Assembly: GCA_002720865.1 (NCBI GenBank)
Contig: PBIO01000017.1
Location: 62,001 to 126,000, forward strand
DNA length: 64,000 nucleotides
Direction of reading: 5' to 3'
Source of the DNA: Halobacteriovorax sp.
GTDB lineage: Bacteria > Bdellovibrionota > Bacteriovoracia > Bacteriovoracales > Bacteriovoracaceae
The notes beneath the pieces were generated by a model, which saw only the letters and a list, made by a program, of their open reading frames with translations, did no database searches and was not told where the DNA came from. Shown here piece by piece: positions 1 to 64,000 of this stretch. The position numbers and the translations under genes are program-made. Positions within the stretch are counted from its first letter, which is position 1, and every line of letters begins with the position of its first letter.

Positions 1-498
1 GGTTCTAATAAGGTCAACGCTATAATCTTTTTTATCAATGGCCTCTAGCTGTATCCACTCACCTTCTGCTAATTCCATTATAACTCTAGACATTTCAGAA
101 ACTAAAACTGGTGATTCTTGCTTACATAGATTTGTAATCACTGAAGCAAGTAAATAGTCCCCTGCTAAAACTGCTTTTTTATTAGAAGCGGCAGCATTTA
201 TAGAGTCCTTGCCTCTTCTAGTGGAAGCATTATCAACTACGTCATCGTGGGCCAAAGAAGCGGCGTGAACCATCTCAATACTTTGAGCACAAACTTCTAG
301 GCGGTCTTCATCTACACCGAAAAATTGCCCCATTAAGAAAGTTAAAAGTGGTCTAAGCCTTTTTCCACCTAAGAAAACAGTTTTACCTAGAAGAGAGTTA
401 ATCTCTTTATTACAGGACTCATATGGAATTTCCATATCAAGGTCCTGGGCCTTTCCCAAAGCTTGGGCTGGGATTTCTTGTAAAAAAGTTTCTAACAC
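1..498 (-). CDS. Polyprenyl diphosphate synthase, N-terminal part (continues off the left edge)
   Basis: This gene makes the isoprenoid side chain (probably heptaprenyl or octaprenyl diphosphate) that MenA attaches to the quinone ring. The sequence shows GGKRLRP near residues 45-53 and the first Asp-rich motif DDVVD at residues 85-89, preceded by SIEMVHAASLAH, the usual context in trans-prenyltransferases. The second Asp-rich motif lies outside the window. The start is taken as GTG at 498 because AAAGGAT sits about 10 bases upstream and no ATG fits. It diverges from the menaquinone operon, which supports a role in menaquinone. Chain length cannot be read from this fragment, so no symbol is given. 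Confidence 0.9.
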   Translation of the reverse strand, partial: MLETFLQEIPAQALGKAQDLDMEIPYESCNKEINSLLGKTVFLGGKRLRPLLTFLMGQFFGVDEDRLEVCAQSIEMVHAASLAHDDVVDNASTRRGKDSINAAASNKKAVLAGDYLLASVITNLCKQESPVLVSEMSRVIMELAEGEWIQLEAIDKKDYSVDLIRT

Positions 499-640
499 TT
501 CGCAATATCCTTTTTCTGTAAAGTATTTGTAACACTATGAGCCTTCAATGTAAATGAGACATGGCCTTAACCTTCTTGCCTGCCGCGTTTAAAAAAGGTA
601 AAAATTGGCCATAAATCACTAATTGTTACACGAGGCATTA

Positions 641-1354
641 ATGAGCACTGTAAAGGCCAGAAAACCTGAATCTTGGAAAATCTTTGACGATATCGCACCA
701 ACCTATGATTTCTTAAATCATTTCTTAAGCCTAGGCATCGATGTTCTCTGGAGAAAAAATTTTTTAAGAAACCTTCCTAATAAGCAAGATCTCGTGGCCT
801 ATGATTTAGCTACTGGAACTGGAGATGTTGCACTTGCTTTAGCCAAAGACTCCAAAATAAAAACAGTAACGGGTATCGATTTAAGTGTGGGAATGCTTGA
901 GTACGGTAAACAAAAAGTTAAAAAAAATAAATTAGAAAATAAAATTTTTATGGAAGAAGGAGACGGCGTAACGATACCCAAAGATGATAATTCTGCCGAT
1001 GTTATAACTGTAGCTTTTGGGATTAGAAATTTTCCGGACCCACAAACGTCTCTTATAAACATGGTTAGAGTATTGAGAAACGGTGGGCGCGCCATGATAA
1101 TGGAGTTTAGCCTTCCAAAAAACTTTATCATCAGATTTTTCTATCTGCTATATTTCAGACATATCTTACCTGCAATCGGGAACGCTTTTAGTAAAAATAA
1201 AGATGCTTATACTTACCTAAACGAATCTGTAGAAGATTTTCCTTATGGAAAAGACTTTACAGACATGATGGTTGTGGCAGGTATGAAAAATGTTAGAATC
1301 GTGCCTCTAAGTTTTGGAATCGCCTCTCTTTATATTGGTGATGTGGAAAAATAA
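641..1354 (+). CDS. menG: Demethylmenaquinone C-methyltransferase (UbiE/MenG family)
   Basis: It performs the last step of menaquinone synthesis, methylating demethylmenaquinone with S-adenosylmethionine. The SAM motif I DLATGTGDVALAL lies near residues 55-67. The UbiE signature is visible as YDFLNHFLSLGIDVLWRK near the N-terminus and FGIRNFPD in the middle. A TTG six codons upstream is possible, but ATG at 641 has GAGG five bases before it and gives the usual family length of about 237 residues. Its stop TAA overlaps the menF start in TAATG, so translation is coupled. A UbiE role in ubiquinone synthesis is unlikely because all neighbours are menaquinone genes. Confidence 0.93.
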   Translation: MSTVKARKPESWKIFDDIAPTYDFLNHFLSLGIDVLWRKNFLRNLPNKQDLVAYDLATGTGDVALALAKDSKIKTVTGIDLSVGMLEYGKQKVKKNKLENKIFMEEGDGVTIPKDDNSADVITVAFGIRNFPDPQTSLINMVRVLRNGGRAMIMEFSLPKNFIIRFFYLLYFRHILPAIGNAFSKNKDAYTYLNESVEDFPYGKDFTDMMVVAGMKNVRIVPLSFGIASLYIGDVEK

Positions 1355-2664
1355 TGGTTGAATTTCATGACCTAAAAAATCAACTTCTCAAAGGACTAAG
1401 TAACTTCTGTAAATCCAAAGAACTTAGTGATGGAGAGTTATATACCTTTAAAATGGAAGTAAATATTCAGTCCATCAGAGACCTTATTCCATTTTTAAAA
1501 GATATGACCTGCAGTTATATGAAATCCCCGGATGGGTCTGAAGTTTTAGGTCTAGGAACTCTTTGCGTCTATAAAAATTCTCTAGAGATGGAGTTAATAA
1601 AAGAGGAATTAAAAAAGAATCCTGAGCTTATTTATCTTGGCGCCCTCCCCTTCAATAAGAACTCAAAACTAGAGTCTGAATGGTCTGACTTTAATGGAAA
1701 TAACTTTTTTTTACCTGTTGTAGTAATCGCTAGAGAGGGACATAAAACATTTTTAAAAGTTAACTTCAAGGGCACTTCCCAGAAGAGTGAATTTCAAGAA
1801 ATGAATCTTACGACTACCGTAAATTCACTTTTAACCTTTGTTCATAGAGATAGTGAAAATATTAAGATTGAGAAAGAAGATCTCACATTTCAAGAAGACC
1901 AGTGGGATAATCTTATTTCAGAAAGCCAAAAAGCATTTTCAGATACCGAGCTTAAAAAAGTAGTTCTCGCAAGAGGTAAAATTACTGAATACGATAAAGT
2001 GGTTGATGCTTTTAAACTATTCGAAAACTTTAAGTCTGCCCCAAATCAATATGAATTCTTTTTTCATATTGCGAATGGTTCAAGTTTTATCTCTTTTACT
2101 CCTGAAAAGCTCTTTTCATTACATGACAATATTATTGTCGTTGACTCAATTGCAGGAACTCTTAAGAAAACTGATAGCAATAAGGGAACCGAACTTTTGC
2201 ACTCAACAAAAGATCTTGATGAACACCGATTTGTTTCAAATTTCATCAAAGAAAACTTACTTTGCATTAGTTCAGAGGTTTTCGAATTGTTTAAAGAGGA
2301 AATTTTATCTTTACCAACCCTTTTTCATATTCACTCAAGATATAAAGCACAAATAAATGAGGACCTTAGTATTGTAGATATAGTAAGTCTTCTTCACCCA
2401 ACTCCAGCAGTGGGAGGGTTTCCAAGGAACGCTGCCCTTAATTTCATAAATAATAATGAGAAGCTAAACCGAGGTTTATACGCTGGCCCAATTGGAAGGA
2501 TCTCAAAATCTTATACAGAATTTGCTGTAGGAATACGCTCTCTATTAGTAAAAGATAATAGAATTCATTTTTATGGTGGAGCGGGAATAGTTAATAAAAG
2601 TATTGCAAGCAAAGAGTGGATAGAGACAGGAGATAAAATAGAGAGTGTTCAATGCATGATGTAA
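1354..2664 (+). CDS. menF: Isochorismate synthase
   Basis: It converts chorismate to isochorismate, the entry step of menaquinone synthesis. The C-terminal chorismate-binding domain covers about residues 180-435, with VVLARGK, HPTPAVGGFPR near residue 347 and GLYAGPIG near 375. The N-terminal 170 residues are poorly conserved, as is usual for MenF/EntC proteins. The length of 436 residues is typical. It overlaps menG by one base and menD by 13 bases. An EntC/DhbC siderophore role is excluded only by context: the next genes are menD, menA and menC. Confidence 0.92.
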   Translation: MVEFHDLKNQLLKGLSNFCKSKELSDGELYTFKMEVNIQSIRDLIPFLKDMTCSYMKSPDGSEVLGLGTLCVYKNSLEMELIKEELKKNPELIYLGALPFNKNSKLESEWSDFNGNNFFLPVVVIAREGHKTFLKVNFKGTSQKSEFQEMNLTTTVNSLLTFVHRDSENIKIEKEDLTFQEDQWDNLISESQKAFSDTELKKVVLARGKITEYDKVVDAFKLFENFKSAPNQYEFFFHIANGSSFISFTPEKLFSLHDNIIVVDSIAGTLKKTDSNKGTELLHSTKDLDEHRFVSNFIKENLLCISSEVFELFKEEILSLPTLFHIHSRYKAQINEDLSIVDIVSLLHPTPAVGGFPRNAALNFINNNEKLNRGLYAGPIGRISKSYTEFAVGIRSLLVKDNRIHFYGGAGIVNKSIASKEWIETGDKIESVQCMM

Positions 2665-4349
2665 ATCTGCTTCCTAATATTAATCGGGTATGGACAACTA
2701 TCTTAATCGAGTGTCTTAAGAATCATCAAATTAAAACTTTCTTTACTTCGCCTGGATTAAGGAATGCCCCAATTTTAAGTGCAATTTCTGCCTTAGAAAC
2801 GGCAAAAGTCCACAGCGGAATTGATGAAAGAAGTATGGCCTTTAGGGCTTTAGGTTATTCAAAGTTTACAGGAAGTCCGGGCGTTTTAGTATGTACTAGT
2901 GGTACTGCCATGGCCAACTATCTTCCAGCAGTAATTGAAGCCTATCAAACAAATATACCCTTAATTATAATTTCTGCAGATAGACCTAAGGAACTGGTCG
3001 AATTAGGCGATAATCAGTCAATAATTCAAAATAATATTTTTGGGGATTACTTAAGAGGACAACTTCTTCTTGATACGCCAAATATCAAAATAGAACCCCA
3101 AGAGTTTTACGATAAATTAAGCAGATTCTTAAATGGTGATAAACCAGCTGGTCCACTACATATTAATTTCCCTTTTAGTGAGCCACTAGACTTAACAACC
3201 GATACAACCCCCTCTGAATATAAGAATAAGCTTAATTATCTTAAAGATAAAAGAACCTACGATAAAACTAAAATCGAATTTGAGCTCCCAAAAATTGATA
3301 AGAGTAAGAAAACATTATTAGTCGTAGGTGCAGTACCAGAATATGAAGATAAGTCTCAAATAAAAAGTTTCATCAATGAATCAGGATTACCTTGTTTTTT
3401 AGATATTGGCTCTGGATTAAAATTTTCAGATATAGACAGTAATAAGATACTGCCTAGCTTTGAGCACCCTGAAATCAGGACATTGCTGGAACAAAATAAG
3501 CCAGAAGTTATAATTCATTTAGGTGGAAGATTAGTTTCAAAGCATTATTATAGCTTTTTAAAAAAGACTCCTGAGCTTGAAGTCTTGTTAGTTGGTAACG
3601 AGGGTCAGTATACTCACCCGGCTCAAAACCCAACTTGGAAAATCAACGCACCAATCTCTAATTTTTGTAAAAAGGCCATTGAAACTAGCTATATACAAAA
3701 TAGAACTCCCTATACTTTTGATTGCAAACACGTTGTAGGTCAGAAAGAAGATATAATAGATAATTCCCCTTTCAGTTTTCCTTCAATTTCTAAGAGAATT
3801 GTCGAGCTATTACCTGAAGGATCAAATCTTTACCTTGGGAACTCTACTTCGATCAGGTCTTTTGATGCCTTCGCAAGCACAAAAACCCATGCAAAAAATA
3901 TCAAAGTTTTCTCTCATCGTGGAGCTAGCGGCATTGAAGGATTTAACGCCTCAGCGCTTGGTCTGGCTGAAGTAAGTGATGGTCCAACTGTTTTGGTTCA
4001 TGGAGATATTGGATTTCTTCATGATATGGGATCTCTTTTAATGTACAAAAACTTAAAACTTCCTCTTATAAATATTATTGTCAATAATAAGGGAGGAGGA
4101 ATATTTAGACATCTTCCAATTGCCAATGATTCAGTCACACTTCCTCTGATCACTACAGAACATGATATGGAATTTGAGAAACTTTTTGATTGGCTAGGTT
4201 TAGATTACACTTTAGTTGATAATATATCTCGTTTAGAGTCAGCATTCGGAAATGCGCTAAAGAAACAGTCCATTTGCTTTATAGAAGCAACGATCAACCA
4301 AGATGAAAATATGGCCGTTTATGAAAGGCTAAAAACTCTAAAACTATGA
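2652..4349 (+). CDS. menD: SEPHCHC synthase (MenD)
   Basis: This thiamine-diphosphate enzyme joins 2-oxoglutarate and isochorismate to give the succinyl-cyclohexadiene intermediate. The N-terminal pyrimidine-binding domain has DERSMAFRALGYSK near residues 57-70, with its catalytic-type Glu, and CTSGTAMANYLPA. The C-terminal pyrophosphate-binding domain shows HGDIGFLHD near residue 449 followed by NNKGGGIF, the metal and diphosphate motif. The length of 565 residues is normal. The start codon lies inside the menF end (13-base overlap) and the stop overlaps menA by four bases, so it sits in a strictly coupled operon. Confidence 0.94.
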   Translation: MHDVNLLPNINRVWTTILIECLKNHQIKTFFTSPGLRNAPILSAISALETAKVHSGIDERSMAFRALGYSKFTGSPGVLVCTSGTAMANYLPAVIEAYQTNIPLIIISADRPKELVELGDNQSIIQNNIFGDYLRGQLLLDTPNIKIEPQEFYDKLSRFLNGDKPAGPLHINFPFSEPLDLTTDTTPSEYKNKLNYLKDKRTYDKTKIEFELPKIDKSKKTLLVVGAVPEYEDKSQIKSFINESGLPCFLDIGSGLKFSDIDSNKILPSFEHPEIRTLLEQNKPEVIIHLGGRLVSKHYYSFLKKTPELEVLLVGNEGQYTHPAQNPTWKINAPISNFCKKAIETSYIQNRTPYTFDCKHVVGQKEDIIDNSPFSFPSISKRIVELLPEGSNLYLGNSTSIRSFDAFASTKTHAKNIKVFSHRGASGIEGFNASALGLAEVSDGPTVLVHGDIGFLHDMGSLLMYKNLKLPLINIIVNNKGGGIFRHLPIANDSVTLPLITTEHDMEFEKLFDWLGLDYTLVDNISRLESAFGNALKKQSICFIEATINQDENMAVYERLKTLKL

Positions 4350-5230
4350 TTTCAAAAAGCTCTGCTTGGTTACTTGCCACTAGACCAAAAACATTACCCG
4401 CTTCAATAGGACCAGTTTTACTTGGAACCTCCCTTGCATCTTTTGAGCAAATTAAAACGACGCTACCGATTATCATTTTGATTTTAATAAATGCAGTAAC
4501 TCTACAGATTGGGACAAACCTCGTTAATGATTATTTTGATTCAGTTAGAGGTTTAGATGATCATAATAGAATTGGACCCGACAGAGCACTTCAAATGGGC
4601 TGGCTTACGAAAGAAGAACTTAAGCGAGGGATAATTTTTGTCTTTACCCTAGCCTTCGTTTTTGGATGTTTTCTTATGTACATAGGTGGTCTACCAATAG
4701 TCATCATAGGCCTTATGTCACTCCTTATGGCCTTTATGTACACTGGTGGTCCCCTACCCTTAAGCTACTTCGGCCTAGGTGAAGTCTTGGCCTTTATTTT
4801 TTTCGGCCCGATCCCGGTTTGGGGTACCTATTTTTTAATCACAAAAGACTATGATTATTTTCCTGCCATAGTTGGCTGTATACCTGGTCTCATCTCTTTA
4901 GCTCTTATGGGAATAAATAACTTGAGAGATCATCTTAACGACAAAGAAAAAGGAAAAAAAACCTTAACCACGATTTTTGGTACAAATTTTGGTAGAGGGC
5001 TAATTCTATTTGGTGCCTTTTTCCCTAACCTTCTCTCAGTTATTTTCTTTTTAAAATTTGAAAATTACTATTTTTTAACACCAATTCTAGCTTTTTTAGC
5101 CTTTAGTAAAATTTGGTTATATGTTCTTAAAGGAAAAATAAACTCAGAATTAAATAATTCACTTGCTGCTACAGGGAAGTTTCTTTTCTTAACCTGCCTA
5201 TTAAACGCCATTGGGTTTTTCTCCCTTTGA
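4346..5230 (+). CDS. menA: 1,4-dihydroxy-2-naphthoate polyprenyltransferase
   Basis: This UbiA-superfamily integral membrane enzyme attaches the polyprenyl chain to dihydroxynaphthoate in the inner membrane. RPKTLPASIGPVLLG at the N-terminus is typical of MenA. The first Asp-rich motif NDYFDSVRGLDD is near residues 61-72 and the second, NLRDHLNDKEKGKKT, near 191-206. About eight hydrophobic segments are visible. The length of 294 residues matches the family. Start and stop overlap menD and menC by four bases each. Confidence 0.94.
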   Translation: MISKSSAWLLATRPKTLPASIGPVLLGTSLASFEQIKTTLPIIILILINAVTLQIGTNLVNDYFDSVRGLDDHNRIGPDRALQMGWLTKEELKRGIIFVFTLAFVFGCFLMYIGGLPIVIIGLMSLLMAFMYTGGPLPLSYFGLGEVLAFIFFGPIPVWGTYFLITKDYDYFPAIVGCIPGLISLALMGINNLRDHLNDKEKGKKTLTTIFGTNFGRGLILFGAFFPNLLSVIFFLKFENYYFLTPILAFLAFSKIWLYVLKGKINSELNNSLAATGKFLFLTCLLNAIGFFSL

Positions 5231-6111
5231 AACTAATCAAAATTTCTCCTATTCAAAAAAAGATTATCTACAAAAAACCTGTTAATGTAGCAGGGAAAAT
5301 TTATAACGAAAGAGAGATCTTCGAGTTAGAGGTTTATACTGACCATGGAACAACCCATACAGAACTGTCATTAATTGATAATTTACATCAATCCACTTAT
5401 CGTGAAGCTTTAAACTCATATATAAATCCTGAAAATTTTATTAACTGGCATCGTGAGATTAAGTATCCGATCGAAGCAGCACTTTTTCAAATTTCACAAC
5501 CAGGGAACCGCATAGCTAATATTAGAGTTAATTCTTATCTTGACCCCTCCATCGAAAGAAAGTCCATCCACCAAGAACATACATATAAAGTAAAAATTGG
5601 ACGAGGTAGTATTGATTCTGACGTTGAGCTTCTTAAGGGACTAGAACATAAATGCTTAAGACTTGATGCCAATAGAACATTAAGTTCACCAGAGTTTGAA
5701 AAGTACCTTCAGGTATTAGAGAACTATGATTATTTTGAAGAGCCTTTTTCCGACATCAAAGATTATAACCTTTTCCCGAATGAACGATTTGCACTTGATG
5801 AAAATATTGAAAACCTTGAGCTTCAAAAACTCACATCAGTAAAAGCCTTTGTTATTAAGCCGAGCCTTTTAGGATTAGAAAAAACCCTTCAGCTTATTAA
5901 AACGGCCAAAAATCTTGGCAAAAGAGTAGTTATTAGCTCCACTTTTGAAGGAGAAATAGGTCATCTTTCCCTAGGAAGAATCGCTTCTTATTCGGATAAC
6001 TACCTCGGCTATCGCGAAGAGCATGGCCTTGGAACTATTAGCTTTTTATCAGATTCCTTAAAAATCATAGGAATCTGCGTAGTTAAAAACGGAATAGAAC
6101 TTAAATTTTAA
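5227..6111 (+). CDS. menC: o-Succinylbenzoate synthase
   Basis: This enolase-superfamily dehydratase turns SHCHC into o-succinylbenzoate. The metal-ligand positions are visible as RLDAN near residue 146, EEPFSD near 171 and ALDEN near 190. The two catalytic Lys regions are YKVKIGR near 120 and VIKPS near 211. The start is TTG, overlapping the menA stop in TTGA, a coupling arrangement also used between dinB and the menE-menH fusion in this window. It is the last gene of the five-gene men operon. menB is not in the window. Confidence 0.9.
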   Translation: MKLIKISPIQKKIIYKKPVNVAGKIYNEREIFELEVYTDHGTTHTELSLIDNLHQSTYREALNSYINPENFINWHREIKYPIEAALFQISQPGNRIANIRVNSYLDPSIERKSIHQEHTYKVKIGRGSIDSDVELLKGLEHKCLRLDANRTLSSPEFEKYLQVLENYDYFEEPFSDIKDYNLFPNERFALDENIENLELQKLTSVKAFVIKPSLLGLEKTLQLIKTAKNLGKRVVISSTFEGEIGHLSLGRIASYSDNYLGYREEHGLGTISFLSDSLKIIGICVVKNGIELKF

Positions 6112-6169
6112 CTTAGTTCCCGTAAGAAATTACCCGATAATCTTTTAAACACTTTCTAAAGGATTATTT

Positions 6170-6580
6170 ATGAAACACCTATTTCTTTGCTTACTCTCCC
6201 TGGCCCTTCTTACTCCTCCGGTTATGTCCCAAGACGACGACTCTTCTACGAATAGAGAAGATAGAAAGGAAAAACGCCAAGACAGAAGAGAAGATAGAAA
6301 AGAGAAACGCCAGGAAAGAAGAGAAGATAGAAAAGAAAAACGCCAAGACAGAAGAGAGGCGAGAAAAGAAAAACGTAAAAAAAGAAAAGAAGAGAAGAAA
6401 GAAAAACGTAAAGAAAGACGTGAAAAAAGAAAGAAAAATCGCGAGGCCAGAAAAGAAAAACGAAAAGAAAGAAGATCAGCTCGTAAGGAACGAAGAAGCC
6501 AAAGAAGAGAAACCAGAAAGGCTAAAAGGTCTGAGAGAAGGTCGGACCGTAAAGAGGCTCGAAAGCAGAGAAAAAACTAA
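6170..6580 (+). CDS. Secreted Lys/Arg/Glu-rich protein built of 11-residue repeats
   Basis: Residues 1-20 form a clear signal peptide ending PVMS, followed by an acidic patch QDDDSS. From residue 29 to the end the protein consists of about ten units of 11 residues, for example REDRKEKRQDR, REDRKEKRQER and RSARKERRSQR, with one shortened unit near residue 84. This gives a 33-base tandem repeat in the DNA from about 6254. The 11-residue period fits a hendecad or single charged helix, and the mature protein is extremely basic. AAAGGATT lies before the ATG. Binding to nucleic acid or lipopolysaccharide outside the cell is only an inference from charge. I recognise no family. Confidence 0.75.
   Translation: MKHLFLCLLSLALLTPPVMSQDDDSSTNREDRKEKRQDRREDRKEKRQERREDRKEKRQDRREARKEKRKKRKEEKKEKRKERREKRKKNREARKEKRKERRSARKERRSQRRETRKAKRSERRSDRKEARKQRKN
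6254..6577 (+). repeat. 33-bp tandem repeat encoding an 11-residue unit
   Basis: About ten imperfect copies of a 33-base unit run through the coding region. The first three are nearly identical at protein level (REDRKEKRQDR or its QER variant) and later copies diverge to REARKEKRKER and RSARKERRSQR. One copy is shortened by about four codons. The period is exact in codons, so the repeat is maintained as protein structure. Confidence 0.8.
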
Positions 6581-6591
6581 GACCCTAGTAT

Positions 6592-9093
6592 TTAAAAACG
6601 AAATCTTGAGATTAGCGGGTCATGGTCAGATAGCCTACCCATATAATCTGAGTTTATATGAAGGACCTCAAATTCGGGGTCCTTTTTTAATAGATTCTCA
6701 TTCACAAAAATATAATCTAAGGCCTGAGAACTACCGTTAAAGTTTGTCGTATATCTTTTATCCTCTGGCCAAAGATTACCATAGGTCATTAAATTCTTTA
6801 AAAGGTTGCCCTCAAGAACTCGCATAGGGTTCTCGGTCATATAAGCATTGAAGTCCCCAACCACAGCTATATTCGCTTTTGGGTTTTTAAAAGAAAGTCT
6901 TCCTACAAACTCATTAATCTTCATGGCAAGTCTCGCCCTTCTTTCTTCAGAGCCAAGTGTAACCGGCTGAATAGCAGACCATGCTGAACTGTCTCCAAGT
7001 TTGGAATTAAAATGATTTCCGATAACAAAAACAGGCTCACCTTTGAAGGTGAATTCAGCAATAATAGACTTTCTAGTGCCTTTAAAAGCGATATCAGTAG
7101 GACTAACTCGGCCAGGATTGTAGTTTATTGAACCATTGTCTAAAATTATTGTTTCTGACATGGGACTTGGTGGCGGTCGATGTTCAAATCCCAATCTTTT
7201 GGCATTATAAATCATAGCAACTCTAATATTTCCGCCAGGAACACCGCCTTCATGATGATTTACCGGATCTATATTCAAAGGCCGATAATCATAAGCATCT
7301 CCACAATCAATTGAGTCGATTATATTGGACATTGTTCGATCGGCAGCAGAGCCCCCCGAAAAGTCTTCACCGTTATTATCTTGAACTTCTACTAAATTAA
7401 CGACGTCTGGACACTTAAGTGTCGTTTTAATCGCCATACCAACCCTTTTTACTCGAGCCGTTTGGTCAGCACTTAAATTTTCAATATTAAAAGTAGCAAT
7501 GGTGAGCTGGTCTTCTTCTGGCGTTAGTTTAGTAATTGGTCTATTTTCTAGCTTAACTTCTCCTAGCCCTTCATAACCATTAATTAAAACATCCTGGCTT
7601 TCAGGAAGAACAATACTAAACTCGCCATCTCCAAAAATATTCATCTCATAGGTCAATACACCTTCAACTGCTCCGTTGATCAAGTCACCGACATTAAAAT
7701 ATTTTTTATTAGGAATTCCTTTACTAAGATGATTTGAAACAATTTGAACAATTTCTGGATTAAAATCACCTGCCAGTGGATCAATCATGATTCCATTAAC
7801 CCAGGTGCTATGAGATTTTTCTTCTTTAGCATCCCCGATAATATATAAATTTAAATAATCTTTCGGTCTCTGACTATCGTATTCCTCATAACCGCCTCTA
7901 AAACCAACGATTCTTAAGTCGTTCATTTTTAAGCGCATACCTTCAAGACTTTCCCAGAAATCAATTCCGTCTTCTAAATCTAGCCCTGGCTTAAAATTTA
8001 AGTCACCTACCCATGAAGAGACCCTAGCATTTGGAATATCTCTACCACCTATTCCGATTTTAACAGCTTTAGGCAATGCATTTGAACGTGAAAGGATTTT
8101 TACAGAGTTAACATCCATAAGGGAGGTTCGAGACATCCTCGTGCCAGTGACTTCTTCAAAGACGGTGGCCTTAACCTCTACTAAATCACCAAGCTTTAAT
8201 CCTTCCTCATTCTTTTCTTTAAAAACTCTTACCCCATCAGAGGTACGAGGGTTATTATCACCTTCAATATCTTGAATATAAAACTCAAAGCCTTTAGGAA
8301 ATCGATCATTACTACCAAGTGCGGTAACCACCCCTCTTGTTTTGACGATATTTCCTAATAATTTTGACCTATGTGATTCACCCTGAATTTCATAAATCTT
8401 TACGAGACCTAAGTCTTCTCCAGTTCTTTTAACGACAATTGAGTTCTGAACCGCCATAAAAGGTAGCTCTTTTAAGCTTTTTAAATATATTTTTAAGCTC
8501 TCTTTTGCAGAGACAATATTCTGAACATCTGTAAAGTCCCTATTAAGACCATTTCCATAGAAATAGCCGGGAAAAGTGGCATTGTTAAAGTAAAAATAAT
8601 CACTGATAGCTACTTTATAAACTCGATTTAAATCAAGAGACTCTCCGAGTTCACCGGAAATACCAAAATTTTCAACGATACCTCCTCTAAGCTCAAGCTT
8701 ATAGCTAACTCCTACAGTATGAAGGTCCGCCTTATTTGCTCTTTGATTTCTCTTTCTTAAAAAACGTTTAATCTGCTTCCCAGTCATGCGACCAGTTTTA
8801 AAATTATCCTTAGCACCACCAAGATCGTATAACCCAAGAGCTGTTTCAATTTCAGAGTCACTCATCTGGAGCTTTAATTCAGAAAATTTACTATCAACTA
8901 AAAGATCACTGGGAAAAAGTACAATATCAAGGTTGTTAACTTCCTTAATAGCAAGACCCATAAGTGTACTGGCTGTGTTTGAGCCTAGTTCTTTTTTGCT
9001 AGTGGCCAAGACCGACTCACCGAAATCATATCGATAGACCTTATCCGAACAACTAACAACTAAAATCAATATAAGAAGAAAGGTAGCTTTCAT
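6592..9093 (-). CDS. Lipoprotein extracellular nuclease (5'-nucleotidase C-like, OB-fold and endonuclease/exonuclease/phosphatase domains)
   Basis: The N-terminus has a lipobox, LVVSC. Residues 25-220 resemble a 5'-nucleotidase C-terminal domain: TGRMTGKQIKRFL, then VGVSYKLELRGG, then the NRVYKVAISDYF element. Residues about 244-325 look like the OB-fold found in ExeM-type extracellular nucleases. From about 530 there is an endonuclease/exonuclease/phosphatase domain with TIATFNIEN, NLVEVQD, GNHFNSK, VVGDFNAYM and LSDHDPL, so the catalytic residues are present. It probably degrades extracellular or prey DNA at the cell surface. Its start overlaps the preceding lipoprotein stop by one base, making it the last gene of a three-gene operon. 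Substrate is inferred. Confidence 0.82.
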   Translation of the reverse strand: MKATFLLILILVVSCSDKVYRYDFGESVLATSKKELGSNTASTLMGLAIKEVNNLDIVLFPSDLLVDSKFSELKLQMSDSEIETALGLYDLGGAKDNFKTGRMTGKQIKRFLRKRNQRANKADLHTVGVSYKLELRGGIVENFGISGELGESLDLNRVYKVAISDYFYFNNATFPGYFYGNGLNRDFTDVQNIVSAKESLKIYLKSLKELPFMAVQNSIVVKRTGEDLGLVKIYEIQGESHRSKLLGNIVKTRGVVTALGSNDRFPKGFEFYIQDIEGDNNPRTSDGVRVFKEKNEEGLKLGDLVEVKATVFEEVTGTRMSRTSLMDVNSVKILSRSNALPKAVKIGIGGRDIPNARVSSWVGDLNFKPGLDLEDGIDFWESLEGMRLKMNDLRIVGFRGGYEEYDSQRPKDYLNLYIIGDAKEEKSHSTWVNGIMIDPLAGDFNPEIVQIVSNHLSKGIPNKKYFNVGDLINGAVEGVLTYEMNIFGDGEFSIVLPESQDVLINGYEGLGEVKLENRPITKLTPEEDQLTIATFNIENLSADQTARVKRVGMAIKTTLKCPDVVNLVEVQDNNGEDFSGGSAADRTMSNIIDSIDCGDAYDYRPLNIDPVNHHEGGVPGGNIRVAMIYNAKRLGFEHRPPPSPMSETIILDNGSINYNPGRVSPTDIAFKGTRKSIIAEFTFKGEPVFVIGNHFNSKLGDSSAWSAIQPVTLGSEERRARLAMKINEFVGRLSFKNPKANIAVVGDFNAYMTENPMRVLEGNLLKNLMTYGNLWPEDKRYTTNFNGSSQALDYIFVNENLLKKDPEFEVLHINSDYMGRLSDHDPLISRFRF
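6661..6688 (+). terminator. Intrinsic terminator for the plus-strand gene, embedded in a convergent gene
   Basis: AAGGACC (6661-6667) pairs with GGTCCTT (6678-6684). A further T-G and C-G pair close a six-base loop, and a T run follows. It reads as a rho-independent terminator for transcripts coming from the repeat-protein gene. It lies about 70 bases inside the coding end of the opposite nuclease gene. Confidence 0.7.
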
Positions 9094-10064
9094 TAATTAT
9101 TCTCGTCCTCATTCACAGGAGGATCTGTTGGCGCAGGCACATAAGTAACTTCTAGCTCCTCAGAACTAACGGAGTTCCCTGTTCCTTTTATTTCAAGTTT
9201 TAAAATTTCCCAGACTGAATTACTTTTTTCAGTAGCTAAAAATTGAAAAGCAAAAACTACTTTTTTACCTGTGTATTCACTTAAGTCAATTGGGCTTGAC
9301 TCTAGAGTTGTCCATTGGTTTGGTGAAACTCCACGATTTGGTTTGATTTTAAGCTCTTTCCAGGTAGCAGCCTCAGGATCAGCACCATCGTAGTCAGTTG
9401 ATATTTTTAATTTAAAGTTTTCCCATTCAGGGTTTCTAACAATATGCTTAACAAGTAATTGATGTTTTTTTGAACCACTAAGGTCATATATTGGCGAAAA
9501 AAGCCAAGTATTAGCTTTCACACCTCTTGAGTCAGCTTTTGCGTAAGTATCGGCCTTAAAAGTTCCATACTGCCAAATGGGCGATTCATTAAAAGTCTTG
9601 ATTGCCTTAAATGGACTAAGCTTTCCTTGGAACTGAAACTTAAGAAGTGACCATTCAATTCCTGCAAGATCCAAGTTTTGAATATCAGCGAACTTGCTAA
9701 GAGTAACCCTAAGACGAAAAATCATATTTTCAAAAAGTCCTTCATCTCTGGCTGAAAAAGGAAATGCCTCTATATTTTTAAGAACTAAAAATAGCTCTTT
9801 AGCGGCCATAGAATCGTTTGGAATAGAGTTTAACCTTGTTGTTAATACTCTTGCTTGAGTTAAATAAGTTTTCATTAAAAGAACTTCATCTTTTGTAGAG
9901 TTTCTCATAAACAAACTATCAGCGAGACCCACCTCAAGTTGATTAATATCAGCGTGAAGAGCGCTCACTTCAGGACCTAATGGTTTAGAAATTGTTTCAA
10001 CCCCGCCATCTGAACAGCTGTTAAAAAGAACAAGAATCATTGAAATTAAAAATATTTTTTTCAT
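9093..10064 (-). CDS. Lipoprotein with a C-terminal jelly-roll (choice-of-anchor J-like) domain
   Basis: The start is set at ATG 10064, giving MKKIFLISM, because AGAGGAATAAA precedes it; a longer reading frame would run into the upstream gene. The lipobox is LFNSC. The first 150 residues are helical and unrecognised. The last 150 (ANTWLFSPIYDLSG, LKISTDYDG, WTTLESSPIDLSEYTGKKV, VFAFQFLAT) follow the pattern of the choice-of-anchor J/DUF5017 beta-sandwich seen in surface proteins. It lies between a predicted outer-membrane protein and a nuclease with one-base and ten-base spacing, so the three probably act together at the surface. Ligand unknown. Confidence 0.7.
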   Translation of the reverse strand: MKKIFLISMILVLFNSCSDGGVETISKPLGPEVSALHADINQLEVGLADSLFMRNSTKDEVLLMKTYLTQARVLTTRLNSIPNDSMAAKELFLVLKNIEAFPFSARDEGLFENMIFRLRVTLSKFADIQNLDLAGIEWSLLKFQFQGKLSPFKAIKTFNESPIWQYGTFKADTYAKADSRGVKANTWLFSPIYDLSGSKKHQLLVKHIVRNPEWENFKLKISTDYDGADPEAATWKELKIKPNRGVSPNQWTTLESSPIDLSEYTGKKVVFAFQFLATEKSNSVWEILKLEIKGTGNSVSSEELEVTYVPAPTDPPVNEDENN

Positions 10065-10074
10065 TTTATTCCTC

Positions 10075-11430
10075 TTAAGGGGCAAAAGCGTTGTCGCCAT
10101 CAATATCGTAGCTAACAGTAAAGGTTAAAAGATAATCTGTTTTTCTATATGTGCTAAGAAGTCTATTGCTTCTCACGTCAGCTGCATTTCCAAATACAGG
10201 ATTAGCTGCATTTCTGACCTCGAATTCAGGATTAACTACCCAGTTCCCATAAGAAAGATAAGCTCCTGAACCAAAACGACTAAGACCACCATGAGATTTG
10301 GTTTCGTCAGCCGTCCTTAAAAGGTGAGCCGATTCATTTTCAATAAAGACAAAGTTTTCACCCTGATAGCGAACTAAAAAATAAGGGGTAAAATCTCCAA
10401 TTTGATAACCAACTCTAAGGCCAGTCGCGAAGTCAGTCTTACCAATCCAGTCTTGAAGATTGTTTCCGAAATAGTCTTTATAGATTTTCCTAAAAGGAGA
10501 TGTGGTTTCAAACCAGGTAGTCCCTCTTGGTGTGAACCAAGGCCTCTGCCCCGCTTTAGACATAGTAATTTCAGCATCAAAGACGAGACCACCAACTTTA
10601 GCAATCAAGTAAGCAGATGCTGCATATTCTAATAAAGAGCCTGTCTCTTCAGATCTATCATGACCAACATATTCAACTTTTAAATCAAAACTCTCTCTTT
10701 CAAAATCTAATCCAAACTTATAACCATGATCTTCTTTTCTTTCCCAAGAAGTCGCAGTCGTATTAGTAAGTAAATCAAAGCTTGGGTTAGTTGGATAAAA
10801 ATAAGATGCCACCCCAAAGCCAGCATAGATGCCTAAACCCTTTATGGCCTCTGGTGTAATTCCTAACACAAATCCTGGAATTGTTTTCTCTACGATTTTT
10901 TCTGATCCTACAGGTGAATTAGAAACAGTCGTTGGTGAACCATCAATTGTTTTAATCCTAGTGACATCCCAGGTATTAAACTCTTTTCCAACTTCACCAT
11001 CAAAGTTAAAGGGAAAGAACGTAAAACTGAACATAGGATTAATCTGCCATTTGATATTGGTATACTCTGAGTCGAGATCGAGCCCTAGAGCAGAACCACC
11101 ATTTGTGGATTTATTTGTTTGTAACTCAAGGTCAACATTAAAATTAACACTTTGATACTTATGTCCTAGTTGGATTTCAAATTTAGAGGTCTCGTTATTT
11201 TCTCTATTCTCTTCAGGAGAGGTTTCAAATCTTAGTCGAGCGAAAGTTCCTGGCTGGTAAATATACTTAGCACTGACCTCGATTTCTGTTTGATCACCTA
11301 GCTCTGTCTTTTTTGACCTAGAATAAACACGGTCTTCATACTCAAAGCTATCGATAAAAAAGCTTTTAGTTTCAGCGAACAAAGGAGCGGATAACAACAA
11401 GAACAACATGCACGGGGTAAACAGTTTCAA
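10075..11430 (-). CDS. Predicted outer-membrane beta-barrel protein
   Basis: It has a signal peptide (cleavage after PLFA) and then alternating amphipathic strands rich in aromatic residues throughout its 451 residues, typical of a beta-barrel. I cannot assign a family. The start is TTG at 11430, with AGAGG five bases upstream. It is the first gene of the operon with the jelly-roll lipoprotein and the nuclease, so a pore or receptor serving nucleic-acid use is plausible but unproven. Confidence 0.65.
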   Translation of the reverse strand: MKLFTPCMLFLLLSAPLFAETKSFFIDSFEYEDRVYSRSKKTELGDQTEIEVSAKYIYQPGTFARLRFETSPEENRENNETSKFEIQLGHKYQSVNFNVDLELQTNKSTNGGSALGLDLDSEYTNIKWQINPMFSFTFFPFNFDGEVGKEFNTWDVTRIKTIDGSPTTVSNSPVGSEKIVEKTIPGFVLGITPEAIKGLGIYAGFGVASYFYPTNPSFDLLTNTTATSWERKEDHGYKFGLDFERESFDLKVEYVGHDRSEETGSLLEYAASAYLIAKVGGLVFDAEITMSKAGQRPWFTPRGTTWFETTSPFRKIYKDYFGNNLQDWIGKTDFATGLRVGYQIGDFTPYFLVRYQGENFVFIENESAHLLRTADETKSHGGLSRFGSGAYLSYGNWVVNPEFEVRNAANPVFGNAADVRSNRLLSTYRKTDYLLTFTVSYDIDGDNAFAP

Positions 11431-11545
11431 AGGGGCCTCTCAACAGGTAAAATTAACTACTTGGCTTTTACCCAGCTATTAAGAACAAATCAAACCGACA
11501 TGTCGAAATTGTAAAAAAGACTTTAACTAAATAACCGAAATTTCG

Positions 11546-12436
11546 CTACTTTATGAGGGGATCCCCTTCCAAGGTACCAATTGGGTGAGTCTTAAGGTGA
11601 TTTTCGATTTCTGTCCACGTTTTTAGGGAGATCACTCCTGGGACAAGCTCTTCACGTGTGTCTCCAATATAATAGGCCCTTAACCCATTTTCACGATAAG
11701 CGGCTACATCATGGGGCTTATCCCCTACCCCTATTAGGATATTTTTAAACTTCTTTGCCAGTCTTTTGATCTGAGCAGCTTTATATTCTCCATGGTTTCT
11801 TGGAATATTGTTGAAAAAACCGAAATCCCAAAAAAAGCTAGGACCCACAGGAAATTTTTTGATATCTAGCCAATTTTTTGTACGTTTAATAAATAAGTCA
11901 TCCCTAGCTGTCATATAGAAAATCTTAAACTCTTTTGAGAGTCTATTCAAAACCTCTGAAGCATTCGCTAGGGTTGGAATTTTTTGGTCTGGTGTTCTCA
12001 AAAATTCACGTCCTGAAATATCGGCCAAAGTATGGTCAATATCGGAAACGAGAAGCGGGACACTGGGATCAACAACCAGAACTCGATTATCGGTTTTATT
12101 AGACCGATACTTTGAGTTCTTAGATAACTCTGCTTTGATTATATATAATCCAGGAGTGTAAAAAACAGTTTCTAACTTTGATAGTCCATCACGGTTAGTA
12201 AGACTAGTACCTAAATGATAATCGCCATTATAATAATGAACCATCTCTTTCTTTAAATCAGCTCGCAAGGGAAAGAACTTGGCTCTTTCTACTTTTACCT
12301 CAAGGTTAAAAATCTCCCCTGGGGCCACGATATAGTCATACCCTTGAATAATCGCTGCCTTTTTCTCTGCTTTAGCTGTTGCTGAAGAGAGAATGAGGAT
12401 CGTCATTAAAAGCGAAAAAAGAACAGGTTTTTGCAT
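11546..12436 (-). CDS. Secreted HAD-superfamily phosphatase, lipin/App1-like (LNS2 type)
   Basis: The signal peptide MQKPVLFSLLMTILIL...AKA is followed by an all-beta segment of about 100 residues (VAPGEIFNLEVKVERAKFF ... PGLYIIKAEL). The HAD phosphatase domain then carries DIDHT near residues 130-134, MTARDD near 172 and GDKPHDV near 237. This pattern is that of LNS2/App1 phosphatidate phosphatases. An exported version would act on lipids in the periphery or on prey membranes; that role is inference. The frame extends 19 codons further upstream, but that stretch contains a TATAAT promoter element, so ATG 12436 is preferred although it lacks a good ribosome site. Confidence 0.75.
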   Translation of the reverse strand: MQKPVLFSLLMTILILSSATAKAEKKAAIIQGYDYIVAPGEIFNLEVKVERAKFFPLRADLKKEMVHYYNGDYHLGTSLTNRDGLSKLETVFYTPGLYIIKAELSKNSKYRSNKTDNRVLVVDPSVPLLVSDIDHTLADISGREFLRTPDQKIPTLANASEVLNRLSKEFKIFYMTARDDLFIKRTKNWLDIKKFPVGPSFFWDFGFFNNIPRNHGEYKAAQIKRLAKKFKNILIGVGDKPHDVAAYRENGLRAYYIGDTREELVPGVISLKTWTEIENHLKTHPIGTLEGDPLIK

Positions 12437-12484
12437 GGGCTGGACTATAGAACTTATAAAGGCGATTCCAAAGAGCTCTGGCAA

Positions 12485-12490
12485 ATTATA
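12485..12490 (-). promoter_or_regulatory. -10 element TATAAT for the HAD phosphatase gene
   Basis: A perfect TATAAT reads on the minus strand about 49 bases before the chosen ATG at 12436. The -35 region is poor. If used, transcription would begin near 12478, which excludes the longer reading-frame start. Confidence 0.4.
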
Positions 12491-12512
12491 CAAGGTTTAT
12501 AAGTGCTTAGTA

Positions 12513-13340
12513 TTAGTGACTAGAGCTTAAAAAATCTTCAATATGAGTGGCCGTTAGTAATGGTTTTTCAAGAGCGAACATATGATCTGTTCCATCGATA
12601 ATAGCCACTTTGGACTTACCAATTTGCTTTCCCAAAATAACACTATTTTGAGGTGAAACAGTTCTATCATGATCCCCAGTTAAAACCAGGGTCGGGGCCT
12701 TAATTTTTGAGAGATCTTTCTTTTTACCCAAGTAATTAATGGCAGCTTTATTTTGAATAATCACCTGCTCTAGATCAGCTCTATTTTCAAATCTTAACCT
12801 TACTATTTGATTAAATCTTTCAGGCTTATTGGCCTTTAAATTTTGATCTACAGTGGCCTCAGTTAAAAGCACGGAGCGCTCCATAGGATCCATTTTATAA
12901 AAATCAATTAAGCCTTCTTCAGAAAATGGCTTTAGCTCTACAAAATCTTTACCGGCTCCAGTTGTGCATAAAAGACATAGTTTTTTAACTTTTTCCGGTG
13001 CTTTCATGGCAACTTCTTCAGCAATAAGTCCACCAAGGCTAATTCCTAAGACATGAAACTTTTTATGCCCTAATTGCTCCATTACCTCTAGGGCATCCTC
13101 AGCTAAATTCTCAATTTCATAATTTGATTTTGCGTGAGAAGACATACCCATGCCACGGTTATGAATCATTATTAATTTAAAATGTTCAGATAAGGGTCTT
13201 TGAATTCCTTCAAAGGGATAGTGATTGCACCCAAAACCCGGGATCATAAGTAAAGGTTCGCCATGCCCAACAATATGTGCATAAACCTCATCTCCACTTG
13301 TTAATTTAAAAAATTGAGATCGCTCCCATAATTCTGGCAT
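12513..13340 (-). CDS. Alpha/beta-hydrolase
   Basis: The 275-residue single-domain protein has no signal peptide, so it is cytoplasmic. The oxyanion strand and HG motif are at GHGEPLLMIPGFGCNH, the nucleophile elbow is GISLGG near residue 100, the acid is in TGDHDRTV near 222, and the His is in GTDHMFAL near 251. The closest groups are carboxylesterases and 3-oxoadipate enol-lactonase-like hydrolases; the substrate cannot be told. GAGGAG lies seven bases before the ATG. It precedes the HAD phosphatase on the same strand with a 76-base gap that contains the latter's own -10 element. Confidence 0.85.
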   Translation of the reverse strand: MPELWERSQFFKLTSGDEVYAHIVGHGEPLLMIPGFGCNHYPFEGIQRPLSEHFKLIMIHNRGMGMSSHAKSNYEIENLAEDALEVMEQLGHKKFHVLGISLGGLIAEEVAMKAPEKVKKLCLLCTTGAGKDFVELKPFSEEGLIDFYKMDPMERSVLLTEATVDQNLKANKPERFNQIVRLRFENRADLEQVIIQNKAAINYLGKKKDLSKIKAPTLVLTGDHDRTVSPQNSVILGKQIGKSKVAIIDGTDHMFALEKPLLTATHIEDFLSSSH

Positions 13341-13458
13341 TCCTAAGCTCCTCAGCCCAGCGCGATCTCACCCCTAAGAATCGTGAAAAAAATGCTCCCC
13401 CATTTTCATCCATTTCGTCAAGACTCCCATGGGGGAAATGTAAAATATGTTAGTCACC

Positions 13459-14190
13459 CTATCTGATGACTGAAAATTGGCCCTTACCTGTAAGGTGAAA
13501 AGATTCCGAAGACCTAATCTCCCTAAGAACGCTTTTAGCTAAGTAGTTAATCTTAACGCTAAGTCCTGCATTTGGATTAGCATTTGAGCCCATATTGGCA
13601 ATGGCAACTACTGCTGAGCTAGCATTAAACTCAAAGCCCCAAGATACTTTAACGTCTCTAGCATCTACATTTACGCCAGTTAGGTACTTACCTTTACCTT
13701 TGTAAGTTCCGCCATATTGGTAGTAGACACCATAAGTAAAAGAAACAACTTCCATTCCAAGTAAGTTCTTATAGACAACTCTATAACTTTTTACTCTTGG
13801 CATGGACCAGTTTTCCATTTCATAGAAAGCTGTTTTAGGACTTTCTACATTGGGTAAAACACTAACAGTTGGAGCAAATGCGGTTTGAACTACAGGTCTT
13901 CCAGCTTCAACGATGGCCCAAATCTTCTTGCCAAGAGCAAGTAGTTTTTCAATGGTCATAATGACTTCGCCTAAACCTTTTTCAGCGTACTCTTCCTTAT
14001 CAACTACCGCATCTTCGATCTCTGTAACCTCTATACTTGCAATTGTATGGTAGGCCGGATCAACCTTAATTTCTTCAGTGAGGATAGTCTGATCGATATC
14101 TAGTCTATCGATTTGTTTGAACTCTAGAGATCTTGCTTCGACCCCAAGAGATAATGAAAGCCCTGCTATAATCAATGCTAACTTTTTCAT
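13459..14190 (-). CDS. Secreted protein of unknown function
   Basis: It has a clear signal peptide (MKKLALIIAGLSLSLGVEA) and GGGAGG before the ATG. The remainder mixes an acidic N-terminal third (VTEIEDAVVDKEEYAEKG) with a beta-rich C-terminal half containing FTYGVYYQYGGTYKGKGKYL. There are no Cys residues and no lipobox, so it is probably periplasmic or released. I do not recognise a family. It diverges from the next plus-strand secreted gene across a region with strong inverted repeats. Confidence 0.65.
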   Translation of the reverse strand: MKKLALIIAGLSLSLGVEARSLEFKQIDRLDIDQTILTEEIKVDPAYHTIASIEVTEIEDAVVDKEEYAEKGLGEVIMTIEKLLALGKKIWAIVEAGRPVVQTAFAPTVSVLPNVESPKTAFYEMENWSMPRVKSYRVVYKNLLGMEVVSFTYGVYYQYGGTYKGKGKYLTGVNVDARDVKVSWGFEFNASSAVVAIANMGSNANPNAGLSVKINYLAKSVLREIRSSESFHLTGKGQFSVIR

Positions 14191-14314
14191 AATATGCCTC
14201 CCTGATGCATAACCTATTAGAAATAAATAAAGCCATTTTTAGTATTTCCGAGCATCAACTTATGAACTATGCCTAACGTCCGTCAATTTTTGCGGTCTTA
14301 CATTTACTTACAGC

Positions 14315-14347
14315 CAAACTAATAACTTACATTAGTTTGCACTAATG
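14315..14347. promoter_or_regulatory. Cluster of ACTAAT/ATTAGT half-sites between divergent genes
   Basis: CAAACTAAT (14315-14323) is a perfect 9-base inverted repeat of ATTAGTTTG (14331-14339). The second arm also pairs with a third half-site: CATTAGT (14330-14336), TTGC, ACTAATG (14341-14347). Three alternating half-sites in 33 bases between two divergent secreted-protein genes look like an operator or competing hairpins. Confidence 0.45.
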
Positions 14348-14422
14348 CAAAAACATGAAAAAGCTTCATGATGTTTAAAAAAGTAACTTTACAGTGACGC
14401 ATTGTGTTATTTTCCCCACGAA

Positions 14423-16207
14423 ATGAAACGCTATTTTAAGATTTCTCTATTAAACCTATTCTTGGCCTTTAACCTATTAAGTGCCCCAGCTCATGCCGAT
14501 GATTCTTCAAATGGAATCTGGTCGGCCATTGGTGAATACATATCTCAACTGGCGGGGAATATTGATTACGTTAATATCGCTAGTGAAGAACTTGGAATAG
14601 ATAACGGACTTATCGCCCAGGTAATATTTGGCTCTAGTCGAGTTGTTGAAAGAAATCCAGAAAGTACCTCTTCTGATGATCGCTACCTAGTAAAAGATAA
14701 AGTCCGTATAGGTCTTCGCCTAGGTGCCGGTTTTGTCTTAGCGGGGTCAGCTTCTTATGTAAGGCAATACACTTTAGTCTATCCGGTTAAAACAAAAGCT
14801 GAAGGTGTCTTTCATAATAAATTCTTAGTTAACTTTATTCTTCCCTTACAAGTCGCCTTTGATAAGCTTCCAGAAAAATATGTCCTTATGATGGAATCTT
14901 TTCTTGAGGGACAAGGAAGAATAAAATTTGGAGGAACTCCTCTTATCCCACTAGGAAGCACAACCTCTCTTGGTAGAGTTCAGTTGACAAGAAATTTCAT
15001 CGATAAAAAATCCGATAAAAAAATTAAAGTCTTTCAGGATAACTCTAAGTTCACTCGCCTGGCCCAAGACCTCAGCTTTAGCCTGGGACTTATAGGAATA
15101 CCGATTTATGAAGGAAGGGTTGATCGAGGTAAATTAGAGAGGCAATACTTAGAAGTTGATATTTCTAATAAAAAGAAAGAACATCTTTGTCGATCAGGAC
15201 TTAAGACTTTATTAAAATACGATAGTATCGAGGACCTAAGGCCTATCTCAAAGATTCGTACTATAAACACAAAGTTTATTGAAACCTATAACTACTTTAC
15301 CCTTGCATGGCTTTTTACAGTAGAAGGTGTCTCAAGGGCAGATCGCATAATCGAACAGATAAGTGTCCAAGATCGAACTGAGTACGTCACAAGATATCAG
15401 GTAGAAAATAGAAAAACAGTGGCTTGGACTACCGGAATCGATGGTGAAACTCATACCAGTAAACTTTGGGCCATGGCCCGTGGAGTTGGCAAAAATGGCT
15501 ATATTAATCCTGAAGTAAGAATCGCTCTTATCGCTAAAGATGGTTGGTTAAAAGAAAACGAGCTGAAAAAATCTTACCTACCCCTCGTAGATAAAATCGC
15601 CTTTAAGAAAGATTTTTTAAGTATAGATAGTAATTTTACGGAAGACGAAAACCTAACTGGTCAATTTCAACTACAGATTGATTTTCATCTTTATGAAGAA
15701 GCTTTTGAAAAGCTTCTAGAAACGAGTTCAGAAAAATACTGGGCCGCCCTTGCCAAAGTAACATCAAAATCTTCTCGCTATTTTAAAGACGCAGCAAATA
15801 GGAACTATCATGACCGTCTCCAAAGAAGAATGAGGCAGGACCGAATCCCCTTAAAGCATCTCTACCTTGCTAAGAGTATGAAGGCCTTTATAAGAAGAGT
15901 GGAAATTGCTAAAAAAGAAGTTGATCCTTTGGCCAAAATGCATTGGCTCGTTCTGGGTCTAAGGAAACTTACTTATGTTACTTCAGATAGCTTTTCTCCT
16001 GAAATATTTCAGATCATCCATGGTCTTGTGGGAACCAGAAACCTATTTATTCGAATAGAAGCTATGAACTTAGTAAGTGATATGGCCTTAACTAATAACG
16101 AGGAACATAAAACAATCGTTAAAACGATTGGCACAAGACGAGAGAGCAAAAATAGCTTCCATCCTTTTTACTTCCAAGACGCAGGTGAAATTTACTATCT
16201 ATTTTAA
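14423..16207 (+). CDS. Secreted protein of unknown function
   Basis: ATG 14423 is chosen because it starts a signal peptide (MKRYFKISLLNLFLAFNLLSAPAHA); the frame is open seven codons further up. About 594 residues remain, probably a mixed alpha/beta protein. The first half has a Gly-rich strand region (VRIGLRLGAGFVLAGSASYVRQYTL) and the second half is helical and charged, with Phe/Tyr-rich segments. No lipobox and no second membrane segment are seen. I recognise no family. It ends 71 bases before lexA and has no clear terminator. The ribosome site is poor. Confidence 0.65.
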   Translation: MKRYFKISLLNLFLAFNLLSAPAHADDSSNGIWSAIGEYISQLAGNIDYVNIASEELGIDNGLIAQVIFGSSRVVERNPESTSSDDRYLVKDKVRIGLRLGAGFVLAGSASYVRQYTLVYPVKTKAEGVFHNKFLVNFILPLQVAFDKLPEKYVLMMESFLEGQGRIKFGGTPLIPLGSTTSLGRVQLTRNFIDKKSDKKIKVFQDNSKFTRLAQDLSFSLGLIGIPIYEGRVDRGKLERQYLEVDISNKKKEHLCRSGLKTLLKYDSIEDLRPISKIRTINTKFIETYNYFTLAWLFTVEGVSRADRIIEQISVQDRTEYVTRYQVENRKTVAWTTGIDGETHTSKLWAMARGVGKNGYINPEVRIALIAKDGWLKENELKKSYLPLVDKIAFKKDFLSIDSNFTEDENLTGQFQLQIDFHLYEEAFEKLLETSSEKYWAALAKVTSKSSRYFKDAANRNYHDRLQRRMRQDRIPLKHLYLAKSMKAFIRRVEIAKKEVDPLAKMHWLVLGLRKLTYVTSDSFSPEIFQIIHGLVGTRNLFIRIEAMNLVSDMALTNNEEHKTIVKTIGTRRESKNSFHPFYFQDAGEIYYLF

Positions 16208-16217
16208 TCAAGTATAC

Positions 16218-16266
16218 TTACGCAAAATTTACGCATTTTTTTCTTGACTTACGCAAAACATACGCA
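16218..16266 (+). promoter_or_regulatory. Candidate LexA operators: two direct-repeat pairs
   Basis: TTACGCA occurs at 16218-16224 and 16229-16235, and again at 16249-16255 followed by ATACGCA at 16260-16266. Within each pair the spacing is exactly 11 bases, and the pairs are 31 bases apart, so all copies fall on one helix face. The second pair covers the spacer between the -35 and -10 elements of lexA, the expected place for autorepression. Confidence 0.65.
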
Positions 16267-16272
16267 AATAAT
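16244..16272 (+). promoter_or_regulatory. lexA promoter, probably giving a leaderless mRNA
   Basis: TTGACT (16244-16249), a 17-base spacer and AATAAT (16267-16272) are followed by six bases and then the ATG. No Shine-Dalgarno sequence is present. Transcription at the normal distance would begin at the A of the start codon. Confidence 0.6.
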
Positions 16273-16278
16273 AGTTTT

Positions 16279-16953
16279 ATGGGAATAACAAAAAAACAAA
16301 AAGAAATTTACGATTATATTGCTGAGTATAGCCTTGTGAATGGGTACGCACCTACTCAAAAGGAAATAAAGGAACATTTTGAATTTAAGTCCTTTGGTTC
16401 AGTTCAAAGATATATCAAATACCTGTCGGATGCTGGGTATATTGAGACCGACTGGAACGCTAGGCGAGGAATAACATTGTTAGGGGGCCTCGCTGATAAT
16501 AGTTCCGACTTTGAAGACTTACCTGCAGGACCTTCTTCGTCAAAATTCAATACGGTAGATAGCACCTCAATACCTTTATTAGGAAGCATTGCCGCTGGTA
16601 ATCCTATTGAGGCCTTAGAGTCGGCCAGTGATTCTATTGAAGTTCCTAAGTATATGATTCGTTCAAGCTCCGCTAGGCATTTCGCTTTGAATATAAGTGG
16701 AAACTCGATGATTGAAGACGGAATTCTTGATGGCGATATTGTTATTTGCCGTCATCAGCAAGATGCCAAAAAAGGCGAAACTGTAGCGGCCATTATTGAT
16801 GGGGAAGCCACTCTTAAGCACTATTACCCCACAGCAAATGAAATTGAATTAAGACCAGCTAATAAAGACTACTCTCCTATTATCGTCGATAAAGACTCTG
16901 GAGACTTTTCAATTGCTGGAATTATGGTTGGGCTACTACGTAGTTACGTTTAA
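16279..16953 (+). CDS. lexA: LexA-type SOS repressor
   Basis: It represses DNA-damage genes and is inactivated by RecA-stimulated self-cleavage. The N-terminal winged helix-turn-helix is at residues 1-65 (GYAPTQKEIKEHFEFKS). The peptidase S24 domain carries the Ala106-Gly107 cleavage site, the nucleophile Ser143 in GNSMIEDG and Lys180 in ATLKHY. The recognition-helix region SFGSVQRYIKYL differs from the SSSSSVHHHL type of well-known LexA proteins, matching the unusual direct-repeat operator upstream. It is followed by dinB, a usual SOS gene. At 224 residues the length is slightly above the usual 200 because of a longer linker. Confidence 0.93.
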   Translation: MGITKKQKEIYDYIAEYSLVNGYAPTQKEIKEHFEFKSFGSVQRYIKYLSDAGYIETDWNARRGITLLGGLADNSSDFEDLPAGPSSSKFNTVDSTSIPLLGSIAAGNPIEALESASDSIEVPKYMIRSSSARHFALNISGNSMIEDGILDGDIVICRHQQDAKKGETVAAIIDGEATLKHYYPTANEIELRPANKDYSPIIVDKDSGDFSIAGIMVGLLRSYV

Positions 16954-17027
16954 TCCTGCTTAAATTTTTACTTACTATTAAACTAATATTTTTAGTTAGG
17001 CTTTTTCGCGCCTCAGAGGACTAGTTT

Positions 17028-18170
17028 GTGGAAGGTGAACAAAGAAAAATTATTCACGTGGACATGGATTGTTTTTTTGCTGCAGTCGAAATGCGAGATA
17101 ACCCGGCCCTAAGGAATATTCCTATCGCCATAGGTGGCTCTCCTACAGGTAGAGGCGTTCTCTCCACTTGTAATTATGAGGCTAGAAAATATGGTCTTAG
17201 ATCTGCCATGAGTAGTGCCCAGGCCTTAAAACTCTGTCCCCATGTAACCTTTGTGCGAGGAAATTTTAAAAAATACAAAAAAGCCTCTGAGGGAATCAGA
17301 GATATTTTCTATCGGTTTACTGATTTAGTAGAACCTCTAAGTTTAGATGAAGCTTATCTAGACGTTACCAACTGTAAGCTTTTTTATGGCTCTGCTACCT
17401 TAATCGCTAGAGAGATTAAGCGGCTTATTCAAGAAGAGCTCGGCCTTACGGCCAGCGCTGGAGTCTCGTTTAATAAATTTTTAGCTAAAGTTGCCAGTGA
17501 TTGGAAAAAACCAGATGGTCTTTATGTTGTTAAACCTGAAGATGCTTACAACTTTGCCCAAGAGCTTCCTGTTAGAAAAATCCCTGGTGTTGGAAAAGTA
17601 ACAGAGGCTAAGCTTCATGACCTTGGAATTTATTACGGAAAAGATATTTCTAAAAATGAGCTTTTGATTACATCAAAATTTGGTAAATCCAGCAGTTCTC
17701 TTTTAAGACGAGCTAAAGGAATTTGTACTTCAAAAGTCGGTAATTTTAGTGAAAGAAAGTCCTTAAGTGCAGAGCGAACTTATAGACAAGATTTAGAAAG
17801 CTTTCAGGAACTTAAGGACTCAATACCTTTAATTGTGGATGAGGTTGTCCACCGTGTGAAGGACTGGAAAACCAAAAAGAACCCAGAAGTCCTGCCCTAC
17901 AATATGTTTGTAAAGGTAAAGTCCTCAGACTTTACCCAAGTAACCCAAGAAAGGTCATATCCAATAGAATTCTTTGACTCTATGTGGCAAAATGGTGAAG
18001 TTTCTACACAGATGCTGGATGAGCTTACCAACCTTCTTCAAATGGCGTATCTAAAAGGTCTAAACACAGTAAGGCTTATTGGAATGGGGTTTAAATTTAA
18101 ATCTCCAAACCCAAGTATTGAAACACTTGAAAGGCCTTATCAAATGGAACTTTTTAGAGAAGCAGTTTGA
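17028..18170 (+). CDS. dinB: DNA polymerase IV (Y family)
   Basis: This error-prone translesion polymerase has the metal site HVDMDCFFAAVE at the N-terminus and SLDEAYLDVT near residues 104-113. GVSFNKFLAKVASDWKKPDG and the helix-hairpin-helix IPGVGKVTEAKL are also typical. The C-terminus PYQMELFREAV holds a beta-clamp-binding motif (QMELF). The start is GTG 17028, with AGAGGA eight bases upstream. The 74-base gap after lexA has only a weak hairpin and no copy of the TTACGCA operator, so SOS control probably comes by read-through from lexA. Its stop overlaps the next gene by four bases. Confidence 0.93.
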   Translation: MEGEQRKIIHVDMDCFFAAVEMRDNPALRNIPIAIGGSPTGRGVLSTCNYEARKYGLRSAMSSAQALKLCPHVTFVRGNFKKYKKASEGIRDIFYRFTDLVEPLSLDEAYLDVTNCKLFYGSATLIAREIKRLIQEELGLTASAGVSFNKFLAKVASDWKKPDGLYVVKPEDAYNFAQELPVRKIPGVGKVTEAKLHDLGIYYGKDISKNELLITSKFGKSSSSLLRRAKGICTSKVGNFSERKSLSAERTYRQDLESFQELKDSIPLIVDEVVHRVKDWKTKKNPEVLPYNMFVKVKSSDFTQVTQERSYPIEFFDSMWQNGEVSTQMLDELTNLLQMAYLKGLNTVRLIGMGFKFKSPNPSIETLERPYQMELFREAV

Positions 18171-20023
18171 AAGAAATTATAGAGAACCCAAATTTTGAAG
18201 ATATTCTTAAGGCCTATGAAAAGGAGACCTGTGTATTCCTTTGCCCGGATCTAGATCCTAGAGAAAGTGAATATTACAAAACTATTTTTAAACAATTTGC
18301 CCCAGAAAATAGCGTAGGATTTTTAAGCAGCGGCTCTTCAGGGAGTCCAAAAATTCACCTGCATTCATGGAAAAACTTAAAAAAACGAGCTAGCGCTCAG
18401 GCCAATATTCTTGATTTAGATAAAGACTCATTTTACTTAAGCCCACTACCGATTCATCATCTAAGTGGATTCATGCCTATCTTAAGAAGTATTATTTCTG
18501 GCAGTAAATTAGCCGTTTTAAATAAAGAACAGTCTTTAGAGGATGAGCTGATCAAATTAAAACCTACTCACGTTAGTATGGTGCCCACACAAATGGCAAA
18601 GCTTGTAAAAAAAGAAGTTGATTTAAGCTTTTTAAAGACTCTCCTACTAGGAGGCTCAGGTTGTGAAGAAAAAATATTGCAAAAAGCTAAAGAGTTGCGT
18701 TATCCGGTTAGGGCCTGTTATGGCATGACAGAAAGTGCTAGCTTCTTCTCAATAGGAAGGTCTGAAGAGTTCTTAAAAGACGCCGGCATAAAACTATACT
18801 TAATGGATAACTGGAAGGCCTATGCTGATCAAAACGGAAGGCTAACTCTAGAATCCGATGAGATGTTCTTAGGTACAATTGGCGCTCTTGGCTTTAAAGA
18901 ATCGAAAGGGATCTTACCAACCTACGATATAGGTTCCGTTGAACATCCAGTAATAAATATCATAGGCCGATCAGACCTCGTTTTTAAAAGTGGTGCAGAA
19001 AAAGTCGATCCATTAGAGGTTGAGCGAAAGCTATTAGCTAATGAAGTCTTTACCTCAGTAGTCATAGTTCCTAAAAAAGATGAAACCTGGGGATCAGTAA
19101 CTTGTGCCTTTATTAAACCTTTTAGACGTGGGCGTGATTATTCACTATTAGTGGAACACCTACCTTCTCATCAAAGACCTCGATACTTTTTTCCTCTTGA
19201 AGAATCAAATGGAATTAAGCCAAAACGCTCTTCCTTAATAGAGCTGGCCAATAGAAACTTTAAAAGAGAAAAAAAGCTTCCAAGGGTCGCCTTTATTCAT
19301 GGTTTTATGGGGAGTCACAATGACCTTAAGGTATTGGCATCTAGTTTAGAAGATTCGCTTTTCCCAATTTTCTGGAAACTCCCCTTTCACGGGCTCGATA
19401 ATAAGTATAAAAGTTTTGATGATGCAGTCGATTTCTATGTTGAAAAAGTTAGAACTGAAGATATCGATGCACTTTACGGCTATTCTATGGGCGGTAGACT
19501 CGCTACGGCCATCTCACAAAAACTAGAAGAACTTGGAGAGCCTCTAAGTGCGCTTATCCTAGAGTCTTCACATTTGGGTCTTACCTCAGAAGAGGAAAAG
19601 AAAAAAAGAATTACTTCAGACTTAACTCTTTTTGAGAGAATGCCCTCAAACCCAGAAGAGTTTTTTAACTCTTGGTATTCACAAAGTCTTTTTGGAGATT
19701 TTAAAGAAAGCGAGCTAGGTAAGATCACGATTAATGAAATGCTAAGGCGATGGAACCCAGAAAGTTGGAAAGACTCTCTCGCTCTTCTATCCACTGGTCA
19801 TCAACAAGATTTTAGACCCTTCTTTAAAAAGACCTCTCATCCTGTTTTGTACCTTGCTGGTGAGAATGACTCTAAATACAGAAAACTGGCTTTAGAGCTA
19901 GAGAAAAATGAAAACAAAAAAATATCTGTTAAGTGCCTAAAAAGAGGTTTTCATAATTTACACCTAAATCGGGTTAATGACCTCAAAGGACCTATAACTG
20001 AGGTTCTAAGTAGCTTAAATTAA
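18167..20023 (+). CDS. MenE-MenH fusion: o-succinylbenzoate-CoA ligase plus SHCHC synthase
   Basis: Residues 1-360 are a short AMP-forming acyl-CoA synthetase of the MenE type: SSGSSGSPK near 54-62, ACYGMTES, TYDIGSVEH and FKSGAEKVDPLEVE, with a Lys-rich NGIKPKRSS close to the usual C-terminal Lys. From about residue 370 a MenH-type alpha/beta hydrolase follows: FIHGFMGSHNDL, YSMGGR with Ser440, LILESSHLGL, GENDSKY with Asp568, and GFHNLH with His596. One chain would thus supply two steps missing from the menF-D-A-C operon: the hydrolase acts before MenC, the ligase after it. The start is TTG inside the dinB stop (TTGA), so it is coupled to an SOS polymerase. No frameshift is seen. Confidence 0.88.
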   Translation: MKEIIENPNFEDILKAYEKETCVFLCPDLDPRESEYYKTIFKQFAPENSVGFLSSGSSGSPKIHLHSWKNLKKRASAQANILDLDKDSFYLSPLPIHHLSGFMPILRSIISGSKLAVLNKEQSLEDELIKLKPTHVSMVPTQMAKLVKKEVDLSFLKTLLLGGSGCEEKILQKAKELRYPVRACYGMTESASFFSIGRSEEFLKDAGIKLYLMDNWKAYADQNGRLTLESDEMFLGTIGALGFKESKGILPTYDIGSVEHPVINIIGRSDLVFKSGAEKVDPLEVERKLLANEVFTSVVIVPKKDETWGSVTCAFIKPFRRGRDYSLLVEHLPSHQRPRYFFPLEESNGIKPKRSSLIELANRNFKREKKLPRVAFIHGFMGSHNDLKVLASSLEDSLFPIFWKLPFHGLDNKYKSFDDAVDFYVEKVRTEDIDALYGYSMGGRLATAISQKLEELGEPLSALILESSHLGLTSEEEKKKRITSDLTLFERMPSNPEEFFNSWYSQSLFGDFKESELGKITINEMLRRWNPESWKDSLALLSTGHQQDFRPFFKKTSHPVLYLAGENDSKYRKLALELEKNENKKISVKCLKRGFHNLHLNRVNDLKGPITEVLSSLN

Positions 20024-20152
20024 GGCTTGCCATATTTCTTGGGCGGGTGTTTCTCATTTTTAAATTCCGCTACTTCCCTGCTTTTCCCAATATTTTCATG
20101 CACTTAACCTACTCTAACTAAAAAGTCTCTAGGTTCAAACCAAACTCCCTCA

Positions 20153-20205
20153 TATAATAATAAGGAGATAAGTAAAATATGACGAAAAGGAACTAACCCC
20201 TTTTC
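20153..20205 (+). promoter_or_regulatory. Promoter -10 element, five-codon leader ORF and hairpin before the 20223 gene
   Basis: TATAAT stands at 20153-20158 with a poor -35. Downstream, AAGGAG (20162-20167) precedes a tiny frame MTKRN at 20179-20196. That frame overlaps a hairpin: GAAAAGG (20184-20190) pairs with CCTTTTC (20199-20205). The main gene's own CGGAG site and ATG follow. The layout suggests a leader that may control translation. Confidence 0.35.
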
Positions 20206-20222
20206 ACAATTTCGGAGTTCTT

Positions 20223-22220
20223 ATGAAGGCATTAAGATTTCTAACAATTCTTCTAACGGCTTTTAGCCTTTACTCTGTTCAAGTGGTGGTTTCAACTCCT
20301 GCTTATGCTGGCGACGATGACAGTTTTTTCAGTGGCGGAGCTGGTGCGAACGTTGGGCTAGATGGAAAAGAAAAGAAAGCTGATGAAAAAGCTGGGATGA
20401 ACATGAATATGATTATCCTCTTTGCTGTAGTTATGGCCGCTCCTCTTTATGCTATGTATTGCTTTGATAAAGTAGATACTTGGATTTTTGTAGCGACAGC
20501 AGCCATATATGTCGGTGCAGAGATAGCGAACTTCAATGCCTTTAAAGAACAATCCAAAAAAGAAATGAAAGCTCAAAATACTGGTACTGTTGCTGGTAAC
20601 CAGGCACAACAACAGTCTTTATATGATGCCGCCGAACAAACAAGTGCTGCCGCCGACGCAGCAGACAGGCGGGCAGCGGCTGCTCAAATAGCAGCAGCTG
20701 GGTTTATGGCAGCAGGGGCCATTGCTCTCGTAATGTCTATTATCGATTGTTATAAAACATGGGGCACAGGATGTGCACAAGCGTATGCCTGCGAAGGTGG
20801 GCTAGCAGCAAACACAAACTCTATTGAAGAGTATTATCTACTCCCCGATCACGAAAGAGAAATGATAGCCAACAATGATTATGGAGATCTAGAAAATTAC
20901 CTTAGTGATTCCGACAATGACCTAGACTATCTTATAAGAAACATTGAATTAAAAAGAATTACAAGAGGAGCTAAGAGCTCAATGAATCCTGAGGTAGCTA
21001 AAGATATTGAATTTCTATATCCAGAAGCCAAAGAGGAAAACCGTTTTGTAAGTGCATTTAAATTTATCGGTCATAATATCGCAGATCTTCTCCTACCAAG
21101 AGCCGAAGCCGGTGCTGGTGGAGGTTCATTTGCTGCGCTAGGCTTAGGTGCAATTGGAGCAGCGTTAGTTATTAAGTACGTAGCCTCAGTAAGCACAACT
21201 TTTAAAACCTTTTTAAGAAATGGGTTTGTAAGATCTGCAGGTCACTTTATATATGGAGGACTGGCCCAAGTGGTTGCTGGTGATGCTAAAAAGGCAGCTC
21301 AAAAACTTAGAGGCAGATCGGCTCAATATAAAGAGCTAGCTGCAAAACTTGGTATTGTATCTAATGATACGGGAAATCATAATAATTTTGCCTCCAATTA
21401 CGAGCTAGGAGCTACTGGTGCTACTAATATTGGCGGTGCTAATGCTATGGATAAGAACGGAACCTGTTTTACTGGTTCAAAAGGTAAGCTAAACGAAGAT
21501 ACTAATTGTGCTTGTAAGGCCGGTAAAAAATGTAAAAGACCAGAGCTTCCGAAGCTAAACTCCATGTCTACTGTTAGTATCCCAAGTGCAGTTAAAACTT
21601 CTAGTGATCTCCTTGGCGCTGCTGGAACTGGAATATTCAATGGTGATCTCGAAGGCGGACTTGCAAATTCTAATGCAGCTGGAAAAAATGCCGCGAGACT
21701 AAAGAAAGTTACTCTAGGAATTAAAAAGAAATTTAATGATGATATGACTGCTAAAGGTGGAAAACCTCTAGACTTTAACAAACTAGAAAACTCTACAAGA
21801 AGCAAACTACTAAAAGCGGCTGTGGCCGACATCAAAAACCTAAATGCTGATGCTAAAGCTGCTTTTGCAAAAAGATTTCCTGGTGTCTTTGGAGAAGGAC
21901 AAGAAGTTGATAAGAAACCTGAGATTACACTTGGGGACACAAAAGTAAAAACTGGCGGCGGTCTAGGTTCACTAAAAGGATCTAAGGGTTCTAAGAAAAA
22001 AGATGCCATGGCCGGATTTACTTTTGATATGGAAGAAGGCGAAGATGTGGCCGCGGCTGAAGCTAAAGAAGGTATTAGCCTAAATTTAGACTCTTCTTCT
22101 GATCAGGTTGAAACAGATAGAGATGATATTGCTGGTGATAGGAATAAAAATATCTTTAGCTTAATTACGAAAAGATATTTTAAGACCGCTTATCCGAGAT
22201 TTTTTGAAGAAGCTAAATAA
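20223..22220 (+). CDS. Large exported/membrane protein of unknown function
   Basis: The signal sequence (to about residue 29, TPAYA) is followed by hydrophobic segments near residues 62-100, an Ala-rich helix and membrane segment near 145-180, and another near 300-325 (GGSFAALGLGAIGAALVIKY). A small Cys-containing patch (GTCFTGSKGKLNEDTNCACKAGKKC) lies near 418-437. The C-terminal 200 residues are Gly/Lys-rich and low in complexity. CGGAG precedes the ATG. It ends at a strong bidirectional terminator. The multiple membrane segments and Cys patch suggest an envelope structural role, but no family is recognised. Confidence 0.65.
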   Translation: MKALRFLTILLTAFSLYSVQVVVSTPAYAGDDDSFFSGGAGANVGLDGKEKKADEKAGMNMNMIILFAVVMAAPLYAMYCFDKVDTWIFVATAAIYVGAEIANFNAFKEQSKKEMKAQNTGTVAGNQAQQQSLYDAAEQTSAAADAADRRAAAAQIAAAGFMAAGAIALVMSIIDCYKTWGTGCAQAYACEGGLAANTNSIEEYYLLPDHEREMIANNDYGDLENYLSDSDNDLDYLIRNIELKRITRGAKSSMNPEVAKDIEFLYPEAKEENRFVSAFKFIGHNIADLLLPRAEAGAGGGSFAALGLGAIGAALVIKYVASVSTTFKTFLRNGFVRSAGHFIYGGLAQVVAGDAKKAAQKLRGRSAQYKELAAKLGIVSNDTGNHNNFASNYELGATGATNIGGANAMDKNGTCFTGSKGKLNEDTNCACKAGKKCKRPELPKLNSMSTVSIPSAVKTSSDLLGAAGTGIFNGDLEGGLANSNAAGKNAARLKKVTLGIKKKFNDDMTAKGGKPLDFNKLENSTRSKLLKAAVADIKNLNADAKAAFAKRFPGVFGEGQEVDKKPEITLGDTKVKTGGGLGSLKGSKGSKKKDAMAGFTFDMEEGEDVAAAEAKEGISLNLDSSSDQVETDRDDIAGDRNKNIFSLITKRYFKTAYPRFFEEAK

Positions 22221-22247
22221 TTGGATTTTAAAATAATAGATTAGAAC

Positions 22248-22275
22248 AAAAAAGGCTCCTAATGGAGCCTTTTTT
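22248..22275. terminator. Bidirectional intrinsic terminator
   Basis: AAAAAAGGCTCC (22248-22259), loop TAAT, then GGAGCCTTTTTT (22264-22275): a perfect 12-base stem with a T run on both strands. It serves the plus-strand gene ending at 22220 and the minus-strand gene ending at 22285. Confidence 0.93.
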
Positions 22276-22284
22276 AATTTTGAT

Positions 22285-23046
22285 TTATTTCTTTTTCTTC
22301 TTTTTCTTTTTGCCTTTCTTGCCTTTCTTAAGCTTTAAGACCACTCCTGCACCACCGGTGGCAATTAGAATAAGCCAGAGCATGTCTGAGCCCCCACCAT
22401 CGCCGCTACCGCCTTTACCATCGCGGTCAATACCGATATCAGCAAGGGGTCCATTCGTTCCTTCGAAATCCCCTTCACCAATTAGGTCATCATCACCTTT
22501 TACTTGATTAAATTTACCAACACTAACTTTCTTGTCTCTAAAAACCCTTAGTGATGAAACAATACTATCAAAGATTGATTGATAAGCAGCGTAATGATCT
22601 TTTGAAACGGAAAGGGTCACAGCAACACCAAGATCTTCTTTAACTGTAGCGAGATACCTTGTATAAAACCCCGGTACCTCTGAGGCCATATGAAGAGAGT
22701 CAATCCACTGATGCTGATTAACTTCTTTTTTCTTAGTGTATTTTGCTTCTGAAACCTGGGTCTTTCCACCTGGTAGGGTAAAAGTCTTAGGGGCTTTTAG
22801 ATAGTTTTGGTATTCAGCTAAATCATCTTTTTGGCCCCTAAGTTTAGCCGCAAGAATAATAATAGCTTCTTTTTTTCTATCTTTATTTAAACTTTGGCAA
22901 ACCCACTCGGTTCCTTCAAGCTGACATTCCCAGCCACCAGGAAGTTCAAATTCGGTATATTGATTTGTAAAACGTTTAGCATCAACTGTCGTCGTAAAAA
23001 CGAGTGCTAAAATACAAGTGTAAAAGCTCATCCAAGACTTCTTCAT
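22285..23046 (-). CDS. Exported protein with a sortase-like C-terminal tail (Gly/Ser patch, membrane helix, poly-Lys)
   Basis: It has an N-terminal signal peptide (ending VDA) and a soluble domain of about 190 residues beginning QYTEFELPGGWECQLEG. The C-terminus has three parts: a Gly/Asp/Ser-rich patch (GGSGDGGGSD), one hydrophobic helix (MLWLILIATGGAGVVL) and a tail of almost only Lys and Gly. That order matches GlyGly-CTERM-type sorting signals processed by rhomboid-like peptidases, although the match is by eye. A simple C-terminal anchor is the alternative. AGAGGG stands eight bases before the ATG. The soluble domain is not recognised. Confidence 0.65.
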   Translation of the reverse strand: MKKSWMSFYTCILALVFTTTVDAKRFTNQYTEFELPGGWECQLEGTEWVCQSLNKDRKKEAIIILAAKLRGQKDDLAEYQNYLKAPKTFTLPGGKTQVSEAKYTKKKEVNQHQWIDSLHMASEVPGFYTRYLATVKEDLGVAVTLSVSKDHYAAYQSIFDSIVSSLRVFRDKKVSVGKFNQVKGDDDLIGEGDFEGTNGPLADIGIDRDGKGGSGDGGGSDMLWLILIATGGAGVVLKLKKGKKGKKKKKKKK

Positions 23047-23136
23047 GAAAACTACCCTCTAAAGTGTTTTTCTATATTTTAACCTAAGTCCTTGTAGTTA
23101 CAAGCAAGGCTTTTATTTCCAGACTAAAACGAGCGG

Positions 23137-24327
23137 CTAATAACCTCTGGCCGCAAAGCCCTTTTTAATTTGGATTTTTTTGTATTTCTTTAATATTTTT
23201 ACGATGGCCGAATCAGCGCCTACTTCGTACGCTACACCACTGGCCACTAAAATATTTTCACCAAAATAGTCAGTTTGAAAAATATCAAACTTAGTACCTT
23301 TCTCAACATCAGAGCTAATTCCTTGGTCAATTTTTAAAAATTTGCCTCTTGGTGAAACTTTGATGACCGTGGCCTCAATAACATATTCTTTGAAAGACTC
23401 TATCTTAAAGCTATCTCCAGTAACACCTGAAGTTTTATAGACAAAGCCTAAGCTGAAGTATTGGCCATTCGGAACACTTACTCCAGACATGGTTAGACCT
23501 GTCTCTCCTTCTAATCGCCATTTATTAAAGGCCCAGTTTATCCCTAAAAAAGGTTCAACTTTTTCTCTATTAATACTATTAAACCGACCGCCAGATCCCG
23601 TGGCCTGAAGTGGTTTATTTTGTGGATCAATTGTAAAATTATCTTTTTTAAGGGACTGAATTCCTTGTACACCTAAGATAATTCCAAGTCTTTGCCAAAG
23701 CCAAGCTGATTCAAAGCGATAATTAATTTCATCACTTAAATCGTTCGCTGGTACGACATACTTTAAGATTGAATTTAGATAATGGCCTCTATTTCTAGCA
23801 TAGCTAGTATGCACGCCAAAAGAATATTCCTGACCAGCATCTCCTAACACCAATTCAGTGTCTGGTATATCAGAAGCCGATTGAAAAAACTTTTGTTCAT
23901 AGGATGTTTGCCTATAGGTAAAGTCCATGGCCCACTGAATTTTATCATCTGGAATGAATGAATATTTTACCGTGCCTGCAAAGGATTCTACTCCAGAGTT
24001 TGTAGCACTTAAGGTGGTACTCCCTCCGTTAGTATGCTTTGAGCTAATTTGTCGAAAGCGAGTGGAAATAAATGCATCTAGCTTTGTCCCAATTCCATAA
24101 CCAAGTTCAACATTTCCTTCAGTCATTAAATATGATTCATCCCCATTAAGACTGGTCTTTTCACCATTAAAATTAAATATGCCGTTGGTGGGATGATAAG
24201 AGCCGGCCGCTTTAATCATATAAGATTTAGGGTTTAATCCTTTTGCCGAGGGGGAATAAAGCGGCCTCGTTTGAGAAAAAAGATCAACTGAAAAAAAAAG
24301 GACAAGGATTAAGGCAACTTTAAACAT
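23137..24327 (-). CDS. Outer-membrane beta-barrel with a small C-terminal FlgT-like domain
   Basis: It has a signal peptide (MFKVALILVLFFSVDLFS) and then roughly 290 residues of alternating strands typical of a barrel (GNVELGYGIGTKLDAFISTRFRQ, KWRLEGETGLTMSG). The last 80 residues (KVSPRGKFLKIDQG, SSDVEKGTKFDIFQTD, VASGVAYEVGADSAIVKIL) resemble the small beta domain at the end of FlgT and related proteins. A barrel followed by a periplasmic or surface beta domain is unusual. It overlaps the upstream gene by eight bases, so the two form a small operon. Function unknown. Confidence 0.6.
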   Translation of the reverse strand: MFKVALILVLFFSVDLFSQTRPLYSPSAKGLNPKSYMIKAAGSYHPTNGIFNFNGEKTSLNGDESYLMTEGNVELGYGIGTKLDAFISTRFRQISSKHTNGGSTTLSATNSGVESFAGTVKYSFIPDDKIQWAMDFTYRQTSYEQKFFQSASDIPDTELVLGDAGQEYSFGVHTSYARNRGHYLNSILKYVVPANDLSDEINYRFESAWLWQRLGIILGVQGIQSLKKDNFTIDPQNKPLQATGSGGRFNSINREKVEPFLGINWAFNKWRLEGETGLTMSGVSVPNGQYFSLGFVYKTSGVTGDSFKIESFKEYVIEATVIKVSPRGKFLKIDQGISSDVEKGTKFDIFQTDYFGENILVASGVAYEVGADSAIVKILKKYKKIQIKKGFAARGY

Positions 24328-24952
24328 GAAGAGCCTGTATTTGTCCGTTGAGACATGCTATTTCATTAAAGCTCATATCTTCGTTCTCAAAGCTTAGGAG
24401 CTTTTCTTTTAAAAGCCATTGTCCTGGGACAGTTTCAAAAAGAGAAATCCCTGAAGCTTTTAAAACAAAAGGTAAATCAAACTCTTCTTTAGCCGTAAGG
24501 ACCGCATATTCAAATTGCTCTTCTCCTTTTGTTCTGCCTATGGGCAGGTACGATTTCGTAACCACTTCTTCAGTTGAAATAAGTGGTTTTCTTTTTTTCT
24601 TAAAAAAACCGCCATTATCAAGAATCAACTCCCATAGTGATTGCTGACAGTACTGAAGTTCAAGAGGAAGTTCTGGTCTCAAAAAGACAGTCCCTTTTTT
24701 ATCGCAATTAAAATCTATACCGTGGAATTCAATATCCCTCCAGGTCTCAAGCCCAAGAAGATGCCCTTCTATTTCATCTTTTATTGATTCGACAATATCT
24801 GGAGTAAGCTCTTTTAATTCGAACGGAGGAAGTAAGCTAAGTTGAAGAATATTAGACTTACTATACTTATTATCAAATCTTTTTCGGAACATATCGATTT
24901 TTTTGTAATGTAGAAAATGTTCTGAGAAAGTTAGACCAATAAAACACTGCAT
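24320..24952 (-). CDS. 2H phosphoesterase-like (2'-5' RNA ligase family) protein lacking both catalytic His
   Basis: The fold pattern of 2'-5' RNA-ligase-like proteins can be followed: FIGLTF at the N-terminus, LQLSLLPPFEL near residues 36-46, YLPIGRT near 135-141 and LFETVPGQWLLKEKL near the end. In active 2H enzymes the two central motifs read HxT/SLxPPF and HxTLGR. Here Gln37 and Tyr135 stand where His is expected, so the protein is probably not an active phosphodiesterase. GGAGGGG lies four bases before the ATG. It is co-transcribed with the barrel protein that follows. The family call is by pattern only. Confidence 0.5.
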   Translation of the reverse strand: MQCFIGLTFSEHFLHYKKIDMFRKRFDNKYSKSNILQLSLLPPFELKELTPDIVESIKDEIEGHLLGLETWRDIEFHGIDFNCDKKGTVFLRPELPLELQYCQQSLWELILDNGGFFKKKRKPLISTEEVVTKSYLPIGRTKGEEQFEYAVLTAKEEFDLPFVLKASGISLFETVPGQWLLKEKLLSFENEDMSFNEIACLNGQIQALHV

Positions 24953-25047
24953 GATTCCCCTCCGTGGTCTTCAATTGCCTACTAATAGAGTAAGATTTAT
25001 TAGAAATTTTGACAAGGAATTGGGGACTTACTGATTGTAATCCTTAT

Positions 25048-26268
25048 TTAGGCGACTTTTTTAGTTTGGAATAAGTCTGGAAGATATATCTCATTCACCC
25101 AGTATCCATCGGCTATTTGAAAGCTATAGCTTCCACCGAGCTTTTGACAAAGAGCACCGATTGATTCGAGCCCTTCGCCAACTCTAAGTTTCTTATCACC
25201 TAAAATAAGCTTGGTTAGACCTTCAGCTGTATCTTCATCATTTTTTAATGAGGCCAATTTATTTCTCGTTACCAGGTGAAGCCCTGACTCATCGTAGTGA
25301 AAGGTAAACTGAGCTTCGCCTGTTCTTTCATCGGCCATATTTTTTACGATATTGATCATCACTCTATATAGGCTTGGAAAGTGAACCATACATTTTTCTC
25401 GTAAGTGAATATCAGACTTATCACTTATCCATCCGGAATAGATAAAATGAGACTGGCACATGGGATCAGGTAAAAAACTTTCAACCATTTTTTTATGAGC
25501 CTTTTTAAAAGATTCAAAAGGTACCCAATCCATCGTTTCAGTTAGATTTCTGTGCTCATAACCAAAATGATCTTTAATTAAAGATTGAAGTATTTTAACT
25601 TCTCCAATTAGCTCTTCCGTTTCGTGAGCTTGTATAGATTCTCCTGCACTCGATTTAAAATTTAAATATAAATAGAGTCCATGAGTTTGATTTACTAAAT
25701 CGTGTACAAATAGTCTTTCATCTCCTACTTTTGGTAACGAATCACTGCCAGAGAATCTAAAAAGATCACCCCATGAAACTAAACCAGCGGACCAAATGGC
25801 AAAAGATGATAGAGTGATTAAAAAGTTAAATGATGCCAGTTCAATTGAAAATAATTTAGAAAATAATAAATAACTTACGGGACCAATGGCCAAGAGAATC
25901 ATCCCTTTTCCTCTCAAAAAGCTAAGTCCTTTTAGATGTGGGCTATTCATAAAATAGACCGCTGCTATAACGGGCACAAGGGCAAGGTATAAACCAGTTG
26001 CTTCCTGAGATTCAAATGCATAGGCCTGTAAGAATAAAAATTGAAATAGAAAAAATGGTCCCAATTTTTTTTCTTCTCTAAGACGTCCAGACCAACCCCA
26101 CAAATGCCCAATAAAAAAATAATTAATAGCGATAACTGAAGCTAAGAAAAAATTATCTGGTCCAGGTTCTAAACCTTTAAATTTGAGGAGAGTAAAAAAT
26201 AGCAATGCCAATTGAGAGCTCACTAAATAGCCTTCAAATAGATTCACATTGTTTTTTTTACTTCTCAT
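25048..26268 (-). CDS. Membrane histidine-kinase-like protein with a divergent ATPase domain
   Basis: Six or seven hydrophobic segments fill residues 10-180. A dimerisation-type helix follows with a candidate phospho-acceptor His in RLFVHDLVNQTHGLYL. The C-terminal domain keeps a possible N box (MINIVKNMADE) and G box (VGEGLESIGALCQKLGG), but no DxGxG motif is seen, so ATP binding is uncertain. It is translated from the eno transcript: the gap is 28 bases and its ribosome site TAGGGA lies in a hairpin. No response regulator is adjacent. Confidence 0.65.
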   Translation of the reverse strand: MRSKKNNVNLFEGYLVSSQLALLFFTLLKFKGLEPGPDNFFLASVIAINYFFIGHLWGWSGRLREEKKLGPFFLFQFLFLQAYAFESQEATGLYLALVPVIAAVYFMNSPHLKGLSFLRGKGMILLAIGPVSYLLFSKLFSIELASFNFLITLSSFAIWSAGLVSWGDLFRFSGSDSLPKVGDERLFVHDLVNQTHGLYLYLNFKSSAGESIQAHETEELIGEVKILQSLIKDHFGYEHRNLTETMDWVPFESFKKAHKKMVESFLPDPMCQSHFIYSGWISDKSDIHLREKCMVHFPSLYRVMINIVKNMADERTGEAQFTFHYDESGLHLVTRNKLASLKNDEDTAEGLTKLILGDKKLRVGEGLESIGALCQKLGGSYSFQIADGYWVNEIYLPDLFQTKKVA

Positions 26269-26272
26269 TTTT

Positions 26273-26292
26273 AGTCCCTATGAATAGGGACT
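26273..26292 (-). promoter_or_regulatory. Hairpin hiding the ribosome-binding site of the kinase-like gene
   Basis: On the minus strand AGTCCCTA pairs perfectly with TAGGGACT around the loop TTCA. The second arm contains the Shine-Dalgarno-like TAGGGA for the ATG at 26268. The eno stop codon is only four bases before the hairpin, so a terminating ribosome could open it. There is no U run, so it is not a terminator. Confidence 0.55.
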
Positions 26293-26296
26293 TCAC

Positions 26297-27577
26297 TTAT
26301 CTTACTGGATGGTAAGTAGCTTTATCCCCTAACTCTTCTTCAATACGTAGAAGTTGGTTATATTTTTCCATTCGATCACTTCTAGAGGCAGAACCTGTTT
26401 TAATATGTCCCGCACCTGAGGCTACGGCCAGGTCTGCTATAAAGGCGTCACCGGTCTCACCTGATCTATGGCTGATAATGGCATCAAATTCATTATCAAA
26501 AGCTAACTGAAGGGTTTCAAAAGTTTCTGTTAGACTTCCAATTTGATTTACCTTAACCAAAATCGAATTCGCCTGCTTTTCATCAATCCCTCTTTGAAGT
26601 ATCTTCTTGTTCGTTACAAAAAGATCATCACCAACGAGAAGGACCTTATCACCGAGTCTTTCGGTAAGCTTTTTCCAACCTTCATAATCGCTTTCATCTA
26701 AGCCGTCTTCTATAGAGTAAATCGGATATTTATCCACAAGTTGTGAGTAGTAATCGATCATCTCTTCAGAGCTGTAAGATTTGCCCTGCATAATGTACGA
26801 TCCGTCTTTGTAAAACTCACTAGCAGCTGAATCTAGCGATAAACTGATGTCTTTAGTCGGTTTATAGCCGGCCATTTCGACTGCTTCGAAGATTGATTTA
26901 ATAGCTTCTTCATGTGAGTCCAAATTAGGTGCAAAACCACCCTCATCACCAACATTCGTCGAGTGACCTGCCTTATTTAGAACTTTCTTTAAATTATGAA
27001 AAATTTCAACCCCTGCCCTCAGGTTCTCAGAGAAAGATTTCTTCATATGAGGGACAATCATAAACTCTTGAATATCTAAATTATTTGAAGCATGCTCTCC
27101 CCCGTTAATAATATTCATTAGAGGAGCAGGTAAACAGTATGAGTCTTTGGCGTTTGGAATTTTTAAGAATTCTCTTAAATATCTAAAGAGACTTAATTCT
27201 TTAACTTCAGCACCGGCCCGGCAGTTCGCCATTGAAACGGCGAGAATAGCATTGGCTCCAAACTTTTCTTTATTTTCCGTCCCATCCGCTTCAAGCATAG
27301 CTGTATCAACGGCTTTTTGATCTGTGACGTCTAAGCCCATTATGATTGGAGATATTTTCTCATTAATATTTTTAACTGCATTTAGAACTGATTTGCCCAG
27401 AAAAAAATCGGCCTTTCCATCTCTTAACTCTAGAGCTTCTCTAGTTCCAGTAGAAGCTCCTGAAGGAACTGAGGCTCTTCCCTTCTTACCACATTCGGTA
27501 AAAATATCGACTTCAACAGTTGGGTTTCCTCTGGAATCTAGTACTTGGCGGGCAACGACTTTAGCGATTTTACTCAT
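26297..27577 (-). CDS. eno: Enolase
   Basis: It converts 2-phosphoglycerate to phosphoenolpyruvate in glycolysis. [16 protein letters not shown] at the start, [55 protein letters not shown] and [15 protein letters not shown] are all family signatures, and the metal ligands and catalytic Glu/Lys positions are conserved. The length of 426 residues is normal. CGGAG precedes the ATG. It lies 38 bases after murI and leads into the kinase-like gene. Confidence 0.98.
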
Positions 27578-27615
27578 TTTAACTCCGGTCTAATTTGCAC
27601 GAGAGTATATAACGC

Positions 27616-28380
27616 CTACTTCAAGCTTAAAAGTGCCGGACTAAAAGTTTCGAAATTTTCTTGGTTTGAGGTTTTAAAATATAATTCAGTGCGACTATCT
27701 ATTGGTCCTGCTTTTAGAATGTATGCAACGCGTTTAGAAACGGGTAAACAGGGTGAGATACACTCCACATTTAAGTAACGAGCTATTTTATCAGAGATTA
27801 GTGGATAATGAGTACAGCCTAAAATAGCGTGAGTATAGTTTTTATCTCTTAAAGGTTTTAATTCTTCTTCAATTTCTTTTTCAACAGAATCCAAACCTTT
27901 TTTGTAAGCCACCTCTATTAAGCTGGCTAGGTTATCACAAGCATGGGGGGTTAATATTTTGTCCTTGTCGAATTTTAAGATAAGCTCTTTAAAGCGAACA
28001 CTATCGTGCATGGCCCTTGTCGTTAATACGACCGGTCTTATATTATTCTCTCCGAGATCTAGGCTCTCGATAGACTTAACAAAAGGTTCAATTCCCACGA
28101 AGGGCACATTAAATTTATCCCTTAATCCATCAATCGCTTCTGCAGTGGCCGTATTACAGGCAAGCAATATAATATCTACCTTTTCTTTTAGTAATTCATT
28201 AGAAAGAACTTCGGCTCTTTGTCTTATAAACTGACTCGACTTATTACCATATGGGGAGTTTGGAACATCCGAAATATAAAAAAACTGATGACCTGACAAT
28301 TCTTTAATTAACTCTTTCCAGATGCTAAAACCACCTATTCCGGAGTCAAAGATCCCTATTCTTTTTTGTTCGAAGGCCAT
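27616..28380 (-). CDS. murI: Glutamate racemase
   Basis: It supplies D-glutamate for peptidoglycan. The two catalytic Cys regions are LLACNTATAEA near residue 73 and ILGCTHYPLI near 180. IGIFDSGIGGFSIWKEL at the start and YISDVPNSPYGNKS are typical. ATG 28380 (MAFEQKRIGIF) gives the usual family N-terminus; an ATG five codons earlier at 28395 is equally open and neither has a ribosome site. It is first in a murI-eno-kinase-like run and diverges from the thioesterase gene across about 40 bases. Confidence 0.95.
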   Translation of the reverse strand: MAFEQKRIGIFDSGIGGFSIWKELIKELSGHQFFYISDVPNSPYGNKSSQFIRQRAEVLSNELLKEKVDIILLACNTATAEAIDGLRDKFNVPFVGIEPFVKSIESLDLGENNIRPVVLTTRAMHDSVRFKELILKFDKDKILTPHACDNLASLIEVAYKKGLDSVEKEIEEELKPLRDKNYTHAILGCTHYPLISDKIARYLNVECISPCLPVSKRVAYILKAGPIDSRTELYFKTSNQENFETFSPALLSLK

Positions 28381-28423
28381 AAAATAAGTTAACATGAACT
28401 AGTAATTTTTAACAGGCATACCT

Positions 28424-28843
28424 ATGGCAAGAGTAAAAATTCAATTTCCTGATTCTCACTTGTTTGAAACCAACCTAAAGGTATGTATAGATCATATTAA
28501 TTACGGGAATCACATGGGTAACGACAGGTTTTTAAGCTTTGCCGGTGAAGCCAGGTTGAGGTTCTTAAAAAGTTTAAAACAAGATGAAATGAACTTTTAC
28601 GGATCATCATTGATAATGTCTGACGCTGAGATAAGCTATAAGGCTCAAGTTTATCATGGGGACTCAATCAAAGTTGAGCTAGCTGCTAAACCTGTAAATA
28701 ACAAATCATTTGATTTTCTCTATCGATTTAGTAATCAAAACAATACTGTTGTTAGCTTAGTAAAAACGGGGATGGTATATTTTGATTACGATGCGAACCG
28801 AGTCTGTAATGGTCCGGAAGAATGGCTAAGACAGCTGGTCTAG
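28424..28843 (+). CDS. Hot-dog thioesterase (4HBT family)
   Basis: The 139-residue protein has the single hot-dog domain of acyl-CoA thioesterases: IDHINYGNHMGNDRFLSFAGEARLRFL at residues 22-48 contains the active-site helix. Substrate is not evident. A DHNA-CoA thioesterase role (menaquinone) is possible, because the window has most other men genes but no MenI, yet nothing here proves it. Its 3' end overlaps the convergent receiver/cNMP gene by 18 bases. Confidence 0.8.
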   Translation: MARVKIQFPDSHLFETNLKVCIDHINYGNHMGNDRFLSFAGEARLRFLKSLKQDEMNFYGSSLIMSDAEISYKAQVYHGDSIKVELAAKPVNNKSFDFLYRFSNQNNTVVSLVKTGMVYFDYDANRVCNGPEEWLRQLV

Positions 28844-29605
28844 TTTGTCATCCAGCTCTTTAACTCTTCTGATTAAAGTCTCAATCAGCATTCCTAGCCA
28901 AAAAGGTTGCTCTTTAATAAAGCTGTCAGGGTCACCAAGTTTTAATTCTATCACTTCTGAATCATCAATGGCCTCTACAGTGGCGTTTCTCCCTTCATTA
29001 TTAAGAAATGCCATTTCGCCTACTAACTGTCTTCCAGAGATTTCAGCCAAAAGCTTACGACCTTCACTATGCTCCTTAAAGACGCCTAGTTTGCCAGATT
29101 TAAGAACATAGATGCTAGTGCTCTTATCCCCTTCTTTAAAAAGAGCCTCATGAGCCTTTAGGGAAACGAGTTCAAAATTAATGCTGTTGGCTTCTTTAAT
29201 AGCCGAGGAAATCGTCCCTAATAAATGAGGGACTCGAATTGATTTAGGAACAATATGAAGGTTATACTTACTAATTAGTTCAGCCTCTTCTTCGAGCCTT
29301 GCCCTAGTTCCAGTTACGACTATAGGAATTTTTTTAGTAACTTCCTTACTTTTTAATATTTTGACTAACTCAAAGATAGTTCCACCATCAGCAAAGTCCA
29401 ACGTACAAACAATGACAGTTGGTCTACTTCGGTCGATTTCTTCCAAGGTATCCTCTATATTTGTCATTGCAATTACATCAAAATCTAAGAAAGCATTGGC
29501 GACTATATTTCCAAACTTTTGCAAAAGATCTGTATCCTCATCTATTAGATGAATAATTTTTGCCCCTGAGGACAGGTATAATAGATCTTTTTCTTTTTGT
29601 TCCAT
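28826..29605 (-). CDS. Receiver-like domain fused to a cyclic-nucleotide-binding domain
   Basis: Residues 15-135 follow the response-regulator receiver pattern (IIHLIDEDTDLLQKF, VIVCTLDFADGG, VVTGTR, PKSIR). At the phospho-acceptor position the alignment puts Thr68, with Asp70 two residues later, so it is probably a pseudo-receiver. Residues 145-235 form a cNMP-binding domain (FKEGDKSTSIYVLKSGKLGVF, LVGEMAFLNNEGRNATVEA). There is no DNA-binding domain. It starts three bases after the hybrid histidine kinase, with no ribosome site of its own, so the two are coupled and likely act in one pathway. Confidence 0.82.
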   Translation of the reverse strand: MEQKEKDLLYLSSGAKIIHLIDEDTDLLQKFGNIVANAFLDFDVIAMTNIEDTLEEIDRSRPTVIVCTLDFADGGTIFELVKILKSKEVTKKIPIVVTGTRARLEEEAELISKYNLHIVPKSIRVPHLLGTISSAIKEANSINFELVSLKAHEALFKEGDKSTSIYVLKSGKLGVFKEHSEGRKLLAEISGRQLVGEMAFLNNEGRNATVEAIDDSEVIELKLGDPDSFIKEQPFWLGMLIETLIRRVKELDDKLDQLS

Positions 29606-29608
29606 AAG

Positions 29609-32600
29609 TTAAGAAATCTTTTTAATTTTATCTTCTGGTAATAAAAATTCAATTATTTTTTCTTTTTTAATAGGTTTCCCCATATAGTCACTAAAACCTG
29701 ACTCTAAAAGTATTTGTACTTCTTCAGTTGAGTCATTAGCGGTGATGGCCCATGCTTCGACCTTCTCCGACTCGCATTTTGCTTCATATTCTCTAATTTT
29801 AGAAATAGCAGTCTTTCCATCCATCACTGGCATATTAACATCCATTAGAATTAAATCAAAACTATCTTCCATATATTTATTAAGTCCTTCTTCACCATTG
29901 AGGCAGTACGTGACTTCAACCGGATATTTCTTCATCATAACTTTAAAGAGCATATGCATATCTTCTGCGTCATCAACAAAGAGAACTTTATAATTCTCTT
30001 TCTCTAAAGCAGGCTTTGATTTAAAAGGAATAATTTTATTTTCAGTTGATCCGTATTTATTCTCTTTAGCAATTTTAGCTACTGTTTGACTTAGCTCCAA
30101 TACATTAAATGGCTTTGAAACTAAACTATGGACATTAAACTTCTTTTTTACTTCTTCCGGTAATTCAACAATCGTCCCACTCATCAAAATGATTTCGATA
30201 CCACTATTTTGTGTATTAACCATTTGTGATAGTTTTAGGCCATCTATTTCAGGCATTCTCAGATCTGTTAAAACCAAATTAACTGGATATTTCTTAACTA
30301 AGAATAAAGCCTCAAGACCACTTTTTGCCCAAAGCACATTCAGCTCTTGATCATTTAGAGAGTCAACAATTATCTCTCGCACATTCTCATCATCATCTAC
30401 TACAAGTACAGTTGGCAGCTCTTTTGAAAGTCTTTGAATGCCCGATAACTCTGTAGTAGGTCTTAGGTATTCAGTGATTTTATCTACAACATGGTCTATA
30501 CCCATTGATTTTTTAGCAAAATCATTGGCCAACATATTAAGGTCACTTAAAAATTCGGTTTTAATAGATTCAGCCAAAACAATTAGTGGAATATTTTTAA
30601 AGCTAGGTGATGTTTTTAACCTTTTAAGGATATCGATACCATCCACATATTTCATCTCTAAATCAATTAGGACAATATCAACTCTTTCAATTTTAGCTAT
30701 TTCCTCTGCATCTAAACCCTGAGCACTATGAACAAAAATAAAATCGTCATGGGAAGGATGAGAATTAAGTGAATCAAAAAACTCCTTATTATCATCTACG
30801 ATCATTACTCTTGGAACTCTAATATGATCAGTGATTTTACCACGAGTCACTTTAGGTAGGATAAAATGAAAGACCGCCCCTTCCCCTTCTACAGATTCAA
30901 CCCAAACTTTCCCATTATGAAGCTCGATAATATTTTTACAAATTGCCAGTCCTAGTCCTGTTCCAATTTCACGGTCTTTAACTCTGGCTTGTTCATATTT
31001 ATTAAAGATAGACTCTATCTTATCCTCAGGAATCCCAGGACCAGTATCAGAAATACTTATCTTTAAGCTTTCTTCTTCACTTTCATTTAAATCGCAAATT
31101 GCTTTACCTTCTATTCGGATTTGACCACCTTCGGGAGTGAACTTTAAAGCGTTACCAATAATATTATTAATAACCTGAATAATTCGACCATAATCTCCTA
31201 AAAGAACAAAGTCGTCTTCAAAGTCATATTTGATATTTATATTCTTTTCTTTTGCTTTTAGTTGATAGTTTTGGATACTATCTTCAACTAATTCTTCTAC
31301 ATTAAATCTTTCATAATCTAATTTTATTCCACCTTCAAGTCGGGCCATATCAAGTAGGTCTGTAATTAAATCTAGTGCAAACTTAGCTGAATGCTTGGAT
31401 CTCTTAATTAAATCTTCAGCTGATAAGGAATGTCCCATAAGCTCTTCATGCAAAAGATCCATTGCCGTTTCAATTACAGCCAATGGATTTTTTAAATCAT
31501 GGCTAACAATAGCTAAAAGCTCATCCTTGTCCCTACCGATCTTTTCAATTTCATCTTTTTGCTTACGGAGATCTTTAAGTAGAAGTGACTTGCCCCGGCT
31601 GATACTCTCCAATTGATCTTTTGCGATTCGAGTCTCCCTTTCAGACTTCTTGAGAATTCTCGTCCGTTCATTAACCTGCCTAATCATACCCTGAAAGGAA
31701 AGTGCCAAAACTCCAATTTCATCATTAGAATTTATTGAAATATCAAGGTCGGTTTTTCCTCTAGCAAAATCTTGTGCATATTGAGTAATCTTCGCAATAT
31801 TTTTTGTAAGATATCTACTAAAGTACCATGCTGAAAGAGTTGTTAATGCAAGAATTGCTAAGGTCCAAATTATAGTAGGCTTTTTGAATACTATATTTTG
31901 GGAAACTACTAGTCTCTTCGGTCTACTTATACCTAAGCTTACATACTTATTCATATCACCTGGTAGTAAAGGTATCTTTTTTGAATAAAATAAATTTTTT
32001 CCAACTTCATCTTTAAAAAAATGAGAACGTCCATAAACGAATGCCTCAGTTTCAGGATAGTCAGATTGAACCAAGTACCTGAGGCCATTTTCAAAGCCAA
32101 AGGATTTACTTGAATTTGGATGATAAAGGTAATCTCCATCGGAGTTAAATATATAAAGAGAATATTTTTGATCTAACTCATTTCTAAGTTGAATAAAGTT
32201 TCTATCTAAATTAAAATCTATTTTTATAAACCCAATCACTTTTTTCTTATTTTTGATCGGTGTTACTATTCCTATAAACGGTTCATTTTTTTTGTTAAAA
32301 AGTCTTATGCTAGTTAAATAAGAATCTCTTCTCTGAGTGATGGCCCTTAGGTTAAAAACCTCATCAGTCGTAGTAGAAGTTCCCTTTCCCTTCCTTGAAA
32401 CAGACATATAGGTTCTTGTGTTATTTTCACCTACGAACAAACTAATTCTTAGAATATCTTTTTTAGAATCTAGAAAGTTTTTTAAGTTATCTTCAACAAA
32501 TGAAAAGGTTTCATCAATATTTTCATCGATGGCCTGATTAATAGTTTTAATAAGTGGGTCTTTAGCTAAAAAATTTGCATCCTGTAAGGCAGAAGATACC

Positions 32601-32773
32601 CCTGATGTTAAAATGGGTGCCATTGAATTGGCTTTTTCTTCCATTAGTTCAAATTCTCTTTCAACTAAATATTCATTTCCTTTGTAAAAGAAAACCATAG
32701 CAATTGCTGTTGCAGTTAAGGAAACTACAAGTAAAACTGCTAAAGTTAATTTGGATGAAATAGAAAATTTTAT
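29609..32773 (-). CDS. Hybrid sensor histidine kinase with three receiver domains, apparent AUA start
   Basis: From the N-terminus: membrane segment 1 (residues 8-30), an extracytoplasmic Cache-like sensor to about 295, membrane segment 2, HAMP to about 370, HisKA with His425 in IVSHDLKNPLAV, and HATPase_c with NNIIGNALKFTP, ISDTGPGIP and GTGLGLAIC. Three receivers follow, starting near 654, 786 and 929, each with an acceptor Asp (LIDLEM, LTDLRM, LMDVNM). The first ATG in frame (32698) would remove membrane segment 1. Upstream the frame is open to a codon ATA at 32773, preceded at ideal spacing by GAGGTGA, giving MKFSISSKLTLAVLLVV if ATA initiates. It precedes the pseudo-receiver/cNMP gene. 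Confidence 0.85.
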   Translation of the reverse strand: MKFSISSKLTLAVLLVVSLTATAIAMVFFYKGNEYLVEREFELMEEKANSMAPILTSGVSSALQDANFLAKDPLIKTINQAIDENIDETFSFVEDNLKNFLDSKKDILRISLFVGENNTRTYMSVSRKGKGTSTTTDEVFNLRAITQRRDSYLTSIRLFNKKNEPFIGIVTPIKNKKKVIGFIKIDFNLDRNFIQLRNELDQKYSLYIFNSDGDYLYHPNSSKSFGFENGLRYLVQSDYPETEAFVYGRSHFFKDEVGKNLFYSKKIPLLPGDMNKYVSLGISRPKRLVVSQNIVFKKPTIIWTLAILALTTLSAWYFSRYLTKNIAKITQYAQDFARGKTDLDISINSNDEIGVLALSFQGMIRQVNERTRILKKSERETRIAKDQLESISRGKSLLLKDLRKQKDEIEKIGRDKDELLAIVSHDLKNPLAVIETAMDLLHEELMGHSLSAEDLIKRSKHSAKFALDLITDLLDMARLEGGIKLDYERFNVEELVEDSIQNYQLKAKEKNINIKYDFEDDFVLLGDYGRIIQVINNIIGNALKFTPEGGQIRIEGKAICDLNESEEESLKISISDTGPGIPEDKIESIFNKYEQARVKDREIGTGLGLAICKNIIELHNGKVWVESVEGEGAVFHFILPKVTRGKITDHIRVPRVMIVDDNKEFFDSLNSHPSHDDFIFVHSAQGLDAEEIAKIERVDIVLIDLEMKYVDGIDILKRLKTSPSFKNIPLIVLAESIKTEFLSDLNMLANDFAKKSMGIDHVVDKITEYLRPTTELSGIQRLSKELPTVLVVDDDENVREIIVDSLNDQELNVLWAKSGLEALFLVKKYPVNLVLTDLRMPEIDGLKLSQMVNTQNSGIEIILMSGTIVELPEEVKKKFNVHSLVSKPFNVLELSQTVAKIAKENKYGSTENKIIPFKSKPALEKENYKVLFVDDAEDMHMLFKVMMKKYPVEVTYCLNGEEGLNKYMEDSFDLILMDVNMPVMDGKTAISKIREYEAKCESEKVEAWAITANDSTEEVQILLESGFSDYMGKPIKKEKIIEFLLPEDKIKKIS

Positions 32774-32840
32774 TAATCACCTCAAAGTTTAATTAGAGCT
32801 GTAATGCCCTATAAACTTTTCGGTTAAGTAGTGAGAATTC

Positions 32841-33617
32841 TTAAAGACAAAGCTCTCTTTCTGTTAAAATCTGCCCTATAATCGAAAAAGCGATTTCCTC
32901 GGGAATATTAGAGCCAAAATTAAGCCCTATAGGGCAAAATAACCGCTCTAAATCCTGTTCTAAAATACCCAGCTCTTTTAGGTCAGCCTTAATTACTTGA
33001 GCTTTTTGCTTGCTTCCAATCACTCCGATATAGGGAAAGTCCGCAGCCTTTAGAAAGGCCTTATGGAGAATTGGCACATCATATTTATGCCCCTGAGTCA
33101 TAGAAATGATAAATGTTCCCTTCTCTAACGACGCGATAGCATCTTCTGAGTTTTCGATACAAACTTTTTCAAGCTTTTTATGGCTTGGTAACTTCTCTAT
33201 CCAGTCTACTCTTGGGTCAATACATTTAACTTCACAGTCCAATTTTAACAAGAGGGGTATTAGGGATTGCGAAACATGACCAGCTCCAAAAACGGCTATT
33301 TTCAACTTTGGCTTACCAAATTTTTCAAAAAAAATGCTGACCTCCCCTCCGCAGGTCATACCAATATCTTTTTGCAAATTCCATTTAGCAAAAAAGTTAG
33401 CTTCATTTTCCTCAAGCATTTCTTTAGATTTGATCTGTACGGCATGTTCTATTTTTCCGCCGCCAATACTGCCCCAGAATAAACCTTCTTTAGTAAAGAT
33501 GACTTTCGCTCCATCAATTTGTGGGGCAGAACCTCTATGTGAGACCATAGTTGCTAAGACAACTTCACCGTAGTTCTCTATTGCCGTTTCCATTTTTTTT
33601 ATAAAATCTATTTTCAA
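32841..33617 (-). CDS. xdhC: Xanthine dehydrogenase accessory protein (XdhC family)
   Basis: XdhC-type proteins bind the molybdenum cofactor, help its sulfuration and insert it into XdhB. The N-terminal half has VVLATMVSHRGSAPQIDGAKV and GSIGGGKIEHAV; the C-terminal half has a Rossmann-type AVFGAGHVSQSLIPLLLKLD and FIISMTQGHKYDVP. The length of 258 residues is normal. It overlaps xdhB by four bases and is the last gene of the xdh operon. Only 67 bases separate it from the hybrid kinase, so read-through is possible. Confidence 0.88.
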   Translation of the reverse strand: MKIDFIKKMETAIENYGEVVLATMVSHRGSAPQIDGAKVIFTKEGLFWGSIGGGKIEHAVQIKSKEMLEENEANFFAKWNLQKDIGMTCGGEVSIFFEKFGKPKLKIAVFGAGHVSQSLIPLLLKLDCEVKCIDPRVDWIEKLPSHKKLEKVCIENSEDAIASLEKGTFIISMTQGHKYDVPILHKAFLKAADFPYIGVIGSKQKAQVIKADLKELGILEQDLERLFCPIGLNFGSNIPEEIAFSIIGQILTERELCL

Positions 33618-35938
33618 ATTAAATCACCTTCTCCAAGTTGAGTCATAATAACTTCAGGAGTTGCGGGCAGAGTTAGACGATCGAATAATTTTTCATCTGT
33701 ATATTGAAGAGCGTTTTTTATAGCATTCCAAGCTGATAGGCCTAGAAGAAATGGAGGTTCTCCAACTGCTTTTGACCCTCTTACGTTTATCGTATTAGTG
33801 TCATTTCTAATAAACTCAATATTGAACTCTCTTGGTGTATCTTGTACTGAAGGGATTTTATATGTGGTGGGGCTATGACTTAAAAGCTCTCCAGCTTGAG
33901 AATATTCAAGAGACTCTCCTGTTGTCCAACCAAGACCTTGAATAAAAGCTCCTGCGACTTGTCCATAGTCGATCCCTTCATTTATGGGTCTCCCTAAATC
34001 CATTAGAATATCAGTTCTAAGGATCTTAGTGTCACCAGTTGCTTTATCTATCAAAACTTCTGAGACCGCTGCCCCGTTGGTAAAGTATAAGAAAGGTCTC
34101 CCCTTTCCTTTTTTTACGTCGTAATGAATCTCAGGGGTTTTATAATGCCCTCTAGCACCAAGAGAGATCCTGTTCATGTAAGCCTGACCAACTAAATCTT
34201 TGAAGTCAAAACTCTCCTTACCTACGACAACTTTATTATCTAAAAACTGTACATCAGAAGTATCAAGCTCAAAATCAATATCATATTCCTCTGTCTGATC
34301 ATTTTTAGATTTTAAAATAGCTAATTTAGCCAAATTATTTTTAACTTCGTTGCAGGCGAGCAAAGCGGCTGCAGCGTTTAGGTCAGATCCACTTGAGGCT
34401 GCCGTAGCTGAAGTATTATGATTTTTCTCGGTTGATGTTGCCATTAGCCTTACATCATTAGGAGAAATTCCAAATGCTTCGGCAACAACACCTTGTATCT
34501 TTGTGTTCACACCTTGGCCCATTTCGGTGGCTCCTGTACTAACCTGAACCGTACCATCAGTATGAACATTAACTAAAGCATTGGCCTGATTCAAAAATTT
34601 AGAAGTGAAAGAAATTCCAAATTTTGTGGCCGTTAAGGACAGTCCTTTTACATGGGTCTCATTAGAGTTATTAAACTCATCGACAGACTTTCTCCAGTTT
34701 TTATAATCTACTTTCTTCTCTAGTTCTGAAAATATTTTTGGTAAAAAATTATTTTCAACTTTCTGCCCATAATGAGTTACCTGATCATTCATATCATAAA
34801 GATTAATTTTTCTAACTTCGAGTGAATCAATTTTTAGTGTGTGAGCGATATCTTCAATAATACTTTCAATTACGGCAGCCCCCTGTGGACCACCAAACCC
34901 TCTAAAGGCCGTATTCGGAGAGCGATTTGTCTTAACCACTCTTCCTTTAATCGTTGCATTTTTAAGAAAGTAAGCATTGTCTACGTGAAACATTGCTCTT
35001 TGTAAGATGGCAGGAGATAAATCTAAATAAGCACCACCATCTGCAAAAAAATCAACTTCCAGTGCATTTATTTTTCCCGTTTTTTCGAAACCTACTTTGT
35101 ACCAGTTTTTAAATGGATGTCTTTTACCAGTAATCTTCATATCGTCGTCTTTTGTTAAGACTAAGCGACATGCATGACCAGTTTTTTGAGTGGCCAGTGC
35201 AGCGAGGGCTCCCATATGACTTGCTTGAGATTCTTTACCTCCAAATCCCCCCCCCATTCTTTTCACGACACAGACAACCTGATGTTGCGAAAGTCCTAGG
35301 GCATGGGCCACGACATGTTGAACTTCAGTTGGGTGCTGAGATGAGGATTCAATATGAATATTTCCATTTTCATCGGGATAAGAAATACAGGCCTGGGATT
35401 CTAAGTAAAAATGCTCCTGACCACCATTTTGAAAAACTCCCTCTAATTTATAAACTGAACTATCAAAAGCCGCCCTAGAATCCCCTTCTTTAATTAGAAA
35501 TTCTTCAGAAAGATAATTACCCGTTTTAATGGCCTGATCCACAGTAAATACTGGCTCTAGTGCTTCAACCTCAACGACAACAAGCTTTCTTGCACGATAG
35601 GCTGCTGTTCTCGTTTTTGCCACGACCAATGCCACTGGCTCAGAGTAGTGGGAAATTAACTTATTTGCTAATAGAGGTTGATCTTTTAGTATTGGACCCC
35701 AGGTATTATCTATAAAATCATCCCCGGTTAAAACCATAACCACATCTTCAACTTTAAGCGCCTCTTCGGTCACAATTTTTTTTATTTTCCCATGAGCGAC
35801 TTCTGACATGACAATGGCCAAGTGGAGTTCTCCAGCTTGCTCGGGGCGGTCATCTATAAATACACTCTCTCCACTAACATGACTGGAACCACTGTCGTGA
35901 GCGATTGAGTCAGAGTGCTTTTTATTATATTTTTTCAT
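33614..35938 (-). CDS. xdhB: Xanthine dehydrogenase, molybdopterin-binding subunit
   Basis: This catalytic subunit oxidises hypoxanthine and xanthine. It shows the aldehyde oxidase/xanthine dehydrogenase a/b hammerhead (GELHLAIVMSEVAHGKI), RMGGGFGGKESQ, NTAFRGFGGPQG, GATEMGQGVNTK and the active-site Glu in KAVGEPPFLLG near the C-terminus. The length of 774 residues fits bacterial XdhB. It is coupled by four-base overlaps to xdhA and xdhC. Aldehyde or other purine substrates cannot be excluded from sequence alone. Confidence 0.92.
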   Translation of the reverse strand: MKKYNKKHSDSIAHDSGSSHVSGESVFIDDRPEQAGELHLAIVMSEVAHGKIKKIVTEEALKVEDVVMVLTGDDFIDNTWGPILKDQPLLANKLISHYSEPVALVVAKTRTAAYRARKLVVVEVEALEPVFTVDQAIKTGNYLSEEFLIKEGDSRAAFDSSVYKLEGVFQNGGQEHFYLESQACISYPDENGNIHIESSSQHPTEVQHVVAHALGLSQHQVVCVVKRMGGGFGGKESQASHMGALAALATQKTGHACRLVLTKDDDMKITGKRHPFKNWYKVGFEKTGKINALEVDFFADGGAYLDLSPAILQRAMFHVDNAYFLKNATIKGRVVKTNRSPNTAFRGFGGPQGAAVIESIIEDIAHTLKIDSLEVRKINLYDMNDQVTHYGQKVENNFLPKIFSELEKKVDYKNWRKSVDEFNNSNETHVKGLSLTATKFGISFTSKFLNQANALVNVHTDGTVQVSTGATEMGQGVNTKIQGVVAEAFGISPNDVRLMATSTEKNHNTSATAASSGSDLNAAAALLACNEVKNNLAKLAILKSKNDQTEEYDIDFELDTSDVQFLDNKVVVGKESFDFKDLVGQAYMNRISLGARGHYKTPEIHYDVKKGKGRPFLYFTNGAAVSEVLIDKATGDTKILRTDILMDLGRPINEGIDYGQVAGAFIQGLGWTTGESLEYSQAGELLSHSPTTYKIPSVQDTPREFNIEFIRNDTNTINVRGSKAVGEPPFLLGLSAWNAIKNALQYTDEKLFDRLTLPATPEVIMTQLGEGDLI

Positions 35939-37365
35939 ACGTTTTGCCTCTCAACTTCAAGATAGAATCTCTGAAGTAAATTCTTGGCAACAAGATGCCG
36001 ATATTCTTCGCTACCTCGAACGTCACTCATTGGTGTGATTTCATTTTTTATTTTGTGGCTTGCTTCCCTAATAACATCAGCACTAAATTGTTTTCCAATT
36101 AAGTCTTTTTCTAAACTGGGAAGCCTCAATACTGTTGGACCAACCCCACCGTATGAAATTTGGATATCCTCTATAACTTTATTTATTAACTTAATTTTAA
36201 AGGCTGCGTTTACACTCGAGATATCCAAATCTTTTCTTCTTGATACTTTATAAATTCTAACGACCTCGTCGTTTTTTATTCGAGGAATTTCTATTCTACT
36301 TATTAGCTCATCTGGTTTCATATCCATTTTCTTATAAGCTTTATAAAAAGAAGAAAATTTAACTTTTCTCTCCCCACTCGGCCCAAGGAGCACAACATTA
36401 GCATCAGTCACAATTAAATATGGAAGGGTATCGCCAATCGGAGAGGCATTAGCAACATTTCCAACCAACGTTCCAACATTTTTGATTTGAGGAGAAGCAA
36501 ATATTTTCAAAAAATTTGATAATTCAGATTCTTTTCCTTCGATAGCTTTCTCAAGAGAAGAAAGACTTACTCTCGCTCCGACTTGAATATAATCAGTGTC
36601 AATTTTTAAGTCGTAGGCTTCTCTAATATTCTGAAGTGACAAGAGACGGTGAGGTTCGAATCTATCTTTATTAATTTGTACCCCAAGATCCGTAGCCGAC
36701 GAGACAATCCTAATATTTGGAAATTGTGACTTTAACTCAACTGCTGTCTTATAGTCATTCGGAGCATAAAACTCTAGGTCTTTTGTTTTTATTTCAATAT
36801 TTTCTAATGAGGTCCTTTTTAAAAACTCTAAGAGCTCGTTCTCAGAGTAACGCTTATTGAGCTTTACAACCTTAGACTTATCAACACTAAGGGCCGCATC
36901 TAATATTGTGCCATAGCCCGTACAGCGACATAAATTACCCGTGAGAAAATTTCGGCATTTCTTTTCATCTATTTCATCCTTATTCTCATATAAGTCAGTT
37001 AAGGACATAACAAAGCCTGGAGTACAAAAGCCGCATTGAGCCCCATTGTTATCAACCATACATTTTTGTATTTCGCTTAGTTCTCCATTTTGCTTAACTC
37101 CCTCTATGGTCACAACATGGGCCCCATCTAAAAGAGCAACAAGATAAATACATGAGTTCACTGACTGGTACTCAACTTCACCTGTTAGAAAGTTCATTCT
37201 GCCAACCATTACTGTACAGGCTCCGCAATCACCTTCAGCGCAAACGACCTTAGTCCCCCTTAGGTTTCTTTGATATCTGAGGAACTCGGATAGATTTAAG
37301 GAAACAAGCTCACCGGTCACAGATTGCTTCTCGCCATTTAAATAAAATTGAATATAGTCGCGCAT
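35935..37365 (-). CDS. xdhA: Xanthine dehydrogenase, iron-sulfur and FAD subunit
   Basis: The N-terminal ferredoxin-like [2Fe-2S] domain has CAEGDCGACTVMVG near residues 42-55. A second cluster domain has QCGFCTPGFV and LTGNLCRCTGYG. From about residue 195 the FAD-binding domain follows, with NVGTLVGNVANASPIGD. The length of 476 residues matches the fused XdhA type. AGAGGG precedes the ATG. It is the first gene of the xdhABC operon, which feeds electrons from purines to NAD or another acceptor. Purine salvage from prey nucleic acids would fit, but that is inference. Confidence 0.93.
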   Translation of the reverse strand: MRDYIQFYLNGEKQSVTGELVSLNLSEFLRYQRNLRGTKVVCAEGDCGACTVMVGRMNFLTGEVEYQSVNSCIYLVALLDGAHVVTIEGVKQNGELSEIQKCMVDNNGAQCGFCTPGFVMSLTDLYENKDEIDEKKCRNFLTGNLCRCTGYGTILDAALSVDKSKVVKLNKRYSENELLEFLKRTSLENIEIKTKDLEFYAPNDYKTAVELKSQFPNIRIVSSATDLGVQINKDRFEPHRLLSLQNIREAYDLKIDTDYIQVGARVSLSSLEKAIEGKESELSNFLKIFASPQIKNVGTLVGNVANASPIGDTLPYLIVTDANVVLLGPSGERKVKFSSFYKAYKKMDMKPDELISRIEIPRIKNDEVVRIYKVSRRKDLDISSVNAAFKIKLINKVIEDIQISYGGVGPTVLRLPSLEKDLIGKQFSADVIREASHKIKNEITPMSDVRGSEEYRHLVAKNLLQRFYLEVERQNV

Positions 37366-37508
37366 AATACGCCCTCTTGATTGAAATTACGGTATGTTAG
37401 TTTACCCAGCACTCCAAGAATCTGTCTAAAGTCATTTTCTTAGGTGCCAACTTTTTCTTGGCATTTCATGGTAAAGGAATTTTCACAAAAGCCAGCTAAG
37501 TGACTGTT

Positions 37509-37538
37509 TTTACATAGGTTCGGATATTAATTTAGCAT
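37509..37538 (+). promoter_or_regulatory. Promoter for the HAMP-like protein
   Basis: TTTACA (37509-37514) and TAGCAT (37533-37538) with an 18-base spacer precede the gene at 37557, whose ribosome site GAGG lies in between. Confidence 0.4.
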
Positions 37539-37556
37539 AGAGGAAGCGAGGTCATC

Positions 37557-38039
37557 ATGAGAAAAAAGAAAACAGTGCAAAAGCCCTTAAAGGTTAAAAA
37601 AGAGTTTATGACTAACTATCTAAAGGTCCTTTTTTTACTATGCTTTGCCCTCATTTGCGCAATCTTTGTGTCCCACCATATTTCACTTACCCAGATTAAG
37701 TCATCTATGATCGAAAATTCTGGAAATACAAACTTGCAGCTAGAGGTCCTCCAACAACAGTCCATTATTTTTTATAAACTAATGATTGCGACGGTTGTGT
37801 GCTTTTTCATCGCTACTTGTATTTTAACCGCAAGATTAACTAAAAATGTTAGTCGCCCTGTAGAAGAGTTTATAAATCATCTCAACAAAATACCACATTT
37901 AAGCCAGGCCAGAAAAATAAGGTTTAGAAAGGGCCAAACATTTGAAGAGCTTGGAAAAACCTTTAATTTTCTCCTGCAAAAACAGGAGTTTCAGGCCCAG
38001 CCCGCCGCAATTCATAACTATAGACAGGCCTTAAAATAA
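37557..38039 (+). CDS. Small two-helix membrane protein with a HAMP-like segment
   Basis: The 160-residue protein has a basic N-terminus, a membrane helix near residues 21-43, a short extracytoplasmic stretch of about 30 residues, a second helix near 73-93 and then a HAMP-like linker (ARLTKNVSRPVEEFINHLNKI). It ends with a short helix and no output domain. Standalone HAMP proteins of this size are uncommon; it may be a remnant of a chemoreceptor or kinase, or a small signalling partner. GAGG lies five bases before the ATG. Confidence 0.65.
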   Translation: MRKKKTVQKPLKVKKEFMTNYLKVLFLLCFALICAIFVSHHISLTQIKSSMIENSGNTNLQLEVLQQQSIIFYKLMIATVVCFFIATCILTARLTKNVSRPVEEFINHLNKIPHLSQARKIRFRKGQTFEELGKTFNFLLQKQEFQAQPAAIHNYRQALK

Positions 38040-38053
38040 GGTCAGAATAAAGG

Positions 38054-38416
38054 CTATTTTCGGCAAATTAAGTGGAGTTTGAATTCTAAATTCTTTCGCT
38101 CATCTTTAAGGTCTAGGACAACCTCAGCGAAGTCCTTTAGGTCGCCACAGGAAACGACCTGGGAGAACTCTCCTGTTTTTTCAACACTATAATTACAGCG
38201 AATTTTCTTAAGCTCTTGCTTCTTGTTAAAAAGAGTTTCACCGACCCAACATCTCCATGAGGTTTTAGGCAAGAAGGTCTTAAACTCCATATCATCTAAT
38301 TTGAAGTTCTTAACCTCATAGTCTGGATAAGTAATCTGAACAGACCATTTAGCTGAATAAGCATGGCTACTAAGAAAAATAAATAAGAATAAGGCCGTCC
38401 AAATCTTGGTCATCAA
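38054..38416 (-). CDS. Small secreted Cys-containing protein of unknown function
   Basis: The signal peptide ends HAYS and is followed by about 100 residues, probably all beta, with four Cys (SWRCW, IRCNY, VSCGD, LICRK), enough for two disulfides. GGAGA precedes tandem ATG codons at 38416 and 38413; either may be used. It converges on the HAMP-like gene with a 14-base gap. I recognise no family. Confidence 0.6.
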   Translation of the reverse strand: MMTKIWTALFLFIFLSSHAYSAKWSVQITYPDYEVKNFKLDDMEFKTFLPKTSWRCWVGETLFNKKQELKKIRCNYSVEKTGEFSQVVSCGDLKDFAEVVLDLKDERKNLEFKLHLICRK

Positions 38417-38557
38417 AAATCTCCATTTTTACCTAACACCTTAAAACTAAGCATAAAGTTGGTTTATGACAATAAACCCTAATGGATTTTCAATGACTTA
38501 TAAAATGAAAAATATTTGAGCACTCCGTGTAAGAACTACATTCTTAACTCAGAAACA

Positions 38558-38585
38558 TTGTAAAAACATACACTTAAATTATGAT
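38558..38585 (+). promoter_or_regulatory. Promoter for the BamA-like gene
   Basis: TTGTAA (38558-38563), a 16-base spacer and TATGAT (38580-38585) precede a short leader with GGAGAG before the ATG at 38614. Confidence 0.45.
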
Positions 38586-38613
38586 GCAGTAAGTCAATAT
38601 TATTGGAGAGACA

Positions 38614-40863
38614 ATGCTTAAACGCTGGTTCATTTTTTCGTTTTTTATCATCACGTCTGCCGTTCAGGCCGGTCAGATGACTATAAACGACATTAAGTTT
38701 ATTGATGATCAAAGTAACTCAGTCTCAGTAGATGCCCTCCAAGAAAAGTTAAAAAGCCAAATAGGAAGTGACTTTAACCCTAGCCACCTATTGGAAGACG
38801 TCGAGTTATTGAAAAAAGAGCTTCCTAAGTATCAAAAGATTGTAACCAATATAAATCCAGACAGAAATAAAGAAGGACTTAAGCTGGTATTTGAATTTCA
38901 AATCAAGAGAACCGTACAGGCCGTTAGAATAATGCTTGATGAAGAGATTGATGAATTCGACGAAGGTCTTAATCTTCATGAAGATCTTATTTCAGCAAAA
39001 GGAACTTTATTTCATACAAGAAATCTAGAGGCAGATAAGCAAACTTTAATTGAGAAGTTTAAAAAGCTTGGTTTCCCCGCAGTTCAGGTAACCCATAGCC
39101 TTCATTCAAAGTCGTCTAGTAGAGTACAGGTAAGGTTTCATGTAAAACTTGGAAGCAGAAAGATTAAAGTTTACGACATAAAATTTCATGGGAACCGAAG
39201 CATAGATGAAGACGAATTACTAGATACCATGAAAATTCATACTAGAGGATTCTTCCTCTCTAGCCGTCCAACTTTTGATGTTACTCAGCTTGATGAAGAT
39301 CTAAAGTCAGTTATCACTTACTACCAGCAACAAGGCTTCAATGCGGCTAAGATTTCGACACGTACTGAATATAAGAAGGGGCTTCTTACTTTACATTTTG
39401 ATGTGCAGGAAGGCCCTCGGTATATGGTTAGGAAGGTTAATGTTGTTGGTACTGAAGTTTTTCATGAATCTAATATCATCAACGCCTTCAACTATAAGAC
39501 CAACTCTCCTTATAATGAAAAAGAAATGAGGCAGGGATTACAGAGACTTCGTGAATTTCTTGGGTCCCTTGGCTACCCACTCTCTGAAGCCCTAATTGAT
39601 TATGATAGTGAAACATCAACAATTAGCCTCTTCGTTAAAGAAGGAGAGAAACAATTCGTCGAAGCGGTTGAAGTTGTGGGCAATATGAAAATGAAGACAA
39701 AGACCATCTTACTAGATGTTACTGTTGTGCCAGGTAAGCCCGTCAACACTAAAGAAATTGATAAAACCTTAAAAAAATTGAGAGCAACCGGTTACTATAG
39801 CGATGTTATCGTTGACTATGTACCTACTTCAAAAAAGGGTGGAAAAGTTGTCATCAATATTACTGAGGCCTCTACGCAAGTCATTCAATTCTCGGCCGGA
39901 ATGGCTGCAAGTGGCATGACAGGTGGAGTAAGTTATTCAAACAAAAACTTATTCGGTACCGGTAAATCAGTATCAGTCCATGCCATGGTTTCTGAAGAAC
40001 TCTACAGATTAGGATTATTGTATAGAGACCCACACTTTGTTGGAACTGATCTCCAACTAGAGGCGGCCTTAAATTTTGATACCAGAAACAAACCAGGGTA
40101 CGACCAGCAATCTTTAGCCACCAGAATAATGATTGAAAAACAAGTCACTAAAAACTTAAAGCTTGGTATCGGCACAAGAGTTGAATTTGTTAATATCGAC
40201 AATATCAGCTCGGAATTAAAGCCACATATCCACGATGCTACTGATAGCGGAACCATCATCGGGCTAATTTCTACAATGGTTTACAAAAATGAGCAATATG
40301 ACTCTACAGGAACCGTAAAAAGTGGTTTTAGAATGAAGCTAGCCATGATGCCATCTTATGGTGATCAAGGGGTTTATATTAAGACCTTTACAGAAATCGT
40401 TGGAAGTACTTCACTTGGTGAAAATGAGCAAGGTGTTAGTCATACACTCTCAGGAAAAATTACACTGGGATATGCAAGTGATAGCACTCCTTTTTATGAA
40501 AAGTTTTATGCCGGTGGAATTGGTACCATTCGAGGTTTTGATGCTTCAAGCATTACACCGGAAGGAAACCCTACAGGTGCAAACGTTCTTATTGCGACCA
40601 ATGCAACTTATAGCTTCCCCATCTGGAAAGACAAAATTAAGGGTGTAGTTTTCGTAGAGGCAGCTAGCGTAGGTGAAGGTTTTAGTGACCTGGGTGATGT
40701 AAGAGCTGTAGGCGGTCTGGGCCTTAGAGCAAATCTTAAAGATACTTTTTTAAACAGTAGCATTGAAGCAGGTTTTGCAATGCCATTTTTAAAACAAGAT
40801 GGCGATAAACTTAAACCCTTTTATTTTATGTTCGGTGATTACGACCCGGCATATGACTTGTAA
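38614..40863 (+). CDS. Omp85-family outer-membrane assembly protein (BamA/TamA-like)
   Basis: The signal peptide (MLKRWFIFSFFIITSAVQA) is followed by four or five POTRA domains over residues 22-420, visible as repeated patterns such as KVYDIKFHGNRSIDEDELLDTM and VRKVNVVGTEVFHESNIINAF. The C-terminal barrel of about 330 residues includes the Omp85 lid motif as GTIRGFDAS. The chain ends FGDYDPAYDL and not in the usual terminal Phe beta-signal, which is odd for a protein that must insert in the outer membrane. That suggests a specialised paralogue rather than the essential BamA. It leads an operon with the large secreted unknown that follows. Confidence 0.85.
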   Translation: MLKRWFIFSFFIITSAVQAGQMTINDIKFIDDQSNSVSVDALQEKLKSQIGSDFNPSHLLEDVELLKKELPKYQKIVTNINPDRNKEGLKLVFEFQIKRTVQAVRIMLDEEIDEFDEGLNLHEDLISAKGTLFHTRNLEADKQTLIEKFKKLGFPAVQVTHSLHSKSSSRVQVRFHVKLGSRKIKVYDIKFHGNRSIDEDELLDTMKIHTRGFFLSSRPTFDVTQLDEDLKSVITYYQQQGFNAAKISTRTEYKKGLLTLHFDVQEGPRYMVRKVNVVGTEVFHESNIINAFNYKTNSPYNEKEMRQGLQRLREFLGSLGYPLSEALIDYDSETSTISLFVKEGEKQFVEAVEVVGNMKMKTKTILLDVTVVPGKPVNTKEIDKTLKKLRATGYYSDVIVDYVPTSKKGGKVVINITEASTQVIQFSAGMAASGMTGGVSYSNKNLFGTGKSVSVHAMVSEELYRLGLLYRDPHFVGTDLQLEAALNFDTRNKPGYDQQSLATRIMIEKQVTKNLKLGIGTRVEFVNIDNISSELKPHIHDATDSGTIIGLISTMVYKNEQYDSTGTVKSGFRMKLAMMPSYGDQGVYIKTFTEIVGSTSLGENEQGVSHTLSGKITLGYASDSTPFYEKFYAGGIGTIRGFDASSITPEGNPTGANVLIATNATYSFPIWKDKIKGVVFVEAASVGEGFSDLGDVRAVGGLGLRANLKDTFLNSSIEAGFAMPFLKQDGDKLKPFYFMFGDYDPAYDL

Positions 40864-40871
40864 GAGTGATA

Positions 40872-42956
40872 ATGAAAAAAAATATAATTATAATATTCAT
40901 CCTACTTTTTAATATTGCTGCATTTTCGCAAGAAGAAGAGTTAACGGTTAGAACTATAACTGAAAAGCAAGCATTAGAAATTGAAGTTGAGCAGTCAATC
41001 AAAGAGACATCTGATGAGGAAGAAATAATTCCTGTCAAAGTTCTTACTGAACAGGACTTGATCGACTTAGAAGAAGAAGTTTTAAGAAGGCATGAGTCAC
41101 ATAATATTCAAAATCATGAAGACCTTAGTTATGTCATATACTCTCCTGAAGAACTGAAGAAGCTTACAAATCCTGAGTATTTTGAAAGAGATTTAGACAA
41201 AGAAAAGCTCCAACTCGAAAGCTTAAGCTCAAAGGCAGACCCTAAATGGGACACCTATAAAGAATGGATGGCCTCACCTGAGTGGGTAGCAGATCAAAGT
41301 GAAATTGGCCTTGCTGGTACAATTTATCAAAAAGGCTGGATGGGTCCTAGAGTTTCAAGGCAAATCGTGCCAGATCAGAATGAAGGATGGCTTGTTGTTG
41401 ACGCAGTAACGATTGGACCTAGTTTATTACTTCAAGCCTCAAACTTAGCAGCAAATATCCTTTTTCATCAGGTTTTTCCTTATGCTCAAGGTGGTGTGAT
41501 AAAAGAAAAAAGCTTTTTAAACGTAAGACATAGAACAACTTATGAAGAGGCACTAACGACAAAACCTTTTAGCTTTACAAAGGTCCCTCTTACAACTGAA
41601 GGTTTCAAAAATATTGAAAATGGTGAAGTCTTAACTACGGTTTCAACCGGAGGAGTCTTTGCAAGAATTGGAGGCGGAATATTAGACCTCCTTGGAATTG
41701 AGGTTCCACTTGGATTTAATATTGGGCCAAGACTAAAGTTTGAAGTAAAACAATCTTTAAAGTTAAATGTTTCAAAAATAGATAAAGATAATGTTCTTAT
41801 CAGTGTTGAAAGAGCTAAAGATTCTGCTTCAGGTTTTGGGATTGGATTTGGTATCTTCTTTGACGATCTTTTAGATATCCCTGTTACCCTTTCGGTCAAT
41901 ACAAGAAATGGCTGGGCTCCCCTAGTTTTCAACTACAAAGTTCAAAGAAGAAAGACTAGATCTATCGTCTTCAAAGTTAATATTGCAACAAAAGAAGGTA
42001 GAGAGGCATACCATAGATTTATAAAAAGAGATTTTACCATGCTAGAGGAGATGGCAAATCAAGTACGACCAAAAGAGCTTGTGTACGATGAAAATGGAGA
42101 TGTTTTTGGTGAAGAGTTAATTGAGTCTGGAACTGAAAAACCTGTTCAATTAGAAATGATTAAAGAAGGACAAATATATAGAAGTGAATTTAATGCAGCC
42201 ATAAATCTAATACTCTTTAGGGCCGGACTTAGAAATATCTTAGTCGATGCAAAATATAATACAATCATGGGTAATGGAAAAAGGTTTGAGTACGAAGAAG
42301 TGAGTAGAGAATATATCACTGACTCTAAGTGGTTTAGCGGTGATGAAGACACTTCAGAGAAATACTCGGTACTTGTTCCCCTAAAAGAAGACGGAGAAAT
42401 CGTAACCTTAAAAAAAGGTGCATTTGTATTAGATAGCAATTTTTATTTTGCTGACACAAAGACCAACGGCGGAGAGCTAATTGAAATTTCTAAAGAACTT
42501 GCCAAATCCGGTAATCAAATGAAACTTCCGATTAAACTTGATCCTGATAAGAACTATGGTTCAACCCAAGTTGGACTTAGTGTTAGATTCACACCTATGG
42601 CCATAAGAACAATTCTTGAATCAGAACGTGAAGATATTTTTGTTAGTGTGGGAACTGCGATAGGCCTACCGGATCCATATGTTTTAGAAAGCCAAGAAGA
42701 AAGAGCTAGGTATATAAACAAAGCAAAATCCTCAAGTGCTAAAAAGAAACGAAGAAGAGTGATCAAAGGTGCTGAGGCTTATGTTAATTATATTACTCAA
42801 ATTCAAAGAATGAATTCAATGTCGGCCCAGGCAAGAGAGTTATTAGACCTACTTTTTGATGGTGACACAGGTGACGTTCTTCATAAAACATTAATTGACC
42901 TTGCCGGTCAGGATAAAATCATTATTAAGGGCCATGTTAGAGGTCGCTACTTCTAA
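40872..42956 (+). CDS. Secreted protein of unknown function, partner of the BamA-like protein
   Basis: ATG 40872 is preferred over GTG 40866 because AAGAG stands five bases before it. A short signal peptide (NIIIIFILLFNIAAFS) is followed by an acidic coiled region (residues 20-120), then a long beta-rich section with membrane-like Gly/Phe strands (ASGFGIGFGIFFDDLLDIPV). The C-terminus contains a Lys/Arg patch (KKKRRRVIKG). The gene starts eight bases after the BamA-like gene, so the product may be its substrate or helper. I recognise no family. Confidence 0.65.
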   Translation: MKKNIIIIFILLFNIAAFSQEEELTVRTITEKQALEIEVEQSIKETSDEEEIIPVKVLTEQDLIDLEEEVLRRHESHNIQNHEDLSYVIYSPEELKKLTNPEYFERDLDKEKLQLESLSSKADPKWDTYKEWMASPEWVADQSEIGLAGTIYQKGWMGPRVSRQIVPDQNEGWLVVDAVTIGPSLLLQASNLAANILFHQVFPYAQGGVIKEKSFLNVRHRTTYEEALTTKPFSFTKVPLTTEGFKNIENGEVLTTVSTGGVFARIGGGILDLLGIEVPLGFNIGPRLKFEVKQSLKLNVSKIDKDNVLISVERAKDSASGFGIGFGIFFDDLLDIPVTLSVNTRNGWAPLVFNYKVQRRKTRSIVFKVNIATKEGREAYHRFIKRDFTMLEEMANQVRPKELVYDENGDVFGEELIESGTEKPVQLEMIKEGQIYRSEFNAAINLILFRAGLRNILVDAKYNTIMGNGKRFEYEEVSREYITDSKWFSGDEDTSEKYSVLVPLKEDGEIVTLKKGAFVLDSNFYFADTKTNGGELIEISKELAKSGNQMKLPIKLDPDKNYGSTQVGLSVRFTPMAIRTILESEREDIFVSVGTAIGLPDPYVLESQEERARYINKAKSSSAKKKRRRVIKGAEAYVNYITQIQRMNSMSAQARELLDLLFDGDTGDVLHKTLIDLAGQDKIIIKGHVRGRYF

Positions 42957-42967
42957 TTCTGTCCAAC

Positions 42968-42981
42968 TTAGTTTAAACTAA
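42968..42981. promoter_or_regulatory. Perfect 14-base palindrome TTAGTTTAAACTAA
   Basis: It lies in the 74-base gap before the degenerate-kinase gene at 43031. Its TTAGT-N4-ACTAA layout also occurs at 14332-14345 (TTAGT, TTGC, ACTAA), again in a promoter region, so it could be a shared operator. Confidence 0.4.
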
Positions 42982-43030
42982 AATAGTCATATTGAAATGC
43001 GCAATGGAATGCTAAACGACGGAGTTACTC

Positions 43031-44647
43031 ATGATGAGACTTTCAAAGACGCCATTCTTGGCCCTTGTTAGTTTATTTCTTCTCACTAATATAGTTATCA
43101 CATCACTAATTATTAGATCAGCACCTTCACCTAAAGAAGAAAAGCCTTACGCTCAAATTGTTGAAGAATATTGGCTTGAAACAAATTTAAGTAAGCAGGA
43201 CTCAACTATTCGTAGTCTTTATCCTGAATTAACTAAGAACTTTCCTCAATTAGTAGAAACTCATAAATTTTATTCAACGAATTTTAAAAAGAATCAAGTA
43301 GAAGGGATGGAATCTTTTAGTGAACTTACTATGAGAATTTTTTCATTTCATCAATTTACAAAAAGAAAAAACTGGCAAACCTTAACAAGAATGAGCTACC
43401 AGGCTCTTCAGCATTATGGATCAGCGCTGCAACGTTATATAACAGAGGACAAGCTCGACTTACAAAAAGTAATTATCTTTAACACAGAGATGAAGAACTT
43501 AACGAGAAATAGTCGACTCCGAAGAGAAGATCAAAACCTCGTCTTTTCTAAGATCAACGCTATTAATAGTAAGTTAAATAAAGTTGAGGACTATGTTGGT
43601 CGGAAAAACTCGTTAAATAAAATTAAAGGTGAACTGGCAAATGACCTTGCGAAACTGGCCAACTTCTCAAAACCAAAATCTGGATTTACAACTATTGATG
43701 AATTAACCAAACTACCCCCTAGCACACTAAAAAACTTATTAGTCCAATACCTAGTTGCTGGACTTATCTTTTTTGTAATGATGAATCTTTATCGGTCTAA
43801 AAAAGAAGTATTATTCTCAGCTACTTTCGATGAGAGTGAAACGGCTATGGCCTTACTTAACAAAAAAGGGCAGTTCAAATATATTAATAATACTTTCAAA
43901 GAGATCCTTCCATTTAATCAATATAACTTCTTAAATAATCTAAACTGGGAGAACTTCGAAAAGCTCTCCAGTATTGACTTTAAAACACCTATCAAACAGA
44001 TTAAGTCACCGTTGATAACTTCAGCAAAATTTAAAATTGATGATGAACTTAAATATTTCCTAGTTAAATTAACTCCTAGTCATGCACTAAAAGGCTATTC
44101 TCTTACTTTACTTCCAGAAACAGAGATTCAAACCTTTCAAGAGTTAAGAGACATTCCCGAATTCCAGCCGCCAGAATCAAAAGAGCGCATCCATATTTCT
44201 CATATCCTAGAAGACGTTATCGCTGATCTCTCACCGTTGTTTCAATCTAAACAGGTAGAACTTAGTTTAAATATTAAGGAAGATGATTTATTTTTAACTG
44301 GAAATATCCAAAGCACTTATAATGCTTTTTCTGGCTTCTTAAGAGATCTTATTTTAGCACTAGCACCAAAAAGTAAATCTAAAACTTTCGACCTCACTCT
44401 AGATCGAAATTTAGATGGAATAGTCTTAAGTGCTAATATTATGGATATAAAACTAGCTTCAACAATTCTAAAATCAAGCTTCAAAGTTGAGGAAAATGGA
44501 AAACTAAAAAAGAGAAGCCTAAATCAAGGAATTGAATTTTTAAAAAATTCGAACCTTGGGTTTGAAGTTGACTTTAATATGAAAAATAATTTTGACTTAG
44601 ATAATAAGTTTACGGGATCTAATATTTCAGTTGAAATGAGACAGTAA
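43031..44647 (+). CDS. Membrane sensor resembling a histidine kinase but without catalytic motifs
   Basis: Two membrane helices (residues 8-28 and near 236-254) enclose a helical extracytoplasmic domain. A PAS-like domain follows (ATFDESETAMALLNKKGQFKYINNTF). The C-terminal 170 residues align in layout with a kinase ATPase domain (HISHILEDVIADLSPLFQSKQVELSLNI), but no acceptor His/Asp pair, N box, DxGxG or G box is seen. It is probably a pseudo-kinase that passes a signal by protein contact. CGGAG precedes the ATG pair. It follows the BamA-like cluster in the same direction. Confidence 0.65.
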   Translation: MMRLSKTPFLALVSLFLLTNIVITSLIIRSAPSPKEEKPYAQIVEEYWLETNLSKQDSTIRSLYPELTKNFPQLVETHKFYSTNFKKNQVEGMESFSELTMRIFSFHQFTKRKNWQTLTRMSYQALQHYGSALQRYITEDKLDLQKVIIFNTEMKNLTRNSRLRREDQNLVFSKINAINSKLNKVEDYVGRKNSLNKIKGELANDLAKLANFSKPKSGFTTIDELTKLPPSTLKNLLVQYLVAGLIFFVMMNLYRSKKEVLFSATFDESETAMALLNKKGQFKYINNTFKEILPFNQYNFLNNLNWENFEKLSSIDFKTPIKQIKSPLITSAKFKIDDELKYFLVKLTPSHALKGYSLTLLPETEIQTFQELRDIPEFQPPESKERIHISHILEDVIADLSPLFQSKQVELSLNIKEDDLFLTGNIQSTYNAFSGFLRDLILALAPKSKSKTFDLTLDRNLDGIVLSANIMDIKLASTILKSSFKVEENGKLKKRSLNQGIEFLKNSNLGFEVDFNMKNNFDLDNKFTGSNISVEMRQ

Positions 44648-45604
44648 TTATTTTAAAAACCTTATGATTTCTTTTATGGCCTTATCTCTAATAGAGTCTT
44701 TCTCTTGAAAAATTTCGTGATAAGCATTTCTGAACCTTACTTTTTTACAATTAACCATTGTTGATGCAAATTCATTTTGTGCTTCCTCGTGAACATACTC
44801 ATCTTTCCCGGCCTGAAACATTAAAATAGGCATCTTGAGTACATGTCTCCCTTCTAAAGCTTGTTGAGAGCCTTTAAAGCCTTCTAATACCCAATTGGGT
44901 GAAGGGTCTGCAACAAAAAGACAAGGTTCTCTTTCTTCTATATACCTTGCTAACCTAAATCGATGTGGACAATGAGTTACTGAATTATTTTCAAAAGGTT
45001 CTTGCTCATCTTCCGTACCACCAGGCACGAAGCCATCTGCCATTCCTACTCTTTTCATGACTTTAAAAAGATTAGAAACAACCCAAGATGGAAAGGAGCG
45101 AGTTTTAATTTCCAGCATAGGCGAACCAAGAATTAGTCCATCCCAAAATTTTGGATTTCTTTGGGCGTGTAGCAACCCAACAATGGAGCCCATTGAGTGA
45201 GCAAGCATTACTTTCTTTTCGTATTTTTTTATTCTGCTGATTAAGCGGCCAGCTTCCTCTAAATCTAAAACATAATCAATAAAGTTTTCTACATGACCAA
45301 TTTTTTTATTTTCTAAAATCCTATCTGAGAACCCCTGACCTCTATGATCAACAATGACGATATCGTAACCTTCATATCTAAGATCATAGGCCATTTCAGC
45401 ATACTTTGCCGCAGGTTCTGTTCTCCCCGGTAATATGACTAAAAGCTTCTTATTTTTTTGATTAACAATTTGGGAAAAATGAATCCTGGTGCCATCATGA
45501 GCATCAAAATGTTTAGATTCCGCTACAGCATCGAAATAAGCGAGAATCTCTCCTTTTTCGTCATCTAAAAATATATTTGTAGCATTAGCTGAATTCTCTA
45601 ACAT
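44648..45604 (-). CDS. Lysophospholipase-like alpha/beta-hydrolase (PldB/monoacylglycerol lipase type)
   Basis: The 318-residue protein shows RIHFSQIV...LLVILPGRTEPAAKYAE, DHRGQGFSDR, the nucleophile elbow AHSMGSIVGL near residues 133-142, ILGSPMLE, an acid region FQAGKDEYV and a C-terminal His in RNAYHEIFQEKD. This is the pattern of PldB and monoglyceride lipases. No signal peptide is visible, so it acts in the cytoplasm or at the inner membrane. The stop directly abuts the stop of the convergent gene, leaving no intergenic base. Confidence 0.82.
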   Translation of the reverse strand: MLENSANATNIFLDDEKGEILAYFDAVAESKHFDAHDGTRIHFSQIVNQKNKKLLVILPGRTEPAAKYAEMAYDLRYEGYDIVIVDHRGQGFSDRILENKKIGHVENFIDYVLDLEEAGRLISRIKKYEKKVMLAHSMGSIVGLLHAQRNPKFWDGLILGSPMLEIKTRSFPSWVVSNLFKVMKRVGMADGFVPGGTEDEQEPFENNSVTHCPHRFRLARYIEEREPCLFVADPSPNWVLEGFKGSQQALEGRHVLKMPILMFQAGKDEYVHEEAQNEFASTMVNCKKVRFRNAYHEIFQEKDSIRDKAIKEIIRFLK

Positions 45605-45702
45605 GGCTCTATATCAATTATCCTTCAATCTTAATCGGCAAGAAAGGAGGAAAGTTAATCGAAGTTTGTAAAACTAATGTAAGAGTTCTTGAGTCAAGTA
45701 CT

Positions 45703-46149
45703 TTACTTTTTTATAATGAAATAACAACCAGTTAGAAGTAAGAGGACACCAAGGACTCTGTAGACGTCAATCTTATGCACTGGCATACCAAGTAAACCGT
45801 AATGATCCACTAGAGCTGTCATTAAAAGTTGACCAAGGACAACAAGCCCAAAAAATGCTGTGGAACCTATTTTAGGTAGAGCAAAAAGCGCACCCAAAAT
45901 AAAAATACTTCCAATAAGACCTCCAGTATAAAGGTACCAGGGCATAGAAGTTACTTTTTTAATCGTTGGAAGGGTGGCAGAGGAAAACATTAGGGCAATT
46001 ATGAATATAAGGCAACCTCCAAAAAAATTTACGAAGGCTGATAAAAATGGGTGTTCTAGTTTTTGAGACAAGCTGGCCGTTACGATACCTTGGAAAGGTA
46101 TAAGTAATCCTACTAAAAGGGCCAAGCCTATCATTGATACAAAACCCAT
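45703..46149 (-). CDS. YdcZ/DUF606-family small membrane transporter (DMT superfamily)
   Basis: The 148-residue protein contains five hydrophobic segments, with LIPFQGIVTASLSQKLEHPFLSAFVNFFGG at the start and LVVLGQLLMTALVDHYGLLGMP, both typical of the DUF606/YdcZ family. GGAGAAAG precedes the ATG. Substrate unknown. It is apparently transcribed alone. Confidence 0.83.
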   Translation of the reverse strand: MGFVSMIGLALLVGLLIPFQGIVTASLSQKLEHPFLSAFVNFFGGCLIFIIALMFSSATLPTIKKVTSMPWYLYTGGLIGSIFILGALFALPKIGSTAFFGLVVLGQLLMTALVDHYGLLGMPVHKIDVYRVLGVLLLLTGCYFIIKK

Positions 46150-46306
46150 TACACTTTCTCCAGGATTCTTTTAGAACTCCTTTTATTCTACTTTAATTTC
46201 AAGTTTTTTTCATAAGATTTCTTTTGCAATATACCAGAGAGGAATACACGGCCTTAAAATTAAAGCCTAAATCTACAATAGCCGAAATATAAGAACTGGA
46301 GAGATA

Positions 46307-46618
46307 ATGGCAGTGATCGACAACTTTAGAGGCATACTAACCGTATTCTCTGAATATTTTAGTGAAGGAAGTTCATCGAAGGAGCTTCTAGAAGAACTTG
46401 AACCTATATTCTCTAATCATATAAAAGGTTATCCTGGCCTCGTTTCCTATAATTTACACATTTCAATTGAAACTGATTCAGTTTTTAACTACTTTCAGTG
46501 GAAAGACGATGACTCCTATCAAAAGTTTTGTGAAGATGAGACGATTAGAAAAATGTTCTTAGAAATTTCTGGATTTAATGACAAATCATTCAAGACAAAA
46601 GTTGTTTTAGCCTCTTAA
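46307..46618 (+). CDS. ABM-domain (antibiotic biosynthesis monooxygenase-like) small protein
   Basis: The 103-residue protein has the dimeric ferredoxin-like pattern of ABM proteins: a helix with two acidic patches, IKGYPGLVSYNLHISIETDSVFNYFQWKDDDSYQKF, and a short C-terminal strand. Such proteins range from haem-degrading or quinone-modifying enzymes to ones of no known activity; no specific residues allow a choice. GGAGAGATA precedes the ATG. The next gene begins 17 bases later, so co-transcription with the DUF2723 pair is possible. Confidence 0.65.
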   Translation: MAVIDNFRGILTVFSEYFSEGSSSKELLEELEPIFSNHIKGYPGLVSYNLHISIETDSVFNYFQWKDDDSYQKFCEDETIRKMFLEISGFNDKSFKTKVVLAS

Positions 46619-46629
46619 AATGTTAAAAT
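46602..46629 (+). promoter_or_regulatory. Possible promoter giving a leaderless mRNA for the first DUF2723 gene
   Basis: TTGTTT (46602-46607) and TAAAAT (46624-46629) are followed by six bases and then GTG 46636, which has no ribosome site. Confidence 0.35.
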
Positions 46630-46635
46630 TCTAGA

Positions 46636-48615
46636 GTGCTAACAAAAAACTGGTTATTACCAATTTCTGGTGCTCTTGCACTTTTAGTTTTCTTTTTAAC
46701 TGGAACTCTCGACTCTGTTCCAGGTGGCGATTCCGCAATGTTCATCGGAGCCGCTTTTTCAAATGGAGTTGCACAACCTCCAGGCTATCCACTGATAACA
46801 TTGATTTATAAGTTCTTATTCTCAATTCCGGGAGATAGCGTTTTCTACATAAATTTTTCTTCTGGGTTTTTTAACACTGCAGCATCTTTAATTTTATACC
46901 TGCTATTTGAAAAATTACTTGAGTGCCGTTGGACGGCCATAGTATTGGCATGTTTTTTCTGCGTGCTTCCAATCGTATATAGGTACGGTGTAGTAGCAGA
47001 AGTCTTTGCCTTAAATAATTTTATTTGCTCAACCATTATCTACTTAACATACTCCTATTCTAAAGATCCAAAAGCTAAAACTATTTACCTTGGGGCTTTT
47101 TTCATAGGACTGGGAATAAGTAATCACCACAGCGTAATTCTGGTAGCACTTCCTTGCGTTCTCTATCTGATCTTTTATTATAAAAACCTTCTAAGTCCTA
47201 CAAAACTTCTAAAGTTAACGTCATTTATTATACTAGGACTGTCTCCCTACCTCTATCTTTTAATTGCTCCGACTTATGCAGGAGAGATCTCCTGGGGCAA
47301 TACCTCCACCATTGAAGGTTTCTTTCACCATTTTTTAAGAAAAGACTTCGGGACTTTTAGACTTACTGCCAGTGGTAAAGGTGGATTTTTAGCAAATATA
47401 TTTGAGTTTAGTAGTAATCTTCCCATAGAAAGCTATGCCATTTTTATAGTTTTTCCTCTCTATTGGATTTTTTATAGACTTAAAGCTAAGACCTTAAAAA
47501 AAATTGAATTTGAAGAACTTATTCTTTTGTCTTTTTTATTTTACATTTTCTTTTTCTTTAGCCTCTCGAATATAGACCTCGCAAACCCACTATTTAAAGA
47601 GGTCTTTATTCGCTTTTGGCAAATACCTCTCTTATTACTTCTCATAATATCATCTTTTGGAATAAAAATTCTAAGTCAAAAATATTCAAATTTTAAAAAG
47701 CAGATATTTTTCTTATTGCTTTTACTTGTTTGTATCAGAGGGTTTTATAGCTTCAAGGAAAGTTCAAGAAGAGGAAATTCAATCATCCACGATTACGGTA
47801 AAATCATGTTAACCTCCCTCCCTAATAAGGCCGTGCTATTTGCAACTGGCGACCTTCAAGTCAATATTTTGCGTTATTTACAAGTCGTAAAAAAAATTAG
47901 AACTGATATAACCATCTTACCCATCCCCCTGATGGATTTATCCTGGTTTCGCCAAATACACTCTAAGAAATCAACTGGCATTGAACTTCCACCTGGGCTC
48001 TACTCTAGGATAAAGAAGCCTGGTCACTATCAAATGCTAGATATCATCCAACTCAATCCACAAGAGAAATACTTTATCCTCCCTGATGCAGGAATTGTTA
48101 AGTCTAATCAAAATGCCGACTTAAGCTTACTGGAAATTTATAAGTGGGTCCCTCATGGATTTTTGTTTTCCTTACTCCCAAAAAGAGAACCAGTTAAAGC
48201 AAAAGATGTTATAAGGAATCACAACTGGGCCAAAGGACAATTTAAACCTGAAAACTATAGACCGATGGAAGAAGGAAGTTGGGAAGAGTTAGTATACAAG
48301 GTAGTCTATTGGAATGCCGAACGTTTTCATATGATATACCACACTCGAGAACTTAAAAATAATAATAACTATCAAAACAAAATTTTTCTTGCCAACCATA
48401 TCGAGGGGCTAAGAAATAAGCATAGTGTAATCCCTCCCGAATTTCTCAAAAACCTAGGATTACTCTACTATCAATTGATTGGAAAGCTACCTAAGGCAAA
48501 AACTAAGCTGCTTAGTGCCTGGGGAGAATATTATCAACATCATGCTGACAAGAGTAGCAAAGAGGCTAATGAAATAAAAAGAGCTCTCGATCATTTCTCA
48601 GGAGTGTCAAAATGA
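46636..48615 (+). CDS. DUF2723-family polytopic membrane protein, glycosyltransferase-like
   Basis: The 659-residue protein has about a dozen membrane helices in its first 400 residues. GGDSAMFIGAAFSNGVAQPPGYPLITLIYK near residues 30-59 is the DUF2723/TMEM260 signature, whose acidic pair is placed where GT-C glycosyltransferases bind metal and lipid-linked sugar. The C-terminal 250 residues are soluble. Eukaryotic TMEM260 is an O-mannosyltransferase, so a role in protein or surface glycosylation is plausible. The start is GTG 46636 without a ribosome site. It overlaps a paralogue by four bases. Confidence 0.78.
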   Translation: MLTKNWLLPISGALALLVFFLTGTLDSVPGGDSAMFIGAAFSNGVAQPPGYPLITLIYKFLFSIPGDSVFYINFSSGFFNTAASLILYLLFEKLLECRWTAIVLACFFCVLPIVYRYGVVAEVFALNNFICSTIIYLTYSYSKDPKAKTIYLGAFFIGLGISNHHSVILVALPCVLYLIFYYKNLLSPTKLLKLTSFIILGLSPYLYLLIAPTYAGEISWGNTSTIEGFFHHFLRKDFGTFRLTASGKGGFLANIFEFSSNLPIESYAIFIVFPLYWIFYRLKAKTLKKIEFEELILLSFLFYIFFFFSLSNIDLANPLFKEVFIRFWQIPLLLLLIISSFGIKILSQKYSNFKKQIFFLLLLLVCIRGFYSFKESSRRGNSIIHDYGKIMLTSLPNKAVLFATGDLQVNILRYLQVVKKIRTDITILPIPLMDLSWFRQIHSKKSTGIELPPGLYSRIKKPGHYQMLDIIQLNPQEKYFILPDAGIVKSNQNADLSLLEIYKWVPHGFLFSLLPKREPVKAKDVIRNHNWAKGQFKPENYRPMEEGSWEELVYKVVYWNAERFHMIYHTRELKNNNNYQNKIFLANHIEGLRNKHSVIPPEFLKNLGLLYYQLIGKLPKAKTKLLSAWGEYYQHHADKSSKEANEIKRALDHFSGVSK

Positions 48616-50642
48616 ATTTAATCGGCCCTAAAGATAAAAAGATTTTTTGGGTCCTGTTTGTTACTGTATTGGCCTATTATGGAATGAATTGCCCTCCCCG
48701 AGTAACAGTTGAAGATTCCGGTGATTTTATTATGGGCCTCTCTTCTTTAGGAATCGTTCACGGTCCCAGCTTTCCTCTTTTTACGATGCTTGGTTATATT
48801 TTTTCAAAAATACCCATAGGAGAGCTAGGCTTTAGACTTGCTTTTTTCAGTTCGATTTTTGGGGCATTAGGCATTAGCTTATTTTTCTGGTTACTCAGAC
48901 TGTTAAACCTTTCTTTCACAAGCTCAATTCTTTCTGTTTTGGCCGTAAGTTTAACCAGCATTTACATGGGCCAGAGTATAATTGTCGAAGTTTATAGCTT
49001 GAATATCGTTTTCATCTTACTTTTATTTATCCAATCTATCTATTCTAATAAAAACCCTAGTAATATAAACCTATTCACAATGGGGATAATTACCTCTTCT
49101 GGACTTATTCATCACTACCCTTTATTTATCTTGTCTTGTACTGGGCTTATTTTTTTATTTGATTGGAAAAAACTTAATAAGAACAATATTCCATGGGCCA
49201 TTGGAGGTTTTATAATTGGACTTCTTCCCTTCATATACCTAATAGTCCAAATGAAAAACCAAAATTTAGATTATAACTTTGGAAAAGTTTCGAATTGGGA
49301 AATGCTCTGGAAGCAATTTCTACGTAGAGGTTATGACAGTGTAGATAATGCTGGAGGTGGATTCTCAGACAAAGTATCCCTAAGTCTTTATTTGTTAAAA
49401 CAATTGGCCGTCGACCTTAGACTCCTGGTCATCTTGCTACCCATCGGAATATTCACAAGCTTTAAAGAAAAAAGATTACGTTTTGTTATGGTATCTTTTC
49501 TTTCAAGCTCCTTTTTAATTGTCTTTCTGCTTGGGTTTAAAAACTCTCCTCAGTACCAAGCCGTAATAAAGGCCTACTTAATGCCTTTTACATTATTTTC
49601 TGGAGTTTTTATTGCGCTTGCACTCGATAAGCTATCTTTAAAAAAAATCACCACCGCAGTCACAGCTATCTTATTAGTCGCGAATGGATTTCTCAACTTC
49701 AGGGACACTTCCCATTATAATGATAACTTTGTATACGAATGGGCCAAGAGCGGACTCGAGTCACTAGAACCAAACTCAGTACTTATTCTTTGTGGCCAGG
49801 AGCCTTACTCCCTTTACTATGTTAATAAATTTCTAGGAATAAGACCGGATGTTACAATTTATGACCGCTTAAGTATTATGACTAAAGATAATTTATATCA
49901 TCCGGTATTATTGTTTTGGAAAGTTAAAACTAAAAAGCAATTCAATACCTACCGTGATAAAATTGAAAAAATATTCATTAATGGAACAGATCGACCCGTA
50001 TATACGACTTGTCTAAATAAGTTTGAAAAGAAAGGGTTTATTTTAGTTCCTACGATTTATTTTAATCGAATTATAAATAAAGTACCTTTTAGTCAAACCG
50101 AAAATTCAAAGTATCTATCGCCTAGTGTTCTAAAGGCTGCTATAGAGGGTTACCCAAAAACAGAATACTGGTTAGACTCGATTAGAAATATGGTCTTATT
50201 TAATAGCTTTAAGTATTATCTAAATAATGATCCAACTAAAATCCCTGCTTTTTTAAATTCATTAAGTAAACACAAGAACTCCAGTGATCAAAACTTTACT
50301 CACTCAATGCTCGAGGAAATTTTAAAGTCTAAGGCTAAGCATTTGTATGAAGAAGTCTTTGACTGGGCTAAGAAGGCTCATGGAAATAAATCACTCCATC
50401 ATGCTAGCTATGGTAGACTATGTACCCTCTTGGCACAAAAAAACAATAATTCTAAAGCATACGAAAACTGTAAAATTTCTTTAAATTTAAGTCCGCCCTG
50501 CAATGTTTCCGTTTTAAATAATTTACTATTTCTAAGCTACAGAATGAAGAAACTATCAGAGGCTAAGGACTGGGCCTTGAAAATCAAAGTATGTAATCCT
50601 GACCACCCTGGTGCGAATTCTTTTTTAAACTCAATTAAATAA
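48612..50642 (+). CDS. Second DUF2723-family membrane protein with C-terminal TPR-like repeats
   Basis: It is a tandem paralogue of the preceding gene, joined by an ATGA overlap. The signature here reads VEDSGDFIMGLSSLGIVHGPSFPLFTMLGYIF. About a dozen membrane helices are followed by a soluble region (LCGQEPYSLYYVNKFLGIRPDVTIYD). At the end, about 75 residues look like TPR helices (YGRLCTLLAQKNNNSKAYENC). The two proteins may work as a pair, with different sugar donors or acceptors. Confidence 0.78.
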   Translation: MNLIGPKDKKIFWVLFVTVLAYYGMNCPPRVTVEDSGDFIMGLSSLGIVHGPSFPLFTMLGYIFSKIPIGELGFRLAFFSSIFGALGISLFFWLLRLLNLSFTSSILSVLAVSLTSIYMGQSIIVEVYSLNIVFILLLFIQSIYSNKNPSNINLFTMGIITSSGLIHHYPLFILSCTGLIFLFDWKKLNKNNIPWAIGGFIIGLLPFIYLIVQMKNQNLDYNFGKVSNWEMLWKQFLRRGYDSVDNAGGGFSDKVSLSLYLLKQLAVDLRLLVILLPIGIFTSFKEKRLRFVMVSFLSSSFLIVFLLGFKNSPQYQAVIKAYLMPFTLFSGVFIALALDKLSLKKITTAVTAILLVANGFLNFRDTSHYNDNFVYEWAKSGLESLEPNSVLILCGQEPYSLYYVNKFLGIRPDVTIYDRLSIMTKDNLYHPVLLFWKVKTKKQFNTYRDKIEKIFINGTDRPVYTTCLNKFEKKGFILVPTIYFNRIINKVPFSQTENSKYLSPSVLKAAIEGYPKTEYWLDSIRNMVLFNSFKYYLNNDPTKIPAFLNSLSKHKNSSDQNFTHSMLEEILKSKAKHLYEEVFDWAKKAHGNKSLHHASYGRLCTLLAQKNNNSKAYENCKISLNLSPPCNVSVLNNLLFLSYRMKKLSEAKDWALKIKVCNPDHPGANSFLNSIK

Positions 50643-50706
50643 ATTTTGACACTTTTATATTCTTATATAAACTATAACTATGTCTAATGAAATGATGAGG
50701 GAAGAT

Positions 50707-50871
50707 ATGAAAGCGGAAATTTTTAGCACTAGAGATGCTGCAAAATTACAATTTCAAATGAATAAGTTTTTAAAAGAAAATCCAGACCTAGAAATTGTTG
50801 AGCTTAAATATGGACACGTCTGTGATCATAATGGAGAAGAACTTTTCTCAGCTCTTTTGATTTATAAATAA
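50707..50871 (+). CDS. Small Cse60-like protein
   Basis: ATG 50707 is preferred to ATG 50680 because GAGGGA stands four to five bases before it and MKAEIFSTRDAAKLQFQMN matches the usual start of the Cse60/DUF2758 family. The 54 residues end with LEIVELKYGHVCDHNGEELFSALLIYK, the family's typical C-terminal pattern. Cse60 was named from sporulating Firmicutes, but this genome looks Gram-negative and non-sporulating. The stop overlaps the methyltransferase start in TAATG. Family call by memory of the pattern. Confidence 0.55.
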   Translation: MKAEIFSTRDAAKLQFQMNKFLKENPDLEIVELKYGHVCDHNGEELFSALLIYK

Positions 50872-51746
50872 TGGTAAATCTGGCTAACATTATTAGCCTA
50901 TTAGATGAGGGGGTCATCCCCTCATTCAAAGAAACCACTGCCCTTAACTTGGCTTCTACCTATAAAGAAATTTCTACACTCTCACATAAGAATAGTGACT
51001 TATTCCTATTAGGTGTTGAAAAGTTTTATGAGGAGAAAAGTCTTGGTGAAGAAATTAGAAGTTTTGACGATTTTTTTGAATTAGCTTTAATTTTTGATAG
51101 AGATAAAAATTCTATAAATCGTTTTTTTGACGCCTGTCTTGGACTAAGAACTATAGGAAATTTGGCGAAGTTTGATCAGATCGTTCAAGAAAAACAAAGT
51201 GGAATTGAAAAAGACCAAAGAGTCAGAGGAAGCTTTGAATACGCCCATACGCAGACCCATTATTCTTTATTAATGGATATCTTTAACTACTTAAGACCCG
51301 CATCTAAAAGTAGCATAGTCGATGTGGGGGCTGGCTTTGGCAGAGTCGGCTTCTTTTTGAATTTATGCTTTCCAGAACTCAATTATTTAGGTCTAGAAAT
51401 AGTTCAAGAAAGAGTTGAGTGCGCGGAGAAAATTAGTAAGAAAAATAATTTTAAAAATTGCCAGTTTCAAGTTCAGAATCTTGCAGAAGAAAGTTATGTG
51501 CTTCCAAAGGCTGACTTCTACTATTTTTATGACCCTCTCAATGAAAAAGACCTTAAAAAAGTAATTTTAGATTTAGAGAACCAGCATAAACTAAATGCCG
51601 CGAAGTTTTCAGTCATCGCATTGTCAGGTTACGATGATTTCCTCCTTGAGCACTTAAAAAAACAAAATTGGCTTCAGGTAGTAAGAAGCGTAGAGGATCA
51701 TTATTTTAAGCAAGCAGGATTGATTTTACAGACCATAAATACTTAA
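50871..51746 (+). CDS. SAM-dependent methyltransferase (class I)
   Basis: Residues 1-130 are helical and unrecognised. From about 145 a Rossmann methyltransferase domain begins: IVDVGAGFGRVGFFL (motif I), LNYLGLEIVQERVECAEK (motif II) and ADFYYFYDPLNEKDL (motif IV). The FYDPLNEKDL segment resembles DOT1-like and other protein or small-molecule methyltransferases; the acceptor is unknown. It is coupled to the small Cse60-like gene by a one-base overlap. Confidence 0.75.
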   Translation: MVNLANIISLLDEGVIPSFKETTALNLASTYKEISTLSHKNSDLFLLGVEKFYEEKSLGEEIRSFDDFFELALIFDRDKNSINRFFDACLGLRTIGNLAKFDQIVQEKQSGIEKDQRVRGSFEYAHTQTHYSLLMDIFNYLRPASKSSIVDVGAGFGRVGFFLNLCFPELNYLGLEIVQERVECAEKISKKNNFKNCQFQVQNLAEESYVLPKADFYYFYDPLNEKDLKKVILDLENQHKLNAAKFSVIALSGYDDFLLEHLKKQNWLQVVRSVEDHYFKQAGLILQTINT

Positions 51747-51805
51747 TATTGCTCAAAATCCGACTTAAATCATCAAGTTCCATATACTTCTTCCGATAAA
51801 GTTAT

Positions 51806-52018
51806 ATGAGACTAAACGCTATACCAAAAATTGATCCTTACCAATTGACCCGACAAACTTTAAAGGTTTTAAAGTTAAAAGGATCACAAGGTGGACAAAC
51901 TACTGCACTGGTTGAGAAATCAAATCATATTGCTAGTGCTAGTCAGGGTAATTTAAGTGTTACGGACTTTGGATTAACAACAGCTCCTCCTATTGCGAAA
52001 AAGCTGAACATTATCTAA
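51806..52018 (+). CDS. Possible small protein, unrecognised
   Basis: The frame of 70 codons has ordinary residue composition (MRLNAIPKIDPYQLTRQTLKV...) and fills the gap between the methyltransferase and the convergent outer-membrane protein, whose 3' end it overlaps by four bases. No ribosome site is visible. The ATG lies in a weak CATATA/TATATG inverted repeat. It has no signal peptide or known motif. Confidence 0.4.
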   Translation: MRLNAIPKIDPYQLTRQTLKVLKLKGSQGGQTTALVEKSNHIASASQGNLSVTDFGLTTAPPIAKKLNII

Positions 52019-52767
52019 AGCAACTGTATACCTTTTGCCCCCGTCCAAGTTAATAGGGCCATTACTGTAAAGTGATCACTAGATTGCCTAGTGTGAAACT
52101 GTCCAGCTCCTAGTAAGAGGCCCCATTTATCAAATTTCATCCTAGATATCCCTAGGGTCATAACTGATTTATTTTTTAATTTATCCATTTGGCTATGTTG
52201 AACAAGTATCCCAAAAGATAATTCTTTATTAAGCTCAATCCCAGAAATGCCTGTGACTTGAGTTAATTTATCTCCACCACTTTGTCCCAACAAGGTTCCT
52301 GTCTCCTCGGCAAAAATCCCAACTCGATCATCAACCTCAACGTTTTCAGACTTGCCATCAATAAATAAAAAGATGCTCTTAAAGGCCAAGCCGAGCTTAC
52401 TTCCAATATAGTTTCTAGACATAGTTCCGTTGCAAATGGTCGTAAGGCAATTAAAACTCCCTAGATCATCAGTACTTCTTTTGATCTTCTTGGCGCCTCC
52501 GTAAAAACCTAAAAAGCTTATTGGGAAAAAATCTAATTGAACTCCCGCACCATTTATAACTCCGCTTGTTTGAAAATAAGCGGAAGGTCGCACATAGCCA
52601 TAAAGAGGCCCACTTTCTTGGCCCCATAATTTTTGACCATAGCCAAGAGTTCCAATAAAAGACAAAGCCACCGGGTAAGAGCGAGTTACGGCTTTAATAT
52701 TGTAGTCAACAGCGCCAAAGGCCGACGTATTCAATAGAGTAATAAATAATAAAAGGTATTTTTTCAT
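52015..52767 (-). CDS. Predicted small outer-membrane beta-barrel protein
   Basis: The signal peptide (MKKYLLLFITLLNTSAFG) is followed by about 230 residues of alternating strands with short turns (YPVALSFIGTLGYGQKLWG, FFPISFLGFYGGAKKI, FDKWGLLLGAGQF), as in 8- to 10-stranded barrels. One Cys pair (FNCLTTICNG) lies in a predicted loop. The ATG has no ribosome site but a promoter ends six bases before it. Family unknown. Confidence 0.6.
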   Translation of the reverse strand: MKKYLLLFITLLNTSAFGAVDYNIKAVTRSYPVALSFIGTLGYGQKLWGQESGPLYGYVRPSAYFQTSGVINGAGVQLDFFPISFLGFYGGAKKIKRSTDDLGSFNCLTTICNGTMSRNYIGSKLGLAFKSIFLFIDGKSENVEVDDRVGIFAEETGTLLGQSGGDKLTQVTGISGIELNKELSFGILVQHSQMDKLKNKSVMTLGISRMKFDKWGLLLGAGQFHTRQSSDHFTVMALLTWTGAKGIQLL

Positions 52768-52773
52768 AATCTT

Positions 52774-52802
52774 ATTCTATGACCTTAGGTATAATAGGTG
52801 AA
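52774..52802 (-). promoter_or_regulatory. Promoter for the barrel gene, probably leaderless
   Basis: Read on the minus strand: TTCACC (52802-52797), a 17-base spacer, TAGAAT (52779-52774), six bases (AAGATT) and then the ATG. No Shine-Dalgarno sequence is present. Confidence 0.5.
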
Positions 52803-53783
52803 GTGAAATTAAAGCAAGTCAACAGCTCTCAATTAAAGTGGGATCCCACCGGACATCCCTTATGGTTTAATGGACTAGAGCAAGACCTATATCTAGTAAT
52901 AGGGCATGACGAAGTTAGACATTTTGAAATTAGTTTTCAAAAGCATCTAGTCTCCGGAGGCGCCTCTAAGGCAATTCAATATGGACATATAAAGAGTGAT
53001 GAAGGTAGAAGTCACGAACTTTCGAGAATCGTCCATTACCAAAAAGATGTTCCCTCCGAAATAATACAAAATTCCATTGAGATCGTTGAATCCTGCCTAG
53101 ATCTTGAACCCAAAATTAAATTCGGAATTATCTCTTATCTAAAGGGATTTAGCTTTGGTACTAATCCTCTTCGTTTTGATTCTTCCCTTACTAGTTATGT
53201 ACCCCTTGAAAAAAGAGACCTACCGACCCCCAAGTTAAAAACCCACCATATAAAAAAAATGCTACCTAAACATCTCGGACTTAAAGTTATGGCCGGACTA
53301 ATTACCTTAGGAAGTATTGTGGCCTATTATTCGATGGAGTATTCCAAGGGCCAAGAGTTTTTAAAAATGGATGAAAGGATGAGTCCTTCATATATTGATA
53401 AGTTTGTTTCTAGAGATGGGGATTTGTTGACAGTAGACTCACAAAATAGATCTATTTTGCACAGAACAGCCCCCTATATTTCAAGTGTAAATGATGAACA
53501 ATACAAGGCCTTTGTCCATTTACTTATTCAATACGAAATGGACCCAAATCAATTTGATATAAATGGAAAAACCCCCTTTTATTATATGATCCGAAACTAC
53601 TTAAATCCTCCTAAGGCAGTAAAAAGTCACACTCAATATAGAGATGAAATGTATTTAGTAATCGGTCAAATGAGTAAACTTGGCCTAAAATCAAAGATCA
53701 AGAAAAACCAGGATGATCGCTCCGCTTGGGAGCTCGCCAAAGAGGATATAAGGCTTAGAGAGCTGCTTCAGTCAAGACCCTAA
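52803..53783 (+). CDS. Single-pass membrane protein with ankyrin-like C-terminus
   Basis: GTG 52803 (MKLKQVNSSQLKW) is preferred to ATG 52779 because a perfect TATAAT lies at 52790-52795, seven bases before it, and because the longer frame would leave only 11 bases between divergent genes. The first 160 residues form an unrecognised cytoplasmic domain. A membrane helix is near 167-185 (VMAGLITLGSIVAYYSM). The rest shows ankyrin-like helices (NRSILHRTAPYIS..., MDPNQFDINGKTPFYYMI). Function unknown; the alternative start cannot be excluded. Confidence 0.6.
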   Translation: MKLKQVNSSQLKWDPTGHPLWFNGLEQDLYLVIGHDEVRHFEISFQKHLVSGGASKAIQYGHIKSDEGRSHELSRIVHYQKDVPSEIIQNSIEIVESCLDLEPKIKFGIISYLKGFSFGTNPLRFDSSLTSYVPLEKRDLPTPKLKTHHIKKMLPKHLGLKVMAGLITLGSIVAYYSMEYSKGQEFLKMDERMSPSYIDKFVSRDGDLLTVDSQNRSILHRTAPYISSVNDEQYKAFVHLLIQYEMDPNQFDINGKTPFYYMIRNYLNPPKAVKSHTQYRDEMYLVIGQMSKLGLKSKIKKNQDDRSAWELAKEDIRLRELLQSRP

Positions 53784-53888
53784 GTGCCTAATAATACAGC
53801 TTTTCTTCTGGACTCCTAAAGGCTATAAATATTTCACGAGGACGCAATTTTAGGTGTATTTAGACACGGTGCGTTATATAGTTTGCCC

Positions 53889-54800
53889 ATGTTAAAAATG
53901 ATAACTCTGGTCCTACTCTTGGCCAGCACATATTCAATCGCCTCTGACTTTGGACCCTTACCGACTCAAAATTTTGGTAAAAATGGCAACTTATCTTGCC
54001 TGACAAAAGAAACTTGCCTCGTACCAAGTCAAAGAGCTATTCAAAAAGTAGCTGAAGACTTTTTAAATCATTCATCTTCAAGACTTGAAAATTTATCAAT
54101 CATAGAGGCAGAAATAAGAGCTAGTATTGAGATTTATCAACTTCATTCAGAAGAAGTTTTTTCAAGCTCAGGAAACTCTGAACTTAAGTCATTTTTAGAG
54201 AAAGGTAAGAACTTGTATACAAACCTTTTAAACAATATGGGAATCTCAACTGCTAGACTCCTTGTTAGTGGCCAGTCCCCTTTTTTACAGGAACTTAAAC
54301 AACTTAGCTTATCATTAAAAATGTCCGAAGCAGATATTGTTAATGCAAAAAATGATACTGAACTTGCTAATATTAAAAAGCAATCTGGCGATGCTTATTT
54401 TGCTTTTAGGTCTAATGGAAAATTTGAGTCTTATAAATTAATAGATCAGGTAAAAACGCTAACAGATTATTATAATGAATCTGGAAGTTTATCACCTTGG
54501 TTTAATAATAACCTCCCATTGCGTTTAAAATTTTCAGATTGTCCAGTAAGAGTTAGAAGAATAATCAAAAAACTTACACCTAGCCTACGTTTTGATAAGA
54601 GCTCTAAGCCTCTTCAGTTTGAGGTGTTTGAAGAATACGCTATGACAAAAATGTTAGTACAAAATAGTCGACTACTTAATATTAGCTGTAAACTTAAATC
54701 TAAAGGCTCCCTACAAACTGTATTTAGACCTGAGAAGGCTGAGATGGAGTTACAGTATTCAGTATTAAGTTCTGGCAGACCGGTCTTACCAAAGCTTTAA
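53889..54800 (+). CDS. Secreted protein of unknown function
   Basis: ATG 53889 (MLKMITLVLLLASTYSIAS) gives a clean signal peptide; a TTG two codons earlier is possible. The mature protein of about 285 residues is mostly helical, with a Cys pair near the N-terminus (LSCLTKETCLV) and two more Cys later. No ribosome site is visible; TATATA stands eight bases before the TTG-ATG stretch. I recognise no family. The next gene begins 41 bases later on the same strand. Confidence 0.6.
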   Translation: MLKMITLVLLLASTYSIASDFGPLPTQNFGKNGNLSCLTKETCLVPSQRAIQKVAEDFLNHSSSRLENLSIIEAEIRASIEIYQLHSEEVFSSSGNSELKSFLEKGKNLYTNLLNNMGISTARLLVSGQSPFLQELKQLSLSLKMSEADIVNAKNDTELANIKKQSGDAYFAFRSNGKFESYKLIDQVKTLTDYYNESGSLSPWFNNNLPLRLKFSDCPVRVRRIIKKLTPSLRFDKSSKPLQFEVFEEYAMTKMLVQNSRLLNISCKLKSKGSLQTVFRPEKAEMELQYSVLSSGRPVLPKL

Positions 54801-54829
54801 ATCCTCTGGAATAATTCCCTAACAAAGCT

Positions 54830-54835
54830 TAGAAT
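54830..54835 (+). promoter_or_regulatory. -10 element TAGAAT, six bases before the START-domain gene
   Basis: TAGAAT, then ATTCAT, then ATG 54842. There is no ribosome site. The -35 region (CTGGAA) is weak. Confidence 0.4.
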
Positions 54836-54841
54836 ATTCAT

Positions 54842-55498
54842 ATGAAATTCTTTTTGAGCTGTTTGTTATTCATATATTATATTCCAACGGCCTATTCTAT
54901 TTCTGCAGAGGATTTTGTCTGGAGTGTCGCTTCAAATAAAAAGGGCGTTAAAATTTATCAAGCGGAGAAGCATAAAAGTGGCCTCGTACCCATTAAAGTA
55001 GAAACTGTCTTACCTTACCCACCAAGTAGAGTTCTTGCAGTCATTGCCGATACAGATAGAAAGAAAGAGTGGGTGCCGGATTTAAAATTTGTTAAGGCTA
55101 TTAACAGTGGGAATGAGCTAGATAAAATAGAGTACTCAATCTATAACTCTCCCTGGCCTATTACTGATAGAAGTTTTCTCGTGAGAATAAAAAGTATAAT
55201 TAATGAAAAAGATAAGTCTTTAATTATTAAATTAAATTCTGTCGACTCAGAGAAAGTTCCCTTAAATCCAGATTTAGTAAGAGGTCATACCTTTAATGGT
55301 GATGTGATTTTGAAGAATGATGGGAATGGGAACGCTTACTTTCAAGTTATGTTTCTAACAGACTTTAAGGGTAATATTCCAAAATGGATCGTTAATATGG
55401 TTCAAAAAGGTTGGCCAAAAAAGATGATTAAAAGATTAAAAAGACAAATTGAAAGAAAGGATATAGTAGTTCCAAAACGATATCTATACCTAGATTGA
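54842..55498 (+). CDS. Exported START-domain (lipid-binding) protein
   Basis: The signal peptide (MKFFLSCLLFIYYIPTAYS) is followed by a START/SRPBCC fold of about 195 residues: GVKIYQAEK, LPYPPSRVLAVIADTDRKKEWVPDL, ITDRSFLVRIKSI and the long C-terminal helix NMVQKGWPKKMIKRLKRQIERKD. Similar exported START proteins bind lipids or hydrophobic molecules in the periplasm. Its 3' end overlaps the convergent aminotransferase-like gene by nine bases. Confidence 0.78.
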   Translation: MKFFLSCLLFIYYIPTAYSISAEDFVWSVASNKKGVKIYQAEKHKSGLVPIKVETVLPYPPSRVLAVIADTDRKKEWVPDLKFVKAINSGNELDKIEYSIYNSPWPITDRSFLVRIKSIINEKDKSLIIKLNSVDSEKVPLNPDLVRGHTFNGDVILKNDGNGNAYFQVMFLTDFKGNIPKWIVNMVQKGWPKKMIKRLKRQIERKDIVVPKRYLYLD

Positions 55499-56608
55499 GG
55501 CCAGTGCTCTTTTAAATAATTCGATATCAGCTTCATTATTATAAAAATGAATTGAAGCTCTAATGGCGCCCCTTCTGCCGTTAACATATACATTTTTTTT
55601 CTCTAGCTCAGTCAAAGCACTATCTAAATCATCTGAATATTCAAATGTGCAAATGCCTGAACGTTCATGAGAATTCTCTCGAGGAGAAAGCAGACTATAG
55701 CCAAGCTCTTTTATTTCTGTGATCAGCTTTTGTGAAAGAAATAAAACTCTTTCTTCTATATTACTTATCCCGATGGAAAGCTGTATTTCCATGGCCTTTT
55801 TAGCTCCCGCTACTAAGTTAAAGGGAATTGTTCCCATTTGGAAAGCTCCCATATCCTTTAAAAATTTTGGAGCTTCATTTGATAACTTCCATGGGTCTTC
55901 AACGCTTACCCACCCTGCAATTGGCATACAATATTTTTCTCTTTCATTATTTGGCATTGCCAATAGGCTTAGACCTAAATCGGCTCCCAACCACTTATGA
56001 AGAGAAGCGCTAAAAGCAGTGAACTTAATATCTTTTAACTCGAGAGGAAACTGGCCTATTTGCTGGGTACCGTTAATGATAAAAGGGATGGACTTGCTAG
56101 CTAACTCCTCTCCTATTTGCACAAGGTTCATTCGTTGACCTGTTAGAAACTGGACACCACTACAAACGACCGCAGAGTTAGGACAAGCTTTAGAAATTAA
56201 ATCTTCTTCCCAAATTCGTCCCTGCCTAGGCTCAACCAATTCAACCTCAAACCCTTGGTGAAACCAGGGTATAGTTGAGCTTGGAAATTCCACTGAGGGA
56301 GCCACTATTTTTTTAACTCCAGACTTTTTTAGCATTATGGCTAAAAAATTCATATTCAAGCTTGTGCTACCAGAGAAAGCGACTTCTTCTTTACTCAAAC
56401 CAATAAAACTTCCAGCAGTTTCTCTAGCCTCTTCTAAAAGCTCAAAGAATCGAATATCCCCGATGGCTCCTTTAAATAGACTTTCTTTTGAGTAATGCTC
56501 AATTTCTTTGTGGGTCTCAATATGAATGCCGCCAATAGCAGCATTCATCAAGTAAGCTCCATTATTTACTACTGGATAACTTTTTCTAATGCTTTCAAAA
56601 TTTTCCAT
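55490..56608 (-). CDS. Class-V aminotransferase-like PLP protein with Asp-to-Asn change
   Basis: The 372-residue protein has the fold-type-I layout of cysteine desulfurase and isopenicillin-N-epimerase relatives: NGAYLMNAAIGG, VAFSGSTSLNMNF, VEFPSSTIPWF and the PLP Lys in SASLHKWLG (Lys205). The strand that normally reads VDxxQ, with Asp contacting the pyridine nitrogen of PLP, here reads IINGTQQIG, with Asn179. This would alter cofactor chemistry. No partner SUF or desulfurase genes are near. It overlaps the preceding barrel gene in TAATG. Confidence 0.78.
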   Translation of the reverse strand: MENFESIRKSYPVVNNGAYLMNAAIGGIHIETHKEIEHYSKESLFKGAIGDIRFFELLEEARETAGSFIGLSKEEVAFSGSTSLNMNFLAIMLKKSGVKKIVAPSVEFPSSTIPWFHQGFEVELVEPRQGRIWEEDLISKACPNSAVVCSGVQFLTGQRMNLVQIGEELASKSIPFIINGTQQIGQFPLELKDIKFTAFSASLHKWLGADLGLSLLAMPNNEREKYCMPIAGWVSVEDPWKLSNEAPKFLKDMGAFQMGTIPFNLVAGAKKAMEIQLSIGISNIEERVLFLSQKLITEIKELGYSLLSPRENSHERSGICTFEYSDDLDSALTELEKKNVYVNGRRGAIRASIHFYNNEADIELFKRALASI

Positions 56609-57669
56609 TATTTCTCTTTTAATAACTCATCTTCAAAAATTGATTCTTCCTCTTCTTTTATCGCATAAGCAGTTCGTTTTTCAAATCTAAAGAATATGGC
56701 GGTATTGACGGAGTAGCCTCCTTCATATTCCTGATCTTCCCTCGTGTCGAAAACCGCTACAGAAACTCCGGGTTTAAACATCCAGCCGTCTTTAGAGATT
56801 CTAATTCCAAAGGCCAGCTCCCCGCCCCAGATTCTCTCTGTCGTTCCATCTTCATAAAAATCTTGGTGAATATAACCTTTTATAGCTAGAACTGGTGCAT
56901 TTATCGATTGCCAGCCAGCTAGTTCGACCCCACCTTCTAAACTTAGACCTAATTTTGTTTCAGCTTCGCCTTCGCTGCTTAAGTGAATTTCGCTTTCAGC
57001 AGACATATAAAATCTTACTTGCTTTGTTTTAATTAGATTAAGCTGCTTCCCAACTCCCATAATCATATTAAAGTAGTTGATATTAATATCTCGTCCAACG
57101 GTGGGTCTATATGTGCTTCCCGTCCATTCATGAACAACGTCCTGTAGATATGTCATCACAACAGGTTCACCACTTTGATTTGTAAACTGAGCTCCTATAA
57201 TTAAATATGCACCACCCATTTCCTTTTTTAAGATTCTGGACCTTAAGGTTACTTTTGTTTCTTCTAAAACATATTGCTCATCTTCTACTGCGGTATTTCC
57301 CGTAGGTTTAGTAAACATCCAGTTTTCAAATGTTGTTTCTATGCTTCCTTCATCTCCACTAAGGGTATAGCGCATAAGCAAACTGGCTGTTCTCCCGAGG
57401 TCATCGTCGGCATCCATGACATACTTATGAAGGATTCCTGTGAAGTCTTCATCGTTATAATGAATTAATTGAAATTTACCTTTAATTTTTTTACCGACAA
57501 GAAAAATTCGTTTGGGTTCTTTAAAGTTCGTTTCGATCTCATGTGTTGAGGTATCAAAGTCTCTTCCTATTAAAGAGAAGTCGATCTCGTCTTGATTTTC
57601 CTGAGAAAAGGCAATCAAAGAAAACAATATACCAAAGGTAATAAAAACCAGTCTTAGAAACACTTTCAT
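56608..57669 (-). CDS. Predicted outer-membrane beta-barrel protein
   Basis: ATG 57669 is chosen because GGAGAG lies just upstream and the product starts with a signal peptide (MKVFLRLVFITFGILFSLIAFS). The mature protein of about 330 residues has a barrel-like run of strands (GAYLIIGAQFTNQSGEPVVMT, WGGELAFGIRISKDGWMFKPG) and an acidic C-terminal tail (EEEESIFEDELLKEK). Family not recognised. It is followed, with one base of overlap, by the aminotransferase-like gene. Confidence 0.62.
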   Translation of the reverse strand: MKVFLRLVFITFGILFSLIAFSQENQDEIDFSLIGRDFDTSTHEIETNFKEPKRIFLVGKKIKGKFQLIHYNDEDFTGILHKYVMDADDDLGRTASLLMRYTLSGDEGSIETTFENWMFTKPTGNTAVEDEQYVLEETKVTLRSRILKKEMGGAYLIIGAQFTNQSGEPVVMTYLQDVVHEWTGSTYRPTVGRDININYFNMIMGVGKQLNLIKTKQVRFYMSAESEIHLSSEGEAETKLGLSLEGGVELAGWQSINAPVLAIKGYIHQDFYEDGTTERIWGGELAFGIRISKDGWMFKPGVSVAVFDTREDQEYEGGYSVNTAIFFRFEKRTAYAIKEEEESIFEDELLKEK

Positions 57670-57770
57670 ACTCTCTCCATTTCGCATGTGGCTTATAACA
57701 TAGGAGTAAACAGACTAAAGTCTAATGAAACAATTATAGATTTGAATAAAATGTAATTTCGATAACTTAT

Positions 57771-58232
57771 CTAAAAATCTTTACAGGAGGAGCTCAATTT
57801 ACGTCTGGCCTTAGTAAAACGCATTAGGGATTCTCTTCGGTCCCTGGCCATCTTTTTAAAACCGGCTTTTTCAATATAAGAATGACAGTTACTTTTAAAA
57901 AACTCAGGTGACTTACCTTTAAAAAAGCAATTCCCCATTCCTTTGCATAAGTTTTTTACAGAGCTTTCTTTGACGTCATTTGCAATAACCGTCATTATGC
58001 CACCATATAGCTTAACGGCGCATTGGCATAAACTTTTTTTGGAAAGCTTTACGCCATCAGGAGCTTCTAACCTTTCCATCGTTTTAAGTGGAGTATCATG
58101 GATCATACTTTTTCTAAGAGACATCTCAAATAGAAGCTCTACAGTTTCTGAGGTCCAATTGGTAATGGCCCTTTCTGTTAACCACTGGCAGGAGCTTAGA
58201 AACAACAAAATAGTGATTAAAAATATTCTCAT
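57771..58232 (-). CDS. Cys-rich small lipoprotein
   Basis: The lipobox is LSSC at residues 12-15. The mature part of about 138 residues has eight further Cys (LCQCAVKLYGG, LCKGMGNCFFKG, SNCHSY, SSSCKDF), suggesting several disulfides, and is basic. There is no ribosome site; TAAAAT stands exactly six bases before the ATG. Function unknown. Confidence 0.6.
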   Translation of the reverse strand: MRIFLITILLFLSSCQWLTERAITNWTSETVELLFEMSLRKSMIHDTPLKTMERLEAPDGVKLSKKSLCQCAVKLYGGIMTVIANDVKESSVKNLCKGMGNCFFKGKSPEFFKSNCHSYIEKAGFKKMARDRRESLMRFTKARRKLSSSCKDF

Positions 58233-58238
58233 AAATCT

Positions 58239-58268
58239 ATTTTATAGACTTTAGGTAACCTGAGTCAA
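58239..58268 (-). promoter_or_regulatory. Promoter of the Cys-rich lipoprotein gene, probably leaderless
   Basis: On the minus strand TTGACT (58268-58263) is followed after 18 bases by TAAAAT (58244-58239), then six bases and ATG 58232. The -35 element lies in the end of the upstream DUF2797 gene. Confidence 0.55.
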
Positions 58269-59056
58269 ATCTCAAGTTTTATATGATAACCATTATGTTT
58301 ACGAATATTTAAAACACCCTTCTCAAAAATCAGGTATTGTCCCTTTATTCCGGTCAACCTCCCTTCTATCACTGGCTTTTTATCAAAGCTAAGGGAACTA
58401 ATTTTTTCCGGAACTGAAATTATCGGATAATTAATACTTACAATATCTTCTTCAAGATCTTCCGCTTCTAAATCATCGAGAATATTTCCAAAGGTCTCAT
58501 AAATATCTTCTTGCACAGAATGTAAGTCGACTTCTTCGACTTCTCCTTTAAGCATTTTTCTCCAATTTGTTTTATCAGCGTAAGACTTACTTAGTTCTAC
58601 CTCGACTAGTCCTGAGGTATAACGATCTTTTACTTTTAAAATTGGGAGAGCTTGTATCGCTCCTTGGTCCATCCAGCGAAAAGGAAGATTTGTCTCTCTC
58701 GTAATTCCTACTTTTAACCCAGAGGAAACCGAAAGGTAAATATAGTGAGGGATCATACAGTGTTCCTCTCCCCATTTTGGTTCCCGGCAGGTTCCATCCC
58801 AGTAATGACAAGTTTCAGGTTTAACTAAACACATATCACATTGAGCTAAACTTCTAAAGGCCTTAAAGCTATAGCCTTGACCGTAGGACTTGCTAATCTC
58901 TTCACCTGTCGCGATACAATTAATCTTTCCATCAAAGCTGAGTGAGATCTCTTTCCCTATAAGTGGGTTCATATGAACAAGCTCTTCACCAATAGGAAGG
59001 TGATACTGAACTTCTTCTTCAAGCTTTGTTTTCATTTTAAGGATATTGCCTTCCAC
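58265..59056 (-). CDS. DUF2797-family protein
   Basis: GTG 59056 is chosen because AGGAG stands five bases upstream; a later ATG at 59035 and an earlier frame start lack such a site. The family signature is clear: a Cys/His cluster (AQCDMCLVKPETCHYWDGTCREPKWGEEHC) near residues 92-121, then YIYLSVSSGLKVGITRETNLPFRWMDQGA. The latter resembles a GIY-YIG-type beta hairpin, and the Cys cluster probably binds zinc. The biochemical role of the family is not known to me. Confidence 0.82.
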   Translation of the reverse strand: MEGNILKMKTKLEEEVQYHLPIGEELVHMNPLIGKEISLSFDGKINCIATGEEISKSYGQGYSFKAFRSLAQCDMCLVKPETCHYWDGTCREPKWGEEHCMIPHYIYLSVSSGLKVGITRETNLPFRWMDQGAIQALPILKVKDRYTSGLVEVELSKSYADKTNWRKMLKGEVEEVDLHSVQEDIYETFGNILDDLEAEDLEEDIVSINYPIISVPEKISSLSFDKKPVIEGRLTGIKGQYLIFEKGVLNIRKHNGYHIKLEI

Positions 59057-59168
59057 TTCTTCTCCTATAAATATCAAGTATTTAAAGTCTAGATTATTCC
59101 GACTTATACAGTCAAGCAACTCAGAAGCGGCATTTTTTGATGGTTAGCGTCCAATAGGGCAATTATTC

Positions 59169-59174
59169 TATAAT
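59169..59174 (+). promoter_or_regulatory. -10 element TATAAT for the coiled-coil gene
   Basis: A perfect TATAAT stands 22 bases before the GTG start at 59196, with AGGAG between them. The -35 region is poor. Confidence 0.4.
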
Positions 59175-59195
59175 AAAGGGTGTAAGGAGTGGTTT

Positions 59196-59750
59196 GTGTC
59201 CAACTACGAGTTAAAATTAACCAGAGAACTACGCAACAAAGACGAAGTTTATTCTAAACATCAAAAAGACTTACAAGCTAAGCATAAAGAATCCCTTGAG
59301 AATGTACAGCAAAGCAAAAAAGAACTCTTAGCAAATAAACAGGAAAATTTTGATAAAGAAAAAAGCAATATAGCAAATAGCTATGAGAATAAACTTTCGA
59401 ATAATAATGAAAGTTATCTAAAAAACATTGAGGCCAAAAACAAAAAACAGAACAAAGAGTTGGCAGTTAAAAAAAGAAACTTCGAAAGAGAACGTATAGA
59501 TCTAAAAAACAAATTCAAAGCCGAATTAGCATCTGTAACTAAAGCGTTTAGAAAAACAATTGAAAGAAAAGATAAAGAAACACAAGACCTCATCAATCGC
59601 CAGAAAAAAGCTATAAAAAAGATCAATGATAAAAACACTGCCAATATTACGGAGATGCAGGAATACTATACAGAAAAAATGGATGAAATGAACCGTAAGC
59701 ACAGTGAAGAGAACCGAGAAATGGCGAGAAGATTCAAAGATTACGGATAG
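59196..59750 (+). CDS. Cytoplasmic coiled-coil protein
   Basis: Nearly all 184 residues form a charged helix rich in Lys, Glu and Asn with heptad-like spacing (KHQKDLQAKHKESLENVQQSKK, FRKTIERKDKETQDLINRQKK). There are no Cys, no signal peptide and no other domain. The start is GTG, with AGGAG six bases upstream. It could be a scaffold or filament-like protein; function unknown. Confidence 0.65.
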   Translation: MSNYELKLTRELRNKDEVYSKHQKDLQAKHKESLENVQQSKKELLANKQENFDKEKSNIANSYENKLSNNNESYLKNIEAKNKKQNKELAVKKRNFERERIDLKNKFKAELASVTKAFRKTIERKDKETQDLINRQKKAIKKINDKNTANITEMQEYYTEKMDEMNRKHSEENREMARRFKDYG

Positions 59751-59784
59751 AAACGCCCCAGCCCTTTAGACCTTACAAAACAGC

Positions 59785-59813
59785 TTTAGAATTACTAAAA
59801 GATCTGCTATAGA
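59785..59813 (+). promoter_or_regulatory. Promoter for the DTW gene, extended -10, probably leaderless
   Basis: TTTAGA (59785-59790), a 17-base spacer ending TGC, TATAGA (59808-59813), six bases, then ATG 59820. There is no ribosome site. Confidence 0.45.
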
Positions 59814-59819
59814 TTCTCT

Positions 59820-60497
59820 ATGGGAAGAAGAGATACAAGAGAAAGACGTTGTGAACGTTGTAAGATTAATTACCAATGGTGTTTTTGTGATCATCTACAA
59901 TCTCTTCCCACTCAAACAAAGATAACCATTCTTATGCACCATCGAGAAAAATGGTTAACCTCCAATACTGCTCAGTTTGCCAATCTTTGTTTAGAAAACT
60001 GCCAGATAATTCAAAGAGGAATGATTGGAGATCAGACTGATTTTCAAGAACTTCTAAATTCAGAAAAAGAGCCCTTATTTCTCTTCCCAGATGAAAACGC
60101 CATAACTCTAGATGAAAACTTCCCTGCCGCTGAATACCATCTTATCGTGCCTGATGGGACCTGGAGACAAGCAAAGAAATTCAAGAGAAGAATCCCCGAA
60201 TTCTCCCAAGTCAAAACCGTAAAATTGGCTCCTGGAAGCCCTAGCCGTTACTTATTAAGGAGGCAGGGACATGAGGCAGGATTGTCTACTTTTGAGGCCA
60301 TAGCAAAGGCCCTAGGCTACTTAGAGAACAACTCACAGGTAGAGGAACAGCTTGAAGAGGTATTTAAAGTAATCGTCAAAAGGACAATGATGAGCCGTTT
60401 TGGGCTTCCTCTTCAAAGAGAAGACTTATATCCAGAGCTTCTTGAGCAATATCTTATAGATAGCGCTTCTAAGATTAAAGTTCCTAATACCTTATAA
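59820..60497 (+). CDS. DTW-domain tRNA-uridine aminocarboxypropyltransferase (TapT type)
   Basis: TapT proteins add the 3-amino-3-carboxypropyl group of SAM to uridine in the tRNA variable loop. The sequence has a Cys cluster near the N-terminus (RCERCKINYQWCFCDHL), HHREKWLTSNTAQ, the DTW-type motif as VPDGTWRQAKK near residues 113-123, LAPGSPSRYLLRRQ and LSTFEAIA. The length of 225 residues is normal. The motif reads DGTW where many members have DATW. Confidence 0.85.
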   Translation: MGRRDTRERRCERCKINYQWCFCDHLQSLPTQTKITILMHHREKWLTSNTAQFANLCLENCQIIQRGMIGDQTDFQELLNSEKEPLFLFPDENAITLDENFPAAEYHLIVPDGTWRQAKKFKRRIPEFSQVKTVKLAPGSPSRYLLRRQGHEAGLSTFEAIAKALGYLENNSQVEEQLEEVFKVIVKRTMMSRFGLPLQREDLYPELLEQYLIDSASKIKVPNTL

Positions 60498-60545
60498 ATA
60501 ATTCAAAGGGTTTGGGTTAAGTGAAAGAACTTGGTACAAAACCTT

Positions 60546-60818
60546 ATGGATTTCTTAAAGTTCACCATATTAAACGAAAAGGCAGATCAACAAATTGGTG
60601 TTGATGAGCAGGTTATTCTAATTAACAAAAACCATATTGTTAGTATTAAACCCATAAATATAATGCTTTCAGAAGGCGAAGTATTAAAGGGTTATTGGAT
60701 TAGGAACTCTAACGGCAAAAAGTATAAGGCAACTCAAATTCCTTCAGAAGTTGAGGCCTTACTCGGTCCCCTTAACAGCAACCTACCCTTCGAAGAAGAA
60801 GTAGCACCCTTAAATTAA
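60546..60818 (+). CDS. Small protein of unknown function
   Basis: The frame encodes about 90 residues (MDFLKFTILNEKADQQIGVDEQVILINKNHIVSIKPI...), probably a small beta protein of the kind with one variable loop. TTG 60531 is an alternative start; neither has a clear ribosome site. It ends one base before the stop of the convergent lipoprotein gene. No family recognised. Confidence 0.5.
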   Translation: MDFLKFTILNEKADQQIGVDEQVILINKNHIVSIKPINIMLSEGEVLKGYWIRNSNGKKYKATQIPSEVEALLGPLNSNLPFEEEVAPLN

Positions 60819-60819
60819 T

Positions 60820-62190
60820 TTATTGAATAGAGACTTTTGAGTTTGATAGAAAACGAGCGACCATACCGACGCAGCTTGAATCTGAGTCCATTTTGATATT
60901 AAAAGGTTTCCAACTGAGATTAGCTATTTTCATATCTTTAACCATCCGCCTGAGCTCATTAAGATCAAATGTATTTCCTATTTCTTTAATTCGAGATTCA
61001 AATCGAGTTAAATCAAATCTTGCTCTAGACATCCTCTCTGAGAGGTTATTAGATATATCATCAACGTCTACGGAACTTATGGATTCACCGTTTTGAAGCC
61101 TATGTAAAAAGCCATATTCAAAGCGTTTTAAGTCTAGCTCTAATAATTCTAAATCTGAAAGAATATTTTCCATAAAGCTATTAACCACTTTTTTAGACTC
61201 TCCAGCATTTTCAAGCTCCTTAACTTCCTTAAGCAAACTTGATTTATACTTTCTTACTTTTATTTTTAAGTTTCTTAAGAAAGTTTCTTTCTCGTGGACT
61301 AATAAAAGCATGGTCTGCTGATGGTCAGTCAGTTCAAATGCCAGCTCACTCACCTGTTTTTTAATCAAGTCACTAAGTTTCTTATTTGTGTTGGGCCTCT
61401 TACTAATCTGGTCAACCAATACCGTTGCGTATACGGCCGGATCTTCTTTAGCTAAAGGTTTGATTATCTCCAAAACCTTTTTATCTAAGCCTTCTTTTGC
61501 TATCTTTTCTAAATCGTAAAGATCAACAAGGTTTCCAGTAGGACTTTCTCTCCATTTCGAAAAACGTCTTTTAACGATATTGATCTCAACTTCACCTTCG
61601 ACACCTTCATAGATTTTAGAAACTAGCCTCGTTGAGGTACAGAACCCTAAAATTTCTTTTTTCAGCCGATCCAGCTCTTTCAAAGAATTAAAACCAAGTT
61701 CTTTTGCTAATTTCTTTTTCTGTCTGGCATTCTTCCAAAAAATATAGGCAGGAACAGTGATAGAAAAACTTGGAAAACTAGCGGAAAGTAAGGCCGCTCC
61801 TGGTAGACCAGCAGCAGTTAGTAAAGCGGGCATAATACCTACCGTAATGATTTCTGTAACAGCTGCTGTAATAGCCGCCCCTTTTCCATGCTCAATCAAC
61901 ATATGCTTAATATGGTCCCAGGGATTCAAATCAATTAAGATCTTGTAGGCTTTTTTCCTTATTTTTTGTAAAGCCTTTTGCTCTGGCTCAGTGAGCTTCT
62001 TATCCAGAATCTCAACTTGCTTGATAAGCTCTCTTTCAAGTCTTTTATTAAAGTCACTCTTATCAACTCTTGGTAATCTATATTTAGAATATTCGTTTTC
62101 ACTAGAAGGAAGTCTTGAATGACCACCAATACTAGAACAAGAAAAATTAAATAGTATTAAGAATACTAAAGATAGCCTAAGAAATCTCAT
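60820..62190 (-). CDS. Large helical lipoprotein of unknown function
   Basis: The lipobox is NFSC at residues 15-18, and AAGGAGG directly precedes the ATG. Residues 105-150 contain two hydrophobic helices (AAITAAVTEIITVGIMPALL and ALLSASFPSFSITVPAYIF), unusual in a lipoprotein. The rest is highly charged and helical, with long coiled segments near 310-400 (RNLKIKVRKYKSSLLKEVKELENAG). I recognise no family. It diverges from the CcoI-like ATPase. Confidence 0.65.
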   Translation of the reverse strand: MRFLRLSLVFLILFNFSCSSIGGHSRLPSSENEYSKYRLPRVDKSDFNKRLERELIKQVEILDKKLTEPEQKALQKIRKKAYKILIDLNPWDHIKHMLIEHGKGAAITAAVTEIITVGIMPALLTAAGLPGAALLSASFPSFSITVPAYIFWKNARQKKKLAKELGFNSLKELDRLKKEILGFCTSTRLVSKIYEGVEGEVEINIVKRRFSKWRESPTGNLVDLYDLEKIAKEGLDKKVLEIIKPLAKEDPAVYATVLVDQISKRPNTNKKLSDLIKKQVSELAFELTDHQQTMLLLVHEKETFLRNLKIKVRKYKSSLLKEVKELENAGESKKVVNSFMENILSDLELLELDLKRFEYGFLHRLQNGESISSVDVDDISNNLSERMSRARFDLTRFESRIKEIGNTFDLNELRRMVKDMKIANLSWKPFNIKMDSDSSCVGMVARFLSNSKVSIQ

Positions 62191-62252
62191 CCCCTCCTTA
62201 TCGGTTAATACTAAAAAACCTTCAAACTCATCTAAATTTATTGAAGAAAAAG

Positions 62253-62266
62253 ATGATTAAAATCAG
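62253..62266 (+). promoter_or_regulatory. FNR/CRP-type box upstream of the copper ATPase
   Basis: ATGATTAAAATCAG contains the core TGAT-N4-ATCA of the FNR consensus (TTGAT-N4-ATCAA). Its centre is about 67 bases before the ATG at 62327, and a TTATGT -10-like element lies at 62285-62290. Oxygen control of cbb3 assembly genes by FNR-type regulators is well established, so the site is plausible. Confidence 0.4.
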
Positions 62267-62326
62267 TTTTTTATACAACATGATTTATGTCGTCATTTTC
62301 GTGATTTAGCTAAGATAGGGCTATAT

Positions 62327-64000
62327 ATGACAGACTCAATTGAAGAATCCATTTCTGAGCCAAATGCTAAGGTACCCTCTTTAAATAAAGGCTTTGATTG
62401 CTGTCATTGTGGTCAAAAAACGAATAACCCTCTTTTCCTAACGGATAACTTCGATAAAAAGCCATTTTGCTGTAGCGGTTGTATGACTGTGTACGAAATT
62501 ATAAATGATCATAAGCTAGAGGAATACTACAAGCTAAAAGACTTAGGTTCTCAAAACGAGGCAATTCCAGTCATTGAGCAAAAAGCAAACTATGCCCATT
62601 ATGACGAGCAGAATTTTCAATCTGAATACTTGCAGAAATATGACGACTATAAAAAAATAAAAATCTATTTAGAGGGTGTTCATTGTATGGCCTGCCTTTG
62701 GCTAATTGAGAACACTCCAAGAATGTCTGAAGAGATCATTAGTGCAAATTTAAATTACGAAAATTCATTAGCAGAGTTCACCTTAACACCTGTGGCCAGG
62801 CTCTCAAGCCTAGGACAATTGTTAGGAAGCTTAGGCTACACCCCTCATCCTATAAAAAATGACGACGAACTTCAAAATCTAAAAGTTAAAGAAGAGAGAG
62901 ACTATTTAATAAGACTTGGGGTGGCCATGGCCTGTATGGGGAATATCCTTTTATTCTCTATCTCCATTTATGCTGGCCTAGAAGGCAAGCTCAAGGATAG
63001 CTTTGAGTGGTTAAGCTTTTTTATATCTCTTCCCGTTTTTCTATATAGCGCAACACCATTTTATAAGTCTGCTCTATCTTCACTAAAGCAAAAAAGATTT
63101 AATATAGACCTACCCGTTAGCTTGGCCCTAATTTTAGGTGGACTCGGAGGACTTTACACATTGATCTCTGGGCATGGAGAGGCCTATTTTGACTCCCTCA
63201 CAAGTTTAGTTTTCTTACTCCTATTAAGTCGTTATGTTCTCTTAAAGATCAAACAAAATGGAGTTAGCAACTCTAGTTTAGAATACTTATCAAGTTTTGG
63301 TTCGGTAAAGGTCATCGATAATGAAGGTAAGCAAAAAACAATTCTAGCAAAGTACTTAAAAGAAGAAGATATTGTCTGTCTAGAAAGCGGTGACCTGATC
63401 CCCGCTGACGGTGTCGTACTAGAAGGGACATGCGCAATAAATACTTCCCTTCTTACTGGTGAATCTAACCCTATAAAAGCAAACGAAGGCTCCTCTGTTT
63501 TCTCAGGTACCCAGGTCTTATCAGGCTCTATAAAAATCAAAGTTCTTCATACAGGTGAAGCCACAAAGTTAGGCTTTATACTTAGTGAGGTTAATAAAGA
63601 AAAATCTAAGTTATCACCTATCGCGACGCTTTCAGACACTATTTCTAGATACTTTATTGGTGTTGTTCTCTTATTATCAATTGGTCTGGTAAGTTATTTT
63701 GCTTTGCAAGGAAATACTTCTGAAGGGGCCATGAGGGCTCTTACGCTTTTAATAATCACTTGTCCATGTGCTCTTGCCTTAGCAACTCCACTAGCCTTGG
63801 CCTCAGCAATTCATAAACTTTCTTCCCTGGGTATCATAGTAAAATCAGAAGATGTTATTGAAAAAATTGTTAAGTCTAAAGATATCTATTTAGATAAAAC
63901 AGGAACTTTAACGAAAGGAATATTTCAAGTTTCTAGCTGGAGTTCTATCAGCAACAATAATTATTACGATATTGTTTGGAGCCTAGAGCATAAAGCTCAA
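62327..64000 (+). CDS. ccoI: Copper-translocating P-type ATPase CcoI/FixI, 5' part (continues off the right edge)
   Basis: The 558 codons present include a Cys-rich N-terminal metal site (FDCCHCGQ, PFCCSGCMTVYEI), an HMA-type domain with GVHCMACLWLIE, six membrane helices so far, the TGES actuator loop (LLTGESNPIKA), the transport site TCPCALALATPLAL and the phosphorylated DKTGTLTKG near the end. The FCCSGC motif plus CPC is the pattern of CcoI/FixI, which supplies copper for cbb3 cytochrome oxidase. The ATP-binding domain lies outside the window. TAGGG precedes the ATG, and an FNR-like box lies upstream. Confidence 0.9.
   Translation, partial: MTDSIEESISEPNAKVPSLNKGFDCCHCGQKTNNPLFLTDNFDKKPFCCSGCMTVYEIINDHKLEEYYKLKDLGSQNEAIPVIEQKANYAHYDEQNFQSEYLQKYDDYKKIKIYLEGVHCMACLWLIENTPRMSEEIISANLNYENSLAEFTLTPVARLSSLGQLLGSLGYTPHPIKNDDELQNLKVKEERDYLIRLGVAMACMGNILLFSISIYAGLEGKLKDSFEWLSFFISLPVFLYSATPFYKSALSSLKQKRFNIDLPVSLALILGGLGGLYTLISGHGEAYFDSLTSLVFLLLLSRYVLLKIKQNGVSNSSLEYLSSFGSVKVIDNEGKQKTILAKYLKEEDIVCLESGDLIPADGVVLEGTCAINTSLLTGESNPIKANEGSSVFSGTQVLSGSIKIKVLHTGEATKLGFILSEVNKEKSKLSPIATLSDTISRYFIGVVLLLSIGLVSYFALQGNTSEGAMRALTLLIITCPCALALATPLALASAIHKLSSLGIIVKSEDVIEKIVKSKDIYLDKTGTLTKGIFQVSSWSSISNNNYYDIVWSLEHKAQ

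Follow-up and report, generated by a model that had tools for sequence, protein, structure and literature searches.

A hybrid histidine kinase of Halobacteriovorax with a conserved AUA codon as its probable translation start

The hybrid histidine kinase gene of Halobacteriovorax sp. described here very probably begins translation at an AUA codon, ATA 32773 (32771..32773, minus strand), as judged from comparison of related genomes, and this start is almost certainly a fixed feature of the genus, and neither a mutation of recent date nor an error of sequencing. The gene (29609..32773, minus strand) lies in the window, that is, the whole 64,000-nucleotide stretch of contig PBIO01000017.1 that was analysed, and its translation, Pfam domains and purifying selection point to a product of 1054 aa. 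The protein is modular, possessing in order an N-terminal membrane helix, a dCache-like sensor, HAMP, HisKA and HATPase_c domains and three receiver domains. HAMP, HisKA (1.1e-11), HATPase_c (4.8e-29) and Response_reg (in three stretches) score above the Pfam cut-off, with dCache_1 (E-value 1.9e-8) below its gathering score. With HisKA, HATPase_c and receiver domains in one chain, the protein is a hybrid sensor histidine kinase, as it had been named in a preliminary description of this DNA. It also has an N-terminal anchor and an extracytoplasmic sensor, the helix of the former (residues 11–29) being present only if the AUA is used.

The open frame of the kinase runs on the minus strand from 32776 to 29609 and is closed upstream by an in-frame TGA (32779-32777), two codons before the ATA. 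Between this stop and ATG 32698 (32696..32698, minus strand), which is the first standard start in frame, lie 26 codons (32776-32699), none of them ATG, GTG or TTG. The ATA itself is preceded by a putative Shine-Dalgarno site, GAGGTGAT (32776..32783, minus strand), identified from the sequence and its predicted pairing as an 8-nt match to the usual 16S tail, in which GAGG (32783-32780) ends 6 nt before ATA (32773-32771). The predicted pairing energy of −11.0 kcal/mol is stronger than that at 97% of 326 gene starts called in the genome of the window (G000), and extended pairing is likewise predicted at the ATA of two other species (−9.5 and −8.3 kcal/mol), the three species standing at the 97th, 92nd and, in the weakest case (G002), 83rd percentiles. 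The anti-Shine-Dalgarno tail was assumed for all of these energies, as searches of the three genomes yielded no 16S rRNA gene.

A start at the internal ATG 32698 would give a shorter kinase and has in its favour that it is the first standard start of the frame, but it is highly improbable as it has no Shine-Dalgarno site, with a predicted energy of +1.2 kcal/mol that is stronger than only 2% of the 326 genes. It would also cost the protein most of membrane helix 1, the highest 19-residue hydropathy being 2.58 (residues 11–29) when read from the ATA and just 0.77 within the first 60 residues when read from the ATG. Moreover, the 24 codons preceding this ATG evolve as protein, and its position is occupied by TTA in G001 and ACT in G002. 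The preliminary description had noted the missing ribosome site and the damaged helix, as well as the open stretch without standard starts bounded by a stop, the spacing of GAGG and the normal kinase N-terminus encoded from the ATA, and these observations were all borne out.

Three species of the genus were compared with one genome each, namely G000, G001 and G002. G001 is a separately assembled MAG (Halobacteriovorax sp. bin.43), and a further search of contigs for genus members recovered only this MAG again (L016). The kinase orthologues share 87% (G001) and 67% (G002) protein identity with that of the window, and their start regions read GAGGTGTTTA ATA AAA and GAGAGGATCTT ATA AGA respectively, so that ATA is present in three of three genomes. 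Downstream of it, mismatches across codons 2–26 in the three species at first, second and third codon positions number 6/0/13, 5/5/13 and 7/5/15, and dN/dS is well below 1 both in this segment and across the whole gene, for which dN is 0.08–0.25 and synonymous divergence is high to saturated. Retention of the ATA would by itself say little, the codon being A+T-rich; the strength of the case lies in the coding-type evolution that follows it and in there being no other start that the three species share. Together, the ATA in three species and the coding-type substitution downstream argue against a chance occurrence and support the AUA start first proposed for the window.

The preliminary description had also offered a recent ATG-to-ATA mutation as the other reading, which, like a sequencing error in one genome, would leave the gene crippled or in reality normal. 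The two codons are one base apart; however, both congeners carry ATA at 87% and 67% identity, one of them in a separate assembly, and since the codon is shared despite near-saturated synonymous sites the ATA at the kinase start must be old, making either a recent mutation or an error highly unlikely. An older loss is conceivable, in which the ancestor of the three species had already lost the ATG and what remains is a slowly decaying, untranslated relic, and this would fit with there being no standard start in any of the three species. Such a relic is very hard to reconcile with more than 1000 codons remaining open in all three and with strong purifying selection on both the whole gene and codons 2–26, and it is accordingly given very little credence.

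The kinase frame does not extend above the ATA, as G002 differs by 4 nt in length from the other two species immediately before the start region, and the window has the in-frame TGA. G001 does have an in-frame TTG 12 nt upstream of the ATA, overlapping the Shine-Dalgarno site, but the same frame is closed by TGA in the window and the TTG is absent from G002. The latter has no ATG, GTG or TTG in any frame from the stop of the upstream xdhC gene to 33 nt past the ATA (codon 12). With the TTG of G001 blocked or absent elsewhere and G002 devoid of standard starts, the orthologues share no usable ATG, GTG or TTG in frame, and the ATA is the only start candidate, and the sole codon at Shine-Dalgarno distance, common to the three species. 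G002 also bears on a short leader that would start at GTG 32780 and be joined to the kinase frame through frameshifting or through slippage of the polymerase at AAAA. The GTG is present in the window and G001, and losing one A would join the frames; however, G002 has no such codon there in any frame, the GTG lies within the Shine-Dalgarno site itself and a run of four A is short for slippage, so this route is very unlikely. It is thus the genus comparison, through the kept ATA, the coding nature of codons 2–26, the replacement of ATG 32698 in both relatives and the sequence of G002, that leads us to reject a newly arisen mutation, a miscalled base, initiation at the internal ATG and the frameshifted leader.

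An altered genetic code, in which AUA is read as methionine throughout, has nothing in its favour but the kinase start itself and is exceedingly unlikely. Among 1427 aligned places, internal AUA codons of G000 correspond to isoleucine in G002 in 960 and to methionine in only 34, so the code is taken to be standard. The tRNA genes scanned included four with a CAT anticodon and none with a TAT anticodon.

Outside the genus, the comparison of codon 32773 among relatives that had been suggested as a check gave ATG, GTG or TTG in most other genera, against ATA in all three Halobacteriovorax species. Start codons of these orthologues were assigned by eye from their position and upstream sequence, with ATG in L011 and L012, GTG in L018, L019 and L022, and TTG in L017, L020 and L021 among members of the family; the more distant group L013, L024 and L025 starts with ATG. 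Weak starts thus appear to be common in this kinase family, GTG or TTG being used by six of the eight close orthologues outside the genus (L023 excluded), compared with 20% of 326 G000 genes, in a small sample of related species that are not independent. In L023, from one MAG of another genus (G090, contig C242), standard starts are likewise lacking until midway through helix 1 and the sequence reads AGGGGATTCGCC-ATA-AAA-AAT, which may represent an independent AUA start of an orthologous kinase.

Other non-standard starts were looked for in a partial survey of 368 orthologue pairs, in which 1.02 Mb of G000, the window and the infC loci were set against corresponding G002 stretches (about 1.4 Mb), using coding-type conservation before any ATG, GTG or TTG in both genomes as the criterion. 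There were two clear cases among the 368 pairs, these being the kinase and a membrane-protein frame of 242 codons (G000 C14:572342-573049; L179, L180 and L181) located after a gene that we take to be rpiB. The remaining matches were mostly ordinary genes whose leader is conserved but non-coding, or ORFs lying antisense to a longer gene. Like the kinase, the rpiB-neighbouring gene has ATA in three of three congeners, and most other genera have ATG or GTG there or immediately beside it. It differs in that its ATA overlaps the upstream stop (GC-ATAG-A) behind an ordinary Shine-Dalgarno site (GGAG, 7 nt upstream), and because of this arrangement it is probably translationally coupled. In the case of the kinase, coupling to xdhC is unlikely, the two being 67 nt apart.

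The genus also has infC, the gene for IF3 (L026, L027 and L028), with AUU behind GGAGG in all three species, although it was missed by the survey filter owing to an in-frame TTG upstream; a non-AUG start is therefore already conserved in the genus. In these three species infC and the kinase alike keep a non-AUG start behind a strong Shine-Dalgarno site, infC differing in its AUU codon and its ancient control by IF3. A gene for a PLP enzyme resembling cystathionine gamma-synthase (L210) has ATC in G002 (C3, before 21647) and ATG in G000 and G001, suggesting a possible AUC start in G002 that overlaps the upstream stop.

Inefficient starts of this kind are represented in E. coli by infC and pcnB, which start with AUU. 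These resemble the kinase in that a poor AUN start is kept by selection and IF3 discriminates against it; they differ in the codon itself and in that infC is autoregulated by the IF3 it encodes, a direct connection that the kinase lacks. At the kinase AUA, the initiator tRNA (anticodon CAU) would pair with the first two bases, A and U, and tolerate an A-C mismatch at the last, while the long Shine-Dalgarno match 6 nt upstream would anchor the 30S subunit and partly offset that mismatch. As IF3 rejects mismatched starts, the AUA should yield only a small part of the output of an AUG, and that yield should depend on IF3 activity. The AUA would probably serve to hold a large membrane kinase at a low level, and the conserved start probably has this effect. 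We infer initiation at the AUA, its low level, its dependence on IF3 and its purpose, the low expression by analogy with published AUA starts (PMC13009471).

The preliminary description was right to call AUA initiation very rare, but conserved AUA starts are known elsewhere, having been reported in 2026 with extended Shine-Dalgarno sites in S. aureus, where infC, ccpN and citZ start in this manner (PMC13009471). In reporter assays, the AUA of ccpN or citZ supported about 10% of the expression seen with AUG in poor medium, and for ccpN this was as much as 30% in rich medium (PMC13009471). The kinase belongs to this already known class of conserved AUA starts with extended Shine-Dalgarno sites, of the S. 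aureus ccpN type. As in ccpN and infC of S. aureus, its AUA stands behind a long Shine-Dalgarno match, and as in ccpN the codon is conserved among relatives and is proposed to limit a regulatory protein. The S. aureus genes differ in belonging to another phylum, in encoding a transcription repressor and IF3, and in that their AUA starts were shown by ribosome profiling, and for ccpN also by reporters, the kinase start being read from sequence. IF3 was found to disfavour weak third-base pairs in vitro (PMC10158994), and the low, IF3-sensitive output proposed for the kinase is based on this result together with those from S. aureus. In E. coli, an AUA set in a coupling junction that lacked a Shine-Dalgarno site was non-functional (PMC9955659), which agrees with the presence of such sites at the AUA starts of the genus. 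A host-independent mutant of Bdellovibrio, a related predator, was found to carry ATA in place of ATG in bd0108 (PMC3818213), so that AUA does not replace AUG there without consequence.

The papers searched contained no case of this kind for the phylum, and a conserved AUA start in a sensor kinase, outside the IF3 gene, would broaden the evidence that selection uses weak starts to damp expression. Such selection could be tested naturally within the genus and its neighbours, with AUA in three species and ATG, GTG or TTG in the orthologues of neighbouring genera. It is possible, though rather doubtful, that the kinase (AUA), the rpiB-coupled membrane protein (AUA), infC (AUU) and perhaps others form a translational regulon that tracks IF3, in which event the weak-start genes of the genus would rise and fall together with IF3 activity. 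Because ATG, GTG and TTG are generally the only starts that standard bacterial gene callers allow, AUA-start genes are annotated in truncated form, and the kinase would lose most of its first membrane helix.

Upstream of the kinase lies a gene of the XdhC/CoxI family (32841..33617, minus strand; Pfam XdhC_CoxI and XdhC_C), which ends 67 nt before the AUA in a different frame and whose 3′ end aligns in both congeners. Its stop is overlapped by the first bases of an element, TTAAGAATT..ACCGAAAAG (32811..32843, minus strand), which is kept in all three species and looks like a promoter. The pattern TAA[AG]-N15-NCCGA[AT]A is also found upstream of orthologues L018 and L019, and for the TTAAGAATT..CCGAAAAG element similar CCGATAAG sequences occur upstream of L018, L019, L021 and L012 in other genera. 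A sigma-28 reading of the element was dropped, as its pattern shows no enrichment across the genome (13 occurrences against 8–20 at other spacings) and is absent at the flagellin genes with readable starts. RNA folding in two species gave a stem that would hide the Shine-Dalgarno site, which is not claimed here because the conserved promoter-like element itself forms its 5′ arm and G002 does not keep the pairing. Downstream, 3 nt after the kinase, lies a gene with a cNMP-binding domain (28826..29605, minus strand; Pfam cNMP_binding), which is a possible partner of the kinase.
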